Below are positions 1 through 42,749 of a DNA stretch of 42,749 nt, piece after piece. The DNA is from a virus. The stretch covers positions 1 to 42,749 of IMG/VR virus record IMGVR_UViG_3300043783_000042, one strand, 5' to 3'. A program made the position numbers and the translations under genes. Below the pieces are notes generated by a model. The model was not told the origin of the DNA, did not search any database, and saw nothing but the letters and a program-made list of their open reading frames with translations. How positions within the stretch are numbered: position 1 is the stretch's first letter; the number at the start of each line of letters is the position of its first letter.

Positions 1-404
1 TCACGGGTCAGCCTGGGCAGGCTCTTGTCGATGCCTAGCGTGTCTGCTACTACATCAGGATCGGCCAACCAAGTCTTCGGAGAACCGGGAGGAGTCGTGT
101 TGACGGATACACCTGACAGGCTCCGGTTCTCGACCGCCTCTCGCCAGCGCCGGTCGCGTATGAACGTCCTGGCCTGCGGGATGTACTCGGGCTTATCCTG
201 CCACTCCCTCGACCGGACCATTTTGCGTAGTCCGTACATGATCTCGCTCACCGTTTGCAGGCAGGGCCGGAGCCTCCACCACTCGCGCAGGGCCGCCTCT
301 CGGTTGTCCTTACGCGGGTAGAGTTGGAAGAACTCCGTGAAGGCCAGAGGCTCGCCGCTCTCCGGCCTCTCGCCCATGTCCTCTAACGTCAGGTCGGTGT
401 CCAA
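1..404 (-). CDS. Replisome-organiser-like replication protein (partial at window edge)
   Basis: The frame is open to the window edge. The visible part contains the signature of the C-terminal region of phage replication-organiser (DnaD/O-like) proteins: an FTEFFQLYPRKD motif near residue 20, a following W-rich helix, and an IPQARTFIRDRRW motif that matches the family pattern of aromatic-YPRK...IP.a.twl..rrW. Family members recruit the host helicase to the phage origin. The start chosen is TTG at 404 because it lies 7 nt behind an AGGAG site; the ATG at residue 9 is the alternative. It follows the winged-helix ORF at 433-657 by about 30 nt in a different frame. If the window ends are joined, the frame continues into the ORF at 42733-42479. 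Confidence 0.75.
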   Translation of the reverse strand, partial: MDTDLTLEDMGERPESGEPLAFTEFFQLYPRKDNREAALREWWRLRPCLQTVSEIMYGLRKMVRSREWQDKPEYIPQARTFIRDRRWREAVENRSLSGVSVNTTPPGSPKTWLADPDVVADTLGIDKSLPRLTR

Positions 405-432
405 CTGCTCGCTCCTATAGTACCACAGGGTC

Positions 433-657
433 CTAGTCGTGCAGGGTGTACGTGAACAGCCCGGTAACCGCCCGGTTATGCACCTTGAGCAAACCAGCCC
501 GCTGCATGAGCGATAACTGCTTAGTCAGGCCGCCAGGTATCGGACAGGCTTGCTCACGCACAATAGCCATGTTGGCACAACCCTGCCCGTCTACCACATG
601 GTTGCGGAGCACCTTCATTATCCGATCCCATACCTCGTTAGGTCTTGTTTGTTGCAA
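433..657 (-). CDS. Small winged-helix-like protein upstream of the replication gene
   Basis: This is a 74-residue protein with a TTG start about 5 nt behind a strong GGGGGAGG site. The pattern of helices (NEVWDRIMKVL, then GGLTKQLSLMQRAGLL, then a beta-wing LFTYTLHD) looks like a winged helix of the kind found at the N-terminus of phage O/DnaD-type replication organisers. Here it is a separate ORF, and the YPRK-type C-terminal domain is in the next ORF. It may bind the origin or act as a regulator. The fold assignment comes from the residue pattern only. Confidence 0.65.
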   Translation of the reverse strand: MQQTRPNEVWDRIMKVLRNHVVDGQGCANMAIVREQACPIPGGLTKQLSLMQRAGLLKVHNRAVTGLFTYTLHD

Positions 658-1147
658 TTAAACCTCCCCCAAAAGCCCCCTGCTCCCACAGATAAGGACA
701 ACGACAACGGCCTACGTCCTTCGGATCGCTCCCTTCCCCTCCCCTCACCATTACCGGTTGAGGGTCCCCCTCCTCCGCCTGCGGGTGTGTGTTGCTGCGC
801 AGGCCAGCCTACAGGGTCAGTCACCGTATAAAGGAGCCGGGTATGGGTTTAGGTATGCGTTTGAGTGTCGGGGGCAGGCGAGACATTAGCTCGTGACACC
901 CCTGGTTCCCACACATCCGGGCTGAGTCCCCACGGCCTGGCCGCGCTTGTAGATGTTTGGAACGTGCGTCTCAGTCGGGTGAACCAGCGGGGAGGGGCAA
1001 AACACAACAAAGCCCCGCGACGGTGGTTCTTGTCTAGGGAACGCACGCTTAGCCGCGAGGCTCTGTCTTTGGACCTTCCGCCCGCCCCGCCATCAGGCGA
1101 GTGGTTGGAAGACGTGAATGCTTGCGCGTAACGTTCCCTAGACAACC
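658..1147. other. Gene-free, structure-rich leader or origin candidate
   Basis: This 490-bp stretch has no ORF with a credible ribosome site or protein character on either strand. It lies between a putative minus-strand promoter (1150-1179) and the winged-helix gene. It holds a serial set of inverted repeats: perfect 14-bp arms at 1030-1043 and 1132-1145; GAACCA at 981-986 with TGGTTC at 1024-1029, enclosing GCGGGG (987-992) and CCCCGC (1013-1018); CTGAG at 922-926 with CTCAG at 970-974, enclosing the palindrome CGGCCTGGCCG (933-943). It could be a structured 5' leader, a small RNA, or the replication origin. Confidence 0.45.
1030..1145. repeat. Perfect 14-bp inverted repeat enclosing 88 bp
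   Basis: TTGTCTAGGGAACG at 1030-1043 is the exact reverse complement of CGTTCCCTAGACAA at 1132-1145. The distal arm starts where the predicted minus-strand transcript begins, so the RNA would close into a long-range 14-bp stem at its 5' end. Confidence 0.8.
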
Positions 1148-1471
1148 CTATGGTAGCACGAACGTTCGAGTGGTGTCAAGCCCGCCTGGCAAATCCCAAT
1201 CTACGGGTCGGGTGACCTCCGGTGGCGCCGGCTTCCACTGGCCCTTGAATGTCCAGTGCCGGTGCGTCTCCGGCCACTCAGGACAGGGCTTCGGCAGGCC
1301 GTGAACCTGGAACCCGTAGACGCTGCACCGAATGCCCTCGCGGTTGATGTACCGGTGGCACTCGGCAGCCCATGCCAGAGTATCGGCGATCGATAGCGAG
1401 GAGCAGGCAACGATCCCTTTCGGAATGTCCTTGACTACCACGATTGGATAGCTGTCCTGGATGTCTAGCAT
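1148..1471 (-). CDS. Hypothetical protein, 107 residues
   Basis: The ATG at 1471 follows an AGGA site by 4-5 nt. The protein starts with a beta-strand-rich stretch (YPIVVVKDI), then a helix rich in Ala, Trp and Cys, and ends with a Trp/Pro-rich tail (EWPETHRHWTFKGQW). I recognise no family. It is in line with the other minus-strand early genes, and its 3' end carries the candidate promoter for the replication genes. Confidence 0.6.
   Translation of the reverse strand: MLDIQDSYPIVVVKDIPKGIVACSSLSIADTLAWAAECHRYINREGIRCSVYGFQVHGLPKPCPEWPETHRHWTFKGQWKPAPPEVTRPVDWDLPGGLDTTRTFVLP
1150..1179 (-). promoter_or_regulatory. Sigma70-like promoter for the replication genes
   Basis: On the minus strand there is a perfect TTGACA (1179-1174), an 18-nt spacer and a weaker -10, TACCAT (1155-1150, 4 of 6). 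The spacer contains the perfect 10-bp palindrome CGAACGTTCG (1159-1168), a possible operator. The expected start near 1143 lies in the distal arm of the 14-bp inverted repeat. It overlaps the 3' end of the gene at 1148-1471. Confidence 0.45.
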
Positions 1472-1526
1472 AGTGTCCTGCTCAATACCCCGCTGCCTTT
1501 AGGCCAGGTATACCCGGCTCTGGCTG

Positions 1527-1862
1527 CTACGACTGCTCCTGCTTCGGCAGCATGTCCTTGTACGAGTGCGCAAGCTCGAACGAGACTGTTGTAGATATGC
1601 ACCATTCGTCAACATCCCGCTTGCAGCTCACGGTGATACCTCCGGTCTCGCTGCTGCACCAGAACGGCTCGGTGTTGTCCTCCGGCACCATTGCTATCGC
1701 GGACTTGATACTGCCCCTCACGCTCTCTTCGACCTTTAGTAAAGTCGGAGGAGTAGGACTGCCCTGCCAAGTCCAGTTCAGACTGCGCAGGATATGTGCC
1801 GCTGGCATTGCCGCTGCCTGTACGAGCAGATCAATCTCGTTATCGGTTAGAACTTCCACCAT
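1527..1862 (-). CDS. Hypothetical protein, 111 residues
   Basis: The frame is open further upstream, but the ATG at 1862 is preferred: it sits 4 nt behind GGAGGTGG and lies after a terminator-like hairpin, and the upstream extension is low-complexity and crosses that hairpin. The protein has an N-terminal acidic helix (LTDNEIDLLVQAAA) and a C-terminal beta-rich part with VSCKRDVDEWC and a repeated pattern of charged strands. No family is recognised. Confidence 0.65.
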   Translation of the reverse strand: MVEVLTDNEIDLLVQAAAMPAAHILRSLNWTWQGSPTPPTLLKVEESVRGSIKSAIAMVPEDNTEPFWCSSETGGITVSCKRDVDEWCISTTVSFELAHSYKDMLPKQEQS

Positions 1863-1880
1863 CCACCTCCAGGGAAAGAA

Positions 1881-1915
1881 TGCCCCCGCCCGCTTGAACG
1901 GGGGCAGAGTTGCCT
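1881..1915 (-). terminator. Terminator-like hairpin with the shared 15-bp element
   Basis: TGCCCCCG (1881-1888) pairs with CGGGGGCA (1899-1906) around a 10-nt loop. On the minus strand it is followed by ATTCTTTCCC. The adjoining 15-mer ggggcagagttgcct (1901-1915) recurs exactly at 4080-4094, again next to a hairpin. It could be an intrinsic terminator or attenuator between the genes at 1993 and 1862, or a processing site. Confidence 0.5.
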
Positions 1916-1992
1916 CAACGGGAGGGCCGGGCATGACTGCGCCGCCGGCCGCCAGCGCGAGACGCGTAGGGAAAGCTACCGAGCGGGCTATT

Positions 1993-2406
1993 TCAGTCGT
2001 TGGCGAAGGGATCTCGCTCCTCCGTTGCCCCGACTGCAACCGGCTCTTTGGCTGTCTCGGTTGCCAGCGGCCGGTTGCGGCTTGCAGGAGCCTTCATGCG
2101 CACCCGGATAGCAAGCGTCTGCTTGCCGGCGAAGTCCACCTCGGTACCGAACAAGGCGATCCGCTTCCCCTCCCAGTCGTCCGTCTCGAAACCGAACAGC
2201 CCCTTGATGGTCTGTGCATTGGTTTTATTGAGCACGAGACCCTTGTCCGTCTCGCGGAAGTAGACGACGGGCTTGTTTTCCTGGTCCGCGCCCTGGCCGA
2301 TGGTCTCAATCTGTACGGTGTCGATGGTGACAATCAAGTCGCCGTCGTCGGGGATGTCCGTGTCGGCCTTGAGGTACTTGCTCGGAAATTGCTGGTTGAT
2401 GTCCAC
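1993..2406 (-). CDS. Conserved phage protein next to the replication/recombination genes
   Basis: The start is taken as GTG at 2406, about 10 nt behind AAAGGA, giving 137 residues starting at VDINQQFPSKYLK. The pattern (KYLKADTDIPDDG, a KPVVYFRETDKGLVLNKTNA segment, then DDWEGKRIALFGTEVDF and AIRVRMK) belongs to a conserved phage protein type that I know only as hypothetical, often found near recombination and single-strand-binding genes. The strand-rich N-terminal two thirds and flexible acidic tail ending DPFAND resemble an OB-fold protein with an acidic tip. A single-stranded-DNA-binding role is an inference. Confidence 0.7.
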   Translation of the reverse strand: MDINQQFPSKYLKADTDIPDDGDLIVTIDTVQIETIGQGADQENKPVVYFRETDKGLVLNKTNAQTIKGLFGFETDDWEGKRIALFGTEVDFAGKQTLAIRVRMKAPASRNRPLATETAKEPVAVGATEERDPFAND

Positions 2407-2453
2407 GGTAGTTCGTTCCTTTCGTGCCCAACAGGGCGCTTGTCGAGTGTGGT

Positions 2454-2648
2454 TCAGCCGTAGATGTCGAACCGAGAGTACAGCTCGTTGGCAGCGATTT
2501 CCCATTCGGGATCAGCTTCGCTCCATGTGTCCACGACCCACTGCAAGTAATCTGTGGGCACGTCCTCTATCGGTTCGTGCTTGTGCTTGCCCCGGCTAAG
2601 GCAAGGTTTGTTATGCCTCGGAAGGTTCAAAACCCGCGTAATGTCCAT
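2454..2648 (-). CDS. DUF3820-like small protein
   Basis: 64 residues; the ATG follows AGGGACCAAG. The central pattern RGKHKHEPIEDVPTDYLQWV matches the short FGK.KG..l..lP..YL.W motif typical of DUF3820-type proteins common in phages. The biochemical role is unknown. It overlaps the SWIM-finger gene upstream by 38 nt. Confidence 0.6.
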   Translation of the reverse strand: MDITRVLNLPRHNKPCLSRGKHKHEPIEDVPTDYLQWVVDTWSEADPEWEIAANELYSRFDIYG

Positions 2649-2964
2649 CTTGGTCCCTACGGGCTTCCCTAGCCCAGATCAGGATTCTCCGCGACGACTG
2701 ATGCCAGCACATACGGCCCAGCTTCCCGGCCTGGCAGTCGCACCCTCGGCCGGTCACCTGGTACCAGTTGCCGCTCGGCGACAGCAGCACAAGCGTCTCG
2801 CCCAACCAGGCCCAGTCCTCCGGCATGTGGTCGGGCTTGTTCGTCACGGCATACCGGGCCAACACGAGAGCTGCTCTGATTTGCGGCGGAAACGGCGCTA
2901 TGAAGGCCTGAAACTCCACGTCACCCAAATGGGGCCATTCGGAAGGTGCAAGTGCCTTGGTCAC
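2611..2964 (-). CDS. SWIM-type zinc-finger protein
   Basis: The real start is the GTG at 2964, which overlaps the stop of the preceding gene as GTGA; upstream in-frame sequence is a shadow of that gene. The protein has 117 residues. Near residue 83-97 it has the pattern CDCQAGKLGRMCWH, a CxC...CxH arrangement diagnostic of SWIM zinc fingers, preceded by a strand NWYQVTGRG typical of the domain. SWIM fingers bind DNA or proteins and occur in recombination-associated proteins. The N-terminal helical part (WPHLGDVEFQAF...) has no recognised domain. Confidence 0.7.
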   Translation of the reverse strand: MTKALAPSEWPHLGDVEFQAFIAPFPPQIRAALVLARYAVTNKPDHMPEDWAWLGETLVLLSPSGNWYQVTGRGCDCQAGKLGRMCWHQSSRRILIWAREARRDQDGHYAGFEPSEA

Positions 2965-3482
2965 AGCCTCAGCCCCTTCACGGCAGCCATAATGCGGGCC
3001 TCGGCATCGGCGGACGCCTTCACGACGCTCTCCAACGAGTGTTTGGCGGCGTTGCTGACGAGCCTCCGATACACGCACCGGCACGCTTCGGGCACGTCGG
3101 TGTAGTACAGGTACTCGCCCTCTCCGGCTCCACGATCTACAACGATGCCGCGCTCGTCTATCCGCCATATCCGCCACGTGAACTTCTTGCCGTCGTGGGT
3201 TTTGTCCGGTATGACGATGGCAGCCGCTTCATTAGCAGCCCGCTGTGCGCGTCTGGCACGCTGCCCTGCGTCGATAACCTCTCGGTTGGCTTCAGAATGG
3301 CTTTGGTCATTTTGTCTCCTGCAGACCGAGCGAAACGCGAGAATGCCCATAGGCTCTCGGTCATGCCAGTGCACCCGGTAGCGGCGTCTGCTGCGCCGCA
3401 CAGCCCACCACTGGGGCTTCTGGTGGTAGAACCTGCCTCCGGGCCGCAGGGCGCGGTGCAGGGGCACTGGCGCAGTCCTCAC
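2961..3482 (-). CDS. Hypothetical protein, possibly two fused or frameshifted ORFs
   Basis: The GTG at 3482 overlaps the previous stop as GTGA. The C-terminal 100 residues (helical, with KKFTWRIWRIDERGIVVDRG and EYLYYTDV strands) look like a compact domain of unknown function. The N-terminal 60 residues are very basic and aromatic (WWAVRRSRRRYRVHWHD). An internal ATG in another frame (near 3310) has a good SD (GCAGGAG) and codes MTKAILKPTE, which would join neatly to the C-terminal domain after a one-base shift. The junction near 3290-3310 may hide an indel. Confidence 0.55.
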   Translation of the reverse strand: MRTAPVPLHRALRPGGRFYHQKPQWWAVRRSRRRYRVHWHDREPMGILAFRSVCRRQNDQSHSEANREVIDAGQRARRAQRAANEAAAIVIPDKTHDGKKFTWRIWRIDERGIVVDRGAGEGEYLYYTDVPEACRCVYRRLVSNAAKHSLESVVKASADAEARIMAAVKGLRL

Positions 3483-3787
3483 AACTCCGTCTCGATGTAC
3501 TGGATGACCGGCTCCCAGCCGGCCTTGCTGTCGTTGAGATTGGATAAGTCCATCTCCCTATTTACCGGCAGACCCGCCAAGTCGTTGACCCCCTTGGGAA
3601 GCTGGACTCTGCTGAAGGAGTTTCGATACCTTGCTACCACGCTTTCCCATTTGACCTCCGGCAGAATGTCGCACAGCACGCCGAGGCAACACATCTGCCG
3701 ACCGATTCGGCGCAACTGGCCGCGCGCCTTTCTGTACTTGCCGCTCCGCAGCGCCTCTAACCACTTAGCCTTGATATTGGCGTCCAT
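3479..3787 (-). CDS. Conserved phage hypothetical with the CCLGVLCD motif
   Basis: The ATG at 3787 follows GGAGGAG by 5 nt and overlaps the previous stop (TGATG). 102 residues. The pattern KAKWLEALRSGKYRKARGQL, then MCCLGVLCDIL, is the signature of a widespread phage family of unknown function. The vicinal cysteines are part of the conserved core. A DLAGLPVNREMDLSNLND segment and a C-terminal YIETEL follow, as usual in the family. Confidence 0.75.
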   Translation of the reverse strand: MDANIKAKWLEALRSGKYRKARGQLRRIGRQMCCLGVLCDILPEVKWESVVARYRNSFSRVQLPKGVNDLAGLPVNREMDLSNLNDSKAGWEPVIQYIETEL

Positions 3788-3978
3788 CAGCTCTCCTCCG
3801 GGTAGTCGTCGTCCAGCGGCAGTGGTGGTTCGTACGGAATACGGCCACCTCCCTGGCAGCGTGGGCATGGCTCAGGATAGCCGCAATAGCCTAGGCACTC
3901 GGGGCACGTCATTGTGCGAGGCTCGCGATCTGGCTGGTAGCCGCCACTGTCGGCCGCATTCGGCGTCTCTGCGATCAT
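3787..3978 (-). CDS. Small zinc-ribbon protein
   Basis: 63 residues with two knuckles, CPECLGYCGYPEPCPRCQGGG, similar to the CxxCxG repeats of DnaJ-type zinc domains and probably binding one zinc. The acidic tail LDDDYPEES is encoded by one copy of a 26-bp direct repeat; the second copy lies just upstream of this gene (4009-4034). Overlaps the next gene by 1 nt (TGATG). Confidence 0.6.
   Translation of the reverse strand: MIAETPNAADSGGYQPDREPRTMTCPECLGYCGYPEPCPRCQGGGRIPYEPPLPLDDDYPEES
3792..3817. repeat. 26-bp direct repeat, copy 1
   Basis: The sequence starting TCTCCTCCGGGTAG and ending GTCGTCCAGC is identical at 4009-4034. This copy encodes the DDDYPEE tail of the zinc-ribbon protein and supplies the SD site of the next gene. 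Confidence 0.8.
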
Positions 3979-4008
3979 CCTGAGATCGTCTCCTCACGCC
4001 CGCACCTG

Positions 4009-4034
4009 TCTCCTCCGGGTAGTCGTCGTCCAGC
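4009..4034. repeat. 26-bp direct repeat, copy 2 (non-coding remnant)
   Basis: Identical to 3792-3817 but lying in the 114-bp gap between two genes. It is probably the remnant of a tandem gene duplication whose body was lost. Confidence 0.75.
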
Positions 4035-4070
4035 TTTGCCCAGGACAAGTGTTGGCCTTAAACGCAGTAA

Positions 4071-4094
4071 GCCCCGACAGGGGCAGAGTTGCCT
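4071..4094 (-). terminator. Hairpin plus the shared 15-bp element
   Basis: GCCCC (4071-4075) and GGGGC (4080-4084) form a short stem with a 4-nt loop. On the minus strand it is followed by TTACTGCGTTT. The 15-mer at 4080-4094 repeats that at 1901-1915 and here includes the stop codon of the gene at 4093-4545. Terminator, attenuator or mRNA-processing hairpin. Confidence 0.4.
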
Positions 4095-4545
4095 ACACGA
4101 TCTCGGCTATGATCTCGCGCGCGAGTGCGCCGATCTTGTCCTCCTGTATCTGCACGTCGCCGTACAGCGCCACTACCCACAGTCGCTTGCCCTTCCACTT
4201 TGGCGGGTTGAACGTGGCGTGTAATGCATGCTGTGTGCAGATTTGGAGAGGTCCGGGTATCTCCTCAACCAATCCGGCAGCCGCCGTGGTGCCATGGCCA
4301 CCATTGGCAGGAGTGCCCTTATCCGTCGAGCGCCACAATGCGACCACGGCTCCGGCGGCGCGGGCGGCGTCGGACTGTGGCAAGTCCGCAACGGCTGCCC
4401 AGTACGAGCTGCTGTTGATAGGATCACCGTAACCGGAACCGGAACCGTCACCGTCACCGTAACCGGAACCGGAACCGGAACCGTCACCGTAACCGGAACC
4501 GGAACCGTCCTGCTGCAGCGCAGCGTCAAACGCTAGCCGCTCCAC
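4093..4545 (-). CDS. Conserved phage protein with Gly-Ser-Tyr-Asp repeats
   Basis: GTG start at 4545, overlapping the upstream gene by 13 nt. 150 residues. An N-terminal MERLAFDAAL segment is followed by about 30 residues of GSGSGYGDGSG-type repeats coded by a 6-bp tandem repeat. A conserved domain follows, with YWAAVADL, VVALWRSTDKGTPANGG, EEIPGPLQICTQHALHAT, KGKRLWVVALYGDV and KIGALAREII. I know this domain from many phages as a hypothetical whose GSGYG linker varies in length. Function unknown. Confidence 0.75.
   Translation of the reverse strand: MERLAFDAALQQDGSGSGYGDGSGSGSGYGDGDGSGSGYGDPINSSSYWAAVADLPQSDAARAAGAVVALWRSTDKGTPANGGHGTTAAAGLVEEIPGPLQICTQHALHATFNPPKWKGKRLWVVALYGDVQIQEDKIGALAREIIAEIV
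4424..4510. repeat. Tandem 6-bp coding repeat
   Basis: Units CCGGAA, CCGTCA and CCGTAA are mixed over about 85 bp and encode Gly-Ser, Gly-Asp and Gly-Tyr dipeptides of the overlapping gene. The array keeps frame, so slippage would change the linker length without breaking the protein. Confidence 0.85.
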
Positions 4546-4868
4546 GGGGCACCCTCAAACTCCTCCGCGGCGCTGTCGCTGCACTCGATGATCGCCGTGA
4601 CGTTGCGCACTACGATAGCCGGCGCTGCAGGTCCGATCCTGCAGCCCTTCGTCGGCCCGTTGGCCGCCAATCCTACCACCGATCGGCAGTCAGCGGACCA
4701 ATACACGACCATGCGGGCATTCTCCAACCGGATATGTTCGGCGTCCAGCGAGGAATACCCGTAGCCGAAAAACACCCCTCTGTCGGTGGTTACAACTAGC
4801 GGCTTCTGATCGTCCAATTCATGTCTCCTTGGGAGGCTCATCACTGTCGGTCCCGGTATCGTACTCAT
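4533..4868 (-). CDS. DUF6948-like protein
   Basis: 111 residues, start ATG overlapping the upstream stop (ATGA). The order KPLVVTTDRGVFFGYGY, IRLENARMVVYWS, VVGLAANGPTKGCRIGPAAP and a final VTAIIECSD matches the small phage DUF6948 pattern (GVFFGy...lknaRn..YW...GlAa.GP...rIgpa). Function unknown; common among accessory early phage genes. Confidence 0.7.
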   Translation of the reverse strand: MSTIPGPTVMSLPRRHELDDQKPLVVTTDRGVFFGYGYSSLDAEHIRLENARMVVYWSADCRSVVGLAANGPTKGCRIGPAAPAIVVRNVTAIIECSDSAAEEFEGAPWSG

Positions 4869-5164
4869 TTCACCACTCCCAGCCAGATTAGCCCGACGTA
4901 GACCAGTGTAGCGAACAGGCCAGCACCGAGGCTGACGGCCATCCAGAAGATCGCTCCGGCGCCTTCGCTATGGCCGCACGATAGCCGCATGTGCTCGGCT
5001 CGCACCTCGATCTCGCCTTCATCCAGGTCGGGCGGGAATAGCGCATCGTGGTTGTTCCAGACGCCGGGACCGACACGCCTGAACCCGTAACGGTCTAGTA
5101 TGTCCCGTATCGCCTGTGGCGGTTCGGTGGTAGAGTGGGCCGGATCGGACCACGGGTCGCTCAT
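4865..5164 (-). CDS. Small C-terminally membrane-anchored protein
   Basis: ATG at 5164 chosen because GGAGG sits 7 nt upstream and the codon overlaps the preceding stop (ATGA). 99 residues: a soluble N-terminal part (IRDILDRYGFRRVGPGVW) and a C-terminal hydrophobic segment of about 25 residues (GAIFWMAVSLGAGLFATLVY...). It is predicted to sit in the inner membrane with most of the protein in the cytoplasm. No family is recognised. Confidence 0.65.
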   Translation of the reverse strand: MSDPWSDPAHSTTEPPQAIRDILDRYGFRRVGPGVWNNHDALFPPDLDEGEIEVRAEHMRLSCGHSEGAGAIFWMAVSLGAGLFATLVYVGLIWLGVVK

Positions 5165-5454
5165 TTTGCAGCCTCCAGTGCGGCGCGGGCGTCTTCCTCG
5201 TCCTGAGCTGCCCATGATGGCAACGGAAGTCCAGCAAGCGCAGCGTTTGTGTAGTCGGTCATCCTACGCAGGTGTTCGATCAGCGCCTCGTGGTTGTTGC
5301 ACGCCTTGACGATGAAGGCGGCGTTGGCCTCGTCTTGGGCTTCGGAGGTAGTGCAGCCGCAACAGTCCACGATGTAGTAACCGTCCGGATCGTTGACATC
5401 GCTAGGCGTTTCTACATCGACGCTCCATGGTAGCTTCGAGTGTTCAGTGTCCAT
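5161..5454 (-). CDS. Conserved small phage protein (AN-rich helix family)
   Basis: 97 residues from the ATG at 5454, behind GGAGG. It starts HSKLPWSVDVE, then has a DGYYIVDCCGCTT strand, then EANAAFIVKACNNHEALIEHLRRM. The LPW...ANA.fIv.AcN.h..L pattern is seen in many phage hypotheticals near replication genes; the role is unknown. Overlaps the upstream gene by 11 nt. Confidence 0.7.
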   Translation of the reverse strand: MDTEHSKLPWSVDVETPSDVNDPDGYYIVDCCGCTTSEAQDEANAAFIVKACNNHEALIEHLRRMTDYTNAALAGLPLPSWAAQDEEDARAALEAAK

Positions 5455-5689
5455 AATGGGCCTCCATGTCCCGCTCCCAGCGGGCGTAGTCGTCCTGCGC
5501 CATCCGGTACAGCTCGGCGGCATCCTCCACCGACAGCGGGTGCCGGTGGTTGGGCGTGCAGGCGATCAGCATGACCTGGGCCTCGTCGTCGGCAGATAGA
5601 CCCTGGCGCCGGAACCAGGCAGCTTGAGCCTGTTCCCGTGCCTCCTGGCCGGCCTGGTACGGATCCTCAAGCAAGGTGTCGTAGTCCAT
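5444..5689 (-). CDS. Hypothetical helical protein, 81 residues
   Basis: ATG at 5689 overlaps the previous stop as TAATG, with GAGGA just upstream. Mostly helical and charged (PYQAGQEAREQAQAAWFRRQGL, then SVEDAAELYRMAQDDYARWERDMEAHYGH). No family recognised. Second gene of the minus-strand early operon. Confidence 0.65.
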   Translation of the reverse strand: MDYDTLLEDPYQAGQEAREQAQAAWFRRQGLSADDEAQVMLIACTPNHRHPLSVEDAAELYRMAQDDYARWERDMEAHYGH

Positions 5690-5904
5690 TATTCCTCGTC
5701 CTCTCTGCAGGTAGTGGTGGGCCGAAGCAGTTCGATCTCGCTCCGGTGGATACGTATCAGCCGGCCGCTTATGCGTGTAGCCCGTATCTCGCTCCGGTCG
5801 ATCATGCGATCCAACGTCGGGATGGAGATTTGCAACTTCTCGGCTGCCTGTTCACGGGTCAGCCATTCGTGGGTCGACGCTTCCATGCCCGAATGATAAC
5901 ACAT
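5689..5904 (-). CDS. Excisionase/MerR-type helix-turn-helix protein
   Basis: 71 residues from the ATG at 5904 (GGAG upstream), or 65 from the ATG at 5886, which lies at the predicted transcription start. Core: EWLTREQAAEKLQISIPTLDRMIDRSEI, then a wing strand RLIRIHRSEIELL. This is the HTH_17/excisionase-family pattern: DNA-binding helix-turn-helix plus a short basic beta-hairpin. As first gene of the minus-strand early operon, facing the plus-strand early operon, it is well placed to regulate the two divergent promoters. No integrase is present, so a true excisionase role is unlikely. Confidence 0.8.
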   Translation of the reverse strand: MCYHSGMEASTHEWLTREQAAEKLQISIPTLDRMIDRSEIRATRISGRLIRIHRSEIELLRPTTTCREDEE

Positions 5905-5922
5905 GACTACTCCTGATGTCAA
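5893..5922 (-). promoter_or_regulatory. Early minus-strand promoter with possible leaderless start
   Basis: On the minus strand: TTGACA (5922-5917), an 18-nt spacer, and TATCAT (5898-5893, 5 of 6). The expected start, 7 nt beyond, is base 5886, the A of an in-frame ATG of the helix-turn-helix gene, so the mRNA would be leaderless. The -35 boxes of this and the plus-strand promoter are only 21 bp apart. Confidence 0.6.
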
Positions 5923-5943
5923 GACCTTTTTTCTGCGGATTGG

Positions 5944-5972
5944 TTGACAGTATCGGCGGGAGGGTGTATAAT
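5944..5972 (+). promoter_or_regulatory. Near-perfect sigma70 promoter for the plus-strand early operon
   Basis: TTGACA (5944-5949), a 17-nt spacer and TATAAT (5967-5972): both hexamers are the consensus. It drives the genes from 6141 onward, with a leader of about 160 nt. Strong, host-RNA-polymerase-dependent early transcription is expected. Confidence 0.85.
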
Positions 5973-6140
5973 CCTCAATGTCCGGGGCGGCAGTACACTG
6001 AAACGCGGCAGATAGCGGAGGTTGCACGGTCGCACCAAGTGGACTCGCAGTCTCAAGAATCAGGCCGCCGCCCAACACCTACAATCATGTGTGAACCAAC
6101 CGCCGCCATCCGGCGCAGCCTGGGGTGGAAGGAACCGACG

Positions 6141-6374
6141 ATGCCAAGCCCTGATCCTGACGCGCTGGCGGCGGCGCTGGAGGACGCAGCAATAGCCGCT
6201 GTGACGGACTGTGCCATCGACCTGCCGCTCTCTGACCACGAGCGCGACTCCGCCGTCCGCGCCAATGAGCGGACCAAGATGCGTGAACGGGTGCTGGCAG
6301 CGGTGGCACGGTGGTACGTCGGAAGCCGCGCCAATATGCTGACGGCAATCGAGGAGGTGTTCCGTGGAGACTGA
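6141..6374 (+). CDS. Hypothetical helical protein, 77 residues
   Basis: The ATG at 6141 is chosen because GGAAGGA lies 7 nt upstream; longer in-frame starts precede the promoter or lack an SD. The protein is mainly helical (DALAAALEDAAIAAVTDC, then RERVLAAVARWYV). No family recognised. First gene of the plus-strand early operon; overlaps the next gene by 11 nt. Confidence 0.65.
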   Translation: MPSPDPDALAAALEDAAIAAVTDCAIDLPLSDHERDSAVRANERTKMRERVLAAVARWYVGSRANMLTAIEEVFRGD

Positions 6375-6960
6375 GCCATTATGCTGCACGCCGGTGCCGG
6401 GCGGTGTGTGCGGGCACCGGTTAGACCAGCACGTAGCGCGCGAAGTGTGCGGCGCTGGAGAGCCGGGCTATTGTCCCTGCCCCGGCTACACGCCGCCCAC
6501 CGCTGCCGTCCCGCAAGACCTAAACGTAGGTCAGGGCCGTTGCCAGGGCTGTGGCGGAGTCTTTGGACTGGCTGAACTTGCTGCCGCTGGCTACCGGTGT
6601 AGCACGTGCGCTGCCGATCCGTTCTGCGCCCGGTGCGGCGTACCACTGAGCGAGCACAACATTGGACAGCTTAGACCGGGCGAGTATCTGCCGGCAGACG
6701 ATCCCGAGTGGGACGACAGACCGTGCCCGGTGTACATAGCCACCGCTGCCCGCTGCCCCGATCCTGCCGGGGAGCAGCCACCGGCACAGCGCATCCATTT
6801 CGATCTCACCCGCGAGGATGGCCTGATGCTCAGTAGGCTATTGCAGGGCGAGTGCCTGCTGGACGGTGGCGAGAAGGAGGAGGCAAACAACCGAATCCTG
6901 CGCTATATCGAACGGGCGCTCTCCGAAAGCACCGGAGCAGGCCACCAAGGAGGCGAGTAA
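6364..6960 (+). CDS. Cysteine-rich multi-zinc-knuckle protein
   Basis: 198 residues; GTG start 6 nt behind GAGGAGG. The N-terminal 110 residues hold many cysteine pairs: CC..., CGHRLDQH, CPCPGY, CQGCGGVF, CSTC, CARCG. These are probably three zinc-binding knuckles. A helical domain (HFDLTREDGLMLSRLLQGECL...NRILRYIERAL) follows and resembles the small helical hairpin found in several accessory phage proteins, including the next gene. Function unknown. Confidence 0.65.
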   Translation: METEPLCCTPVPGGVCGHRLDQHVAREVCGAGEPGYCPCPGYTPPTAAVPQDLNVGQGRCQGCGGVFGLAELAAAGYRCSTCAADPFCARCGVPLSEHNIGQLRPGEYLPADDPEWDDRPCPVYIATAARCPDPAGEQPPAQRIHFDLTREDGLMLSRLLQGECLLDGGEKEEANNRILRYIERALSESTGAGHQGGE

Positions 6961-7415
6961 TGGACGCCGCTAACGACGACAAGATGGTGGCCGAGCTGCA
7001 GAAGCGCATACTGTCCAAGCCGCGTGACCACTTCAAGCGCAAGCACCAAGAGAAGCTCACGGACGGCGTTGCCGGGCTGTCGCCTGTTGGAGAGCAGCGA
7101 CCAGCCCGCTGTACGACGCATTCCATTGAGCGCACATCACCCATAGGCGAAGCGTTCGTAGGGCGCTGCGTCCAGTGCGGCAAGGAGGGCTTGAGCATTC
7201 GAGATGTTGACGGCTGCCCTAACCCGGAAGGGGTGAGCGAGGACGAATCGCTGCTACGGGCCATCGAAGGGCCACTAGCAGCGCGCATGGTGAGCGTCGA
7301 GCTGACGGTGGAGGAGGCGCAGGCTGTCTGGCAGTGGCTCGATACTGAGATGAACCCACACGCCAAGACAGCTCATACTAAGATCGTTCAGGCGCTCCAG
7401 CAAGGAGGCGAGTGA
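6960..7415 (+). CDS. Hypothetical protein with a CxxC motif
   Basis: 151 residues, ATG overlapping the previous stop (TAATG), GGAGG 4 nt upstream. It has one CVQCGKEG knuckle near residue 70 with a C/H-containing segment nearby (RCTTHSIERTSP). Its C-terminus (VSVELTVEEAQAVWQWLDTEM...KIVQALQQGGE) parallels the helical C-terminus of the preceding gene, including the final GGE, suggesting they share a module by duplication. Function unknown. Confidence 0.65.
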   Translation: MDAANDDKMVAELQKRILSKPRDHFKRKHQEKLTDGVAGLSPVGEQRPARCTTHSIERTSPIGEAFVGRCVQCGKEGLSIRDVDGCPNPEGVSEDESLLRAIEGPLAARMVSVELTVEEAQAVWQWLDTEMNPHAKTAHTKIVQALQQGGE

Positions 7416-7858
7416 TGCCGGGTGACATATACGAATGGGCGAATAAACAGGAAGCCCGTGCAAAAACAGCCGAGGCCCGCATTGGGGAGCTAGAGCACCA
7501 ATTCGTCAAGCTCACCGAGTTCAAGGTGTATGTCCATGGCCGCCTAGACGCAATGGGCGTCCCAACGCACCCGAACGGCCCGCATAGCGCCGCAGGGTGT
7601 CGTATTGGAGATCGGCTGGACATCGTAGAGCGCCAACTACTGAAGACTGAGGCCGAGCGTGACTATGAGTTCGAGCGCAAGCAAGTCCAAATGGAGGGCC
7701 GAATCGCAGCTGAACGCCAGCGGGACGCGCTGCTGGAGGCGGCACAAGCCGTACGCAGCGGCATCACGCCGCTATGCGGATACATCAGCGACGCGGCCTA
7801 CGCCAAATTAGTCGACGCCATCGCGCTGTGCGAGACGGGGAAGGAGAAGGGATCGTGA
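7415..7858 (+). CDS. Coiled-coil hypothetical protein
   Basis: 147 residues; the ATG overlaps the previous stop and follows AGGAGG. Two long heptad-type helices (KQEARAKTAEARIGELEHQF and RQLLKTEAERDYEFERKQV) flank a Gly/Pro-rich middle. A C-terminal helical part (LLEAAQAVRSGITPLCGYISDAAYAKLVDAIALCE) resembles segments common in early phage hypotheticals. No enzymatic motif. Confidence 0.65.
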   Translation: MPGDIYEWANKQEARAKTAEARIGELEHQFVKLTEFKVYVHGRLDAMGVPTHPNGPHSAAGCRIGDRLDIVERQLLKTEAERDYEFERKQVQMEGRIAAERQRDALLEAAQAVRSGITPLCGYISDAAYAKLVDAIALCETGKEKGS

Positions 7859-8091
7859 GCGTTAAGACCTCAATAGCTAACGCCGTTACGGCTCTGCACG
7901 ATGCGGTTGCCGATCTCGACGTAGTTGCATTCAGCGTAATCCCAGAGGTCACAGTGCGCGTCGTATTGTCCCGCAAGTCGTTTCACGAGCAGGAATCGAT
8001 GGCTTATGAACGATGGCGCGGCATACTGCGCGCCTACCCAACCGCACGGGTTAAGTTCAACGTGGACTACAACGCACTGGAGGACCCATGA
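7855..8091 (+). CDS. Hypothetical protein, 78 residues
   Basis: GTG start overlapping the previous stop (GTGA), with GGAGAAGGG upstream. Helix-strand-helix-strand arrangement (NAVTALHDAVADLDVVAFSV, VTVRVVLSRKSFHE, RVKFNVDY). No family recognised. Confidence 0.6.
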   Translation: MSVKTSIANAVTALHDAVADLDVVAFSVIPEVTVRVVLSRKSFHEQESMAYERWRGILRAYPTARVKFNVDYNALEDP

Positions 8092-8453
8092 CCACCGACT
8101 ACAGCGCGCTCCTGCTGGCCGTGGCGCGGGCACTGGAACTACCAGTTGCCGAAGAAGCGCCAATTGGCCGCGATGGGATATGGTTGCAATGCAACGGTAA
8201 GTGGAACCCCGCCACCAGCGATGCCGATAGCGCCGATCTGCTCGATAGGATGGTTCGTGCAAAGTGGAACGTCAGCTACGAATGCTGCGAGCCTGACTAT
8301 CTGCACAACTTTAAATTCTGGCAGTCGAATGGGTGTGACGAAGAAGGCTGGCTCATTCAAGGCCAGCACGGCCGCGACCGTAACCGCGACCGCCGCATCG
8401 CCATCCTGCTCGCGGCTGCACAGGCGCTGGGCGTAGGAGAGGTGGATGGATGA
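8088..8453 (+). CDS. Hypothetical protein, weakly DUF2591-like
   Basis: 121 residues, ATG overlapping the previous stop (ATGA). The layout (an N-terminal helix, a KWNPATSDADSADLLDRM segment, an aromatic strand region and a C-terminal helix RRIAILLAAAQALG) resembles the small phage proteins of the DUF2591/NinX type that carry WNP...D. The resemblance is weak and no function follows. Confidence 0.6.
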   Translation: MTTDYSALLLAVARALELPVAEEAPIGRDGIWLQCNGKWNPATSDADSADLLDRMVRAKWNVSYECCEPDYLHNFKFWQSNGCDEEGWLIQGQHGRDRNRDRRIAILLAAAQALGVGEVDG

Positions 8454-8632
8454 GCTACAAGCTGACGGAACGTGTGCGGGTACGTTGTCAGCGGTGTGGG
8501 TGCAAGTACGCTTATCTCAGCAGTGCATGGGGTGACAAGCGGCCTATGTACACGTGCGCCAATTGCGGCCATATCTGGACGCGCGGACTGAAAGGCGAGC
8601 ACGACGCGGGCGCAGAGAGGAGCGGCGAGTGA
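8450..8632 (+). CDS. Small zinc-ribbon protein
   Basis: 60 residues, ATG overlapping the previous stop (ATGA). Two knuckles, CQRCGC and CANCGH, 24 residues apart form a classic zinc ribbon; the spacer contains KYAYLSSAWG. It may contact nucleic acid or a host protein. No family name. Confidence 0.65.
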   Translation: MSYKLTERVRVRCQRCGCKYAYLSSAWGDKRPMYTCANCGHIWTRGLKGEHDAGAERSGE

Positions 8633-8916
8633 GCGTCTACCGCATAGAAGAGGACCGGATGCAGGCTCGGGTGTGCGCGGCTGTATTGGATTACCCAACA
8701 TCCGAGGCCGCAGCCCGGGCGTTTGGAGTGTCACCTCAGTTCCTCTGTGATGTACGTAAGGGACGCCGTGAGGTTGGTGACAGACTGGCGGCCAAGCTAG
8801 GTTTCAGACGCATAGTGCTATACGAGCGTAATGAATCCGTCCGCCAGGCCGCCGCAGCCACCGAAGCCGCACAGCAGGAGGAGGTGAGGGAGGGATGTAC
8901 TCAGAAGCCCAAATAA
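8629..8916 (+). CDS. Cro/C1-type helix-turn-helix protein
   Basis: 95 residues from the GTG at 8629 (GTGA overlap). The segment SEAAARAFGVSPQFLCDVRKGRREVGDRLAAKLGF follows the common phage pattern (q..lA...GVS..yl.dV..Grr..g...a..lG), a helix-turn-helix with the recognition helix at SPQFLCDVRKG. A basic strand RIVLYERN and a Gln/Glu-rich tail follow. Probably a small regulator of early genes. Confidence 0.7.
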   Translation: MSVYRIEEDRMQARVCAAVLDYPTSEAAARAFGVSPQFLCDVRKGRREVGDRLAAKLGFRRIVLYERNESVRQAAAATEAAQQEEVREGCTQKPK

Positions 8917-9026
8917 TGGCCTACGTGTGGGGCATCGTTACAGGAATTCTACTTGAATCACTGGTGGTCGGTGCGTTCTTGGCAGGCGCTGCATCTATGC
9001 ACCATCTAAACGATGGTAAGTCCTAG
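8895..9026 (+). CDS. Small single-pass membrane protein, 43 residues
   Basis: The ATG at 8895 follows a run of GAGG/GGAGG and overlaps the end of the previous gene. After MYSEAQIMAYVWG comes one hydrophobic span (IVTGILLESLVVGAFLAGAA), then a short polar tail. Its TAG stop lies within a CTAG palindrome shared with the stop of the convergent gene. Membrane location is predicted; function unknown. Confidence 0.5.
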   Translation: MYSEAQIMAYVWGIVTGILLESLVVGAFLAGAASMHHLNDGKS

Positions 9027-9394
9027 CCCACCAGCAGCTCGCACACAGCCCACTGGACTGCCAGGAGGCAGTCCTCGCTGCAGAACCATGACCCAGGCGC
9101 AGCAGGCCGGCCACAGGCGCATACGCGACCCTTCCGTTTCCTCACGTGCTGCCGCAGCTCGCCGTTGTACTTGTTGGCGCACTCCTGGCTGTAGAACAGC
9201 CGTACGCGGGAGGGATTGGAGTCTTCGGGGAGGACACGGCCGCAACCACACTTGCAGCGACGGCGCTTTCGCCGGTCCAGGTGTCGTTGGTATTGAGCGT
9301 AACGCTCGCGGTTGAGCGCCCGGTACTGTGCATCCGCTAACCGCTTGCGCTCCTTGTTGGCGGCGTACCAGGCGCGGGCACTCTCGGCGGACAT
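9023..9394 (-). CDS. Zinc-finger protein with an HNH-type N-terminal arm
   Basis: 123 residues. The N-terminal arm (ARAWYAANKERKRLADAQYRALNRERYAQYQRH) is the N-R-E-rich basic repeat seen ahead of many phage HNH/endonuclease-VII-type domains. Two finger-like units follow: CKCGCGRVLP...FYSQECANKYN and CACGRPAAPGSWFCSEDC. No clear HNH catalytic triad is visible, so this could be a nuclease relative that only binds DNA. Its start codon is 1 bp from the start of the divergent gene at 9396. Confidence 0.6.
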   Translation of the reverse strand: MSAESARAWYAANKERKRLADAQYRALNRERYAQYQRHLDRRKRRRCKCGCGRVLPEDSNPSRVRLFYSQECANKYNGELRQHVRKRKGRVCACGRPAAPGSWFCSEDCLLAVQWAVCELLVG

Positions 9395-9395
9395 T

Positions 9396-10046
9396 ATGAT
9401 CTCAGCACTCTACGTACTGCCTGACGGCCCATACTCTAATCTACCCAATGTAGACTGCTGGCCAGAAGATCGGGACGCCAGGAAGTACGCAGGGCCGCAC
9501 CCGGTAGTAAGTCACCCGCCCTGCGAGCGGTGGGGCCGGTATTGGTATGGCGGTCCGTCCTGCAAGGTCCGCAAAGTGAAAGGTGACGATGGCGGCTGCT
9601 TTGCCGCAGCTCTCGCGTCTGTGCGGAAGTGGGGCGGTGTTCTGGAGCATCCGGCGGATTCGTCGGCATGGGATACCTTCGGCCTGCAGAGGCCGCCCCG
9701 ATCCGGTGGGTGGGTACTGGCCGACTCGTATGGCTGGACCTGCTGCGTTTTTCAGGGCTGGTACGGGCACCCGGCGAAGAAGGCAACATGGCTGTACGCC
9801 GTAGGGTGTGAGCTGCCCGATCTGAATTGGGGTCCATCACCGGGCGGTATCAAGTTCGAGGATAGCTACCACAGTGCTGAGGAGTGCCGCAGAGCGGTCA
9901 GGACAGGCATTCTTCAACGCCTGTCGCACAGACAACGCAAACTGACGCCGGAACCGTTCCGTGACTTGCTGCTGCATATGGCTGCCACAGCGAAGCCGCC
10001 AGGCCGGCCCATGCTACCGCTGCAGTTGAGTTTCGACTACCTCTAG
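9396..10046 (+). CDS. Conserved phage protein with DNA-cytosine-methyltransferase-like motifs
   Basis: 216 residues from the ATG at 9396; the in-frame extension upstream is antisense to the zinc-finger gene. Motifs: LPDGPYSNLPNVDCWPEDRDARKYAGPHPVVSHPPCERWG split by function into a possible cofactor loop and a PPC element; then WGGVLEHPADSSAW; then WGHPAKK-type segment GWYGHPAKKATWLYAVG. PPC and (E)H/NP elements at this spacing recall motifs IV and VI of C5-cytosine methyltransferases. The usual FxGxG start is missing, so activity is uncertain. I know this type from other phages only as hypothetical or methyltransferase-like. Confidence 0.65.
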   Translation: MISALYVLPDGPYSNLPNVDCWPEDRDARKYAGPHPVVSHPPCERWGRYWYGGPSCKVRKVKGDDGGCFAAALASVRKWGGVLEHPADSSAWDTFGLQRPPRSGGWVLADSYGWTCCVFQGWYGHPAKKATWLYAVGCELPDLNWGPSPGGIKFEDSYHSAEECRRAVRTGILQRLSHRQRKLTPEPFRDLLLHMAATAKPPGRPMLPLQLSFDYL

Positions 10047-10594
10047 GGCTGTATCACATCCACGCCACCCTGCTCACATCGGACTGGCGCTCCGGTAGTG
10101 GGACGCTCCAGCAGCAGCTTCGGGTGCAGCGCATCCGAGTAGTCGATCACCTCCAGCGTGAAGCTCGGCGTCGGCGTCACCTGTGTGCCAGCCTGGAGCT
10201 GAGTGGCGCCGTCGTCCACCACCAGCGCGTACCGGGCCGGGTGTCCGTCATAGGCGCAATCCCCGCTGAACATAGCGTGGTGTGGTCTCACGCGTACGAG
10301 GTTCTGCGGCACCCCTCGGAGCACGTGGACGCTGTGTCCGTCGTCTGTGTAGCTCACCCAGGCCCCAAGGCTGCTGTCGTAGCGGGCTACGATCCGCTCC
10401 GCGCCCCGGCTGGCCAGGATGTCTACGGTGGCGGGGGTGTTGGGGAGTAGATGCGCCTGCTTACGCATTGTGCCCTGCTGGGTTACCTGGCGCACGCCCA
10501 ATCGGGGCGAGGGAACCTGCTCCCCAACTCTGTTAGGCCAGAGTGCTCCAGCCCACAGCCCGAACACCACGGCGGCGAGCAGGGCGTGTTTCAT
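10043..10594 (-). CDS. Secreted or membrane-anchored hypothetical protein, end of the late operon
   Basis: Start at the ATG at 10594 (ATGA overlap). The N-terminus KHALLAAVVFGLWAGALW is a signal or signal-anchor segment. The remaining 165 residues are strand-rich, with RIVARYDSSLGAWVSY and FTLEVIDYSD. Position beside the lysis genes suggests a periplasmic or envelope role, but no spanin feature is seen. Last gene of the late operon; its stop shares a CTAG with the convergent gene. Confidence 0.6.
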   Translation of the reverse strand: MKHALLAAVVFGLWAGALWPNRVGEQVPSPRLGVRQVTQQGTMRKQAHLLPNTPATVDILASRGAERIVARYDSSLGAWVSYTDDGHSVHVLRGVPQNLVRVRPHHAMFSGDCAYDGHPARYALVVDDGATQLQAGTQVTPTPSFTLEVIDYSDALHPKLLLERPTTGAPVRCEQGGVDVIQP

Positions 10595-10791
10595 CGCGGT
10601 GCCCATTTCCCAAGCGCATCAACCGCCGCTATCAGCGATTCCAGCGCGGCCTTTTCATCTTGCGACCCACCTGTTGCCTCCACAAACCAGACAGCAGCGG
10701 AGACAACCGGTCGCAATTTTCCGACAGTTTCCTCAGCGTTGTCACGCTGCCTCTCCGCTATTGATCGTGTGTCGGGAGGAGCGCCACTCAT
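10591..10791 (-). CDS. Small helical hypothetical protein, 66 residues
   Basis: ATG overlaps the previous stop (ATGA). Pattern: SIAERQRDNAEETVGKLRPVV, a short VSAAVWFVEA segment, then EKAALESLIAAVDALGKW. Helical and mostly soluble. No family recognised. Confidence 0.55.
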   Translation of the reverse strand: MSGAPPDTRSIAERQRDNAEETVGKLRPVVSAAVWFVEATGGSQDEKAALESLIAAVDALGKWAPR

Positions 10792-11144
10792 ATCGCCGCC
10801 TGTGGCACCGGGAACGTGTTGTTGCCGATGTTGGCCCCGTTCACGACCACCGCCGTGCTGTTGACGATGATGGACGTGGTGGCAGGGTCCTTCTCGTACT
10901 GCACCTGGCCGGAGTTGATCTCGTCGTAGCTGATCTGCGCCGCCCAGCTATCGTCGGCATTCACCGACTGGACCGGCCCGATGGCCGCCAGGACGGTCTT
11001 CTGCGTCTTCTCATCGAGCGCGCTCACCTTGCCGGTGTAGTGGCCGCTCCCCATTGGGAACTCGGTCGCCCATGCGTGCAGGATGGCAGGGTCGTTGTTC
11101 GGCCCCCACTTGATTGCGAACGCTTTGTGCATTGGGATTGGCAT
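10788..11144 (-). CDS. Hypothetical protein following the lysozyme
   Basis: 118 residues. It has FAIKWGPNNDPAILHAWATEFP, SGHYTGKVSALDEKTQ, and a strand-rich C-terminus (TTSIIVNSTAVVVNGANIG). No family recognised. It directly follows the GH25 lysozyme gene. Confidence 0.6.
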   Translation of the reverse strand: MPIPMHKAFAIKWGPNNDPAILHAWATEFPMGSGHYTGKVSALDEKTQKTVLAAIGPVQSVNADDSWAAQISYDEINSGQVQYEKDPATTSIIVNSTAVVVNGANIGNNTFPVPQAAI

Positions 11145-11156
11145 AGCTCTTGCTCC

Positions 11157-11786
11157 TTACAGCCCGAAACGGGCCACTAGTTCCGCGTGAGTGCCGCGGT
11201 AAACGTTTTCGTCGTACTTGTGGCTGGCGTCTGCCTGCGCATACTGCCAGGCATCCCACGTGCTCCAGCCGTTCAGAAGACCGGGGTCGCTGACGCCGTA
11301 GTGGGCGATAACGACCGGGTGCCGGCCGAAACTGTCATCCATGCCGTTGTCGGGATCGTTCCAGAAGCCCGGCATGGAGTATATCAATGGCACTTTGCCG
11401 GTCTTGGCCTCCACGGCGTCGAGCCATTTGTGGCAGCCGGCTATCCGGTCCGTCTTGCTGCCGCCGAACGTTCGTTCGATGTCCAGTACGGCCGGTAGCG
11501 CCGTCTTCAGGCTGTCAGCGTCCGTGTGGATTGTGTCGAGGAATACCTGGATTTGGTCTGCGGACTGCTTCGTGTCGTTGTAAAAGTGGTAGCCCAGGGA
11601 CCGGGTAATCCCGACCTCGCCGCACTGCTGCCAGTATTCCTCGAACAGCGGCTCTACACCGAGGTACTCCGTGGTCGCCTTGGCGTAGACCCAGGACCAG
11701 CCATCGGCGAGAAGCTGTCTGAAATCGACAGCTCCGTCGCTGTTGCCGGCAAGGTCAACGCCTTTGGCGAACCCGGAGGTGTCCAT
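11157..11786 (-). CDS. Endolysin: glycoside hydrolase family 25 lysozyme
   Basis: 209 residues, a complete single catalytic domain without a separate cell-wall-binding domain. Hallmarks in order: GVDLAG (residues 9-14, first catalytic Asp), WSWVYAKATTE, GYHFYND, the LPAVLDIE element near residue 100 (the D-x-E catalytic centre), a PLIYSMPGFW segment and a final WDAWQYAQ strand. GH25 enzymes cleave the MurNAc-GlcNAc bond of peptidoglycan. No signal peptide, so it would depend on a holin. TGATG coupling to the TM/coiled-coil gene upstream. Confidence 0.9.
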   Translation of the reverse strand: MDTSGFAKGVDLAGNSDGAVDFRQLLADGWSWVYAKATTEYLGVEPLFEEYWQQCGEVGITRSLGYHFYNDTKQSADQIQVFLDTIHTDADSLKTALPAVLDIERTFGGSKTDRIAGCHKWLDAVEAKTGKVPLIYSMPGFWNDPDNGMDDSFGRHPVVIAHYGVSDPGLLNGWSTWDAWQYAQADASHKYDENVYRGTHAELVARFGL

Positions 11787-12058
11787 CAGGCAGCCGGAGG
11801 CGCGGGCGGGTTCAACTCGGCCTCGACCTGACCGTCCAGTGTCGTCAGGTTCGTCACGGCGGCGGCGGTATCGGCCTCATTGGCCTGCGCAGCGGCGAGC
11901 TGCGACTTCAGGTTGGTGTTCTCGGTGACGAGCGCCTGCACGTCGGTTGTGAGCTTGGTTACGATGTCGGAAATGGCGGACAAGGCGGTTGCTCCTTTGG
12001 CAAGGTAGTACACGCCCAAGGCGGCGAGCGCGTAGCAGAGAACGTAGAACGGGATCAC
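11786..12058 (-). CDS. Holin-like or spanin-like TM plus coiled-coil protein
   Basis: 90 residues, GTG start in a GTGA overlap. One N-terminal hydrophobic span (FYVLCYALAALGVYYLAKG), then a heptad-rich coiled coil (LTTDVQALVTENTNLKSQLAAAQA) and a Pro/Ala tail. Single TM with an external or internal coil fits a small holin partner or an inner-membrane spanin. Its position immediately before the lysozyme supports a lysis role. Confidence 0.55.
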   Translation of the reverse strand: MIPFYVLCYALAALGVYYLAKGATALSAISDIVTKLTTDVQALVTENTNLKSQLAAAQANEADTAAAVTNLTTLDGQVEAELNPPAPPAA

Positions 12059-12276
12059 GCGGCAGGTTCCGCGGGCGTCTCAACCAGGGTGATCGACAAG
12101 GCCACGCCGTGCATGTTGAAGCTGACCAGCTCGGTCTTCGCCGGAATGAACCCCTCAATCAGTGTGAGTGGCGGCTGCAGCGGTAGCGGCACCGAACCGG
12201 AGTGCGTGAAGTTGCCGAAAGTGATGCCGAATGCGCGGAACTTGGCCGAGATTGTATACTGCAGCGAGAGGTTCAT
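12055..12276 (-). CDS. Hypothetical strand-rich protein, 73 residues
   Basis: ATG behind GGAGATAGA. Alternating strands (LSLQYTISAKFRAFGITFGNF, LVSFNMHGVALSITLVE). No membrane segment. Sits in the lysis region; no family recognised. Between it and 12401 there is a 124-bp gap with only a doubtful 36-residue ORF (12276-12386). Confidence 0.55.
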   Translation of the reverse strand: MNLSLQYTISAKFRAFGITFGNFTHSGSVPLPLQPPLTLIEGFIPAKTELVSFNMHGVALSITLVETPAEPAA

Positions 12277-12400
12277 TCTATCTCCACCGGATCGGGCCGG
12301 TGCCCATAGAGAGCGGCGGAAGCAAACCGAACGCTTCCAGCACGAGAAGGACGGTCACACCAGACGATTAGGGCGATGACGCTCATGACCGTATTCTACC

Positions 12401-12745
12401 TTAATGGCCGCCTTTGGCGATATAGGCGACCCCGACACCTGCAACAGCGGTCAGGATGCCGAGCCACCACTTGTTCTGCGCCTGCACGGCATTCAATGTT
12501 GCTACTTGCTGCTCTAGTAGGCCCAACCTCTGCCCCTGGCCAGCGTTACTGTCGATCTTCGCTTCGATGGATGCCACCTTGATTCGGACCTCGCCCACTT
12601 CCTTTATCACCTCGCGTAGTTCCTTCGCCGTAGTCTCTGCAACAGCGCGAGCCTGCGTCTCGACAGCCTGGAGCGCCGACAGCAAGGTTTGAACGACCGG
12701 GCCGTCTGTGTATAGTATACGACTGCTTGGGTCTTCGTTAGCCAT
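12401..12745 (-). CDS. XhlA-like holin-associated membrane protein
   Basis: 114 residues. A long amphipathic helix with heptads (TLLSALQAVETQARAVAETTA, then REVIKEVGEVRIKVASIEAKI and RLGLLEQQVATLNAV) ends in a C-terminal hydrophobic span NKWWLGILTAVAGVGVAYIA. This coiled coil plus W-rich C-terminal anchor is the haemolysin XhlA arrangement, a component of phage lysis cassettes. With the TM protein at 11786-12058 it would form the lysis membrane module. Confidence 0.65.
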   Translation of the reverse strand: MANEDPSSRILYTDGPVVQTLLSALQAVETQARAVAETTAKELREVIKEVGEVRIKVASIEAKIDSNAGQGQRLGLLEQQVATLNAVQAQNKWWLGILTAVAGVGVAYIAKGGH

Positions 12746-12770
12746 CAGCTTATTATCCTGAAACCGGCTC

Positions 12771-12893
12771 CTAGTTGAGTGTAAGTGCTACAATAATCTG
12801 GCGACGAGGGAAGGGCGCTTGGGTCAGCGATGAAGGTGCAGCTAGTAAGCCGTCGAGCCGAACGCGAAGACCCAATACCAAGACGTCGGCCAT
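12771..12893 (-). CDS. Possible short ORF, 40 residues
   Basis: ATG at 12893 with GGA 5 nt upstream; codes MADVLVLGLRVRLDGLLAAP and continues to LTLN. It fills most of the 209-bp gap between the fibre-region and XhlA-like genes. The composition is plausible for a small phage protein, but there is no independent support. Confidence 0.25.
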   Translation of the reverse strand: MADVLVLGLRVRLDGLLAAPSSLTQAPFPRRQIIVALTLN

Positions 12894-12954
12894 GCGTTTC
12901 CGGGACGCCGCCCTCCGGCTTGTGACGAAAGACGCACAACCCCCTCCCTCTCGC

Positions 12955-13326
12955 CTAAAACGGCACGCCTCTCAGGGTGAGTGTTTGCTGCCACTGCTTT
13001 TCCTGCAGGTTGGGCGGCGGGATGGTCGCAAAATCGTACACGATCCGGTAGTCGCCCGCGACCGTTACCAACGAACCCGCTCCAGTCTTCAGCAGCGCAT
13101 TGGCGTACACCAGGCTGCCGTCCGAATTCTGCGAGAAGACGAACAGGTTCGCCTGCAATAGTTGCGCACCGACCGAGTTGAACACCGTCACGACCGCCTT
13201 CTGCACGATTGAAAACATCGGGCTGCGCTGCTCGTTGTGGATGTTGCGCAGCCCGATCACGAAGGTATCGCCCAGGGTTCGAACGGTCGTGTCCTGGTAG
13301 AACTCGGCGTATAGTCCGGTCGGCAT
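12955..13326 (-). CDS. Hypothetical virion-region protein, 123 residues
   Basis: Strand-rich (TTVRTLGDTFVIGLRNIHN, KAVVTVFNSVGAQLLQANLFVF, DYRIVYDFATIPPP). Starts right after the stop of the previous gene (TAGATG), so translation is probably coupled. Its place after the fibre genes suggests a minor tail or receptor-binding component. No family recognised. A longer ORF in another frame over the same bases is a shadow. Confidence 0.6.
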   Translation of the reverse strand: MPTGLYAEFYQDTTVRTLGDTFVIGLRNIHNEQRSPMFSIVQKAVVTVFNSVGAQLLQANLFVFSQNSDGSLVYANALLKTGAGSLVTVAGDYRIVYDFATIPPPNLQEKQWQQTLTLRGVPF

Positions 13327-13692
13327 CTACGTACACAAAACGCGGGCGGTAAAATTGGATGACGGCGCGGTCGTGCCCGCTGTTCCTCCGGTCGTCACGG
13401 CCGCCATAGACAGGTTGGCGCTGAATAGCAAGCCGCCGGGTATCGGGATCGGAAGCCGCGTGCTGGCCGGGACTGGGATAACCATGTCGGGAGCGGTAGT
13501 CCCCACGGTAGGCGCCGCGGCATTCCACGCCTTGAAGTAGGTCGTGGCGGCGTTCAGCGAGTTGTCCAGGTCGAGATAGTACACCGTGGTCGCGCCGGCT
13601 CGGATGTCGTTGTCGGAGACGCTGCCGAGCGCCGTATCCTGGCAGATGGCATTGCCGAGAGGAGACTTGATCGGAGTTGTTACCAGTGCCAT
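13327..13692 (-). CDS. Hypothetical beta-rich virion-region protein, 121 residues
   Basis: ATG behind AGGAGA at good spacing. Contains TVYYLDLDNSLNAATTYFKAWN and IPIPGGLLFSANLSMAAVTT, a pattern of short strands and Thr/Ala-rich loops typical of small phage surface proteins. No family recognised. Fibre/lectin cluster. Confidence 0.6.
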   Translation of the reverse strand: MALVTTPIKSPLGNAICQDTALGSVSDNDIRAGATTVYYLDLDNSLNAATTYFKAWNAAAPTVGTTAPDMVIPVPASTRLPIPIPGGLLFSANLSMAAVTTGGTAGTTAPSSNFTARVLCT

Positions 13693-13701
13693 AGTCGTCT
13701 C

Positions 13702-14625
13702 CTAGTAGGTCGTGCCGTACGAGTAGCCAAACGAAGAGGGAATGTGTTGGCTCAACAACGATAGGCGCTGAGGCTGCCTCCACAACCGGTACGGATCGGC
13801 GTAAAGGTCGTTGAACTCCCGCAACGACAGCGCCCGCGTCCACTGCAGGAACAATCCGTGCTGTGCGTTCGGGGTCGAGGTGGTGCTGCTTGCGCCCGTG
13901 CCAAATACGTTGATCGTTGTCGGCAGCCCTGCCCCGTTAGTGGCCGCACCCCAGTAGGTCTGCGACACCGCCGCGGTCGGACTGGAGGCTACCAACGCCA
14001 GTTGAGGTATCGTTACCGGCGATCCGGAGAACGACCCCAGGTTGGCGTAGACCAGGCTGCCGTTCACGGGGTCCACGGACTTACAGACCATGACCCACGG
14101 GAGCGGATTCGCGGGGAAGCGAAAGAACTCGTTCAGTGTGCCTCCGGCGGCCGTCTTGCTGATGGTGGATATGTAGCCGCCCGTCGCGCCTACTCCGGCC
14201 TCGTAGTTGACGTAGCACACGCCCCCGGCATACGAGAAGGTGTCGCCTATACGCCTCACTCCGTTGGCTAAAGCATCGTTCGGCTTGAACATGTAGCAGA
14301 ACGAATAGCTCGCCGGCGGATTGGCAAACCCGTCTCTCCACAACGAAAGCCGATTGGCCACCAGGCTGCAGCCGTGAGTTGTCAGCGTAGTCGAAGGAAC
14401 ATACCCACCGCCCCACTCAGGGTTGTGTGGATCGAGCATTGGAACCCACGTCCAATCCGACGTGTTGGTCGCAAACTGCCTGGAGACATGCTCGAATATC
14501 TGAGCGTCTCCGCCACCACCTTGAGAGTAGTTGACGGCGGTGGACAGCCCGACGTAGAGAGGGTCTGCCGTGTTGATCGGCAGAAACCCTCTCGGGCGCT
14601 CGCGGGGTCGGGACAGGATTACCAT
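13702..14625 (-). CDS. LamG/concanavalin-A-like virion surface protein
   Basis: 307 residues from the ATG at 14625. The C-terminal element LQWTRALSLREFNDLYADPYRLWR matches the closing motif of LamG/concanavalin-like domains in many phage structural proteins (w.RALs..ei..LyadP...f). Upstream are VNYSQGGGG, WVPMLDPHNPEWGGGY and long beta-rich stretches. It probably forms a jelly-roll that binds carbohydrate on the host or decorates the fibre tip. Two Cys pairs are present. Neighbours are fibre-region genes. Confidence 0.65.
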   Translation of the reverse strand: MVILSRPRERPRGFLPINTADPLYVGLSTAVNYSQGGGGDAQIFEHVSRQFATNTSDWTWVPMLDPHNPEWGGGYVPSTTLTTHGCSLVANRLSLWRDGFANPPASYSFCYMFKPNDALANGVRRIGDTFSYAGGVCYVNYEAGVGATGGYISTISKTAAGGTLNEFFRFPANPLPWVMVCKSVDPVNGSLVYANLGSFSGSPVTIPQLALVASSPTAAVSQTYWGAATNGAGLPTTINVFGTGASSTTSTPNAQHGLFLQWTRALSLREFNDLYADPYRLWRQPQRLSLLSQHIPSSFGYSYGTTY

Positions 14626-14626
14626 G

Positions 14627-15106
14627 CTAGTTGTTCGTGATCGTCTCGCCGTACCAAGACATCGTGCCGCCTGCGGACGCGTCAAGCGCCGCGCCGGTGT
14701 TGTTCACTGCCACCACAACGAACTTTTGCGGCATGTGGCCAAGCGCGTTGCGGACGGAGAAACCTTCGCTCGCATACGCCGTCGCGTTGGTCGGCAGGAA
14801 GTGCTGACCGAGCAGCTTCAGGTTAGTCGGAGAGAGCATGGAGTAGGCCGCGTCGGAAGCTCCTAGCGCATCCGGGTACGCGTTCCCGTCGCCGATCTCT
14901 CCGACGTAGAACGAGACGCTGGACGGGGCGACGACCGTTCCGGGTTTGATCGTGGCGAAGACCAGGATGTCTAGGAATAGGTTCGTCGTATTGTCGATAG
15001 CCGTGGACTGGCGCGCGGCCGATATGCCCAAACTGTTGAGCGTGATCGTGATTGAATGGTACGATCCCGGCGCTACATCGTAACTCTCTTTGACTGTCGT
15101 TGCCAT
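14627..15106 (-). CDS. Hypothetical virion protein next to the tail fibre
   Basis: 159 residues; AGAGG 5 nt before the ATG. Beta-rich: VAPGSYHSITITLNSLGIS, LFLDILVFATIKPGTVVAP, SVSFYVGEIGDGNAYPD, and a C-terminal FVVVAVNNTGAALDA. This looks like a compact single-domain decoration or fibre-associated protein. No family name. Confidence 0.6.
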   Translation of the reverse strand: MATTVKESYDVAPGSYHSITITLNSLGISAARQSTAIDNTTNLFLDILVFATIKPGTVVAPSSVSFYVGEIGDGNAYPDALGASDAAYSMLSPTNLKLLGQHFLPTNATAYASEGFSVRNALGHMPQKFVVVAVNNTGAALDASAGGTMSWYGETITNN

Positions 15107-15115
15107 TTAGCCCTC

Positions 15116-17422
15116 TTAGCTCGTTCGCTTGACTTTCAGGGTGACGCTCGCTGCCTTCGCGGTTGCCGGCGCACTGGTTACGATGGCCTGGATACGACTG
15201 CCGGCCCCTATCGCCGTTGTCCAACCGGTCAATGTGCTGTCCTGATTCTTGTAGCCAGCACTAATAGCCGGCTTCACGCTGGCGCAAACGGTATCGCCGG
15301 AGGTGGGGTGTGTGGCTCCATTGTCGTACTGGGCGTAGGTGCAGACCCGTACGTCGATAGTGAGGCTGTCCGAAATCGTTGTGTTGTCGTCTACCGAGAT
15401 CGTCTGTTGCAGGATCGTGCAGCCGTAGTCTATCCACAACCCGATCTCGTCACCAACCAGTAGCGTGCGGCCGGGCGAGAGAATCAACGCAATGTCCCGT
15501 ATGTCGTTGTTTGCGGTCGGAGCGGCCGTCGAGCCGCTGAAGTTCGCGAGAATGCTGCCGGCCGCGATAGAGCCTAATTGGGGCGTGAACTGCGCGAATG
15601 TGATCGCGGTCGTGCCGACTGTCGGGCTTGCGGTCGTACAAACCCACTGTGTAGACCCGTTAACGGTTCCGGCTAAGACAAACAGCAGTACCCCATTGAA
15701 CTCGTTCGACTGGTCCATGTCGAGCGCACGGGTAAGGATGTACGGCAGGATGCCGCTGCCGGTCGCGGTGACGGTGTAGACGCCGTTGTTCGCGCCTGCA
15801 GCCTCATTCTTGACCAGGATGCGGTTGCCGACTACGACGGCAACGCTGTCTACCGTGAGTGCGCCGTTGGCGTTCGCAGTGAGCGTAGCCCCAACACCGC
15901 CCACGCCATTGTTGTACGTGTTCGCAGCGAGCGCCGCGGCAGTAGCGAGATTGACCTGGCGTGCTTCAAGCCCGGTCGCTACGGTATCGACGTAGTTCTT
16001 GGTTGCGGCATCCTGCGTACCCACTGGATCGGCCAGGGAGGTGAGGCGGTTGCTGCCAACCGACTGGTTGGCTGTCCAGGCGTGCGTGCCGTCCACGCGG
16101 ACGTAGTTGGCATCGGCGAGGGCCGCGGAGGCCGAGTATATCTTGTCCACAACCCAATGCGAGCCGGACGAAACAAACCGAGCCGCGTAGATCGCCAGGC
16201 CACCTGCATGGATTATGTCGGTGGCGCCGGAACCCAGCTGCGCGAACGCTCCCGTCGAGAGTGTGATCGTTTCATCGCTTCCTCCGCCGTTGTAGATAAA
16301 CCAGACGACGATTCCACCTGTGGAGGGTGTGATCGTGAATCCGGTTCCATCCGTGGACACCCACTGCGCGTTTGCACCTGTCGTAGCATTGACGACGGCC
16401 CCGCTGACTACGGTGCCTGTTTCGATCACGGAAGCCGTGCCGGCAGACGGAACGGACCAGCCACCTCCCGCGGCCAGGAACTTGCCCGCAGCCGAGTCTC
16501 CGGTCGCAGGAGCAGGCACGGCGCCGAGCGTGCCGCCGCTTCCACTATCGCCCAAAAAGGCGTTCACGAGTGCGGTCAACTGAGCCTGCGTCAGGTCGAT
16601 GGCGTTAGCCGTGCCTCCCGTGTTATTACCCTTGACCGTCTTGGTGGGCATCTGCGCAAGGTCGGCGTTGACGACTTTGTTAGCCGCAATGGTTGGGTTC
16701 GGATAGGTGCCGGTGAGATCGCCGCCGGCCGCACCGGTAGGCGGACCACCACCCGTGGCCACAGAGCTAAGGGCTGTGACACGGCCCTTAGCATCGATGG
16801 TGATGATGGGGATGTGGCCGCTGTCGCCGATAGGACCGGTTGCGCCAGGACCTGCATTCGCTAGCTGTGTCGTTCCGATGCCGCCGGGAGCCACTTCGAT
16901 GGAGCTACTGATACCGCCGTTGTCGATAGTGGTCCCATCGAGATTGGCCGAGATCGTGAGGTCGGTAGAGAGGTTTCCGCCTCCAAGCAGCCCAGTGCCG
17001 GTGTTGATGTTGCGGGAAGACGGGACTCCGCTGCCTCCTCCGCTCACACTGCCCTGGACGTAGATGCCTACGTCAACCGTGTCGGAGGCGATTGCAATAC
17101 CGACCGAGGTTCCGTTAGCGATCTGCGAATATGCGCCGGGAGTTGAGGAAACAAAGACCGGGGCTCCGACTGTAAGGCCAGTCATGCCCGGGCCGCCCTT
17201 GACGTTTCCGGCCTGCTGTATGGCGCACTTGACAGTCTGTGCGGCGTTGCCAGTGAGTTGCGATCCAGGGCTGTTGTCGCTAGTGAAGACAGCGTAGCCT
17301 AGCGGTACCACCGGAACGGTGAGGTCGGCCAGCACGATCCTGCTACTGCTGTCCAGGCCAACAAGTGCCGACCATTGCACCGTGACGCCGCTTTTGATCG
17401 GATACTGCGCGGTTGTTCCCAT
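15116..17422 (-). CDS. Tail fibre / receptor-binding protein
   Basis: 768 residues from the ATG at 17422 (TAATG). N-terminal 110 residues resemble a small head/tail decoration domain ([45 protein letters not shown]). Then Gly-rich shaft repeats: [34 protein letters not shown], a KGNNTGG.A.DLTQAQL element and [20 protein letters not shown], all familiar in trimeric fibre shafts. The C-terminal part carries [18 protein letters not shown] and a beta-rich head. Shaft repeats suggest a trimer; the C-terminus probably meets the receptor. Confidence 0.8.
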
Positions 17423-17991
17423 TATTGGTTCGCCATTACCCACCACTGGGCGGCCTTCTCTGCGTAGAGCATGACCGAGTTACCGCCCGTGATCGTGTAG
17501 GTTGCCGCTCCGTCGATGTTGACACCGCCGGTCGTGGCTACGAGCACGGCGCTTCCCATGCTCTTAACCGCGACGACCTGCCCGTCCGCAAATGTACCTA
17601 CCGTATCGAGTGTGACCGTGATGCCCGCGCCGTTCACCTGAACGATAGTGTCCGTCGCCTTCAGGGTCGTGTTGGTCGTTACGGTTCTGCGCGGCCATAT
17701 TGGTATTCCCGTGCCCGATGGTGAAAGTAATTTCACCATCGGCAGCGGACCGTCCTGAGACACACTGAAGCTCGCTGCGTCGAACTCTACTCCTGTCGAT
17801 TGCTGATCGTATGCTCCATCGCTCGTGCGTACCTCGATCTCGGTATTCACCGCCGGCGCGGCTTGCGGGATCGGCGTAGGCAATGATGCCTTCGGCGCAG
17901 GCGCATTCTCCAGTGAAGTCGTGCGCTCGTCCAGCCGCCTCAACTGCTCGTTGAGCGCCCTATCTCCAAAGCTGCGGGCAATGAGCGCCAT
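17422..17991 (-). CDS. Fibre-attachment or tail accessory protein
   Basis: 189 residues from the ATG at 17991 (AAGGTGG upstream, ATGA overlap). A short N-terminal coiled coil ([19 protein letters not shown]), a Pro-rich linker, then a repeated beta structure: [41 protein letters not shown] and a final [10 protein letters not shown]. The last part resembles the small beta-domains placed at the tips of phage fibres and appendages. Trimer formation is likely, by the coil. Confidence 0.6.
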
Positions 17992-20438
17992 CAGCCACCT
18001 TTCGACGGAATGAGTGTCCGCTCCCACATACACCGTCGTACCGTAACCGGATTGGCCGCGTTCATCTGCACCCGGAACTTCATCGCCTTGAATTGGGCGC
18101 TGCCGGGGTACCAGCCTTCGTCAGCATCTTCCGGCGGGTCCAGCACGAATAGCCGCGCCTGTGTCGGTACCGTACCGGCGACCGTCTTCGCCAAAGTCAG
18201 CTCCACGCGGCCGGTAGCGTCCAGGAGCCAACCGTCCACGACGGCATTCTCCGGGGTCAGGTCGAACCCGGTCGAGAACTGCCAGTCCGGTATCGGCTGT
18301 CCGGTCGTTATGTCCACACCGATCTGCATGTCCCGCACGGCGCTTGTCTGCCAGCGGCCGTTAAAGGCGGTCGCGGTGAGGAGCCACATTTGGTTCGTGC
18401 CGCCGGGGTCTACCCACGAGGCCGCGCAGTTGACCGTATCGGCAATCGTGCCGCGCGTCCACTTCTGCTGGACGAAGTCGTACCGGAGGAAACGCTGCCC
18501 TTCGAACACGTAGAGTTTGCGGTTCTGGTACGACACCACAACATTGCTGTCGGGCTGCAGCCAGCTCGTGTAGAGCCTGCGAATAGCCATTGTCATCTCA
18601 GACACGTTGGAGGTATTCACGGCCTGGTAGACGCCGTCGTAGGCCGCCCAGAAGAATCGCTCCTCCGCGAAGCACCCGGCGTGCCGGCCGAGCGCGCCAC
18701 GGTCGTAGATGAAGACCGGCAGCGCACCAGGCGTCGGATCTGTCTGCACCCAACATTGGTCCTGAGTAACGATATAAGCACCATCGCCCTCGCCGTTAAT
18801 GACCTGTATCTGCTGCTCCGACGAAGGCCCGATGTCGTAGCTGTACCCATCGCTGTCGGTCAGGGGAATGTCCGGCCACTGCGGGAACGGATTGGAGGTG
18901 TTGCTGGTCGGGATGAAACTACTCCAAAAGACTCGCTGCCCCATGCCGGCGATCAATCGGCCCGCATAGGCCCCAAGCGCGTTACATGGAGGGCCGACGC
19001 CGCCGGCAACATAGACTTGGTTGGCGAGCTTTCCGACCCCGCCGTTGTCCACCAGGTTGTAGGCCGCGCCGCTCGTGACTGTTGCGACCGCTACGAGCCG
19101 CCTGCCGTTGTCCGTGTCCTCCCACAACCGGGCGGTAAGGCTCGCCATCGTGAAGGTCGGGGCGACCCCGCTGATTGTGACGACCGCGCCGATCTCCTCC
19201 AATAGCGGAAAGGCCGCCGCGCCGGACTGCTGGTTGAACTCACGGTTGGTGTTCGCGCCGAGGATCGAATCGTTGATGTTGTCCTGGTACGGCTCGTTGC
19301 TCGTCATGTAGCTGTCAGGATAACTTGCAATGTTCGCCGTGCCGGGGGTGACGGCTACCGGGCCTGCGAGCTTACTCTGCTGGCCGCTCGCAATCGTAGT
19401 CGGCGCGGTCAGGTTATTGGCCGTATAGGCGCCGTCGAAGAAGTCCACGTAGTAGTTGAAGGGCGGCGGATCCACCGGCTTGCCGGGCAGGAAGGCGTAG
19501 CCGTAGAGTATCCACTTGCCGCCGTTCGTACCGGTAAGCTGGAACTGTAGCCACTGGATTGCCGCGCGGGTCGCCGGATCGAGCGGGCGTAGGTCGAGAA
19601 AGACAACATTGGGCGAGCCGCCCACCGGAGGCACGTCGTATATCTGGCCGAGTATCTGCCACACACCAGGGCTGCCGGCCACGTCGAGCGCGCACGCGAT
19701 CTGAACGGCATACGAGGTCACGGTACCGCCGCTGTCGTGCGGAGAGACGGCCATCGCGAGCCAGTCGAAGCCGTTAGCGTTGACCGGAGACGGGAGCTTG
19801 AACTGCGCGGTAGCGCCCTGTAGCGGGTCGTCGTTGCCGTTGTTGGTCTTGGTGAACGCCCGCCAGGCCGAGTTCATGTTGCCCATACCGGTATTCGCAT
19901 TGGTCTGGCGCACCATACCGGAGAGGGCCGGCGCGATCGTGGAGAGCGGTGTCCAGGCGATCTGCCCGCCGAGCGAGTAGGTAGGCAATGCGCCCTGCGG
20001 AATGGCCTGCAGGCTGTCGAGCGTGTACCCGGAGTTCACCCGCTGCATGGCCTTGGCGGGGTTGTTCGATCCGAGGTAGTAGTTCGTGCCGAGCCCGGCG
20101 CCGCTTATCAGGTCGGTATTGGCAAACGGAGTGCCGATGTTATGGACGATGCCGTCACTGACCGTCTCACTGCTGGGATCTTCGTCCGCGAAGACGGATC
20201 CGTTGATAACGTCGATCACCCGGGCGGAAGTCGCGGAGGGCCGGAACCGGCCGATGTGCTGCTGGTTGCCTGGAGTGGTTATCTGGCCGGCAAGCGCAGA
20301 ACGGTACCCGTTGCGGCCGGAGATGGCCGAGTCGTCCAGGTAGCAGTCGTCGGCGAGGAGCGCCTGGTCGAGAGTGAGCAGGTTATCGTTGTCGAGCGCG
20401 GCAAGGCCGCCGAACGGTATCGGTTGGAGATCGGGCAT
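17991..20438 (-). CDS. Tail nozzle / stabilisation protein (P22 gp10-type role)
   Basis: 815 residues. No SD is visible before the ATG at 20438. Long beta-rich protein with propeller-like blades: AYAGRLIAGMGQRVFWSS, DGAYIVTQDQCWVQ, LGRHAGCFAEERFFWAAYDGVY, then YQNRKLYVFEGQRFLRYDFV and WTRGTIADTVNCAASW. Repeats of an input-data style strand pattern are typical of podovirus tail-tube (nozzle) proteins, which sit below the portal adaptor. Gene order (portal, scaffold, capsid, adaptor, this gene, fibre) agrees. The assignment is by architecture and order, not by a short motif. Confidence 0.6.
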   Translation of the reverse strand: MPDLQPIPFGGLAALDNDNLLTLDQALLADDCYLDDSAISGRNGYRSALAGQITTPGNQQHIGRFRPSATSARVIDVINGSVFADEDPSSETVSDGIVHNIGTPFANTDLISGAGLGTNYYLGSNNPAKAMQRVNSGYTLDSLQAIPQGALPTYSLGGQIAWTPLSTIAPALSGMVRQTNANTGMGNMNSAWRAFTKTNNGNDDPLQGATAQFKLPSPVNANGFDWLAMAVSPHDSGGTVTSYAVQIACALDVAGSPGVWQILGQIYDVPPVGGSPNVVFLDLRPLDPATRAAIQWLQFQLTGTNGGKWILYGYAFLPGKPVDPPPFNYYVDFFDGAYTANNLTAPTTIASGQQSKLAGPVAVTPGTANIASYPDSYMTSNEPYQDNINDSILGANTNREFNQQSGAAAFPLLEEIGAVVTISGVAPTFTMASLTARLWEDTDNGRRLVAVATVTSGAAYNLVDNGGVGKLANQVYVAGGVGPPCNALGAYAGRLIAGMGQRVFWSSFIPTSNTSNPFPQWPDIPLTDSDGYSYDIGPSSEQQIQVINGEGDGAYIVTQDQCWVQTDPTPGALPVFIYDRGALGRHAGCFAEERFFWAAYDGVYQAVNTSNVSEMTMAIRRLYTSWLQPDSNVVVSYQNRKLYVFEGQRFLRYDFVQQKWTRGTIADTVNCAASWVDPGGTNQMWLLTATAFNGRWQTSAVRDMQIGVDITTGQPIPDWQFSTGFDLTPENAVVDGWLLDATGRVELTLAKTVAGTVPTQARLFVLDPPEDADEGWYPGSAQFKAMKFRVQMNAANPVTVRRCMWERTLIPSKGG

Positions 20439-20464
20439 TGGGTATACTATGACTAGAATCGCCT

Positions 20465-20601
20465 GGGGCTGCCGTGTGCCAGAGATGGCTTAATGGTGAT
20501 GCCGAACATATAAGGCTGACCAACCGGCTAGACGGCGTGAGTGGAGCCGGAAATCCTATACTCTAGCTGCCGTGGGTTCGAATCCCACCGCGGGCAGCCC
20601 C
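20465..20601 (+). ncRNA. tRNA-like structured element antisense to the late operon
   Basis: The only 169-bp gap between adaptor and nozzle genes. It holds a textbook T-arm, GTGGG-TTCGAAT-CCCAC (20572-20588), and a perfect 9-bp closing stem GGGGCTGCC (20465-20473) with GGCAGCCCC (20593-20601). Inside are CCGGCT/AGCCGG (20524-20529/20545-20550) and GCCA-GAGA-TGGC (20478-20489). GCTGCCGTG occurs twice (20468, 20566). The closing stem is not at tRNA spacing from the T-arm, and no 7-nt anticodon loop with U33 fits, so it is not a normal tRNA. Possibilities: degenerate or interrupted tRNA, an attachment-site relic, or another folded RNA. Confidence 0.4.
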
Positions 20602-20607
20602 GGATTC

Positions 20608-21336
20608 TCAAGACGGCAGGTAGACCGGCACCTGACGGGTTCCAGCGCCCAGGTACTCTTGCTGCGGGCGCATGACCCGGCGCTGTATGAGCTTGGCCTC
20701 CACCAACCCCATAGAGTTCTTCATCCGGTTTACGTAGTCCATCGCTTCGGCCCGGTAGCCCTGCGCCACTACTCGTTCGTCACCCCTGGCGTACAACTTG
20801 CCGTAGAACCACGCCCCGAATAGACAGATTCCTTCGTGGTACACCTCCGGCAACTCCGGCACGTCGCCATCGTTCATCAGAGGCGACTCGTTACGCAGTC
20901 CCTCGAACGTGATGACCTGGCCTGCGGTCGCGGGCGGGCAGTAGAGCGCGATGGACTTCGGATACTGAAACCAGTACCAGTACGCGGGCGTGCCCGATGC
21001 CGTCACGCGCCACAACCGATTGCCCTGCCGGACGATCTCGCGCGTCGTCTGCTGTATCCACGCCGTGTTGAGTGGAGCGCCCTGAACGAGCAGCGCGTCG
21101 TCGTTGAACGACAGCCACTCCCGTGCATCGTTCGGCGTCAGCGATAGCAACGAATAGACTGCCTGGTTTGCAATGGTCGTGAGCGTCAGCGTTTCGATAT
21201 TGTGTCGCGACTCGGTCGTGAACTCCTGCAGCCCGTGGTTAGCGAGAAAGCCGAGGTCGGGACCGGGCACAGCGTTCGACCAGCCGCCGAGCTGTATGAG
21301 CGCGTCTATCCGGTCCCGGATTTCGGAGTACGTCAA
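20608..21336 (-). CDS. Portal adaptor (head-to-tail connector)
   Basis: 242 residues from a TTG (TTGA overlap with the previous stop; GAGGTGG 7 nt upstream). Features common to podovirus/siphovirus adaptor proteins: YSEIRDRIDALIQLGG at the start, FLANHGLQEFTTESRHNIET, YWYWFQYPKSIALYCPPA, and PLMNDGDVPELPEVYHEGICLFGAWFY followed by a helical RVVAQGYRAEAMDYVNRM. The last helices are the ring-forming part. It would form a ring below the portal and receive the nozzle protein. Confidence 0.7.
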   Translation of the reverse strand: MTYSEIRDRIDALIQLGGWSNAVPGPDLGFLANHGLQEFTTESRHNIETLTLTTIANQAVYSLLSLTPNDAREWLSFNDDALLVQGAPLNTAWIQQTTREIVRQGNRLWRVTASGTPAYWYWFQYPKSIALYCPPATAGQVITFEGLRNESPLMNDGDVPELPEVYHEGICLFGAWFYGKLYARGDERVVAQGYRAEAMDYVNRMKNSMGLVEAKLIQRRVMRPQQEYLGAGTRQVPVYLPS

Positions 21337-21827
21337 TCTTCGGCCACCTCGAATATGAAGGCGTTCGGCACGAGAACGTTGACGAACAACGACCCCCCCT
21401 CCTTCTGTACCGACACCCGTACGACGACCGAGTCGTCCTTCTGGCCGATGACGGTTGCGCTGCTACCGGTCATAGACTCTGCGTATCCGAACGCCTCGCC
21501 GTAGAACGGCCAGGTTGCCGCGTGCAGGATGGCCCGCGCGGTGTTGGCGTCGAACTCGAAGTCCTCGCCAGCCCTGGGTTCCGGCAGCGCCTCCGGTTCC
21601 GGCGCGGTAAGCGGGAGCGCCCTGTACACGATAGGCTTACCGCCCTCCGACTTCGGGGCGCGTCCGCACACCTGATTGACCTTGTTGCCGAGCTCGTCTA
21701 TCCAGGCCGGCGTACTGCCGCTGTGGTGCCTGGAGGGCCGGCGCACGCGCTGGACAGGCACGCCGTCGATCGTGTGCGTCGGCCGGAACTCGGTCGGTGC
21801 GGGCGGCTTATCGATCAGGACGTGCAT
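21333..21827 (-). CDS. Hypothetical head protein, 164 residues
   Basis: ATG in a TGATG overlap. A Pro/Arg-rich N-terminal half (PVQRVRRPSRHHSGST, TAPEPEALPEPRAGED) and a beta-rich C-terminal half (SATVIGQKDDSVVVRVSVQ, SLFVNVLVPNAFIFEV). Placed between decoration-like and adaptor genes, it is probably a minor head-completion component. No family recognised. Confidence 0.6.
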   Translation of the reverse strand: MHVLIDKPPAPTEFRPTHTIDGVPVQRVRRPSRHHSGSTPAWIDELGNKVNQVCGRAPKSEGGKPIVYRALPLTAPEPEALPEPRAGEDFEFDANTARAILHAATWPFYGEAFGYAESMTGSSATVIGQKDDSVVVRVSVQKEGGSLFVNVLVPNAFIFEVAED

Positions 21828-22336
21828 CAGGCCGCTACCAGCGTCGAGTTACCCGCCGTCTGGAACTCAAGGTCCGCGTTCGGGTCCACGTTGATTTCGA
21901 GAGTCGTGCCGTTCGACCCGACGTAGCCCATGTTGACTGTCGCCTGCGTGTTGGTGGACGGCCGCGTACAGGTCAGCCCGGAAGTGGTTGCTGTCGGGAC
22001 GCCGGCGAGGTAGATCGGCTTGCCCTTGCCCAGCCCCGGAACGAGCGTCGAGTTGGCGTTCAGGAGCTTGCACTGCCGAACGATGCAGCAGCGGACGGTC
22101 GTGCCGTCGCCGGTGCGCGCCCCACCAGTGCCGTTGTTGTCGGCGAAAAAGGCCAAGCCTTGCGGTTTCACAATAGCCCCGGCAGCATTGGTCGCCACGA
22201 CGATGAAGCCGTTCGTGTCCCGACCTACCGGGTCGGCTTCGTTGACGACCTCCGCGCTCTTGATGAGGTCGTTCCCACCGACGAAGTTCGCCGGCTTGAT
22301 GAGCTGCATCCCTACTGTTATCGCTGCACCTGCCAT
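21827..22336 (-). CDS. Putative head decoration protein
   Basis: 169 residues. Contains FVGGNDLIKSAEVVNEADP, GAIVKPQGLAFFADNNGTGG and LGKGKPIYLAGVPTATTSGL, then MGYVGSNGTTLEINVDPN. The build of repeating short strands with a GKPIYL...T..GYV pattern resembles DUF2190-type capsid-decoration proteins and also the first 110 residues of the tail-fibre gene in this window. Position just after the capsid gene supports a head role. Exact family is uncertain. Confidence 0.55.
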   Translation of the reverse strand: MAGAAITVGMQLIKPANFVGGNDLIKSAEVVNEADPVGRDTNGFIVVATNAAGAIVKPQGLAFFADNNGTGGARTGDGTTVRCCIVRQCKLLNANSTLVPGLGKGKPIYLAGVPTATTSGLTCTRPSTNTQATVNMGYVGSNGTTLEINVDPNADLEFQTAGNSTLVAA

Positions 22337-22345
22337 CTGATTCTC

Positions 22346-22765
22346 CTATGTCGAGTAGCGGTACTCGAAACCTCCGGTGGAGGTGCTGCCGGACGTGTTC
22401 CAAATCTCGACCTTGAACTGGTAACCGACGTGTATCTCCAGGATCGCGGAGTTCACCGCACCGGCTTTGCCGCCGTCCACAATAACGGTCGTAGAGGCTA
22501 TCTGATCGCCTATCCTCCACGTAGTGCCGCCGTCCGTCGTGAACAGATAGTTGAGATTGAATGCCTGGTCGGACGACGCCATGACAAAGATGCGCATGTC
22601 ATGGCGCTCTTTGCAGGTCTGAGGCGTGGTGGCGGGGTTTGCCAGCAGCCCGTCCGTCAGGCAGCCGGGAAATGCCTGGATCGGCGTAACGGTAGCCAGT
22701 CCGGTCCACTCGGCGGCACCAGACTCCTGCGTCGAGCCTTTGGCGTATGCGATGCCTAGCGCCAT
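22346..22765 (-). CDS. Hypothetical head-region protein, 139 residues
   Basis: ATG overlaps the homing endonuclease stop (TAATG). Beta-rich with a DMRIFVMASSDQAFNLNYLF, TDGGTTWRIGD and EIHVGYQFKVEIWNTSG. Possibly a decoration or head-completion protein. It has no independent SD, so it may rely on translation of the inserted endonuclease gene. In the ancestor it presumably followed the capsid gene. Confidence 0.6.
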   Translation of the reverse strand: MALGIAYAKGSTQESGAAEWTGLATVTPIQAFPGCLTDGLLANPATTPQTCKERHDMRIFVMASSDQAFNLNYLFTTDGGTTWRIGDQIASTTVIVDGGKAGAVNSAILEIHVGYQFKVEIWNTSGSTSTGGFEYRYST

Positions 22766-23373
22766 TACTTACGCTTGCGCCCCTTCCAAGTCTCAGAAGC
22801 TCGCTGCTTCTGAAGCTCAGATGTCGGTTTTCCGTATTGCGGGTTGTTTTCGCCCTTCCGCATTTCCGACAGCTTTCTCTTCGTCTCTTCGCTATGGTGC
22901 CTTCCGAGAAAGGCGGAAGGGTTTCCCCTGCGAGCTTCGGCCGCTCTTGCTTGCTGCTCCGGCGTTGGCTGAACGCCTCGCGCTCGGTGCGTAGCAGCTA
23001 TCTTGGCTTTATGCTCTTCGCTGAGAGGGCCATAATTTCTTGAGCGTGTTCGCTTTTCGATGCTTTCTGGCGAGTGCTCAAACTGCCCGTCTCCTCCGCT
23101 AGTGAGGTTATAAGACAGTCCTAACTCACGAAACCATCGAATGTAGAACTTCTCTGCCTCGCTACACTCCTGACGGGAGTTGAAAGACGCAACGTGGTAA
23201 AACACAAACCCGTCCGCGCCTATCAAATTCCACGCTCTTTGCAGGTGAGGGTTCCGATGACTGCCCTTACCTAGCTCGTACTTGTGCTCCCTCAGCCTGC
23301 TTTCGTCACGTTTGGTCTGTCCTACGTAAACCTTCCCCTCGATTTTCGACTGGATGAAGTAAATGCTGAACAT
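22765..23373 (-). CDS. Free-standing GIY-YIG homing endonuclease with NUMOD3 repeats
   Basis: 202 residues from the ATG at 23373, behind AGGAGG. GIY-YIG core: SIYFIQ...KVYVGQT (residues 3-20), catalytic Arg in RLREHKYEL, the Glu in CSEAEKFYIRWF near residue 75, and the SYNLTSGG Asn. The C-terminal DNA-binding half repeats the NUMOD3 motif: SPESIEKRTRS, LSEEHKAKI, HSEETKRKLSEMRKGENNPQYGK. Such enzymes cut a homologous site in competing genomes and spread their own gene. It is more AT-rich than its neighbours and has its own promoter. Confidence 0.9.
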   Translation of the reverse strand: MFSIYFIQSKIEGKVYVGQTKRDESRLREHKYELGKGSHRNPHLQRAWNLIGADGFVFYHVASFNSRQECSEAEKFYIRWFRELGLSYNLTSGGDGQFEHSPESIEKRTRSRNYGPLSEEHKAKIAATHRARGVQPTPEQQARAAEARRGNPSAFLGRHHSEETKRKLSEMRKGENNPQYGKPTSELQKQRASETWKGRKRK

Positions 23374-23393
23374 TGTGCTTTTCCTCCTGCCGG

Positions 23394-23423
23394 AGTATAG
23401 CACAACATTCTACCTTTTGTCCA
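23394..23423 (-). promoter_or_regulatory. Extended -10 promoter for the homing endonuclease
   Basis: On the minus strand: TGGACA (23423-23418), an 18-nt spacer ending TGC, and TATACT (23399-23394), a TGn-extended -10. It sits between the capsid stop (23426) and the endonuclease start, so the gene can be expressed early and apart from the late operon. Confidence 0.6.
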
Positions 23424-23425
23424 TT

Positions 23426-24541
23426 TTAGGTCGTCATCCACGGGCTGAACGAGTGGACATTCCCCAAGTGGTCTGCGGTGAGGGCCAGTCGCCATGCGCC
23501 GACCGACTGCTCGATAAGTTGCGTGGTCGGCACGTCCTTGTACTTGGGCTGCTTGCCGGAGAGGCGCAACTTCATGTGCTTCAGGTTGAGAACGTAGACG
23601 TTGTTGTTGGTCGCCGTGGCTGTGCCGGAGAGGAACCCGGCAGTGGGGCAGAAGCGGTCCACCGTCACGACGGCTTCGCGGAACCGGACGTGGCTGAAAC
23701 CGAGCTTGGCCGATCCACTCTCCCCAAAGACCTGTCCGCCGTTCGCGCCTCCAACCGTGATGAGGTTCTGAATCTTGGAGAACAGGCCCGGCGGCATGAT
23801 GACGATGTCGGGCTCTTCGCCGTCCTGGAAAGCCGCTTCGTACAGGTCGTTGAGGGTCTGTACGGTAAGGGCGGTCGCAGACGTGTAGAGCAGCGGTGGG
23901 CACCAGTAGGCCGCGCCTACGGCCGCGCGCGGGATGTTGCCCACCGTCGTAACGGCCGTGGAGCCCGTGGTCTTGACGTAGGGGGTCGCGGACTGCTCGG
24001 CCTGTGCCGGCGGATCGGCCCCGCCGTCCGTGGCGGTCGTTGTGCCACCGTTGACGAAGGTGAGGATAGAGGCGACCTGCACGCGGACGCCGGCAGAGTT
24101 CGCGTCCTCTGGGGCGGCCCAGAAGTCCTTACGAATCTTGTTGAGGGCGCGGATGTTGGCGTTCTTGAAGATCGCCTCGTGCCAGCGGACCATCTCCTCC
24201 GGCCCGCCCGCCTGCGCCATCTGGTAGTCCTCGACGGACACGTTGATGGCGTACTCGGACAGTACGTAGTCGGCCGAGGTGAAGCCGGTCATCGGCTGCG
24301 CGGGGTTGTCGGCGTAGCCCGTGGAGACGCCGGTCAACTGCGGACCGGTGAGGACCGGCACCATCAGCGGCTCGCGCATCTGGTTGCCGTAGCCGGCCGG
24401 CTTGATGCTCCCGCGCATCATCATCATCTTGATGAAGGGGGAGCGCGTGGTGAACAGCGGCATGAAGTTCGCCGACAGCCACCGGTCACGAACGGCTGCG
24501 GTGAAACCATTTGAGGCCGCATCATTGCTCTGCAACGCCAC
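23426..24541 (-). CDS. Major capsid protein
   Basis: 371 residues, GTG start with AGG 9 nt upstream. Segments fit phage capsid proteins of the HK97-type fold: an N-terminal arm, SPFIKMMMMRGSIKPAGYGNQM, ADYVLSEYAINVSVEDYQMA (long spine region), FKNANIRALNKIRKDFW (spine helix), a PDIVIMPPGLFSKIQNLI element, then FREAVVTVDRF and a C-terminal YVLNLKHMKLRLSGKQP...AWRLALTADHLGNVHSFSP. It follows the scaffold gene. Many copies form the shell. Confidence 0.85.
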   Translation of the reverse strand: MALQSNDAASNGFTAAVRDRWLSANFMPLFTTRSPFIKMMMMRGSIKPAGYGNQMREPLMVPVLTGPQLTGVSTGYADNPAQPMTGFTSADYVLSEYAINVSVEDYQMAQAGGPEEMVRWHEAIFKNANIRALNKIRKDFWAAPEDANSAGVRVQVASILTFVNGGTTTATDGGADPPAQAEQSATPYVKTTGSTAVTTVGNIPRAAVGAAYWCPPLLYTSATALTVQTLNDLYEAAFQDGEEPDIVIMPPGLFSKIQNLITVGGANGGQVFGESGSAKLGFSHVRFREAVVTVDRFCPTAGFLSGTATATNNNVYVLNLKHMKLRLSGKQPKYKDVPTTQLIEQSVGAWRLALTADHLGNVHSFSPWMTT

Positions 24542-24554
24542 GGTTGTCTACCTA

Positions 24555-24572
24555 TTCCTTTTCTCAAAGGAA
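24555..24572 (-). promoter_or_regulatory. 5'-leader hairpin of the capsid gene
   Basis: On the minus strand TTCCTTT-GAGA-AAAGGAA forms a 7-bp stem with a GNRA-type tetraloop, a few bases before the SD of the capsid gene. It could protect the capsid mRNA 5' end or control its translation. Confidence 0.45.
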
Positions 24573-24637
24573 GCGAGGTAGGCTACCGGGCTTCTACTGC
24601 AATCTCACGGGCGGGCTTGAGGCGGGCGCGTGGGGGA

Positions 24638-24817
24638 TTATTGGTTTGTCGAAGGCGACTTGCAGATAAGTGGTTCGATGTCTGAGAGGAACGCGAGCAT
24701 CCCTCGTTTCATGGCGCGTAACACGACACGCGCCCAGTCTGGCACTTCCGGTACTACACTGACCGGCTTTACGAGCGGCCGGTATCCTGCATCGTATACT
24801 GCCGGCTGCTCGCTCAA
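24638..24817 (-). CDS. Small protein between scaffold and capsid genes, 59 residues
   Basis: TTG start overlapping the scaffold stop (TTGA) with GAGG 5 nt upstream; stop TAA at 24638. The sequence starts MSEQPAVYDAGYRPLVKPVS, then a hydrophobic-basic helix WARVVLRAMKRGMLAFLSDI. The tight coupling and codon character support a real gene. It may be a minor head or assembly factor. No family recognised. Confidence 0.6.
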   Translation of the reverse strand: MSEQPAVYDAGYRPLVKPVSVVPEVPDWARVVLRAMKRGMLAFLSDIEPLICKSPSTNQ

Positions 24818-25755
24818 CGTCGCCTCGGGATAGTTCCCATTGCACGTGCTATCGTAACAGCGTCGGTGCCTTCCTTGAACGACTCGGTCCGCTTGGTGCC
24901 GTTACCGGGGGTCTGCGGTCGGCGTACTGTAATCTGTTTGAACGTATCGACCATGCTCTTATAGTCCAGCACCTTACGCACGGCGTTGCGGTAGCTCTCC
25001 TTGCCACCGTTGAATGCAGCCTGCAGCGCCTTCACGTCGGGATCGGGTAGATCGATACCCAGCGCCTCACAGATGGCGTCGATCTTACGGAGCGCGATCT
25101 GGCCGACGATGTTCGCTTCGGCCATCTGCGGCTCGTACACAGCGCGGGTGTCGTCGAACTGCTGGCGGGTCTGGCCGATCTCCTGCTTCAGCAGCCGAGC
25201 GTCGGTAGCGATCTGCGGAATGGCGTCGATGTCGTTCCACCGGTCCCGCAACGCCGTTTCCATCTCGCCGTTCGGCTCATAGTTCGCCACGTCGAAGGTG
25301 GCGGGCGGAGTCACGTCTCCAATGTACTGCTTCAGTAACTCTGCGCGGGTGTGCGGGTCCATCCGGTCCAGGATAGCGCCGGCAACCGCCTCCGGGTTGC
25401 TCTGGAGCGTCTGGTCGAACTCGTCAAACAGCGCCGTCTTCTGTTGAACCTCGGCGGGTATCTCGGCAATAAGATCGGCGGCAGTCGGCTTATCGGCTTC
25501 CGGCTCGGCAGGAGTTTCAGGCTTAGTCTCGGTTTCGCCTTCCGGCTTACCATCGTCGCCAACCGGCTCTTCGTCGGGGTCGAGCGGCGGGCGGTCCTCC
25601 TCGAACTCGTCGGGCGCCGTCTCGCGGTCGTCCACCGGAGTGTCGAGGTAGTCCCACACGCCGGACGCAGACTCGTCCGTAACGATATGGCCGGGGTCCG
25701 AGTTGGTATTCGGATCGGGAGCGGGCGGCGGTGCGGTCGCTAGTTCGGGGGGCAT
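24814..25755 (-). CDS. Capsid scaffolding protein
   Basis: 313 residues. Pro/acid-rich disordered N-terminus (DPNTNSDPGH, DEFEEDRPPLDPDEEPV), then long helices (TAADLIAEIPAEVQQKTALF, DARLLKQEIGQTRQQFDDTR) and a basic C-terminus (KRTESFKEGTD...MGTIPRRR), which in scaffolds of this kind binds the coat. Position between portal and capsid is standard. It has its own promoter at 25774-25803. Confidence 0.75.
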   Translation of the reverse strand: MPPELATAPPPAPDPNTNSDPGHIVTDESASGVWDYLDTPVDDRETAPDEFEEDRPPLDPDEEPVGDDGKPEGETETKPETPAEPEADKPTAADLIAEIPAEVQQKTALFDEFDQTLQSNPEAVAGAILDRMDPHTRAELLKQYIGDVTPPATFDVANYEPNGEMETALRDRWNDIDAIPQIATDARLLKQEIGQTRQQFDDTRAVYEPQMAEANIVGQIALRKIDAICEALGIDLPDPDVKALQAAFNGGKESYRNAVRKVLDYKSMVDTFKQITVRRPQTPGNGTKRTESFKEGTDAVTIARAMGTIPRRR

Positions 25756-25773
25756 AAGAGGTCCTTGCTCGCC

Positions 25774-25803
25774 ATTCTACAGCCTGTACGCGGTTGTTGT
25801 CAA
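25774..25803 (-). promoter_or_regulatory. Internal promoter for the scaffold/capsid genes
   Basis: On the minus strand: perfect TTGACA (25803-25798, overlapping the portal stop), an 18-nt spacer and TAGAAT (25779-25774, 5 of 6). The predicted start is just before AAGGA, the SD of the scaffold gene. It would raise scaffold and capsid expression above that of portal. Confidence 0.6.
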
Positions 25804-27707
25804 GCGGCGCCGTTTCCTGCTGCCGTACCGATAGGCTGCTTAGAAGCATCCACCACGGCGTGAGCGCCGAGTTCGCGCATCCGGTGCTCATGCTCCAACT
25901 GCTTCATCAGCACTTCGTGGGCGTGCTGCTTACCCTGCAGGACGTGATCGCTCATCGTCTCGTGCCAGGATTTGCCAGGCGCTACGGACTGTTCGCTCTC
26001 CTGCGACGGCTGCAGGCCAATAGCCTTCTCGATCTCGCGGCGTACATCGGGCGGCGCCTGGCTATAGAGGTGCACGAGCGCCTGCACGAGCTCCTTCGAC
26101 GGGCCTTGCTGCTGCTGCACCGAGCCGACCTTGAGCCAATACTGCTCGTGGTTCTGGCAGCCGAAGGCGTACAGCATATCGTCCACATACATCTTCCAGT
26201 TCGGCAGCTCTTCGATGAAGCCCTGCGCGTGGAGTTGCAGCGCGAGCGGCATCTGCATGGAGATTGTGGTTAGCTTCTGCATCGCGGCCTGCTCGTCGTG
26301 GGCCGGGTTATTGAACGCGCTCGATCCCTCGATCACGCGGACTTCGTAGACCGCCTTGAACGCCTTCCAGATGTTGACCGTATCGGTCGTGCCGGGGTCT
26401 TTCTCGGTCGGACCGCCGAACTTCTGCATCATGAACACGTAGGCGCGGGCTATCCGGGTTATCCACGTCTCGTAAGCCGCGCGGGATTGTGCCGGCCGGG
26501 CGCCCGCCTTCGCCTCCACGGCCTGCGCCTGCGTGGCGGTCACGCCGGGAATCATCTGACCGCGCATGCCGGGCGACGATCCCTGGATACCGTCTAGCGC
26601 CGATTGCGCCTCCTGGCGCGCTACTCCGAAGGCCGGAGAGAGCTGCGAGGCGGGCTTCTCTAAGAACGGTGGAGCCTGCGGGTTGAGCATCCCCTTAATG
26701 AAGATCGGTCCCTGGTGCTGGCCTTCCTGGTAGGCGGTCTTCGTCTCTTCCTCGAATGCGTTCGGATCGAGAAAGGTGATTGGCCCGCCGTGTTTGGCGG
26801 TCGAAGACGCGATGGCGGCGAGGTCTACGACCTGCTGGTTGAGGCCGGCGGCGAAGACGTTATCGCCCAGCGGCAACAACTTATCGCGAGGGTCGATGAA
26901 GCCCTCGATAGGAATGAGCGGGACCTTGCCGTACAGATTCTCGTCCTGGAAGACGATCTTATCGTTATAGGCGTGGACCTCTCGCTCGCGGTCGAAATAG
27001 ATGGCGATTGTGACCGTGGTGCGGTCGTTGGAGACGGCTTCGGAGGTATCGATGGAGGAGGTTATCGAGGTGAAGTATTCGTTTTCGCCGTTCGGATCGT
27101 AGAGCCGCAGGGCCTTGCGCAGCGACATACGCACCTTCACGCCGCCCATCTCCATCTGCAGCAGGTTCGTGGCGTGCGGGTCGATCAGAAGGCGCTTGGA
27201 CGGTACGTGCTCGATACACGGGCCGTAAACCTCATCCCACCGATACCATATCATCCCGAGACCGCAGATGCCGAGCTTCTGCAGGCCAGCGTTCGTGTCC
27301 CGGCCCCAGTTGCCGTTATCCCACGATTGTTCCCACGTCTTCGCGACGATCTCGCCCGCGTTCTCGATACCGCCGAGCTGCGGGTCTTCGTTCGCCTTGA
27401 CGTGCAGGGCCGGCACACCCATAGCAATCGCCGCCATCTTAGTTTCGTTGTTGATGGCAAGATAGTTCGGCTGCCCGACCGGTATCTCATCCGGGACCTG
27501 CGCTTCCTCCGTCTGGTCTTCGTACCAGTCGGTATCGCGGTCCTCGTCGTAGCCGGTCGTTTCGTCGTTGGCGTCGATGTAGCGGCAGGAGGCGACCGTA
27601 TCGGCATCGCGGAACCGCTTGATCCAGCGGTCCATGTAGTCGATCCGGCCGAGGATTTCCTCGTCCGTGAGCTTCAGTTGGTAGCCGCTATCGTTATTGT
27701 CAGCCAC
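25800..27707 (-). CDS. Portal protein
   Basis: 635 residues, GTG start in overlap with the zinc-ribbon gene. Pattern of podovirus/siphovirus portals: an acidic N-terminus, VGQPNYLAINNETKMAAIAM, TWEQSWDNGNWGRDTNAGLQKLGICG, DEVYGPCIEHVPSKRLLIDP, then a wing and stem with QVVDLAAIASSTAKHGGPIT, a GVTATQAQAVEAKAGARPAQ helix, and a long helical C-terminal barrel region (EHEHRMRELGAHAVVDASKQ). Dodecamer at one capsid vertex, the DNA gate for terminase. Confidence 0.85.
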   Translation of the reverse strand: MADNNDSGYQLKLTDEEILGRIDYMDRWIKRFRDADTVASCRYIDANDETTGYDEDRDTDWYEDQTEEAQVPDEIPVGQPNYLAINNETKMAAIAMGVPALHVKANEDPQLGGIENAGEIVAKTWEQSWDNGNWGRDTNAGLQKLGICGLGMIWYRWDEVYGPCIEHVPSKRLLIDPHATNLLQMEMGGVKVRMSLRKALRLYDPNGENEYFTSITSSIDTSEAVSNDRTTVTIAIYFDREREVHAYNDKIVFQDENLYGKVPLIPIEGFIDPRDKLLPLGDNVFAAGLNQQVVDLAAIASSTAKHGGPITFLDPNAFEEETKTAYQEGQHQGPIFIKGMLNPQAPPFLEKPASQLSPAFGVARQEAQSALDGIQGSSPGMRGQMIPGVTATQAQAVEAKAGARPAQSRAAYETWITRIARAYVFMMQKFGGPTEKDPGTTDTVNIWKAFKAVYEVRVIEGSSAFNNPAHDEQAAMQKLTTISMQMPLALQLHAQGFIEELPNWKMYVDDMLYAFGCQNHEQYWLKVGSVQQQQGPSKELVQALVHLYSQAPPDVRREIEKAIGLQPSQESEQSVAPGKSWHETMSDHVLQGKQHAHEVLMKQLEHEHRMRELGAHAVVDASKQPIGTAAGNGAA

Positions 27708-28155
27708 TCGCCGCTACCTCGAAATCATCGGCAGGTATGTTGTCCTTGCGCCAGCGTTTAAGCTGTTCCGGCCCCGCGTTAGCGGCCATCCAGCAACCTT
27801 GAATGTCGCAGTCGCCGAACCCGTCCTCTTTGGCCGAACCGAGGACAGCCTTCTCCTCGGCCTGCATATCGGCCACCTTGCGTTCCCACTGCTTCTCCTG
27901 GTTGCGCTCGTACTCCAACCAATCGGAACGGCTGCCAGAACGGGTCACAAGCCGCGCCTCCTGGTTTTCGGGCATATCGACAGCCCGGTTGGCGGTGAAC
28001 AGGAACCTCGATACCCGCCGCTCCATCTTGACGAGTTGGGTAGAACTATCCGGTCCTACATGCTGGCAGAACTGCGGCAGGCTGCTGTCGGCGATCTTGC
28101 GGAAAACCGTCACGCGCTCGTGGCACTTCGGGCACTGGAACTCGTAATAGGGCAT
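27700..28155 (-). CDS. FmdB-type zinc-ribbon protein
   Basis: 151 residues. The N-terminal MPYYEFQCPKCHERVTVFRK is the FmdB/TIGR02605 zinc-ribbon start (MP.Yey.C..Cg..fe...), with the second ligand pair probably C-x-H at QFCQHVG. The rest is helical and charged (WLEYERNQEKQWERKVADMQ). Such ribbons occur in phage genes between portal and terminase; their role is not established. Confidence 0.65.
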   Translation of the reverse strand: MPYYEFQCPKCHERVTVFRKIADSSLPQFCQHVGPDSSTQLVKMERRVSRFLFTANRAVDMPENQEARLVTRSGSRSDWLEYERNQEKQWERKVADMQAEEKAVLGSAKEDGFGDCDIQGCWMAANAGPEQLKRWRKDNIPADDFEVAASG

Positions 28156-28159
28156 TCGG

Positions 28160-28498
28160 TTACCGTGCTGCGCCTGACATGTACGACAGGATGGATTGCG
28201 GACGAGGTATCGCAGGTCCTCGAATGAACTTGAACCGGCGGTAGAGACTTGGAGAGACGATTATCAGGTCCGGCTCCCAGAAGTCTCTGATGGCCTTTGC
28301 CATCATGTTGTCCAGCATCTCCACCGTGAGCACCGACAGTGCACCAATCGCAGGCGCAGACCAATACGCCTCTGGCGGCGGCGCGATGGCGACTGCCGGC
28401 TCTGCCTCCATCGCGGCCTTGACGAGCGCAGGCCCGGCAATGGCTGCAAGCGCCAGCCGCCGTAGAAAGGTTCGCCTGCCGATCTTAACTTCGTCCAT
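28160..28498 (-). CDS. Small protein with a twin-arginine (Tat-like) N-terminus
   Basis: 112 residues. The N-terminus KIGRRTFLRRLALAAIAGPALV has the RRxFL core followed by a hydrophobic stretch and alanine-rich cleavage region, as in Tat signal peptides. The C-terminal segment EPDLIIVSPSLYRRFKFI recurs with such signals in other podovirus late operons. Its real export is unproven. It sits after the terminase, and the ATG overlaps the preceding stop (TAATG). Confidence 0.6.
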   Translation of the reverse strand: MDEVKIGRRTFLRRLALAAIAGPALVKAAMEAEPAVAIAPPPEAYWSAPAIGALSVLTVEMLDNMMAKAIRDFWEPDLIIVSPSLYRRFKFIRGPAIPRPQSILSYMSGAAR

Positions 28499-28737
28499 TA
28501 CTCTAGTTGGTCGCGGAGAGGCTTGCCGGATAGGTCGATTGAGCGCCCATGCTCCTGTGCAGGCCGAACACGCGTCGGGCCGATGAAAACGTAAGGCCCT
28601 TCATCGTCGTGCCCCTGTAGAGCGCTCTGGCTGGCGTAATTCAAGAATATGAAATCGCTCGGCCTCACCTGCACCTCATACGGCCAGTCGTGCTTCTCCA
28701 TCAGGTCGTTGAAGGACTGCAAGGTCAGATCTCTCAT
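28498..28737 (-). CDS. Small hypothetical protein after terminase, 79 residues
   Basis: ATG overlaps the terminase stop (ATGA). LQSFNDLMEKHDWPYEVQVR then DFIFLNYASQSALQGHDDEG and GPYVFIGPTRVR. Compact alpha/beta protein, no family recognised. Late operon. Confidence 0.6.
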   Translation of the reverse strand: MRDLTLQSFNDLMEKHDWPYEVQVRPSDFIFLNYASQSALQGHDDEGPYVFIGPTRVRPAQEHGRSIDLSGKPLRDQLE

Positions 28738-30146
28738 TGGGTCACTCCAGGTGCGCGGAAGGACTTATCCCACCGCTTGTCTTCCTCCGGTTCGGCCCGG
28801 TAGTTCAGGCCGAATAGGTAGCAAATCTTGTTACGCAGCGCGTCGAGCGCATGGTCGGGGCACTTCTTGTCGTCAATGTCCTCGCCCAGCTCCTCCCGCT
28901 GCGCGCCCTTTATCTCCGAGATCAGCGCCATGCACGCCGGGTCTATAGTGAGCACCTTGTTCCGCATGAGTCGGCGCAACACCTGCCAGCCGGGCACGCG
29001 CTCCAGCTTCGGAGCCGCCTGGCAGTAGAACCCGTACTCGTTCCACGCCAACAGAGTGCTCCACGACTGGTTCGTGGAGACGGTAGCGTTGCGGTTGGCC
29101 GTAGACCAACAGGCTAGCCGGACCCTCGGCGCGTGCATGGACGGGAACTTGATCTGCAGCGTCCTCTCGTACTCCAGCGCCTTATACGCCTGTTGGTCCT
29201 GGTCGAGACCGGACTGATACACCTCGCCGCATATGTGCAGGTGGTTGCGCCCGTCGCGGTCCTTCCAGTGCGCCGACCACAGGCACGCGAACGGGCTGCC
29301 GTGGCCCCAGTCTACCCCACAATACCACTGCGCCCAGCGGGGCGGCTCTATCTCCTGTACCGTACCCGGCCACTGCTCCGTCTCCGGCACGAGGTGGAAA
29401 TACTCGTTGGAGAAGATATCGAAGTTGCCGCCCAACCACTGCTCGCGAAGCACTGGGTCGGCGATCGATAGCAGCGTCCGTTGGATATAGGACGGATCGC
29501 GCACCAGAGTGGCAATGCAGTCGCGCACGTCGGAGCGGACGAACAGGACGCGCCGGTCTCGGGTCCGATCGTTCACGATGCGCCGGTTCAGCCACGGCGT
29601 CCCGATGCCTCCAGGGTTGAACGTCAGCAGCGTGCGAGCGTCGCAGTTGGTGTTGTTGGGCCGGTTGGAGCCGCGCAGGAGGTCGTATATCTTCTCGGTG
29701 AACTGTTCGGCCTGCTCGATCCAGATATCCTCCCACTGGAGTCCGAGGTGCTGCAGCGCGTCCTCCGGCGACTTGCAGTAACCGAGTTGGATCATACTGC
29801 CGTTGGGGAATACGATGCGCTTCTCGTTGACGAGAAACTGTATCTGCCCCTTACGCCGCAGTCCCACCGGGAACCCGTTCGGCTCGAAGAAGGCGGTCCG
29901 CAGCTCCTCGCCCATGTTGAGGTCTGAGGCGCGCTGGATGGTACGCAGGGCGAGAGCGCGCGTGTTCGGATACATCAGGCGGCGGTAACCGATGCAGTGA
30001 GCGCCCGTGAAGGTCTTGCCGCCATAACGGGTGCCGCCCATAGCGACGACTTCCAACTCCGGCCCGGAGTGGACGTACGCATGTAAGACCTGCCGCTGGT
30101 CGGCAGTCATCATGAGCGAGACTTCGCGCGGGGTCTGTTCAAGCAT
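28734..30146 (-). CDS. Terminase large subunit
   Basis: 470 residues from the ATG at 30146 (TGATG). ATPase: Walker A GGTRYGGKT at residues 37-45, an adenine-binding region before it, Walker B-type DIWIEQAEQF near 140, and a coupling motif segment TLLTFNPGG. Nuclease (RNase H-like): GVDWGHGSPF near 285 with the first Asp, and the late CPDHALDALRNKICY segment with the last acidic residues. It packages DNA through the portal and cuts it. Small subunit candidate lies directly upstream. Confidence 0.9.
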   Translation of the reverse strand: MLEQTPREVSLMMTADQRQVLHAYVHSGPELEVVAMGGTRYGGKTFTGAHCIGYRRLMYPNTRALALRTIQRASDLNMGEELRTAFFEPNGFPVGLRRKGQIQFLVNEKRIVFPNGSMIQLGYCKSPEDALQHLGLQWEDIWIEQAEQFTEKIYDLLRGSNRPNNTNCDARTLLTFNPGGIGTPWLNRRIVNDRTRDRRVLFVRSDVRDCIATLVRDPSYIQRTLLSIADPVLREQWLGGNFDIFSNEYFHLVPETEQWPGTVQEIEPPRWAQWYCGVDWGHGSPFACLWSAHWKDRDGRNHLHICGEVYQSGLDQDQQAYKALEYERTLQIKFPSMHAPRVRLACWSTANRNATVSTNQSWSTLLAWNEYGFYCQAAPKLERVPGWQVLRRLMRNKVLTIDPACMALISEIKGAQREELGEDIDDKKCPDHALDALRNKICYLFGLNYRAEPEEDKRWDKSFRAPGVTQ

Positions 30147-30763
30147 CAGCCGTTTCTCGGCGCGTAAGCCTTCTCGCCCCACTCGTAGAAGGCGGTCAGG
30201 GCTGCTTCGAACTGCTCGCGTACCTCATGCGGAGTCTCATCGAAGACGAACCGGTCCTTGATGCCTTTCATGAACTCGCGGATGTGGTGGAGAGAGGATT
30301 GACTGGCTATGAGTCGCAGCTTATCGTCTCCAACGGTGTACGGAATGACGTTGACCTTCACGTTGAATGGCATCGTGGCCGTCAACTCGCCGTAGAGGTC
30401 GAACCACAGCTTCTTCGCGGAGATGTCGCCGGTAAGGGCGCGGTCGTACAGGTCGCGCTTCTGGACTTCGTACTGCTCCTCCGGCGTCAGGTGATCGGTG
30501 TCGTGCAGCTTGGCGTCCGCCGGATTGGTGTTGGTGATATGAGCGGTATTGAGAAGCGCGTTCATACGCTTCTCGTCCCTGGCGTTAGCGACAATGAACC
30601 GCTCTATTCGGCCGATCATGCCGCCGACCTTGAGCACACGGAATACAGATCCGTCCGTCAGGGGCGCACCGCGCGCCGTGACGAGCAGCGCGTTGATGGC
30701 GTGGGCGATCTCGCGCTCATGAGCCTCCTGGCCCGCCCACTGCTTACTCTGCTGTTCCGCCAT
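30146..30763 (-). CDS. Candidate terminase small subunit
   Basis: 205 residues. Helical N-terminus (EREIAHAINALLVTARGAP) and a DDAL-like alternation; LTPEEQYEVQKRDLYDRALTG is central and a helical C-terminus (REQFEAALTAFYEWGEKAY) closes it. No clear helix-turn-helix is visible. The assignment rests on its position immediately before the large subunit with overlapping codons, its size, and its helical make-up. Confidence 0.5.
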   Translation of the reverse strand: MAEQQSKQWAGQEAHEREIAHAINALLVTARGAPLTDGSVFRVLKVGGMIGRIERFIVANARDEKRMNALLNTAHITNTNPADAKLHDTDHLTPEEQYEVQKRDLYDRALTGDISAKKLWFDLYGELTATMPFNVKVNVIPYTVGDDKLRLIASQSSLHHIREFMKGIKDRFVFDETPHEVREQFEAALTAFYEWGEKAYAPRNG

Positions 30764-32028
30764 TAGAGGGTTATCCCGAACTCCTTCAGCCTGGCGATCT
30801 GCTCCTCGGCCTCTTGCAGCGCGACGGTAGACTTATCGAGCTTATCGCCCTTGATCTGGTCCGCCGCTTCGATGCACGACTTGCGGGCTGCGTCCAGAGT
30901 ATCCCCGATGCCCACCACGGCCCCAATCTGCGTCTGCTTACCTACCTGCGGAATGACGTAGTAGCGGCCGTTCACCATGCAGCAGTTCCGGAGCTTGACC
31001 TGGTTACGTATCTTAGCCGGAAATTGGATGGTTTGCCACTCCTGTTCCGCCCAATCCGAGTAGAGAATGAGCTCGGCGCCACACTTACCGGCCGGAACCG
31101 GATCGATGCAGCGACCCTCCGCTCCCTCCCAGAAGATGTCGTCCAGGTTGGAGTACATCTCCAGCAGCATTTCGGACGGCGGCGACCCCTGGCGGCAGCA
31201 CGGGTCCACGATCCAGGCCGTGCCGTCCTTCGTAAAACGCGACTCGACCGCGAAGAAGTTGCGGTACTGAAAGGCTTCCAGCGCAGGCGCGCAGGATTCG
31301 TTGATCCGGTTGAGCTGCGGCGGCATCGTTCCACGTGAAATGAAGTGGCCGATGTAGGCGCGGGACTTGACTTCGATCCCGACACACGCTGAATTGGGGA
31401 ACTGGCCGTCTACCGAGTAGCCGTCGTACCCGATCTCTACGGCGTCCTGGATAGCCGCCTCGCAGACAAACTGCTTCTGCTCTTTGTAGAGCCCGAGGGT
31501 GTGTTGCAGGGAGTCTACCCACGGCTCGATAAGGTCGTAGGTTTCGGCATAGCGCGTCTCCATGTCGCCGCGCGTGTAGCTGATCTTGACGTAGGTGCTC
31601 GGATGCTGCTTCAGGTACTTTCGGAGCGCCGTGACGCCGGTTACCACATCGTACTTGCCGACCGACAGGCCGAGCTTCTGGAAGAACTGCTTGGCGGACG
31701 GCCGGTCCTGCTCGATGTCCTCTCCGCGCCGGCTGCCCCACACGCGCTTGCCGCGCGCTACCAGGTCGAGCTGCAGCCAGGGCCGGTACACGTCGGGGAA
31801 GACGAACAGGTCTACGTCGTCAACGTAGCGGAATATCTCGTCTTCCAGGATGCGGGTGACGCCGGGAAACCCTTCACCTATCCCGATCTCGTTGCTGCGG
31901 ACGAACGCCGAGATGTCCGGTGAGGAGTAGTAGACCTTGCCGAACGATTCCGCGAGCTTGACGGCCACTTCCACGAACAGGCCGTTGTCGACGACACAAC
32001 AGCAGTGGCCTTTATGGTCACCGGTCAT
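30763..32028 (-). CDS. ATP-grasp enzyme (PurD-like ligase fold)
   Basis: 421 residues from the ATG at 32028 (ATGA). The N-terminal part is a Rossmann-like domain (GKVYYSSPDISAFVR, DVDLFVFPDVY). The central part has ATP-grasp features: SAKQFFQKLGLSVGKYDVV, a lysine strand TYVKISYT, then QFVCEAAI and a FFAVESRFTKDGTAWIVD strand followed by DPCCRQGSP, matching the metal-binding ExNxRxGDP element of PurD-type ligases (around residues 290-310). The C-terminal GIGDTLDAARKSC...ADQIKG helix agrees with PurD-like C-domains. It probably forms an acyl-phosphate-activated amide or peptide bond; the substrate is unknown. Lies between terminase and ejection genes. Confidence 0.75.
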   Translation of the reverse strand: MTGDHKGHCCCVVDNGLFVEVAVKLAESFGKVYYSSPDISAFVRSNEIGIGEGFPGVTRILEDEIFRYVDDVDLFVFPDVYRPWLQLDLVARGKRVWGSRRGEDIEQDRPSAKQFFQKLGLSVGKYDVVTGVTALRKYLKQHPSTYVKISYTRGDMETRYAETYDLIEPWVDSLQHTLGLYKEQKQFVCEAAIQDAVEIGYDGYSVDGQFPNSACVGIEVKSRAYIGHFISRGTMPPQLNRINESCAPALEAFQYRNFFAVESRFTKDGTAWIVDPCCRQGSPPSEMLLEMYSNLDDIFWEGAEGRCIDPVPAGKCGAELILYSDWAEQEWQTIQFPAKIRNQVKLRNCCMVNGRYYVIPQVGKQTQIGAVVGIGDTLDAARKSCIEAADQIKGDKLDKSTVALQEAEEQIARLKEFGITL

Positions 32029-32135
32029 TTGCGCCACCGTTTGAATAGGGCTTCGCCAACCGTCAGTATCGTGGATATGATGGCGGCAAACAGGACGATC
32101 CAGACCCAGCAGAGTGCGGCGCCCCAGTCTATCAT
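32025..32135 (-). CDS. Single-pass membrane protein, 36 residues
   Basis: The larger frame over these bases is a shadow of the ejection-protein gene; the real start is the ATG at 32135 in an ATGA overlap. MIDWGAALCWVWIVLFAAII is almost all hydrophobic, with STILTVGEALFKRWRK forming a basic inner tail. Typical of tiny phage membrane proteins. Confidence 0.6.
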   Translation of the reverse strand: MIDWGAALCWVWIVLFAAIISTILTVGEALFKRWRK

Positions 32136-35100
32136 CGGGTCGGCACCGTCTGCCGGAGGTAAGGAACACCTACCTTCAACTCGTCCAACACCGTCTTCGG
32201 CTTGCGTTTGACAGGCTGCCCATTCTTCTTGTCCAGGTAAGCGGCCATCTGCTGAGAGACGCCGGGAACGAGCATTCCACGCGTGTAAGAGCCGATGGCG
32301 TGCTGCGCTCGCTGCTGGCCCTCCATACCCTCCGCCCCCGTGGATATGTCCTCCATGCCCGGCACTTCCTGCGCTACACCGCGTCCGGTCTGATAGACCG
32401 CTTGCCACGGCGAGCCTTTGCCTCCCCGCTCGCCGTGTTCAAGGCCGTTACGGAAGGTGGCCCACGCACTCGCGGCATTCCACACCGGCGCGTGAGAGAG
32501 GACTGGAGGCAGCTTATGGCCGAATATCTCGATCTCGCCAGGCTTCATCGGCTTGCCGTCCGATCCGATCACCGGTTTGACCTTGTTGGGCGCGTAGTAG
32601 CCGGCCACCTTGAAGCCCTTCGGTTGGGCAAGGCCGATGTAGGCGGTAACAGCACCTAGCCCACCGTATTTGAAGGCGCGTATGATGTCGTCGGCAACCG
32701 CCGGTGTAAGCGTCTCCTTGCCGAGCGCCACGCGGCCCGTCTTATACGCGCCTTCGAGGACGCCATAGCCGGTCATTCGTATGCTCTTGCCGAGGAAGTT
32801 AGCCCCGAACCGGCCGAATGGCACTAGGCTCTTGAAGATGCCGCCGACGATCTGGTAGCCCATCTTCTTGTCGCCGCGCGTCCAGGCGTCGGCAGCAGCC
32901 GTCATTCGCTTGCTGAAGGTGTTCTCGGTACGCAGCATGGCATTCTGGGCATCTATGGCGGATTTGGTGGATATGTCCATCGCGACCTGCGCGTTGTCGA
33001 GTTGCTTACCCTGGGCGACGGCGCGCTCCGCTCGAATGACCTGCGACCGCTCGTATTCGGGCAGGCCGATCCCCATCATCTTCTCCGCGCCGTGTATGCG
33101 GCCGGGGAGGCCGATCAGGGTTCCGTCTCCGTGCGTCTGGCCGCCCGAAAGCGCGGTGATCTCGCTCCCGACACCACGTATCTCCGCAAGCGCGGCCTGA
33201 ATACCCTTGCCTCGCATCGTCGCTTTGATCGCGGCTGTCAGGCCCTTACCAGGAGTGAACCCTTCCCGTTCGGCTACGGATGCAAGAGCCTGGCCCCGCA
33301 CCCTAATCTTCCCCGCGGCGTAGCCGAACGGCTCAGACGCCAATTCGGTAGGATGGTGCCAGAAGGAAGCGCCGAACAGCTTCTCGATAACAGCAGGCCC
33401 GGTCAGTTTGGCCGCACGTGCATAGTCTATGAATTTATCGAGCGCCGTTCTTGGCTCGTTGCCGCGCAGCGCCCTGTCTCGCAGGATGCGCGTATTCTGG
33501 ACCGCCGCCTTGAGCTTGATCGCCTCCGCATCGAGTTGGAGCGGATTCTTAGGCGTCTTAGGAGGAGCCTTGACTCCGGTGCGTATCTCCTCGTTGTACT
33601 GGTTCATACGGTCGAGCAGGTGCGCCTTATACGCTTCCAGCGGGTTCTTGCTGCCGGACGATGCCTTGCGGAGATCGGCAAGTCGATCGCGCAACGCCTC
33701 CTGCTGGAGCTTCAACTTGCCTAGTTCAACCGACCACGGCGAGGTCTTCGGGCCACGAGGCGCAATATCTCCGGCCTTGATCCGGGCCGACAGTTCGGAG
33801 ATCGACTTCTTAGTGGAGGCGACAGCCGCGTCGAGCTTCGCCTGATTCAGGTCGCCTTCGTGCAGCTTGTTATACTCGGCGAGCTTAGCGTCACGCCGCG
33901 CATTGAGCGCGGCCGCTTCGGCGTCATACTGAAGTTGTGTCTGGCGCGGCTTCTTCTGGCCGGTCTTAATGAGCTTATCGAGGTCTTCAATCTCGTTCTT
34001 GAGGCGGCTCTTGACGGCATCCAGCGAGGACTTCATCTTAGCCGCAACGTCCTCTTTGGTAACGGGGAATCCCGCCTCTTTGATCGCGGCCTTGACCTGC
34101 TTGGTCAGATCGCGCACCTCTGCGGTTGCCGCGTCGCGCTGCGGACCGGACTTGAGCGGCCGGACTTTCGCCTTGGCGTCCTCAAGCGCCGACGTGAGCC
34201 GCATCTGCGCTTTCGTTTCACGCAGGCGTGTCGCCACTGCTTCCGGGTTCGGCGTGGCGACCTTACCGTACATGCTGATGAGGTCGCGCGTTTCACGCGG
34301 GCTTATGTCCTCGAAATGCTCCTTGAGCTTCGTCCACGTCTCCGTGACGATCTGCTCGATAGGCATTTTGATGTTGCGCTCGACGAGCAGCTTCGCGTAG
34401 CGGCCAGCCCACTGGGCCACCTCGCCCAACGTAGCTTCGTCGAACCGGCCGCCGGTCGGGTCCCAGCCCATTTGAGCGCGCCCGCCCCGCTTCTGGAACC
34501 TCTGCGCTATATCCGCGATCTCGGCGTCCAGGTCGGCTTTTCGGGCGGCTCGATTCGTGGCTCGCGCCTCACGGCCGGCGTCTCTCTTGAGGGCGCGTCC
34601 CGCTCGTTCGGCTTCGAGCGTCTCGATGCGCTCCTGTAGTCGCGCCTGCTCCGCTTCGTGACCGGCCAGATGCGAATTCAGGTCCTCAACCGCTTTCTGG
34701 TGATCGGAAACGACCTGCTGAAGGCGGGCAACCTCTGAATTGGGGTCGGCGGGATCGCCGGAAGGCTCGCGGCCGTGGTTGACCTTGAACGTCTGGCGCG
34801 CCTTGACAAACGAGTTGTCCTCGGCGTTGGCGAGCATGGTTCGGGCGTAGAACGCACCCGACTGCTCGGTTCCCGCGAAGGTCAAGGCGTGGTCTACGAT
34901 GTCGCGCTGTTGAGCGATGTCGGAGAGTTTCTGGCGGGCGTGGGCCTCACCCTCGGCATTACCGGCATCTCTGGCCGCTAATGCCTCCTTCTCCGCAACA
35001 TCCTCGCGCTGATTCAAGCGGACGCGCTGAGAGGAGAGCGCGCCTGTTTCGTGCGCCTCCAACTGACGAGGGTTCTCCGCAACGCGCATGGCGAGCGCCA

Positions 35101-36217
35101 TCGCGTCTTCTTCCGGCACCTGCTGGCCGGCCTCGAACCCTTCACGCGGAGAGGAACGCCGATACTTGGAGATCGGGTCCATGCCGCGCGCCGCACGTTC
35201 CGCCTCCGTGATCTTGTTCCGTGGCCCCGTTACCCGGCCGCTGCCGCCGGCTTCTTCTTGCGGCGCATCTGGTGTATCAGGTCCTTCAGGCCCGGCCCCT
35301 TCTTGGGCGCGCGCTCCGGCAGGCTCTTGCCCTTGCGCTCCTGCTCCCACTCCTTGACCTTCGCGTCCCCCAACGCCCTCCGGCCCGCTGGGGTGTGCGC
35401 CCACCGGAACTGCGCTTCGCTGAGTGGCATCTGTCATCTCCTCTACCGGCGGTCGAATAGTGAACTCGCGGGCGGCCTTCAGGCGCTCCACCTCAGCTGC
35501 GGCCGGCAGCATAGCCTCCGCACCGGAAGCGATCAGGGCGGGTATCCCGATACCCAATCCCTGCTCGGCGGTCATAGGAGCGCCCTTGTTCTCGGCGATC
35601 TGCTGCGTGGCGCCGGCCGCAAGCATCGAAGGCGCTATCAGCGGACCGGCCGTACCGCGCACGGCTTCGGCCACACCGGGCGCAATAGCATTAGGCGGCC
35701 CAAGCGCTGCCATCAGCATGACATTGTTCATGTCGCCGAGACTGGCTATGGCGCCGAACACCTCACGCGCCGGACCTTTCATCTTAGCGGCAGCACGCTT
35801 CAGCGGGAACAACGGATTGCGCACTTCCTCCGATGCCTGATAACCGGGCCGGTCCATGATGGAGGGTTCGCGAGGCTCGGCGGTATCGGCGAGCTGCTGG
35901 ATTTGCGCATTCCCTACTGCTCGTGCAGCTGCACGACGCAGCGGGGCCTTCTGCTGGTACGTGGCGGGCTTCAGAGTGGCACGGTCTACGATCTGCCCCT
36001 CGCCGATACCTGTAACACGAGAACGTAGAGGCGTCGCGTTCCCTACTCCGGGGATTGGAGGCTCGAACGCCGTCTTGGCGACCTTGGGAGCAGCCTTAGA
36101 GGAAGACGTCAGGGCGCGCTCGGCGTCCTCGAAGTCCTGTTTGGTGGGAGGTTTCTGGAACCGGATGCGCTGTGGCTTGCCGCCGATATTGACCTCGTAG
36201 GTGTAGCCATCGGGCAT
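32132..36217 (-). CDS. Giant internal virion (ejection-type) protein
   Basis: 1361 residues. N-terminus MPDGYTYEVNIGGKPQRIRF, then hydrophobic Ala/Gly-rich helices (VMLMAALGPPNAIAPGVAEA), a Pro/Gly/Glu linker (residues near 280-340), very long charged coiled coils (EVARLQQVVSDHQKAVEDLN, LQERIETLEAERAGRALK and many more), then a C-terminal region with membrane-active segments (SFWHHPTELASEPFGYAAGK, VGGIFKSLVPFGRFGANFL) and a final KTVLDELKVGVPYLRQTVPT. This matches large podovirus ejection proteins, which cross the envelope with the DNA. Part of the pattern also occurs in large polyvalent phage proteins. Confidence 0.7.
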   Translation of the reverse strand: MPDGYTYEVNIGGKPQRIRFQKPPTKQDFEDAERALTSSSKAAPKVAKTAFEPPIPGVGNATPLRSRVTGIGEGQIVDRATLKPATYQQKAPLRRAAARAVGNAQIQQLADTAEPREPSIMDRPGYQASEEVRNPLFPLKRAAAKMKGPAREVFGAIASLGDMNNVMLMAALGPPNAIAPGVAEAVRGTAGPLIAPSMLAAGATQQIAENKGAPMTAEQGLGIGIPALIASGAEAMLPAAAEVERLKAAREFTIRPPVEEMTDATQRSAVPVGAHPSGPEGVGGREGQGVGAGAQGQEPAGARAQEGAGPEGPDTPDAPQEEAGGSGRVTGPRNKITEAERAARGMDPISKYRRSSPREGFEAGQQVPEEDAMALAMRVAENPRQLEAHETGALSSQRVRLNQREDVAEKEALAARDAGNAEGEAHARQKLSDIAQQRDIVDHALTFAGTEQSGAFYARTMLANAEDNSFVKARQTFKVNHGREPSGDPADPNSEVARLQQVVSDHQKAVEDLNSHLAGHEAEQARLQERIETLEAERAGRALKRDAGREARATNRAARKADLDAEIADIAQRFQKRGGRAQMGWDPTGGRFDEATLGEVAQWAGRYAKLLVERNIKMPIEQIVTETWTKLKEHFEDISPRETRDLISMYGKVATPNPEAVATRLRETKAQMRLTSALEDAKAKVRPLKSGPQRDAATAEVRDLTKQVKAAIKEAGFPVTKEDVAAKMKSSLDAVKSRLKNEIEDLDKLIKTGQKKPRQTQLQYDAEAAALNARRDAKLAEYNKLHEGDLNQAKLDAAVASTKKSISELSARIKAGDIAPRGPKTSPWSVELGKLKLQQEALRDRLADLRKASSGSKNPLEAYKAHLLDRMNQYNEEIRTGVKAPPKTPKNPLQLDAEAIKLKAAVQNTRILRDRALRGNEPRTALDKFIDYARAAKLTGPAVIEKLFGASFWHHPTELASEPFGYAAGKIRVRGQALASVAEREGFTPGKGLTAAIKATMRGKGIQAALAEIRGVGSEITALSGGQTHGDGTLIGLPGRIHGAEKMMGIGLPEYERSQVIRAERAVAQGKQLDNAQVAMDISTKSAIDAQNAMLRTENTFSKRMTAAADAWTRGDKKMGYQIVGGIFKSLVPFGRFGANFLGKSIRMTGYGVLEGAYKTGRVALGKETLTPAVADDIIRAFKYGGLGAVTAYIGLAQPKGFKVAGYYAPNKVKPVIGSDGKPMKPGEIEIFGHKLPPVLSHAPVWNAASAWATFRNGLEHGERGGKGSPWQAVYQTGRGVAQEVPGMEDISTGAEGMEGQQRAQHAIGSYTRGMLVPGVSQQMAAYLDKKNGQPVKRKPKTVLDELKVGVPYLRQTVPTR

Positions 36218-37684
36218 CTACGGAACTCGGTTGAAGACGTTGCCGCTAGTGGTCGTATGAGAGGCGGGAGCGGCTGTTGACGCCGGAGAGCTCGCCGTTG
36301 TGTCGGCAGCGATAATACGGGCCATCTCGTCACGTATCTGCCGATCTTCGGCAAGGTTCTGGTAGATACGCGCCTGCGCCGCCGCCTTGTCTTCATCGGT
36401 CGCATGAGCCGAGTTCATGATGGCGGTGTCCTGGTGGACGGCATCCTGCTTGGCCTTACTGTCCTTAACGAGCTGTGCATACCTTGGGTTGCGGGTAACG
36501 AGCGAACCCTTCGCCGTACGCGACATAGCCGCCCGCTTATCTGCGTGCGCCTCCGTATCGGCATGACGACGGTTGGCGTTCGCTTCGCTGTCCTGGTGGA
36601 TGGCGAGCGACTGAGCACGGGCCGCGCGGGAGTTGGCCATACTGTCGGCGTGGAACTGTTTACGGTCCCGGCGTGTTGCCAACTGTTTAGCGAGTGTGTC
36701 CGCGTGGACCTGCGCTTGCGCCTGGATGCGCTCCCTCGTAGCTTCGTGCAGCTCGCTCACCCGTCCGCCAGTTTCCAGAAGGCTAACGGCCTCCTTCTGA
36801 AGCGCCTCCTTGTCCTTGAAGCGCTGGTCGAGGATGTTCTTCAGGGCCATCGCGCCCGCCTCCGATGCCCTGGCCGTAGCGGACCGCTTATTCAGCTCCG
36901 TAAACGCCTTGCCTTCGCCTTCGACTGTATATCGGTTGCCGGCATCCTTCGCCCGGCGCATCGTGTCGGCAAACACCTCTCTGGCATTCTCGTACTTGAC
37001 CTGCTTGTTCTCGTGGTCGATACGCGCCTGGTCTTCGGCCCGGCGTATCTGCTCCCGATTGAGCGCCACCTGCCGCTGGAATGCCTGGTCGTACTCGCGA
37101 TCCACCAACGCGTTCTTCCGGTCGACCTTCTGTATCGCGCCGTGCAGCGCCGCCGCCGTCAACTCCCCCGCATACGCAGGCGCGATCAGCCCCGCGATAG
37201 CCGCTCCAACGGACGCCATCGGGTTTACGTCGCCGATGGACGCCTGCTGGTAATGCGGAGCCTGCGGCAAGGAGAGACGCGGAAGGTCGATCGGACTGTC
37301 GGGTTCCTGCTGCGGCACCGGACCGGAAGGGAACTCCGCATCCGCCCTTCTCAAGCCTTCCGACATGGCCTGATCGGCGGCGGCCTGGTAGTCTTCCTTG
37401 CCCGGGCCCTTTGCGGCTTCCTCCTCCAACATCCGCTGCTGAGCCGCTATGGCGAGATCGGCCGGGTTCTGCTGCCCCGCACCCGTTATGAGCGCGACCC
37501 CGCGCTGCGTAAGGGCCGCTCCGGGGTCGGTGTCCGCCTGCTGCTGTGGAGGATCGACGATCTGCCGCGACCGCTTCTTAGCGTCGGCGAGGATGTTGCC
37601 GGGACGTAGGGTGAAACCCTGCCGCATCAGTTGGGCAACGGACATCGGGGCGGGGTCGGAGTAGGAGAGGTCGTCTGTGGGCAT
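36218..37684 (-). CDS. Internal virion / ejection protein, 488 residues
   Basis: GAGG 8 nt before the ATG. Helical, with a Gln/Ala/Glu-rich middle (QAAADQAMSEGLRRADAEFP, REQIRRAEDQARIDHENKQV, EVFADTMRRAKDAGNRY) and HADT/HADS repeats (QVHADTLAKQL, HQDSEANANRRHADTEAHAD). An Ala-rich hydrophobic segment near residue 165-180 (SVGAAIAGLIAPAYAGELTA) suggests a membrane-inserting helix. Middle gene of the three-gene ejection set. Confidence 0.6.
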   Translation of the reverse strand: MPTDDLSYSDPAPMSVAQLMRQGFTLRPGNILADAKKRSRQIVDPPQQQADTDPGAALTQRGVALITGAGQQNPADLAIAAQQRMLEEEAAKGPGKEDYQAAADQAMSEGLRRADAEFPSGPVPQQEPDSPIDLPRLSLPQAPHYQQASIGDVNPMASVGAAIAGLIAPAYAGELTAAALHGAIQKVDRKNALVDREYDQAFQRQVALNREQIRRAEDQARIDHENKQVKYENAREVFADTMRRAKDAGNRYTVEGEGKAFTELNKRSATARASEAGAMALKNILDQRFKDKEALQKEAVSLLETGGRVSELHEATRERIQAQAQVHADTLAKQLATRRDRKQFHADSMANSRAARAQSLAIHQDSEANANRRHADTEAHADKRAAMSRTAKGSLVTRNPRYAQLVKDSKAKQDAVHQDTAIMNSAHATDEDKAAAQARIYQNLAEDRQIRDEMARIIAADTTASSPASTAAPASHTTTSGNVFNRVP

Positions 37685-37724
37685 GGTCTACCCCTCACGA
37701 GGAGGACGAACTGCCTCGGTCCGT

Positions 37725-38405
37725 TCAGGCCGCGATCAAAGAGGCCGGCTGCGGGAACCGCATAGTGTTGAGAGGAGAACCGGCATTCTGGTACCCGGCC
37801 GGCGCCGTGCCCAACGACGCATCGTTGTTCGGCATCGTCACTGCCGCGTTATTGCCGCCCGTTGTAGCCACCCCCGTATTCCGACCAGGTATGGCGCTCC
37901 CCATCGTCAACTGGCCGAGCTGACTGAAGGCGCTTCCAAGCCCCGCGGCGCTCCCAGCGGTCAACTGACGGGCGTAGTTGAGGTTGTTCTGCGCTAGCCC
38001 GTACTGGAGCCCCGCGACCTTCTGCGCGTTACTGTTCCTGATCTGGGCAAGGGTGTCGGCAAGTCCTGTGGCGTAGCTTCCGATGGTAGCCGCGTTAGCT
38101 GTTCCCTGTTGAGCGAGGTCACCGGCTGTCGCACTCGAATTGTAGACCCCGCCGGCAGCGTTGGCAGCCCCGAGGTTCGATCCAGTCCTTCGCAGCGCGT
38201 CGCCGAGAACGCCTGTAAGTCCATAGAGGTTGCGCTGGCCACCTGCAAGGGCATCGGAGTACTCCTGGTTACCGGCGGCCTGCATCGCCACAAGAGCTTG
38301 CTGCTCGGCCTCCTCCGCTTCCTTCTGCTTGCGGTCGCCGCCGAGTAGACCTTCGATACCACCGATAAGCCCAAGCCCAGTACTAATCGCCGAGAGAGGA
38401 AACAT
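37725..38405 (-). CDS. Internal virion protein (gp14-type)
   Basis: 226 residues. The N-terminal SAISTGLGLIGGIEGLLGGDR, Gly-rich and hydrophobic, followed by a charged helix (KQKEAEEAEQQALVAMQAAG) and Ala/Gly/Asn-rich coiled regions, is the layout of small podovirus ejection proteins of the T7 gp14 type. No SD is visible; the ATG coincides with the expected start site of the promoter at 38412-38440. Confidence 0.6.
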   Translation of the reverse strand: MFPLSAISTGLGLIGGIEGLLGGDRKQKEAEEAEQQALVAMQAAGNQEYSDALAGGQRNLYGLTGVLGDALRRTGSNLGAANAAGGVYNSSATAGDLAQQGTANAATIGSYATGLADTLAQIRNSNAQKVAGLQYGLAQNNLNYARQLTAGSAAGLGSAFSQLGQLTMGSAIPGRNTGVATTGGNNAAVTMPNNDASLGTAPAGYQNAGSPLNTMRFPQPASLIAA

Positions 38406-38411
38406 AGTGCC

Positions 38412-38440
38412 AGTCTACACGCCCTCATCCGTCTTGTCAA
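38412..38440 (-). promoter_or_regulatory. Promoter with leaderless start for the internal virion genes
   Basis: On the minus strand: perfect TTGACA (38440-38435), a 17-nt spacer and TAGACT (38417-38412, 4 of 6). The start expected 7 nt beyond falls at 38405, the A of the ATG of the next gene, which has no SD. It lies in the 3' end of the gene at 38415-38768. Confidence 0.5.
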
Positions 38441-38768
38441 CGGCCGCATCCTTCGACTGGTAACTTACATCATTGTACGACTTCCCATCAGCAGTGATCC
38501 CAGGAGGCAATGCTACATCATACGGCTCGCCCCTGATCTTCTTAGCTATTTGCCTGGCAACAAACTGGGCCGATGGATCATAAGGTTCCTCGGGAAGGCT
38601 TAACCAGTTCTCCGCACATGCCGCACACCTCTTCCGCTCACACGCAACACCAGCCTCGAAAGCTTCTTGCGCTATAACACGGTCTCCTTCCCCAATCAGT
38701 GCTGAAGGAGAGAAGCCGCCGCAGAATAGGGTGCGGGACGGGGTGATCCACCACTCTTGGAAGTCCAT
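38415..38768 (-). CDS. Hypothetical protein, first gene of the late operon
   Basis: 117 residues. RVIAQEAFEAGVACERKRCAACAENWLSL contains a CERKRCAACA cysteine cluster (CxxxxCxxC) that may bind a metal. A charged C-terminal tail follows (SKDAAVDKTDEGV). No family recognised. The long intergenic block upstream is the likely source of late-operon transcription. Confidence 0.6.
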   Translation of the reverse strand: MDFQEWWITPSRTLFCGGFSPSALIGEGDRVIAQEAFEAGVACERKRCAACAENWLSLPEEPYDPSAQFVARQIAKKIRGEPYDVALPPGITADGKSYNDVSYQSKDAAVDKTDEGV

Positions 38769-38911
38769 AACTCACTGTACCCCTTTTTTTTATTCTTGCG
38801 GGATTGGGTACGTACGCCTCCACCGCAATCCAACCCTACCCGGACCCCCTCTACACTGCCCCCATACCACCATCCGCCACACTGTGCACGTGTGTTAACG
38901 CCTATCACCAC

Positions 38912-38928
38912 TTGATACGTGGTATCAA
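38912..38928. promoter_or_regulatory. Inverted repeat, operator candidate 1
   Basis: TTGATAC-GTG-GTATCAA, perfect 7-bp arms with a 3-bp centre. Size and symmetry suit a dimeric helix-turn-helix protein. Confidence 0.55.
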
Positions 38929-38952
38929 CTAGTGGTATGTGGTGCAGTGCTT

Positions 38953-38974
38953 AATGTGAAATCTATTTCACATT
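38953..38974. promoter_or_regulatory. Inverted repeat, operator candidate 2
   Basis: Perfect 10-bp arms AATGTGAAAT and ATTTCACATT around CT. The TGTGA/TCACA ends recall CRP sites, but the centre is two bases too long for a CRP site. Confidence 0.6.
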
Positions 38975-38980
38975 GTTGAA

Positions 38981-39011
38981 ACACCATGCTAGTTATCGCT
39001 AGGTATGGTGT
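38981..39011. promoter_or_regulatory. Inverted repeat, operator candidate 3
   Basis: ACACCAT (38981-38987) and ATGGTGT (39005-39011) flank an inner pair CTAG...CTAG. Interrupted 11-bp half-sites. Confidence 0.45.
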
Positions 39012-39286
39012 GGGCTTGTGGTAGACGGTCTTGGTGCAGTGGTTGGATTGCGGTCGTAGCAGGTTGTGGTCAGGCTACACCTCCGGCACATGCCTCCGGT
39101 ACGTCCTGGCATGATTATTGCGCGCGCGAGGGAGGGTCCTCTGCGCTGGCAGCCCACCCTCGGCGTTTCCGCGCTACTGGGGCGCTGGCTGTTTGCTGGC
39201 ACACTCCCCGGAGCGGCCGCCTCTATCGTATCATACGTGTCAAGCCCCTGGTTATATAGACATAATATCACGCACAAAGAATGGGG

Positions 39287-39315
39287 TTGACAGACTGACT
39301 GAAAGTCCCTATACT
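39287..39315 (+). promoter_or_regulatory. Strong sigma70 promoter for the plus-strand cluster
   Basis: TTGACA (39287-39292), a 17-nt spacer, TATACT (39310-39315, 5 of 6). It drives the genes from 39469 and the CRISPR-like unit. Confidence 0.8.
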
Positions 39316-39338
39316 AGTGTTGGGTCCGGCGTAGTCAA
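39311..39338 (-). promoter_or_regulatory. Possible opposing promoter for the late operon
   Basis: On the minus strand: TTGACT (39338-39333), a 16-nt spacer and TAGTAT (39316-39311). Its -10 overlaps that of the plus promoter, so the two would exclude each other. Weaker match. Confidence 0.3.
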
Positions 39339-39360
39339 CCGGAGGGACCGTCACGACAGA

Positions 39361-39382
39361 GGCGAGAGTATTCCGCGGCGCC
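39361..39382. repeat. 22-bp direct repeat, copy 1
   Basis: Starts GGCGAGAGTATTCC and ends GCGGCGCC; exact copy at 39774-39795. This copy lies in the untranslated leader of the plus-strand cluster. Confidence 0.85.
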
Positions 39383-39468
39383 ACGGATAGGCGAGCCGAC
39401 GAACCGGCCGGAGAACGGCCTACACGGACCTACAGTACCGGACGCAGTCAACCAGGAGGAGAGAGACA

Positions 39469-39759
39469 ATGCCGAAAACCATCCGCGTGAACGAGGTTAG
39501 TTCCAGCCGCCGTCATGGCGTAATCGTCTACCTATCGGGCAGGCGCCTGTTCCGGACCGATTTCTACTCGCCCGGCTTCTCATCACAGGGCGCGTGTCAG
39601 CAGGCCGAGCGCACGGTGATCGATATGCTGGTTGAGCTCGGCGTAGGCGACGAGAACCGGAATCTCGTAGTTCAGGGTTTCTACCCGAACACCCACAATC
39701 GTCCGTACCTGCTGGCCGAGTTCCTGCAGCAGCCTGATCTGTCAGCCATATTCGTTTGA
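39469..39759 (+). CDS. Hypothetical protein, first gene of the plus-strand cluster
   Basis: 96 residues, strong AGGAGGAG SD. Beta-rich start (KTIRVNEVSSSRRHGVIVYL), an RLFRTDFYSPGFSSQGACQQ segment, then a helix QAERTVIDMLVELGVG and NLVVQGFYPNT. No family recognised. Flanked by both copies of the 22-bp direct repeat. Confidence 0.7.
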   Translation: MPKTIRVNEVSSSRRHGVIVYLSGRRLFRTDFYSPGFSSQGACQQAERTVIDMLVELGVGDENRNLVVQGFYPNTHNRPYLLAEFLQQPDLSAIFV

Positions 39760-39773
39760 ATCCCCGCGTAGGC

Positions 39774-39795
39774 GGCGAGAGTATTCCGCGGCGCC
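39774..39795. repeat. 22-bp direct repeat, copy 2, next to the CRISPR-like repeat
   Basis: Exact copy of 39361-39382, 15 bp after the stop of the flanked gene, ending where the first CRISPR-like repeat begins. Together the copies bracket the gene at 39469-39759. Confidence 0.85.
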
Positions 39796-39882
39796 TTCCC
39801 CACGCACGTGGGGGTGGACCATGTTCAAGCGCCGTACGCACGAAGATGAAACCAACTTCCCCACGCATGTGGGGGCATAGCC
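39793..39882 (+). CRISPR. Two-repeat CRISPR-like unit, type I-E period, no cas genes
   Basis: Repeat 1 (about 39793-39821) and repeat 2 (about 39854-39882) share the core CTTCCCCACGCA(C/T)GTGGGG. Core starts are at 39795 and 39856, exactly 61 bp apart, which is 29-bp repeat plus 32-bp spacer as in type I-E arrays. Each core makes the CCCCAC/GTGGGG hairpin of type I-E repeats. Repeat 2 is degenerate at its 3' end, like a terminal repeat. The spacer begins TGTTCAAGCGCC. No cas gene is in the window, so host Cas6/Cascade would be needed. Confidence 0.6.
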
Positions 39883-39885
39883 AAA

Positions 39886-40044
39886 ATGACCGATGCACTC
39901 AAACACTGCCCAAAATGCGCTCTCGACAAACCCGAGGACGCATTTTGGCGCGACGGCAACAGAGCTGCAGCGGGCATAGGAGAGGATGGAGAGGGATGGC
40001 AACACGCATTGAGAGAATCAGCGCCCGAGACAGTGACGCCATAG
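39886..40044 (+). CDS. Possible small zinc-knuckle ORF, 52 residues
   Basis: ATG at 39886, right after repeat 2, without a clear SD. MTDALKHCPKCALDKPEDAF looks like the N-terminal knuckle of endonuclease-VII/HNH-type phage proteins (C..C...kp...F), followed by WRDGNRAAAG and no further motif. It overlaps the next gene by 49 nt in another frame. May be a truncated nuclease remnant. Confidence 0.35.
   Translation: MTDALKHCPKCALDKPEDAFWRDGNRAAAGIGEDGEGWQHALRESAPETVTP
39910..39948. repeat. 10-bp inverted repeat with inner stem
   Basis: CCAAAATGCG (39910-39919) and CGCATTTTGG (39939-39948) with an inner CTCG/CGAG. Lies inside the small zinc-knuckle ORF; could be a strong RNA hairpin, terminator or operator downstream of the CRISPR-like unit. 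Confidence 0.7.
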
Positions 40045-40319
40045 GCCACTGTCTCGACTTCAAACTCACATTTGAGGCCGCTTCGATGAGCGGACGCCCA
40101 GAACGGCAGCCAGACGACACCATGCAGTACGTCGTGCGCAGCTACAACAAGCCGATTGCATGGCTTGATGGCGGAACGTGGTACATCGCCACACAGAAGC
40201 ATAGCAAGACGACTACCGCCCATCAGTCAGCGGTCAAACGGGCGCTCATTGACCACTGCGCAGTCCCGACGCCGGTACACGACTACCATACCTGGCGGAA
40301 GCAAGCAGTGCCGGCGTAA
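39996..40319 (+). CDS. Hypothetical protein, 107 residues
   Basis: Start at the ATG at 39996 behind GGAGAGG; the in-frame extension to 39756 only translates the CRISPR-like repeats. Contains RIERISARDSDAIGHCLDF, YVVRSYNKPIAWLDGGTWYI and ATQKHSKTTTAHQSAVKRAL, an alpha/beta pattern. The core recalls small phage proteins of the YxxRSYxxPIA type. Function unknown. Confidence 0.65.
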   Translation: MATRIERISARDSDAIGHCLDFKLTFEAASMSGRPERQPDDTMQYVVRSYNKPIAWLDGGTWYIATQKHSKTTTAHQSAVKRALIDHCAVPTPVHDYHTWRKQAVPA

Positions 40320-40337
40320 CCAGAGGAGGGAAGCACC

Positions 40338-40649
40338 GTGACAATCACACCCGGCCATTGGTTTGACCGCAATGGCCGCCGGGGCAGGTTCGGGGTTGTT
40401 GCCAGCGGCCTGGCAGCTGGCCCGACAGTGGAGCTAGCCACCGACGATGCGGCAGAGGCCCAAACATATGCACATTGCATCGGCCAGGCGACGGTGTACG
40501 ATGCAACGCTGCCGGAGTCGCTGATCGAGGTAACCGAATTCGACGATAACGGCCGCGGCTACCGCATCGATCCGTTTTCCGAGGGCGGCCTATACACGTC
40601 CAACCCGGCACTCATAGCCGATCCGCCAATTGCCGGGGAGTGGTGGTAA
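40338..40649 (+). CDS. Hypothetical protein, 103 residues
   Basis: GTG start 7 nt behind GAGGAGGGAA. A GHWFDRNGRRGRFGVVASGL strand segment, a helix DDAAEAQTYAHCIGQ, then VYDATLPESLIEVTEFD and GEWW at the end. No family recognised. Its own SD; member of the small-gene cluster. Confidence 0.6.
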   Translation: MTITPGHWFDRNGRRGRFGVVASGLAAGPTVELATDDAAEAQTYAHCIGQATVYDATLPESLIEVTEFDDNGRGYRIDPFSEGGLYTSNPALIADPPIAGEWW

Positions 40650-40709
40650 CCCCACCCGCCAGGCCGCGAGCTATTAGCGGCTGGCACACACAGAGGAGGA
40701 GCAAGGGCA

Positions 40710-40946
40710 ATGTACACATCAGGGACCGGGCCGCTCACAATTACCAAGCTCGACAAGCCGCGTCCAGGGACCGGCTGCGGACTGGACTATTACGCGCTAG
40801 CCGAGGGCGGGTACTTGGTCGGCACATTTGAGACCAAAGCGTACGCCGAGTTATGGGCGCGCTATCACTCCGCCTACCAGATCGGCCCTTACGCCGGCCA
40901 GCTCGTCGATCGCACCGTCGAGCTGGTAGAGGAGGATGCACCGTGA
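40710..40946 (+). CDS. Hypothetical protein, 78 residues
   Basis: AGGAGGAG SD. ITKLDKPRPGTGCGLDYYAL then GGYLVGTFETKAYAELWARYH and an acidic tail. Short alpha/beta fold, related in feel to the other proteins of this cluster (Y/W-rich strands followed by a helix). No family recognised. Confidence 0.6.
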   Translation: MYTSGTGPLTITKLDKPRPGTGCGLDYYALAEGGYLVGTFETKAYAELWARYHSAYQIGPYAGQLVDRTVELVEEDAP

Positions 40947-41188
40947 CACTCCGTGAGATCATACGCCGGCTTGCCAGTCGCGGCTGGACGTTCCGCCCGG
41001 CCTCCGCCATCGTTACACACCGACGTGGCTATGTGGTCTACATGCCTAGCGGCGAGGTGTACGCATTCCTGGCGAGCCGCGACGCTCGCTACTACCTGCC
41101 ACAGAGAGTCGGACACCTTGTCTACATCCGCGACACCAACGGCAACACCTGCGGCACCATCGCCAAGGCCACACAGGAGACCCGCTGA
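40943..41188 (+). CDS. Hypothetical protein, 81 residues
   Basis: GTG start in a GTGA overlap, with GAGGAGGA upstream. TLREIIRRLASRGWTFRPAS then HRRGYVVYMPSGEVYAFLAS, and a C-terminal strand pair HLVYIRDTNGNTCG. No family recognised. Confidence 0.6.
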   Translation: MTLREIIRRLASRGWTFRPASAIVTHRRGYVVYMPSGEVYAFLASRDARYYLPQRVGHLVYIRDTNGNTCGTIAKATQETR

Positions 41189-41409
41189 TGCCCGCACAGA
41201 CGACTACCGAGCGCGACGTAGAAGCGGAGTGGGCGGCCGGCCTATGGGTGCCGAGCTATCATGGGAACTGGTTCACAGTCGCCAACAAGGGCGGCAGGAT
41301 GCACGCACCCTGGGGTCACACCCAAACCGATACGAGCGTCAAGTACGCCACCCTGGCGGAAGCACAGGCCGAATGCGGCCGCCGCAATGAACACAGAGGA
41401 GGGCTGTAA
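41188..41409 (+). CDS. Hypothetical protein, 73 residues
   Basis: ATG overlaps the previous stop (TGATG). W-rich (EAEWAAGLWVPSYHGNWFTV), then ATLAEAQAECGRRN. Same general layout as its neighbours, suggesting a family of small duplicated accessory proteins, though no clear identity is seen. Confidence 0.6.
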   Translation: MPAQTTTERDVEAEWAAGLWVPSYHGNWFTVANKGGRMHAPWGHTQTDTSVKYATLAEAQAECGRRNEHRGGL

Positions 41410-41412
41410 CCC

Positions 41413-41598
41413 ATGCGCACGACACCACACCAACCGCCCACGGACTACGACGGGCACAAAATCGAATGCAAAACCCGCATCCCGATCTCGGTGGACCGGG
41501 CTATGCGCGAGTACGCGGCCAAACACAATCTCACACTATCAGCAACGCACGAGCTCGCCCTGCGCCAGCTCATGGAGGAAGCAGAGAAGGGGAAATGA
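41413..41598 (+). CDS. Ribbon-helix-helix-like small protein
   Basis: 61 residues, AGAGGAGGG upstream. After a basic N-terminus, IECKTRIPISVDRAMREYAA then NLTLSATHELALRQLMEEAE: one short strand (KTRIPISV) followed by two helices, as in Arc/MetJ-type repressors. Could dimerise and bind an operator of the adjacent regulatory regions. Confidence 0.55.
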   Translation: MRTTPHQPPTDYDGHKIECKTRIPISVDRAMREYAAKHNLTLSATHELALRQLMEEAEKGK

Positions 41599-41807
41599 CC
41601 AAAACCGAGATTAGCACGCTCAAGGAAGTCTACGACACGCTGACTATGATGCGGTTTGGCGCACCGATGAATGGCCCGGTCACCACCGAACAGGTTGTCG
41701 AAGCAACCCGGATATGGCGGGATACTTGGATACTCCCGCCGGTCGCCAAGATCATCCATAAATATGACAAGAACTGGCGGCCGGCCAATCCGCATCACCT
41801 TAGCTGA
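41595..41807 (+). CDS. Hypothetical helical protein, 70 residues
   Basis: ATG overlaps the previous stop (ATGA). TEISTLKEVYDTLTMMRFG, EQVVEATRIWRDTWILPPVA and KIIHKYDKNWRP: three helices, Trp-rich. Last gene of the plus-strand cluster, followed by a terminator. No family recognised. Confidence 0.6.
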   Translation: MTKTEISTLKEVYDTLTMMRFGAPMNGPVTTEQVVEATRIWRDTWILPPVAKIIHKYDKNWRPANPHHLS

Positions 41808-41817
41808 CACACACCAC

Positions 41818-41844
41818 GGGCCGGCTCAACTTACGAGCCGGCCC
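41818..41844 (+). terminator. Intrinsic terminator-like hairpin of the plus-strand cluster
   Basis: GGGCCGGCTC (41818-41827) and GAGCCGGCCC (41835-41844), perfect 10-bp stem with a 7-nt loop, then CTGTGTCTCGTCTCT, only moderately T-rich. It separates this cluster from the convergent nuclease gene. Confidence 0.7.
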
Positions 41845-41910
41845 CTGTGTCTCGTCTCTCCGAGCGTCACGCCGATCTCTGCTCTAATGGCCCCTGGCGT
41901 CCTCTCGCCG

Positions 41911-42120
41911 CTATTCCCGCGTCAGCAGTCCCGCCGGCCTACTCCTGCTCACCAGTTGCGCCGGAAACGGCTCGTTACACGTGAGCACCGTTGAATGCCT
42001 ATAACCTCGCTGGAGCCTCTGTGTGGGGCTAATACCAGCCCGGCCTACCCGACCCGCGTTAAGCGCCTGCCGCCCCTGTGCGGCCTTCCTGGCGCGTCGT
42101 TTTTGGCACCTCAGCGCCAC
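41911..42120 (-). CDS. Doubtful basic ORF downstream of the nuclease
   Basis: 69 residues, GTG start shortly after the nuclease stop with no clear SD. MALRCQKRRARKAAQGRQAL and a Gly/Arg-rich continuation. It fills most of the 41850-42131 gap, which otherwise shows nothing recognisable. Composition could be fortuitous in GC-rich DNA. Confidence 0.25.
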   Translation of the reverse strand: MALRCQKRRARKAAQGRQALNAGRVGRAGISPTQRLQRGYRHSTVLTCNEPFPAQLVSRSRPAGLLTRE

Positions 42121-42131
42121 GGAGGGGCGTT

Positions 42132-42482
42132 TCAGGTCAAAAGACGCCTCCGGACAAGCCCTGCATCGTACAGCGCCGTCTCGAGGTCCTCAATCCGCCT
42201 CACCTCCACGTACAGCCCGCCATTCCGGACGATGTCCGCCTTGACCTCGCGCTGCTTGGCGGTCAACTGTGCGGAGCCGGTCTTGACCTCAACGGCTATT
42301 AGCTGACCGTATATTCGACCCGACACGTGGTCTACACGCATACAGCCGATCACGTCCGGCAGCCCCGGAACCTGCCCGAGGTGGCCATGCACCTTGAAAT
42401 GCCACGCCTTGATTGCCGAGAGGTAATCGCTGCAAGCGCGAACAAGGCAGGAGTGGGCGTCGGAGTTGTTGCCGCCTCTCAT
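42132..42482 (-). CDS. VRR-NUC-type nuclease (Holliday-junction-resolvase fold)
   Basis: 116 residues from the ATG at 42482 (ATGA). Catalytic signature: VPGLPDVIG (conserved Asp), AVEVKTG (E-x-K), and QREVKADIVRNGG (Gln) with VEVRRIEDLE after it. This is the PD-(D/E)XK core of VRR-NUC domains, which act on branched or flapped DNA. VRR-NUC genes normally neighbour phage replication genes, as here across the window join. Confidence 0.8.
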   Translation of the reverse strand: MRGGNNSDAHSCLVRACSDYLSAIKAWHFKVHGHLGQVPGLPDVIGCMRVDHVSGRIYGQLIAVEVKTGSAQLTAKQREVKADIVRNGGLYVEVRRIEDLETALYDAGLVRRRLLT

Positions 42483-42733
42483 GCTCGTACCGCTATACCG
42501 TCCACAAACCGAATCCGGCCCCGGCACTTACGGCAGCGGCTGCGATCGCCGTACTGCCCGCAATTCGGGCAGCCATCCGGATCGTTGCAGGGATACGGCC
42601 GCAGGTGTGGCCACACCTGCCGCACTCGCGGCCACTCGTAAACACCCTGCCGCACCCCCACGGACACTCGGCCCCACAATGGCGGGGCCGGCACCGGTTG
42701 CCCGGCCCGCTCCTTAATGATGGTTGCGCTCAT
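42479..42733 (-). CDS. Zinc-knuckle protein or C-terminal part of the replication protein
   Basis: 84 residues if started at the ATG at 42733 (GGGAG 6 nt upstream). It ends with PCNDPDGCPNCGQYGDRSRCRKC, a four-Cys zinc finger. The frame is open to the window end and is continuous with the replication ORF (1-404) if the ends are joined. So it may be the zinc-binding C-terminus of that protein or a separate gene. Overlaps the nuclease gene (ATGA). Confidence 0.6.
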   Translation of the reverse strand: MSATIIKERAGQPVPAPPLWGRVSVGVRQGVYEWPRVRQVWPHLRPYPCNDPDGCPNCGQYGDRSRCRKCRGRIRFVDGIAVRA

Positions 42734-42749
42734 GCCTTGCTCCCGTCTC

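Follow-up and report, generated by a model that had tools for sequence, protein, structure and literature searches.

Our analysis of a 42,749-nucleotide stretch of viral DNA, an IMG/VR virus record that we refer to as the window, revealed a unit of two repeats around a single spacer whose assignment as a type I-E CRISPR repeat-spacer-repeat holds on the sequence evidence. As to its function, we lean slightly beyond even confidence towards a one-spacer mini-array that was captured from a bacterial array, and whose transcript would be cut by the Cas6e of the host and loaded as a crRNA onto host Cascade, to act there as a guide or as a decoy.

Results

The features of the unit and of its surroundings are listed in Table 1. 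In an earlier note on this DNA, two copies of a 19-mer had been described exactly 61 bp apart. Both were found as described, CTTCCCCACGCACGTGGGG at 39795-39813 and CTTCCCCACGCATGTGGGG at 39856-39874, with a start-to-start distance of 61. With up to three mismatches allowed, 0.03 occurrences of the 19-mer are expected per window by chance, and two copies were seen in none of the shuffles. The proposed 29+32 architecture was likewise recovered, since in full register the unit consists of 29-nt repeats and a 32-nt spacer with a period of 61, and the inner CCCCAC/GTGGGG hairpin claimed for each copy is present with the stems of both hairpins intact. In repeat 1 the hairpin reads CCCCAC-GCAC-GTGGGG, and the 8-nt 5' handle is GUGGACCA. 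The second copy is indeed degenerate at its 3' end: repeat 2 is identical to repeat 1 at 17 of 18 core positions, in contrast to only three of the last eight. No leader was recognisable at the unit, and Rfam gave no match. When the 90-nt unit was folded, a long duplex between repeat 1 and repeat 2 was preferred (z -3.5); in this model the duplex could compete with the single hairpins and reduce processing.

Table 1. Coordinates of the repeat-spacer-repeat unit and neighbouring features in the window
Feature	Position	Strand	Remarks
Promoter, sigma-70-like, TTGACA-17-TATACT	39287..39315	+	Consensus match only, 11/12
22-nt exact direct repeat GGCGAGAGTATTCCGCGGCGCC	39361-39382 and 39774..39795	+	Copies 413 bp apart
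96-aa orphan ORF	39469..39759	+	Upstream of unit; good ribosome-binding site
CRISPR repeat 1 GCCTTCCCCACGCACGTGGGGGTGGACCA	39793..39821	+	Near-complete type I-E repeat, 26/29 against chromosomal repeats
Spacer TGTTCAAGCGCCGTACGCACGAAGATGAAACC	39822..39853	+	Single, 32 nt; protospacer search without match
CRISPR repeat 2 AACTTCCCCACGCATGTGGGGGCATAGCC	39854..39882	+	Hairpin retained; final 7-8 nt degenerate (CATAGCC)
52-aa possible ORF	39886..40044	+	CPKC zinc-ribbon-like start; no strong ribosome-binding site
Stem-loop, strong	39910..39948	+	16-bp arms, 88%; no T-run; within 52-aa ORF, downstream of repeat 2
107-aa ORF	39996..40319	+	Next well-supported downstream gene; weak matches to phage families of unknown function

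The repeats were compared with those of cellular arrays. Repeat 1 agreed at 26 of 29 positions both with a Chloroflexi repeat (GTATTCCCCACGCACGTGGGGGTGGACCG) and with a proteobacterial repeat (GCCTTCCCCACGCATGTGGGGGTGAACCG), and repeat 2 at 20 and 22 of 29 positions, respectively. The null for this score was built from 300 first-order Markov windows, whose best scores against the Chloroflexi repeat were 17-23, and the score of repeat 1 lies above this maximum. A 25-nt core (TTCCCCACGCAYGTGGGGGTGGACC) was found verbatim in seven genome contigs, which belong to MAGs named Chloroflexi, Anaerolineales, Armatimonadetes, Zipacnadia, WS1 and Dehalococcoidia and to one proteobacterium. Six of the seven are arrays with a 61-62-bp period, and the seventh (L020) is a single repeat. 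A Cas6e gene was found in four of these seven genomes; that of the proteobacterium lies on the 9.4-kb contig of the array itself. On plasmids of Enterobacter and Klebsiella, arrays with a closely similar repeat (GTCTTCCCCACGCACGTGGGGGTGTTTC) adjoin annotated I-E cas operons. The MAG and plasmid arrays share with our unit the repeat sequence, the 61-bp period and the 32-nt spacers; however, they are mostly long and several have cas genes, whereas the phage unit has two repeats and none were found. The cellular repeats matching at 26/29 occur across several phyla. The earlier claim of a type I-E unit is thus upheld, and the comparison with cellular arrays that had been proposed for it gave chromosomal matches together with Cas6e.

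The unit shares its strand with the early operon and the promoter-like sequence and occupies the 126-nt intergenic gap between the end of the 96-aa ORF (39759) and the next possible start (39886), which is that of the 52-aa ORF, 4 nt past repeat 2. It had been described as standing behind a strong early promoter. The promoter-like sequence was confirmed, but it lies about 480 nt upstream with the 96-aa ORF in between, so that the unit is inside the operon and not directly behind the promoter. No homologue of the 96-aa ORF was found, and its predicted fold (pLDDT 51) was too poor to search folds with; we consider it a candidate acr-like neighbour. This ORF is bracketed by the two copies of the 22-nt direct repeat, one within the operon's 5' leader and the other touching repeat 1, which may represent a recombination or acquisition scar or a shared RNA element.

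Cas6e was absent from the window by HMM, and no cas match appeared in 19 PADLOC protein scans, which covered a subset of the window ORFs. These results agree with the description of a phage without cas genes, as given by a record that may be incomplete or a fragment. Searches of the viral contigs via ORF1, a 226-aa protein, the terminase and the portal returned no relatives of the phage. Against phage records, the terminase reached about 22-30% identity at most among the matches listed, and the capsid-like protein gave no match. With respect to the host, the spacers of the matching cellular arrays matched the window over no more than 14 contiguous nt among the matches listed, and the repeat pattern was found in only three of 779 genomes from two phyla, two of them previously known, which indicated no host. 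Elsewhere in the window, a 1361-aa virion-like protein (32132-36217, - strand) gave a weak PADLOC match to LmuB (E 2.6e-5), probably a coiled-coil similarity, and opposite this ORF a tRNA-Lys (CTT) was predicted on the + strand at 34550-34627, possibly falsely.

The comparison of the spacer with phage genomes, also proposed in the earlier note, gave no match. Exact or near protospacers, the only kinds that the searches covered, were found neither in IMG/VR (searched with a pattern of 20 specified positions) nor in phage records or the window itself. The best seed match of the spacer in the window was 9 nt, a length equalled by 78% of shuffled spacers and hence at chance level. A self- or promoter-targeting guide was rejected, since seed matches were at chance in the window and near the promoter.

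Two-repeat units of this kind were also found in other viral contigs. A scan with the 19-mer returned 11 stretches, several of which are short arrays whose terminal repeat has kept its hairpin intact and lost its 3' end. In the contig L021, a perfect repeat whose handle is likewise GTGGACC is followed by a 32-nt spacer, a degenerate second repeat and a terminator-like hairpin. With a broader pattern, at least 26 non-redundant two-repeat units were kept among the matches listed, that of the window included. Because TTCCCC and GGGG were prescribed for each repeat by this pattern, which also constrained the spacing, the inner stem pairs alone are informative, and the spacing across units is not independent evidence. 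In every one of the 26 units among the matches listed, the pairs of the inner stem are kept in repeat 1 as well as in repeat 2, with compensatory A-T/G-C exchanges in three of them (L021, L059 and L070). At the final five handle positions, identity across the 26 units was about 46-62% per position. Maintained hairpins and decaying 3' handles in the second repeats fit selection for a processed crRNA, as far as can be judged from sequence comparison. In ordinary arrays the terminal repeats likewise decay at the 3' end, so that handle loss by itself proves nothing, and some of the two-repeat contigs may be pieces of chromosomes that were filed as viral by mistake. For these reasons the pattern of the class supports crRNA selection and does not prove it.

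Several of these loci deserve separate description. When the 26 spacers of the class were compared with phage records, only one of them matched, the hits being Propionibacterium phages apparently identical with loci L074, L087 and L098. These cultured P. freudenreichii phages (L156, Propionibacterium phage Anatole, at 2501-2532, together with L074, L087 and L098) carry a spacer that belongs to an I-E-like two-repeat unit; the stretch is annotated, on the opposite strand, as hypothetical protein 26. L059 and L070, two related viral contigs, have repeat 1 and the first 17 spacer nt in common and differ in the remaining spacer and in repeat 2, the hairpin of which is retained; the conserved seed half suggests either a partial guide that is functional or a site of recombination. 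The viral contigs L004, L009, L011 and L013 have a short array in common. Its spacer is almost the same in all four, its last repeat is degenerate, and a terminator-like hairpin comes next, a pattern that suggests vertical inheritance more than turnover of spacers. Finally, the spacer of L076 has a 13-nt seed match in its own contig (reverse-strand position 2214), a length reached in none of 100 shuffles, although this was only one of 26 such tests.

Discussion

In type I-E systems, Cas6e cuts 3' of each repeat hairpin. We infer that a mini-array with one spacer was taken from a bacterial array into the phage, where it would be transcribed within the early operon. Cutting by host Cas6e at the 3' base of both hairpins would then yield one crRNA-like RNA, composed of the 8-nt handle GUGGACCA from repeat 1, the 32-nt spacer and, from repeat 2, 21 nt that include the hairpin. 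This RNA would load onto host Cas5e, Cas7e and Cas6e and so withdraw Cascade from the host's own guides. As a consequence, Cascade might be aimed at another genetic element, which would amount to superinfection exclusion, or it might merely be occupied. Since nothing lies downstream of repeat 2, this repeat would have no need of a handle, which would explain why its hairpin was kept and its end lost.

Mini-arrays without cas genes were found in the archaeal viruses SPV1 and SPV2, where they are connected with interviral conflict (PMC6858448), and phage mini-arrays are cited in passages of the same paper and of a review (PMC11656645). Virus-borne mini-arrays of this type have one or two spacers, host-type repeats and an intergenic position, and no cas genes. 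Our unit resembles them in its one spacer, its intergenic position and the lack of any cas gene found in the virus record, and no leader is recognisable in it, as is the case for phage mini-arrays. In contrast to the known examples, its second repeat is degenerate, and no protospacer was found for it, whereas the spacers of virus-borne mini-arrays often match related viruses.

A possible but doubtful alternative is a Racr-like decoy, in which host Cas6e and Cas7e would be trapped by the repeats in dead-end complexes, whatever the sequence of the spacer. Inhibition has been proven for two I-E Racrs, RacrIE1 and RacrIE2, and racr genes are found clustered with acr genes (PMC10651486). What they share with our unit is the mimicry of an I-E repeat, an intergenic position in a phage, the absence of cas genes and the presence of small unknown genes alongside, and both the location in an early operon made up of small orphan genes and the spacer searches without a match speak for this explanation. 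However, published Racrs are solitary, whereas our unit has kept a second hairpin and the spacing of a crRNA, and the compensatory upkeep of second-repeat hairpins across the class would be needless for a single-repeat decoy. In SRUFinder, a second repeat within 100 bp defines an array or mini-array, which is excluded from the solitary Racr set (PMC10651486). With a second repeat 61 bp downstream, our unit is a mini-array by this published definition and not a solitary Racr.

It is unlikely that the unit is a non-functional relic or passenger, that is, a fragment of a host array gained by recombination, perhaps through the 22-nt repeat (39361/39774), and now decaying. The exact 22-nt duplication adjoining repeat 1, the degenerate repeat 2, the lack of a recognisable leader and the target searches without a match would all suit a relic; yet both hairpin stems are intact, the spacing is exact, and the unit sits between genes in a compact early operon and follows a plan that recurs in other viral contigs.

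We consider it quite improbable that the unit encodes a viral equivalent of CreR, a phage crRNA whose guide redirects host I-E Cascade to one particular gene of phage or host, which is thereby repressed or cut; repeat 2 would then have been pared down to the Cas6e hairpin alone, which would hinder loss by recombination or spacer acquisition. Very unlikely, too, is a CreR/CreA-like guide whose spacer is partly complementary to a phage or host promoter, so that Cascade represses that gene. CreA and CreR are ectopic repeat RNAs, and in cellular genomes ectopic degenerate two-repeat units act in this way (PMC9458426, PMC12737573). They have in common with our unit two repeats, at least one of them degenerate, around a single guide, and the first 17 spacer nt conserved in L059 and L070, with the rest differing, would fit such a guide. 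Nevertheless, CreA and CreR reside in cellular genomes beside cas genes or toxins, and a partial target lies close to them, whereas no such target was found for our unit. Partial complementarity to a nearby promoter with a PAM, which characterizes them, was not seen, no seed in the window or near the promoter exceeding chance, and CreTA has repeat 1 more diverged, whereas in our unit it is repeat 2. Explanations other than CRISPR, namely a palindromic operator pair, translation-control hairpins or a 19-aa peptide (MFKRRTHEDETNFPTHVGA, 39821-39880), are strongly disfavoured and scarcely credible: the hairpin is palindromic, and GGGGGTGG stands directly before the ATG at 39821 with an open frame, but the likeness to I-E repeats (26/29) reaches the non-palindromic CTT and GTGGACC, and the window has no other intact palindrome of such kind and near matches at chance number only, so that the operator pair was rejected for want of further sites.

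In summary, mini-arrays without cas genes in viruses and anti-CRISPR RNAs that mimic repeats have already been described, and the one-spacer mini-array presented here is therefore a further example of a described kind. It suggests that this phage borrows or jams the CRISPR machinery of its host, a trick known from other viruses. The plan common to our unit and its parallels, with a complete repeat 1, a 32-nt spacer and a hairpin-only repeat 2, makes guide and decoy models separable for I-E phage mini-arrays, and the cultured Propionibacterium phages that carry a two-repeat unit could serve as a test bed.
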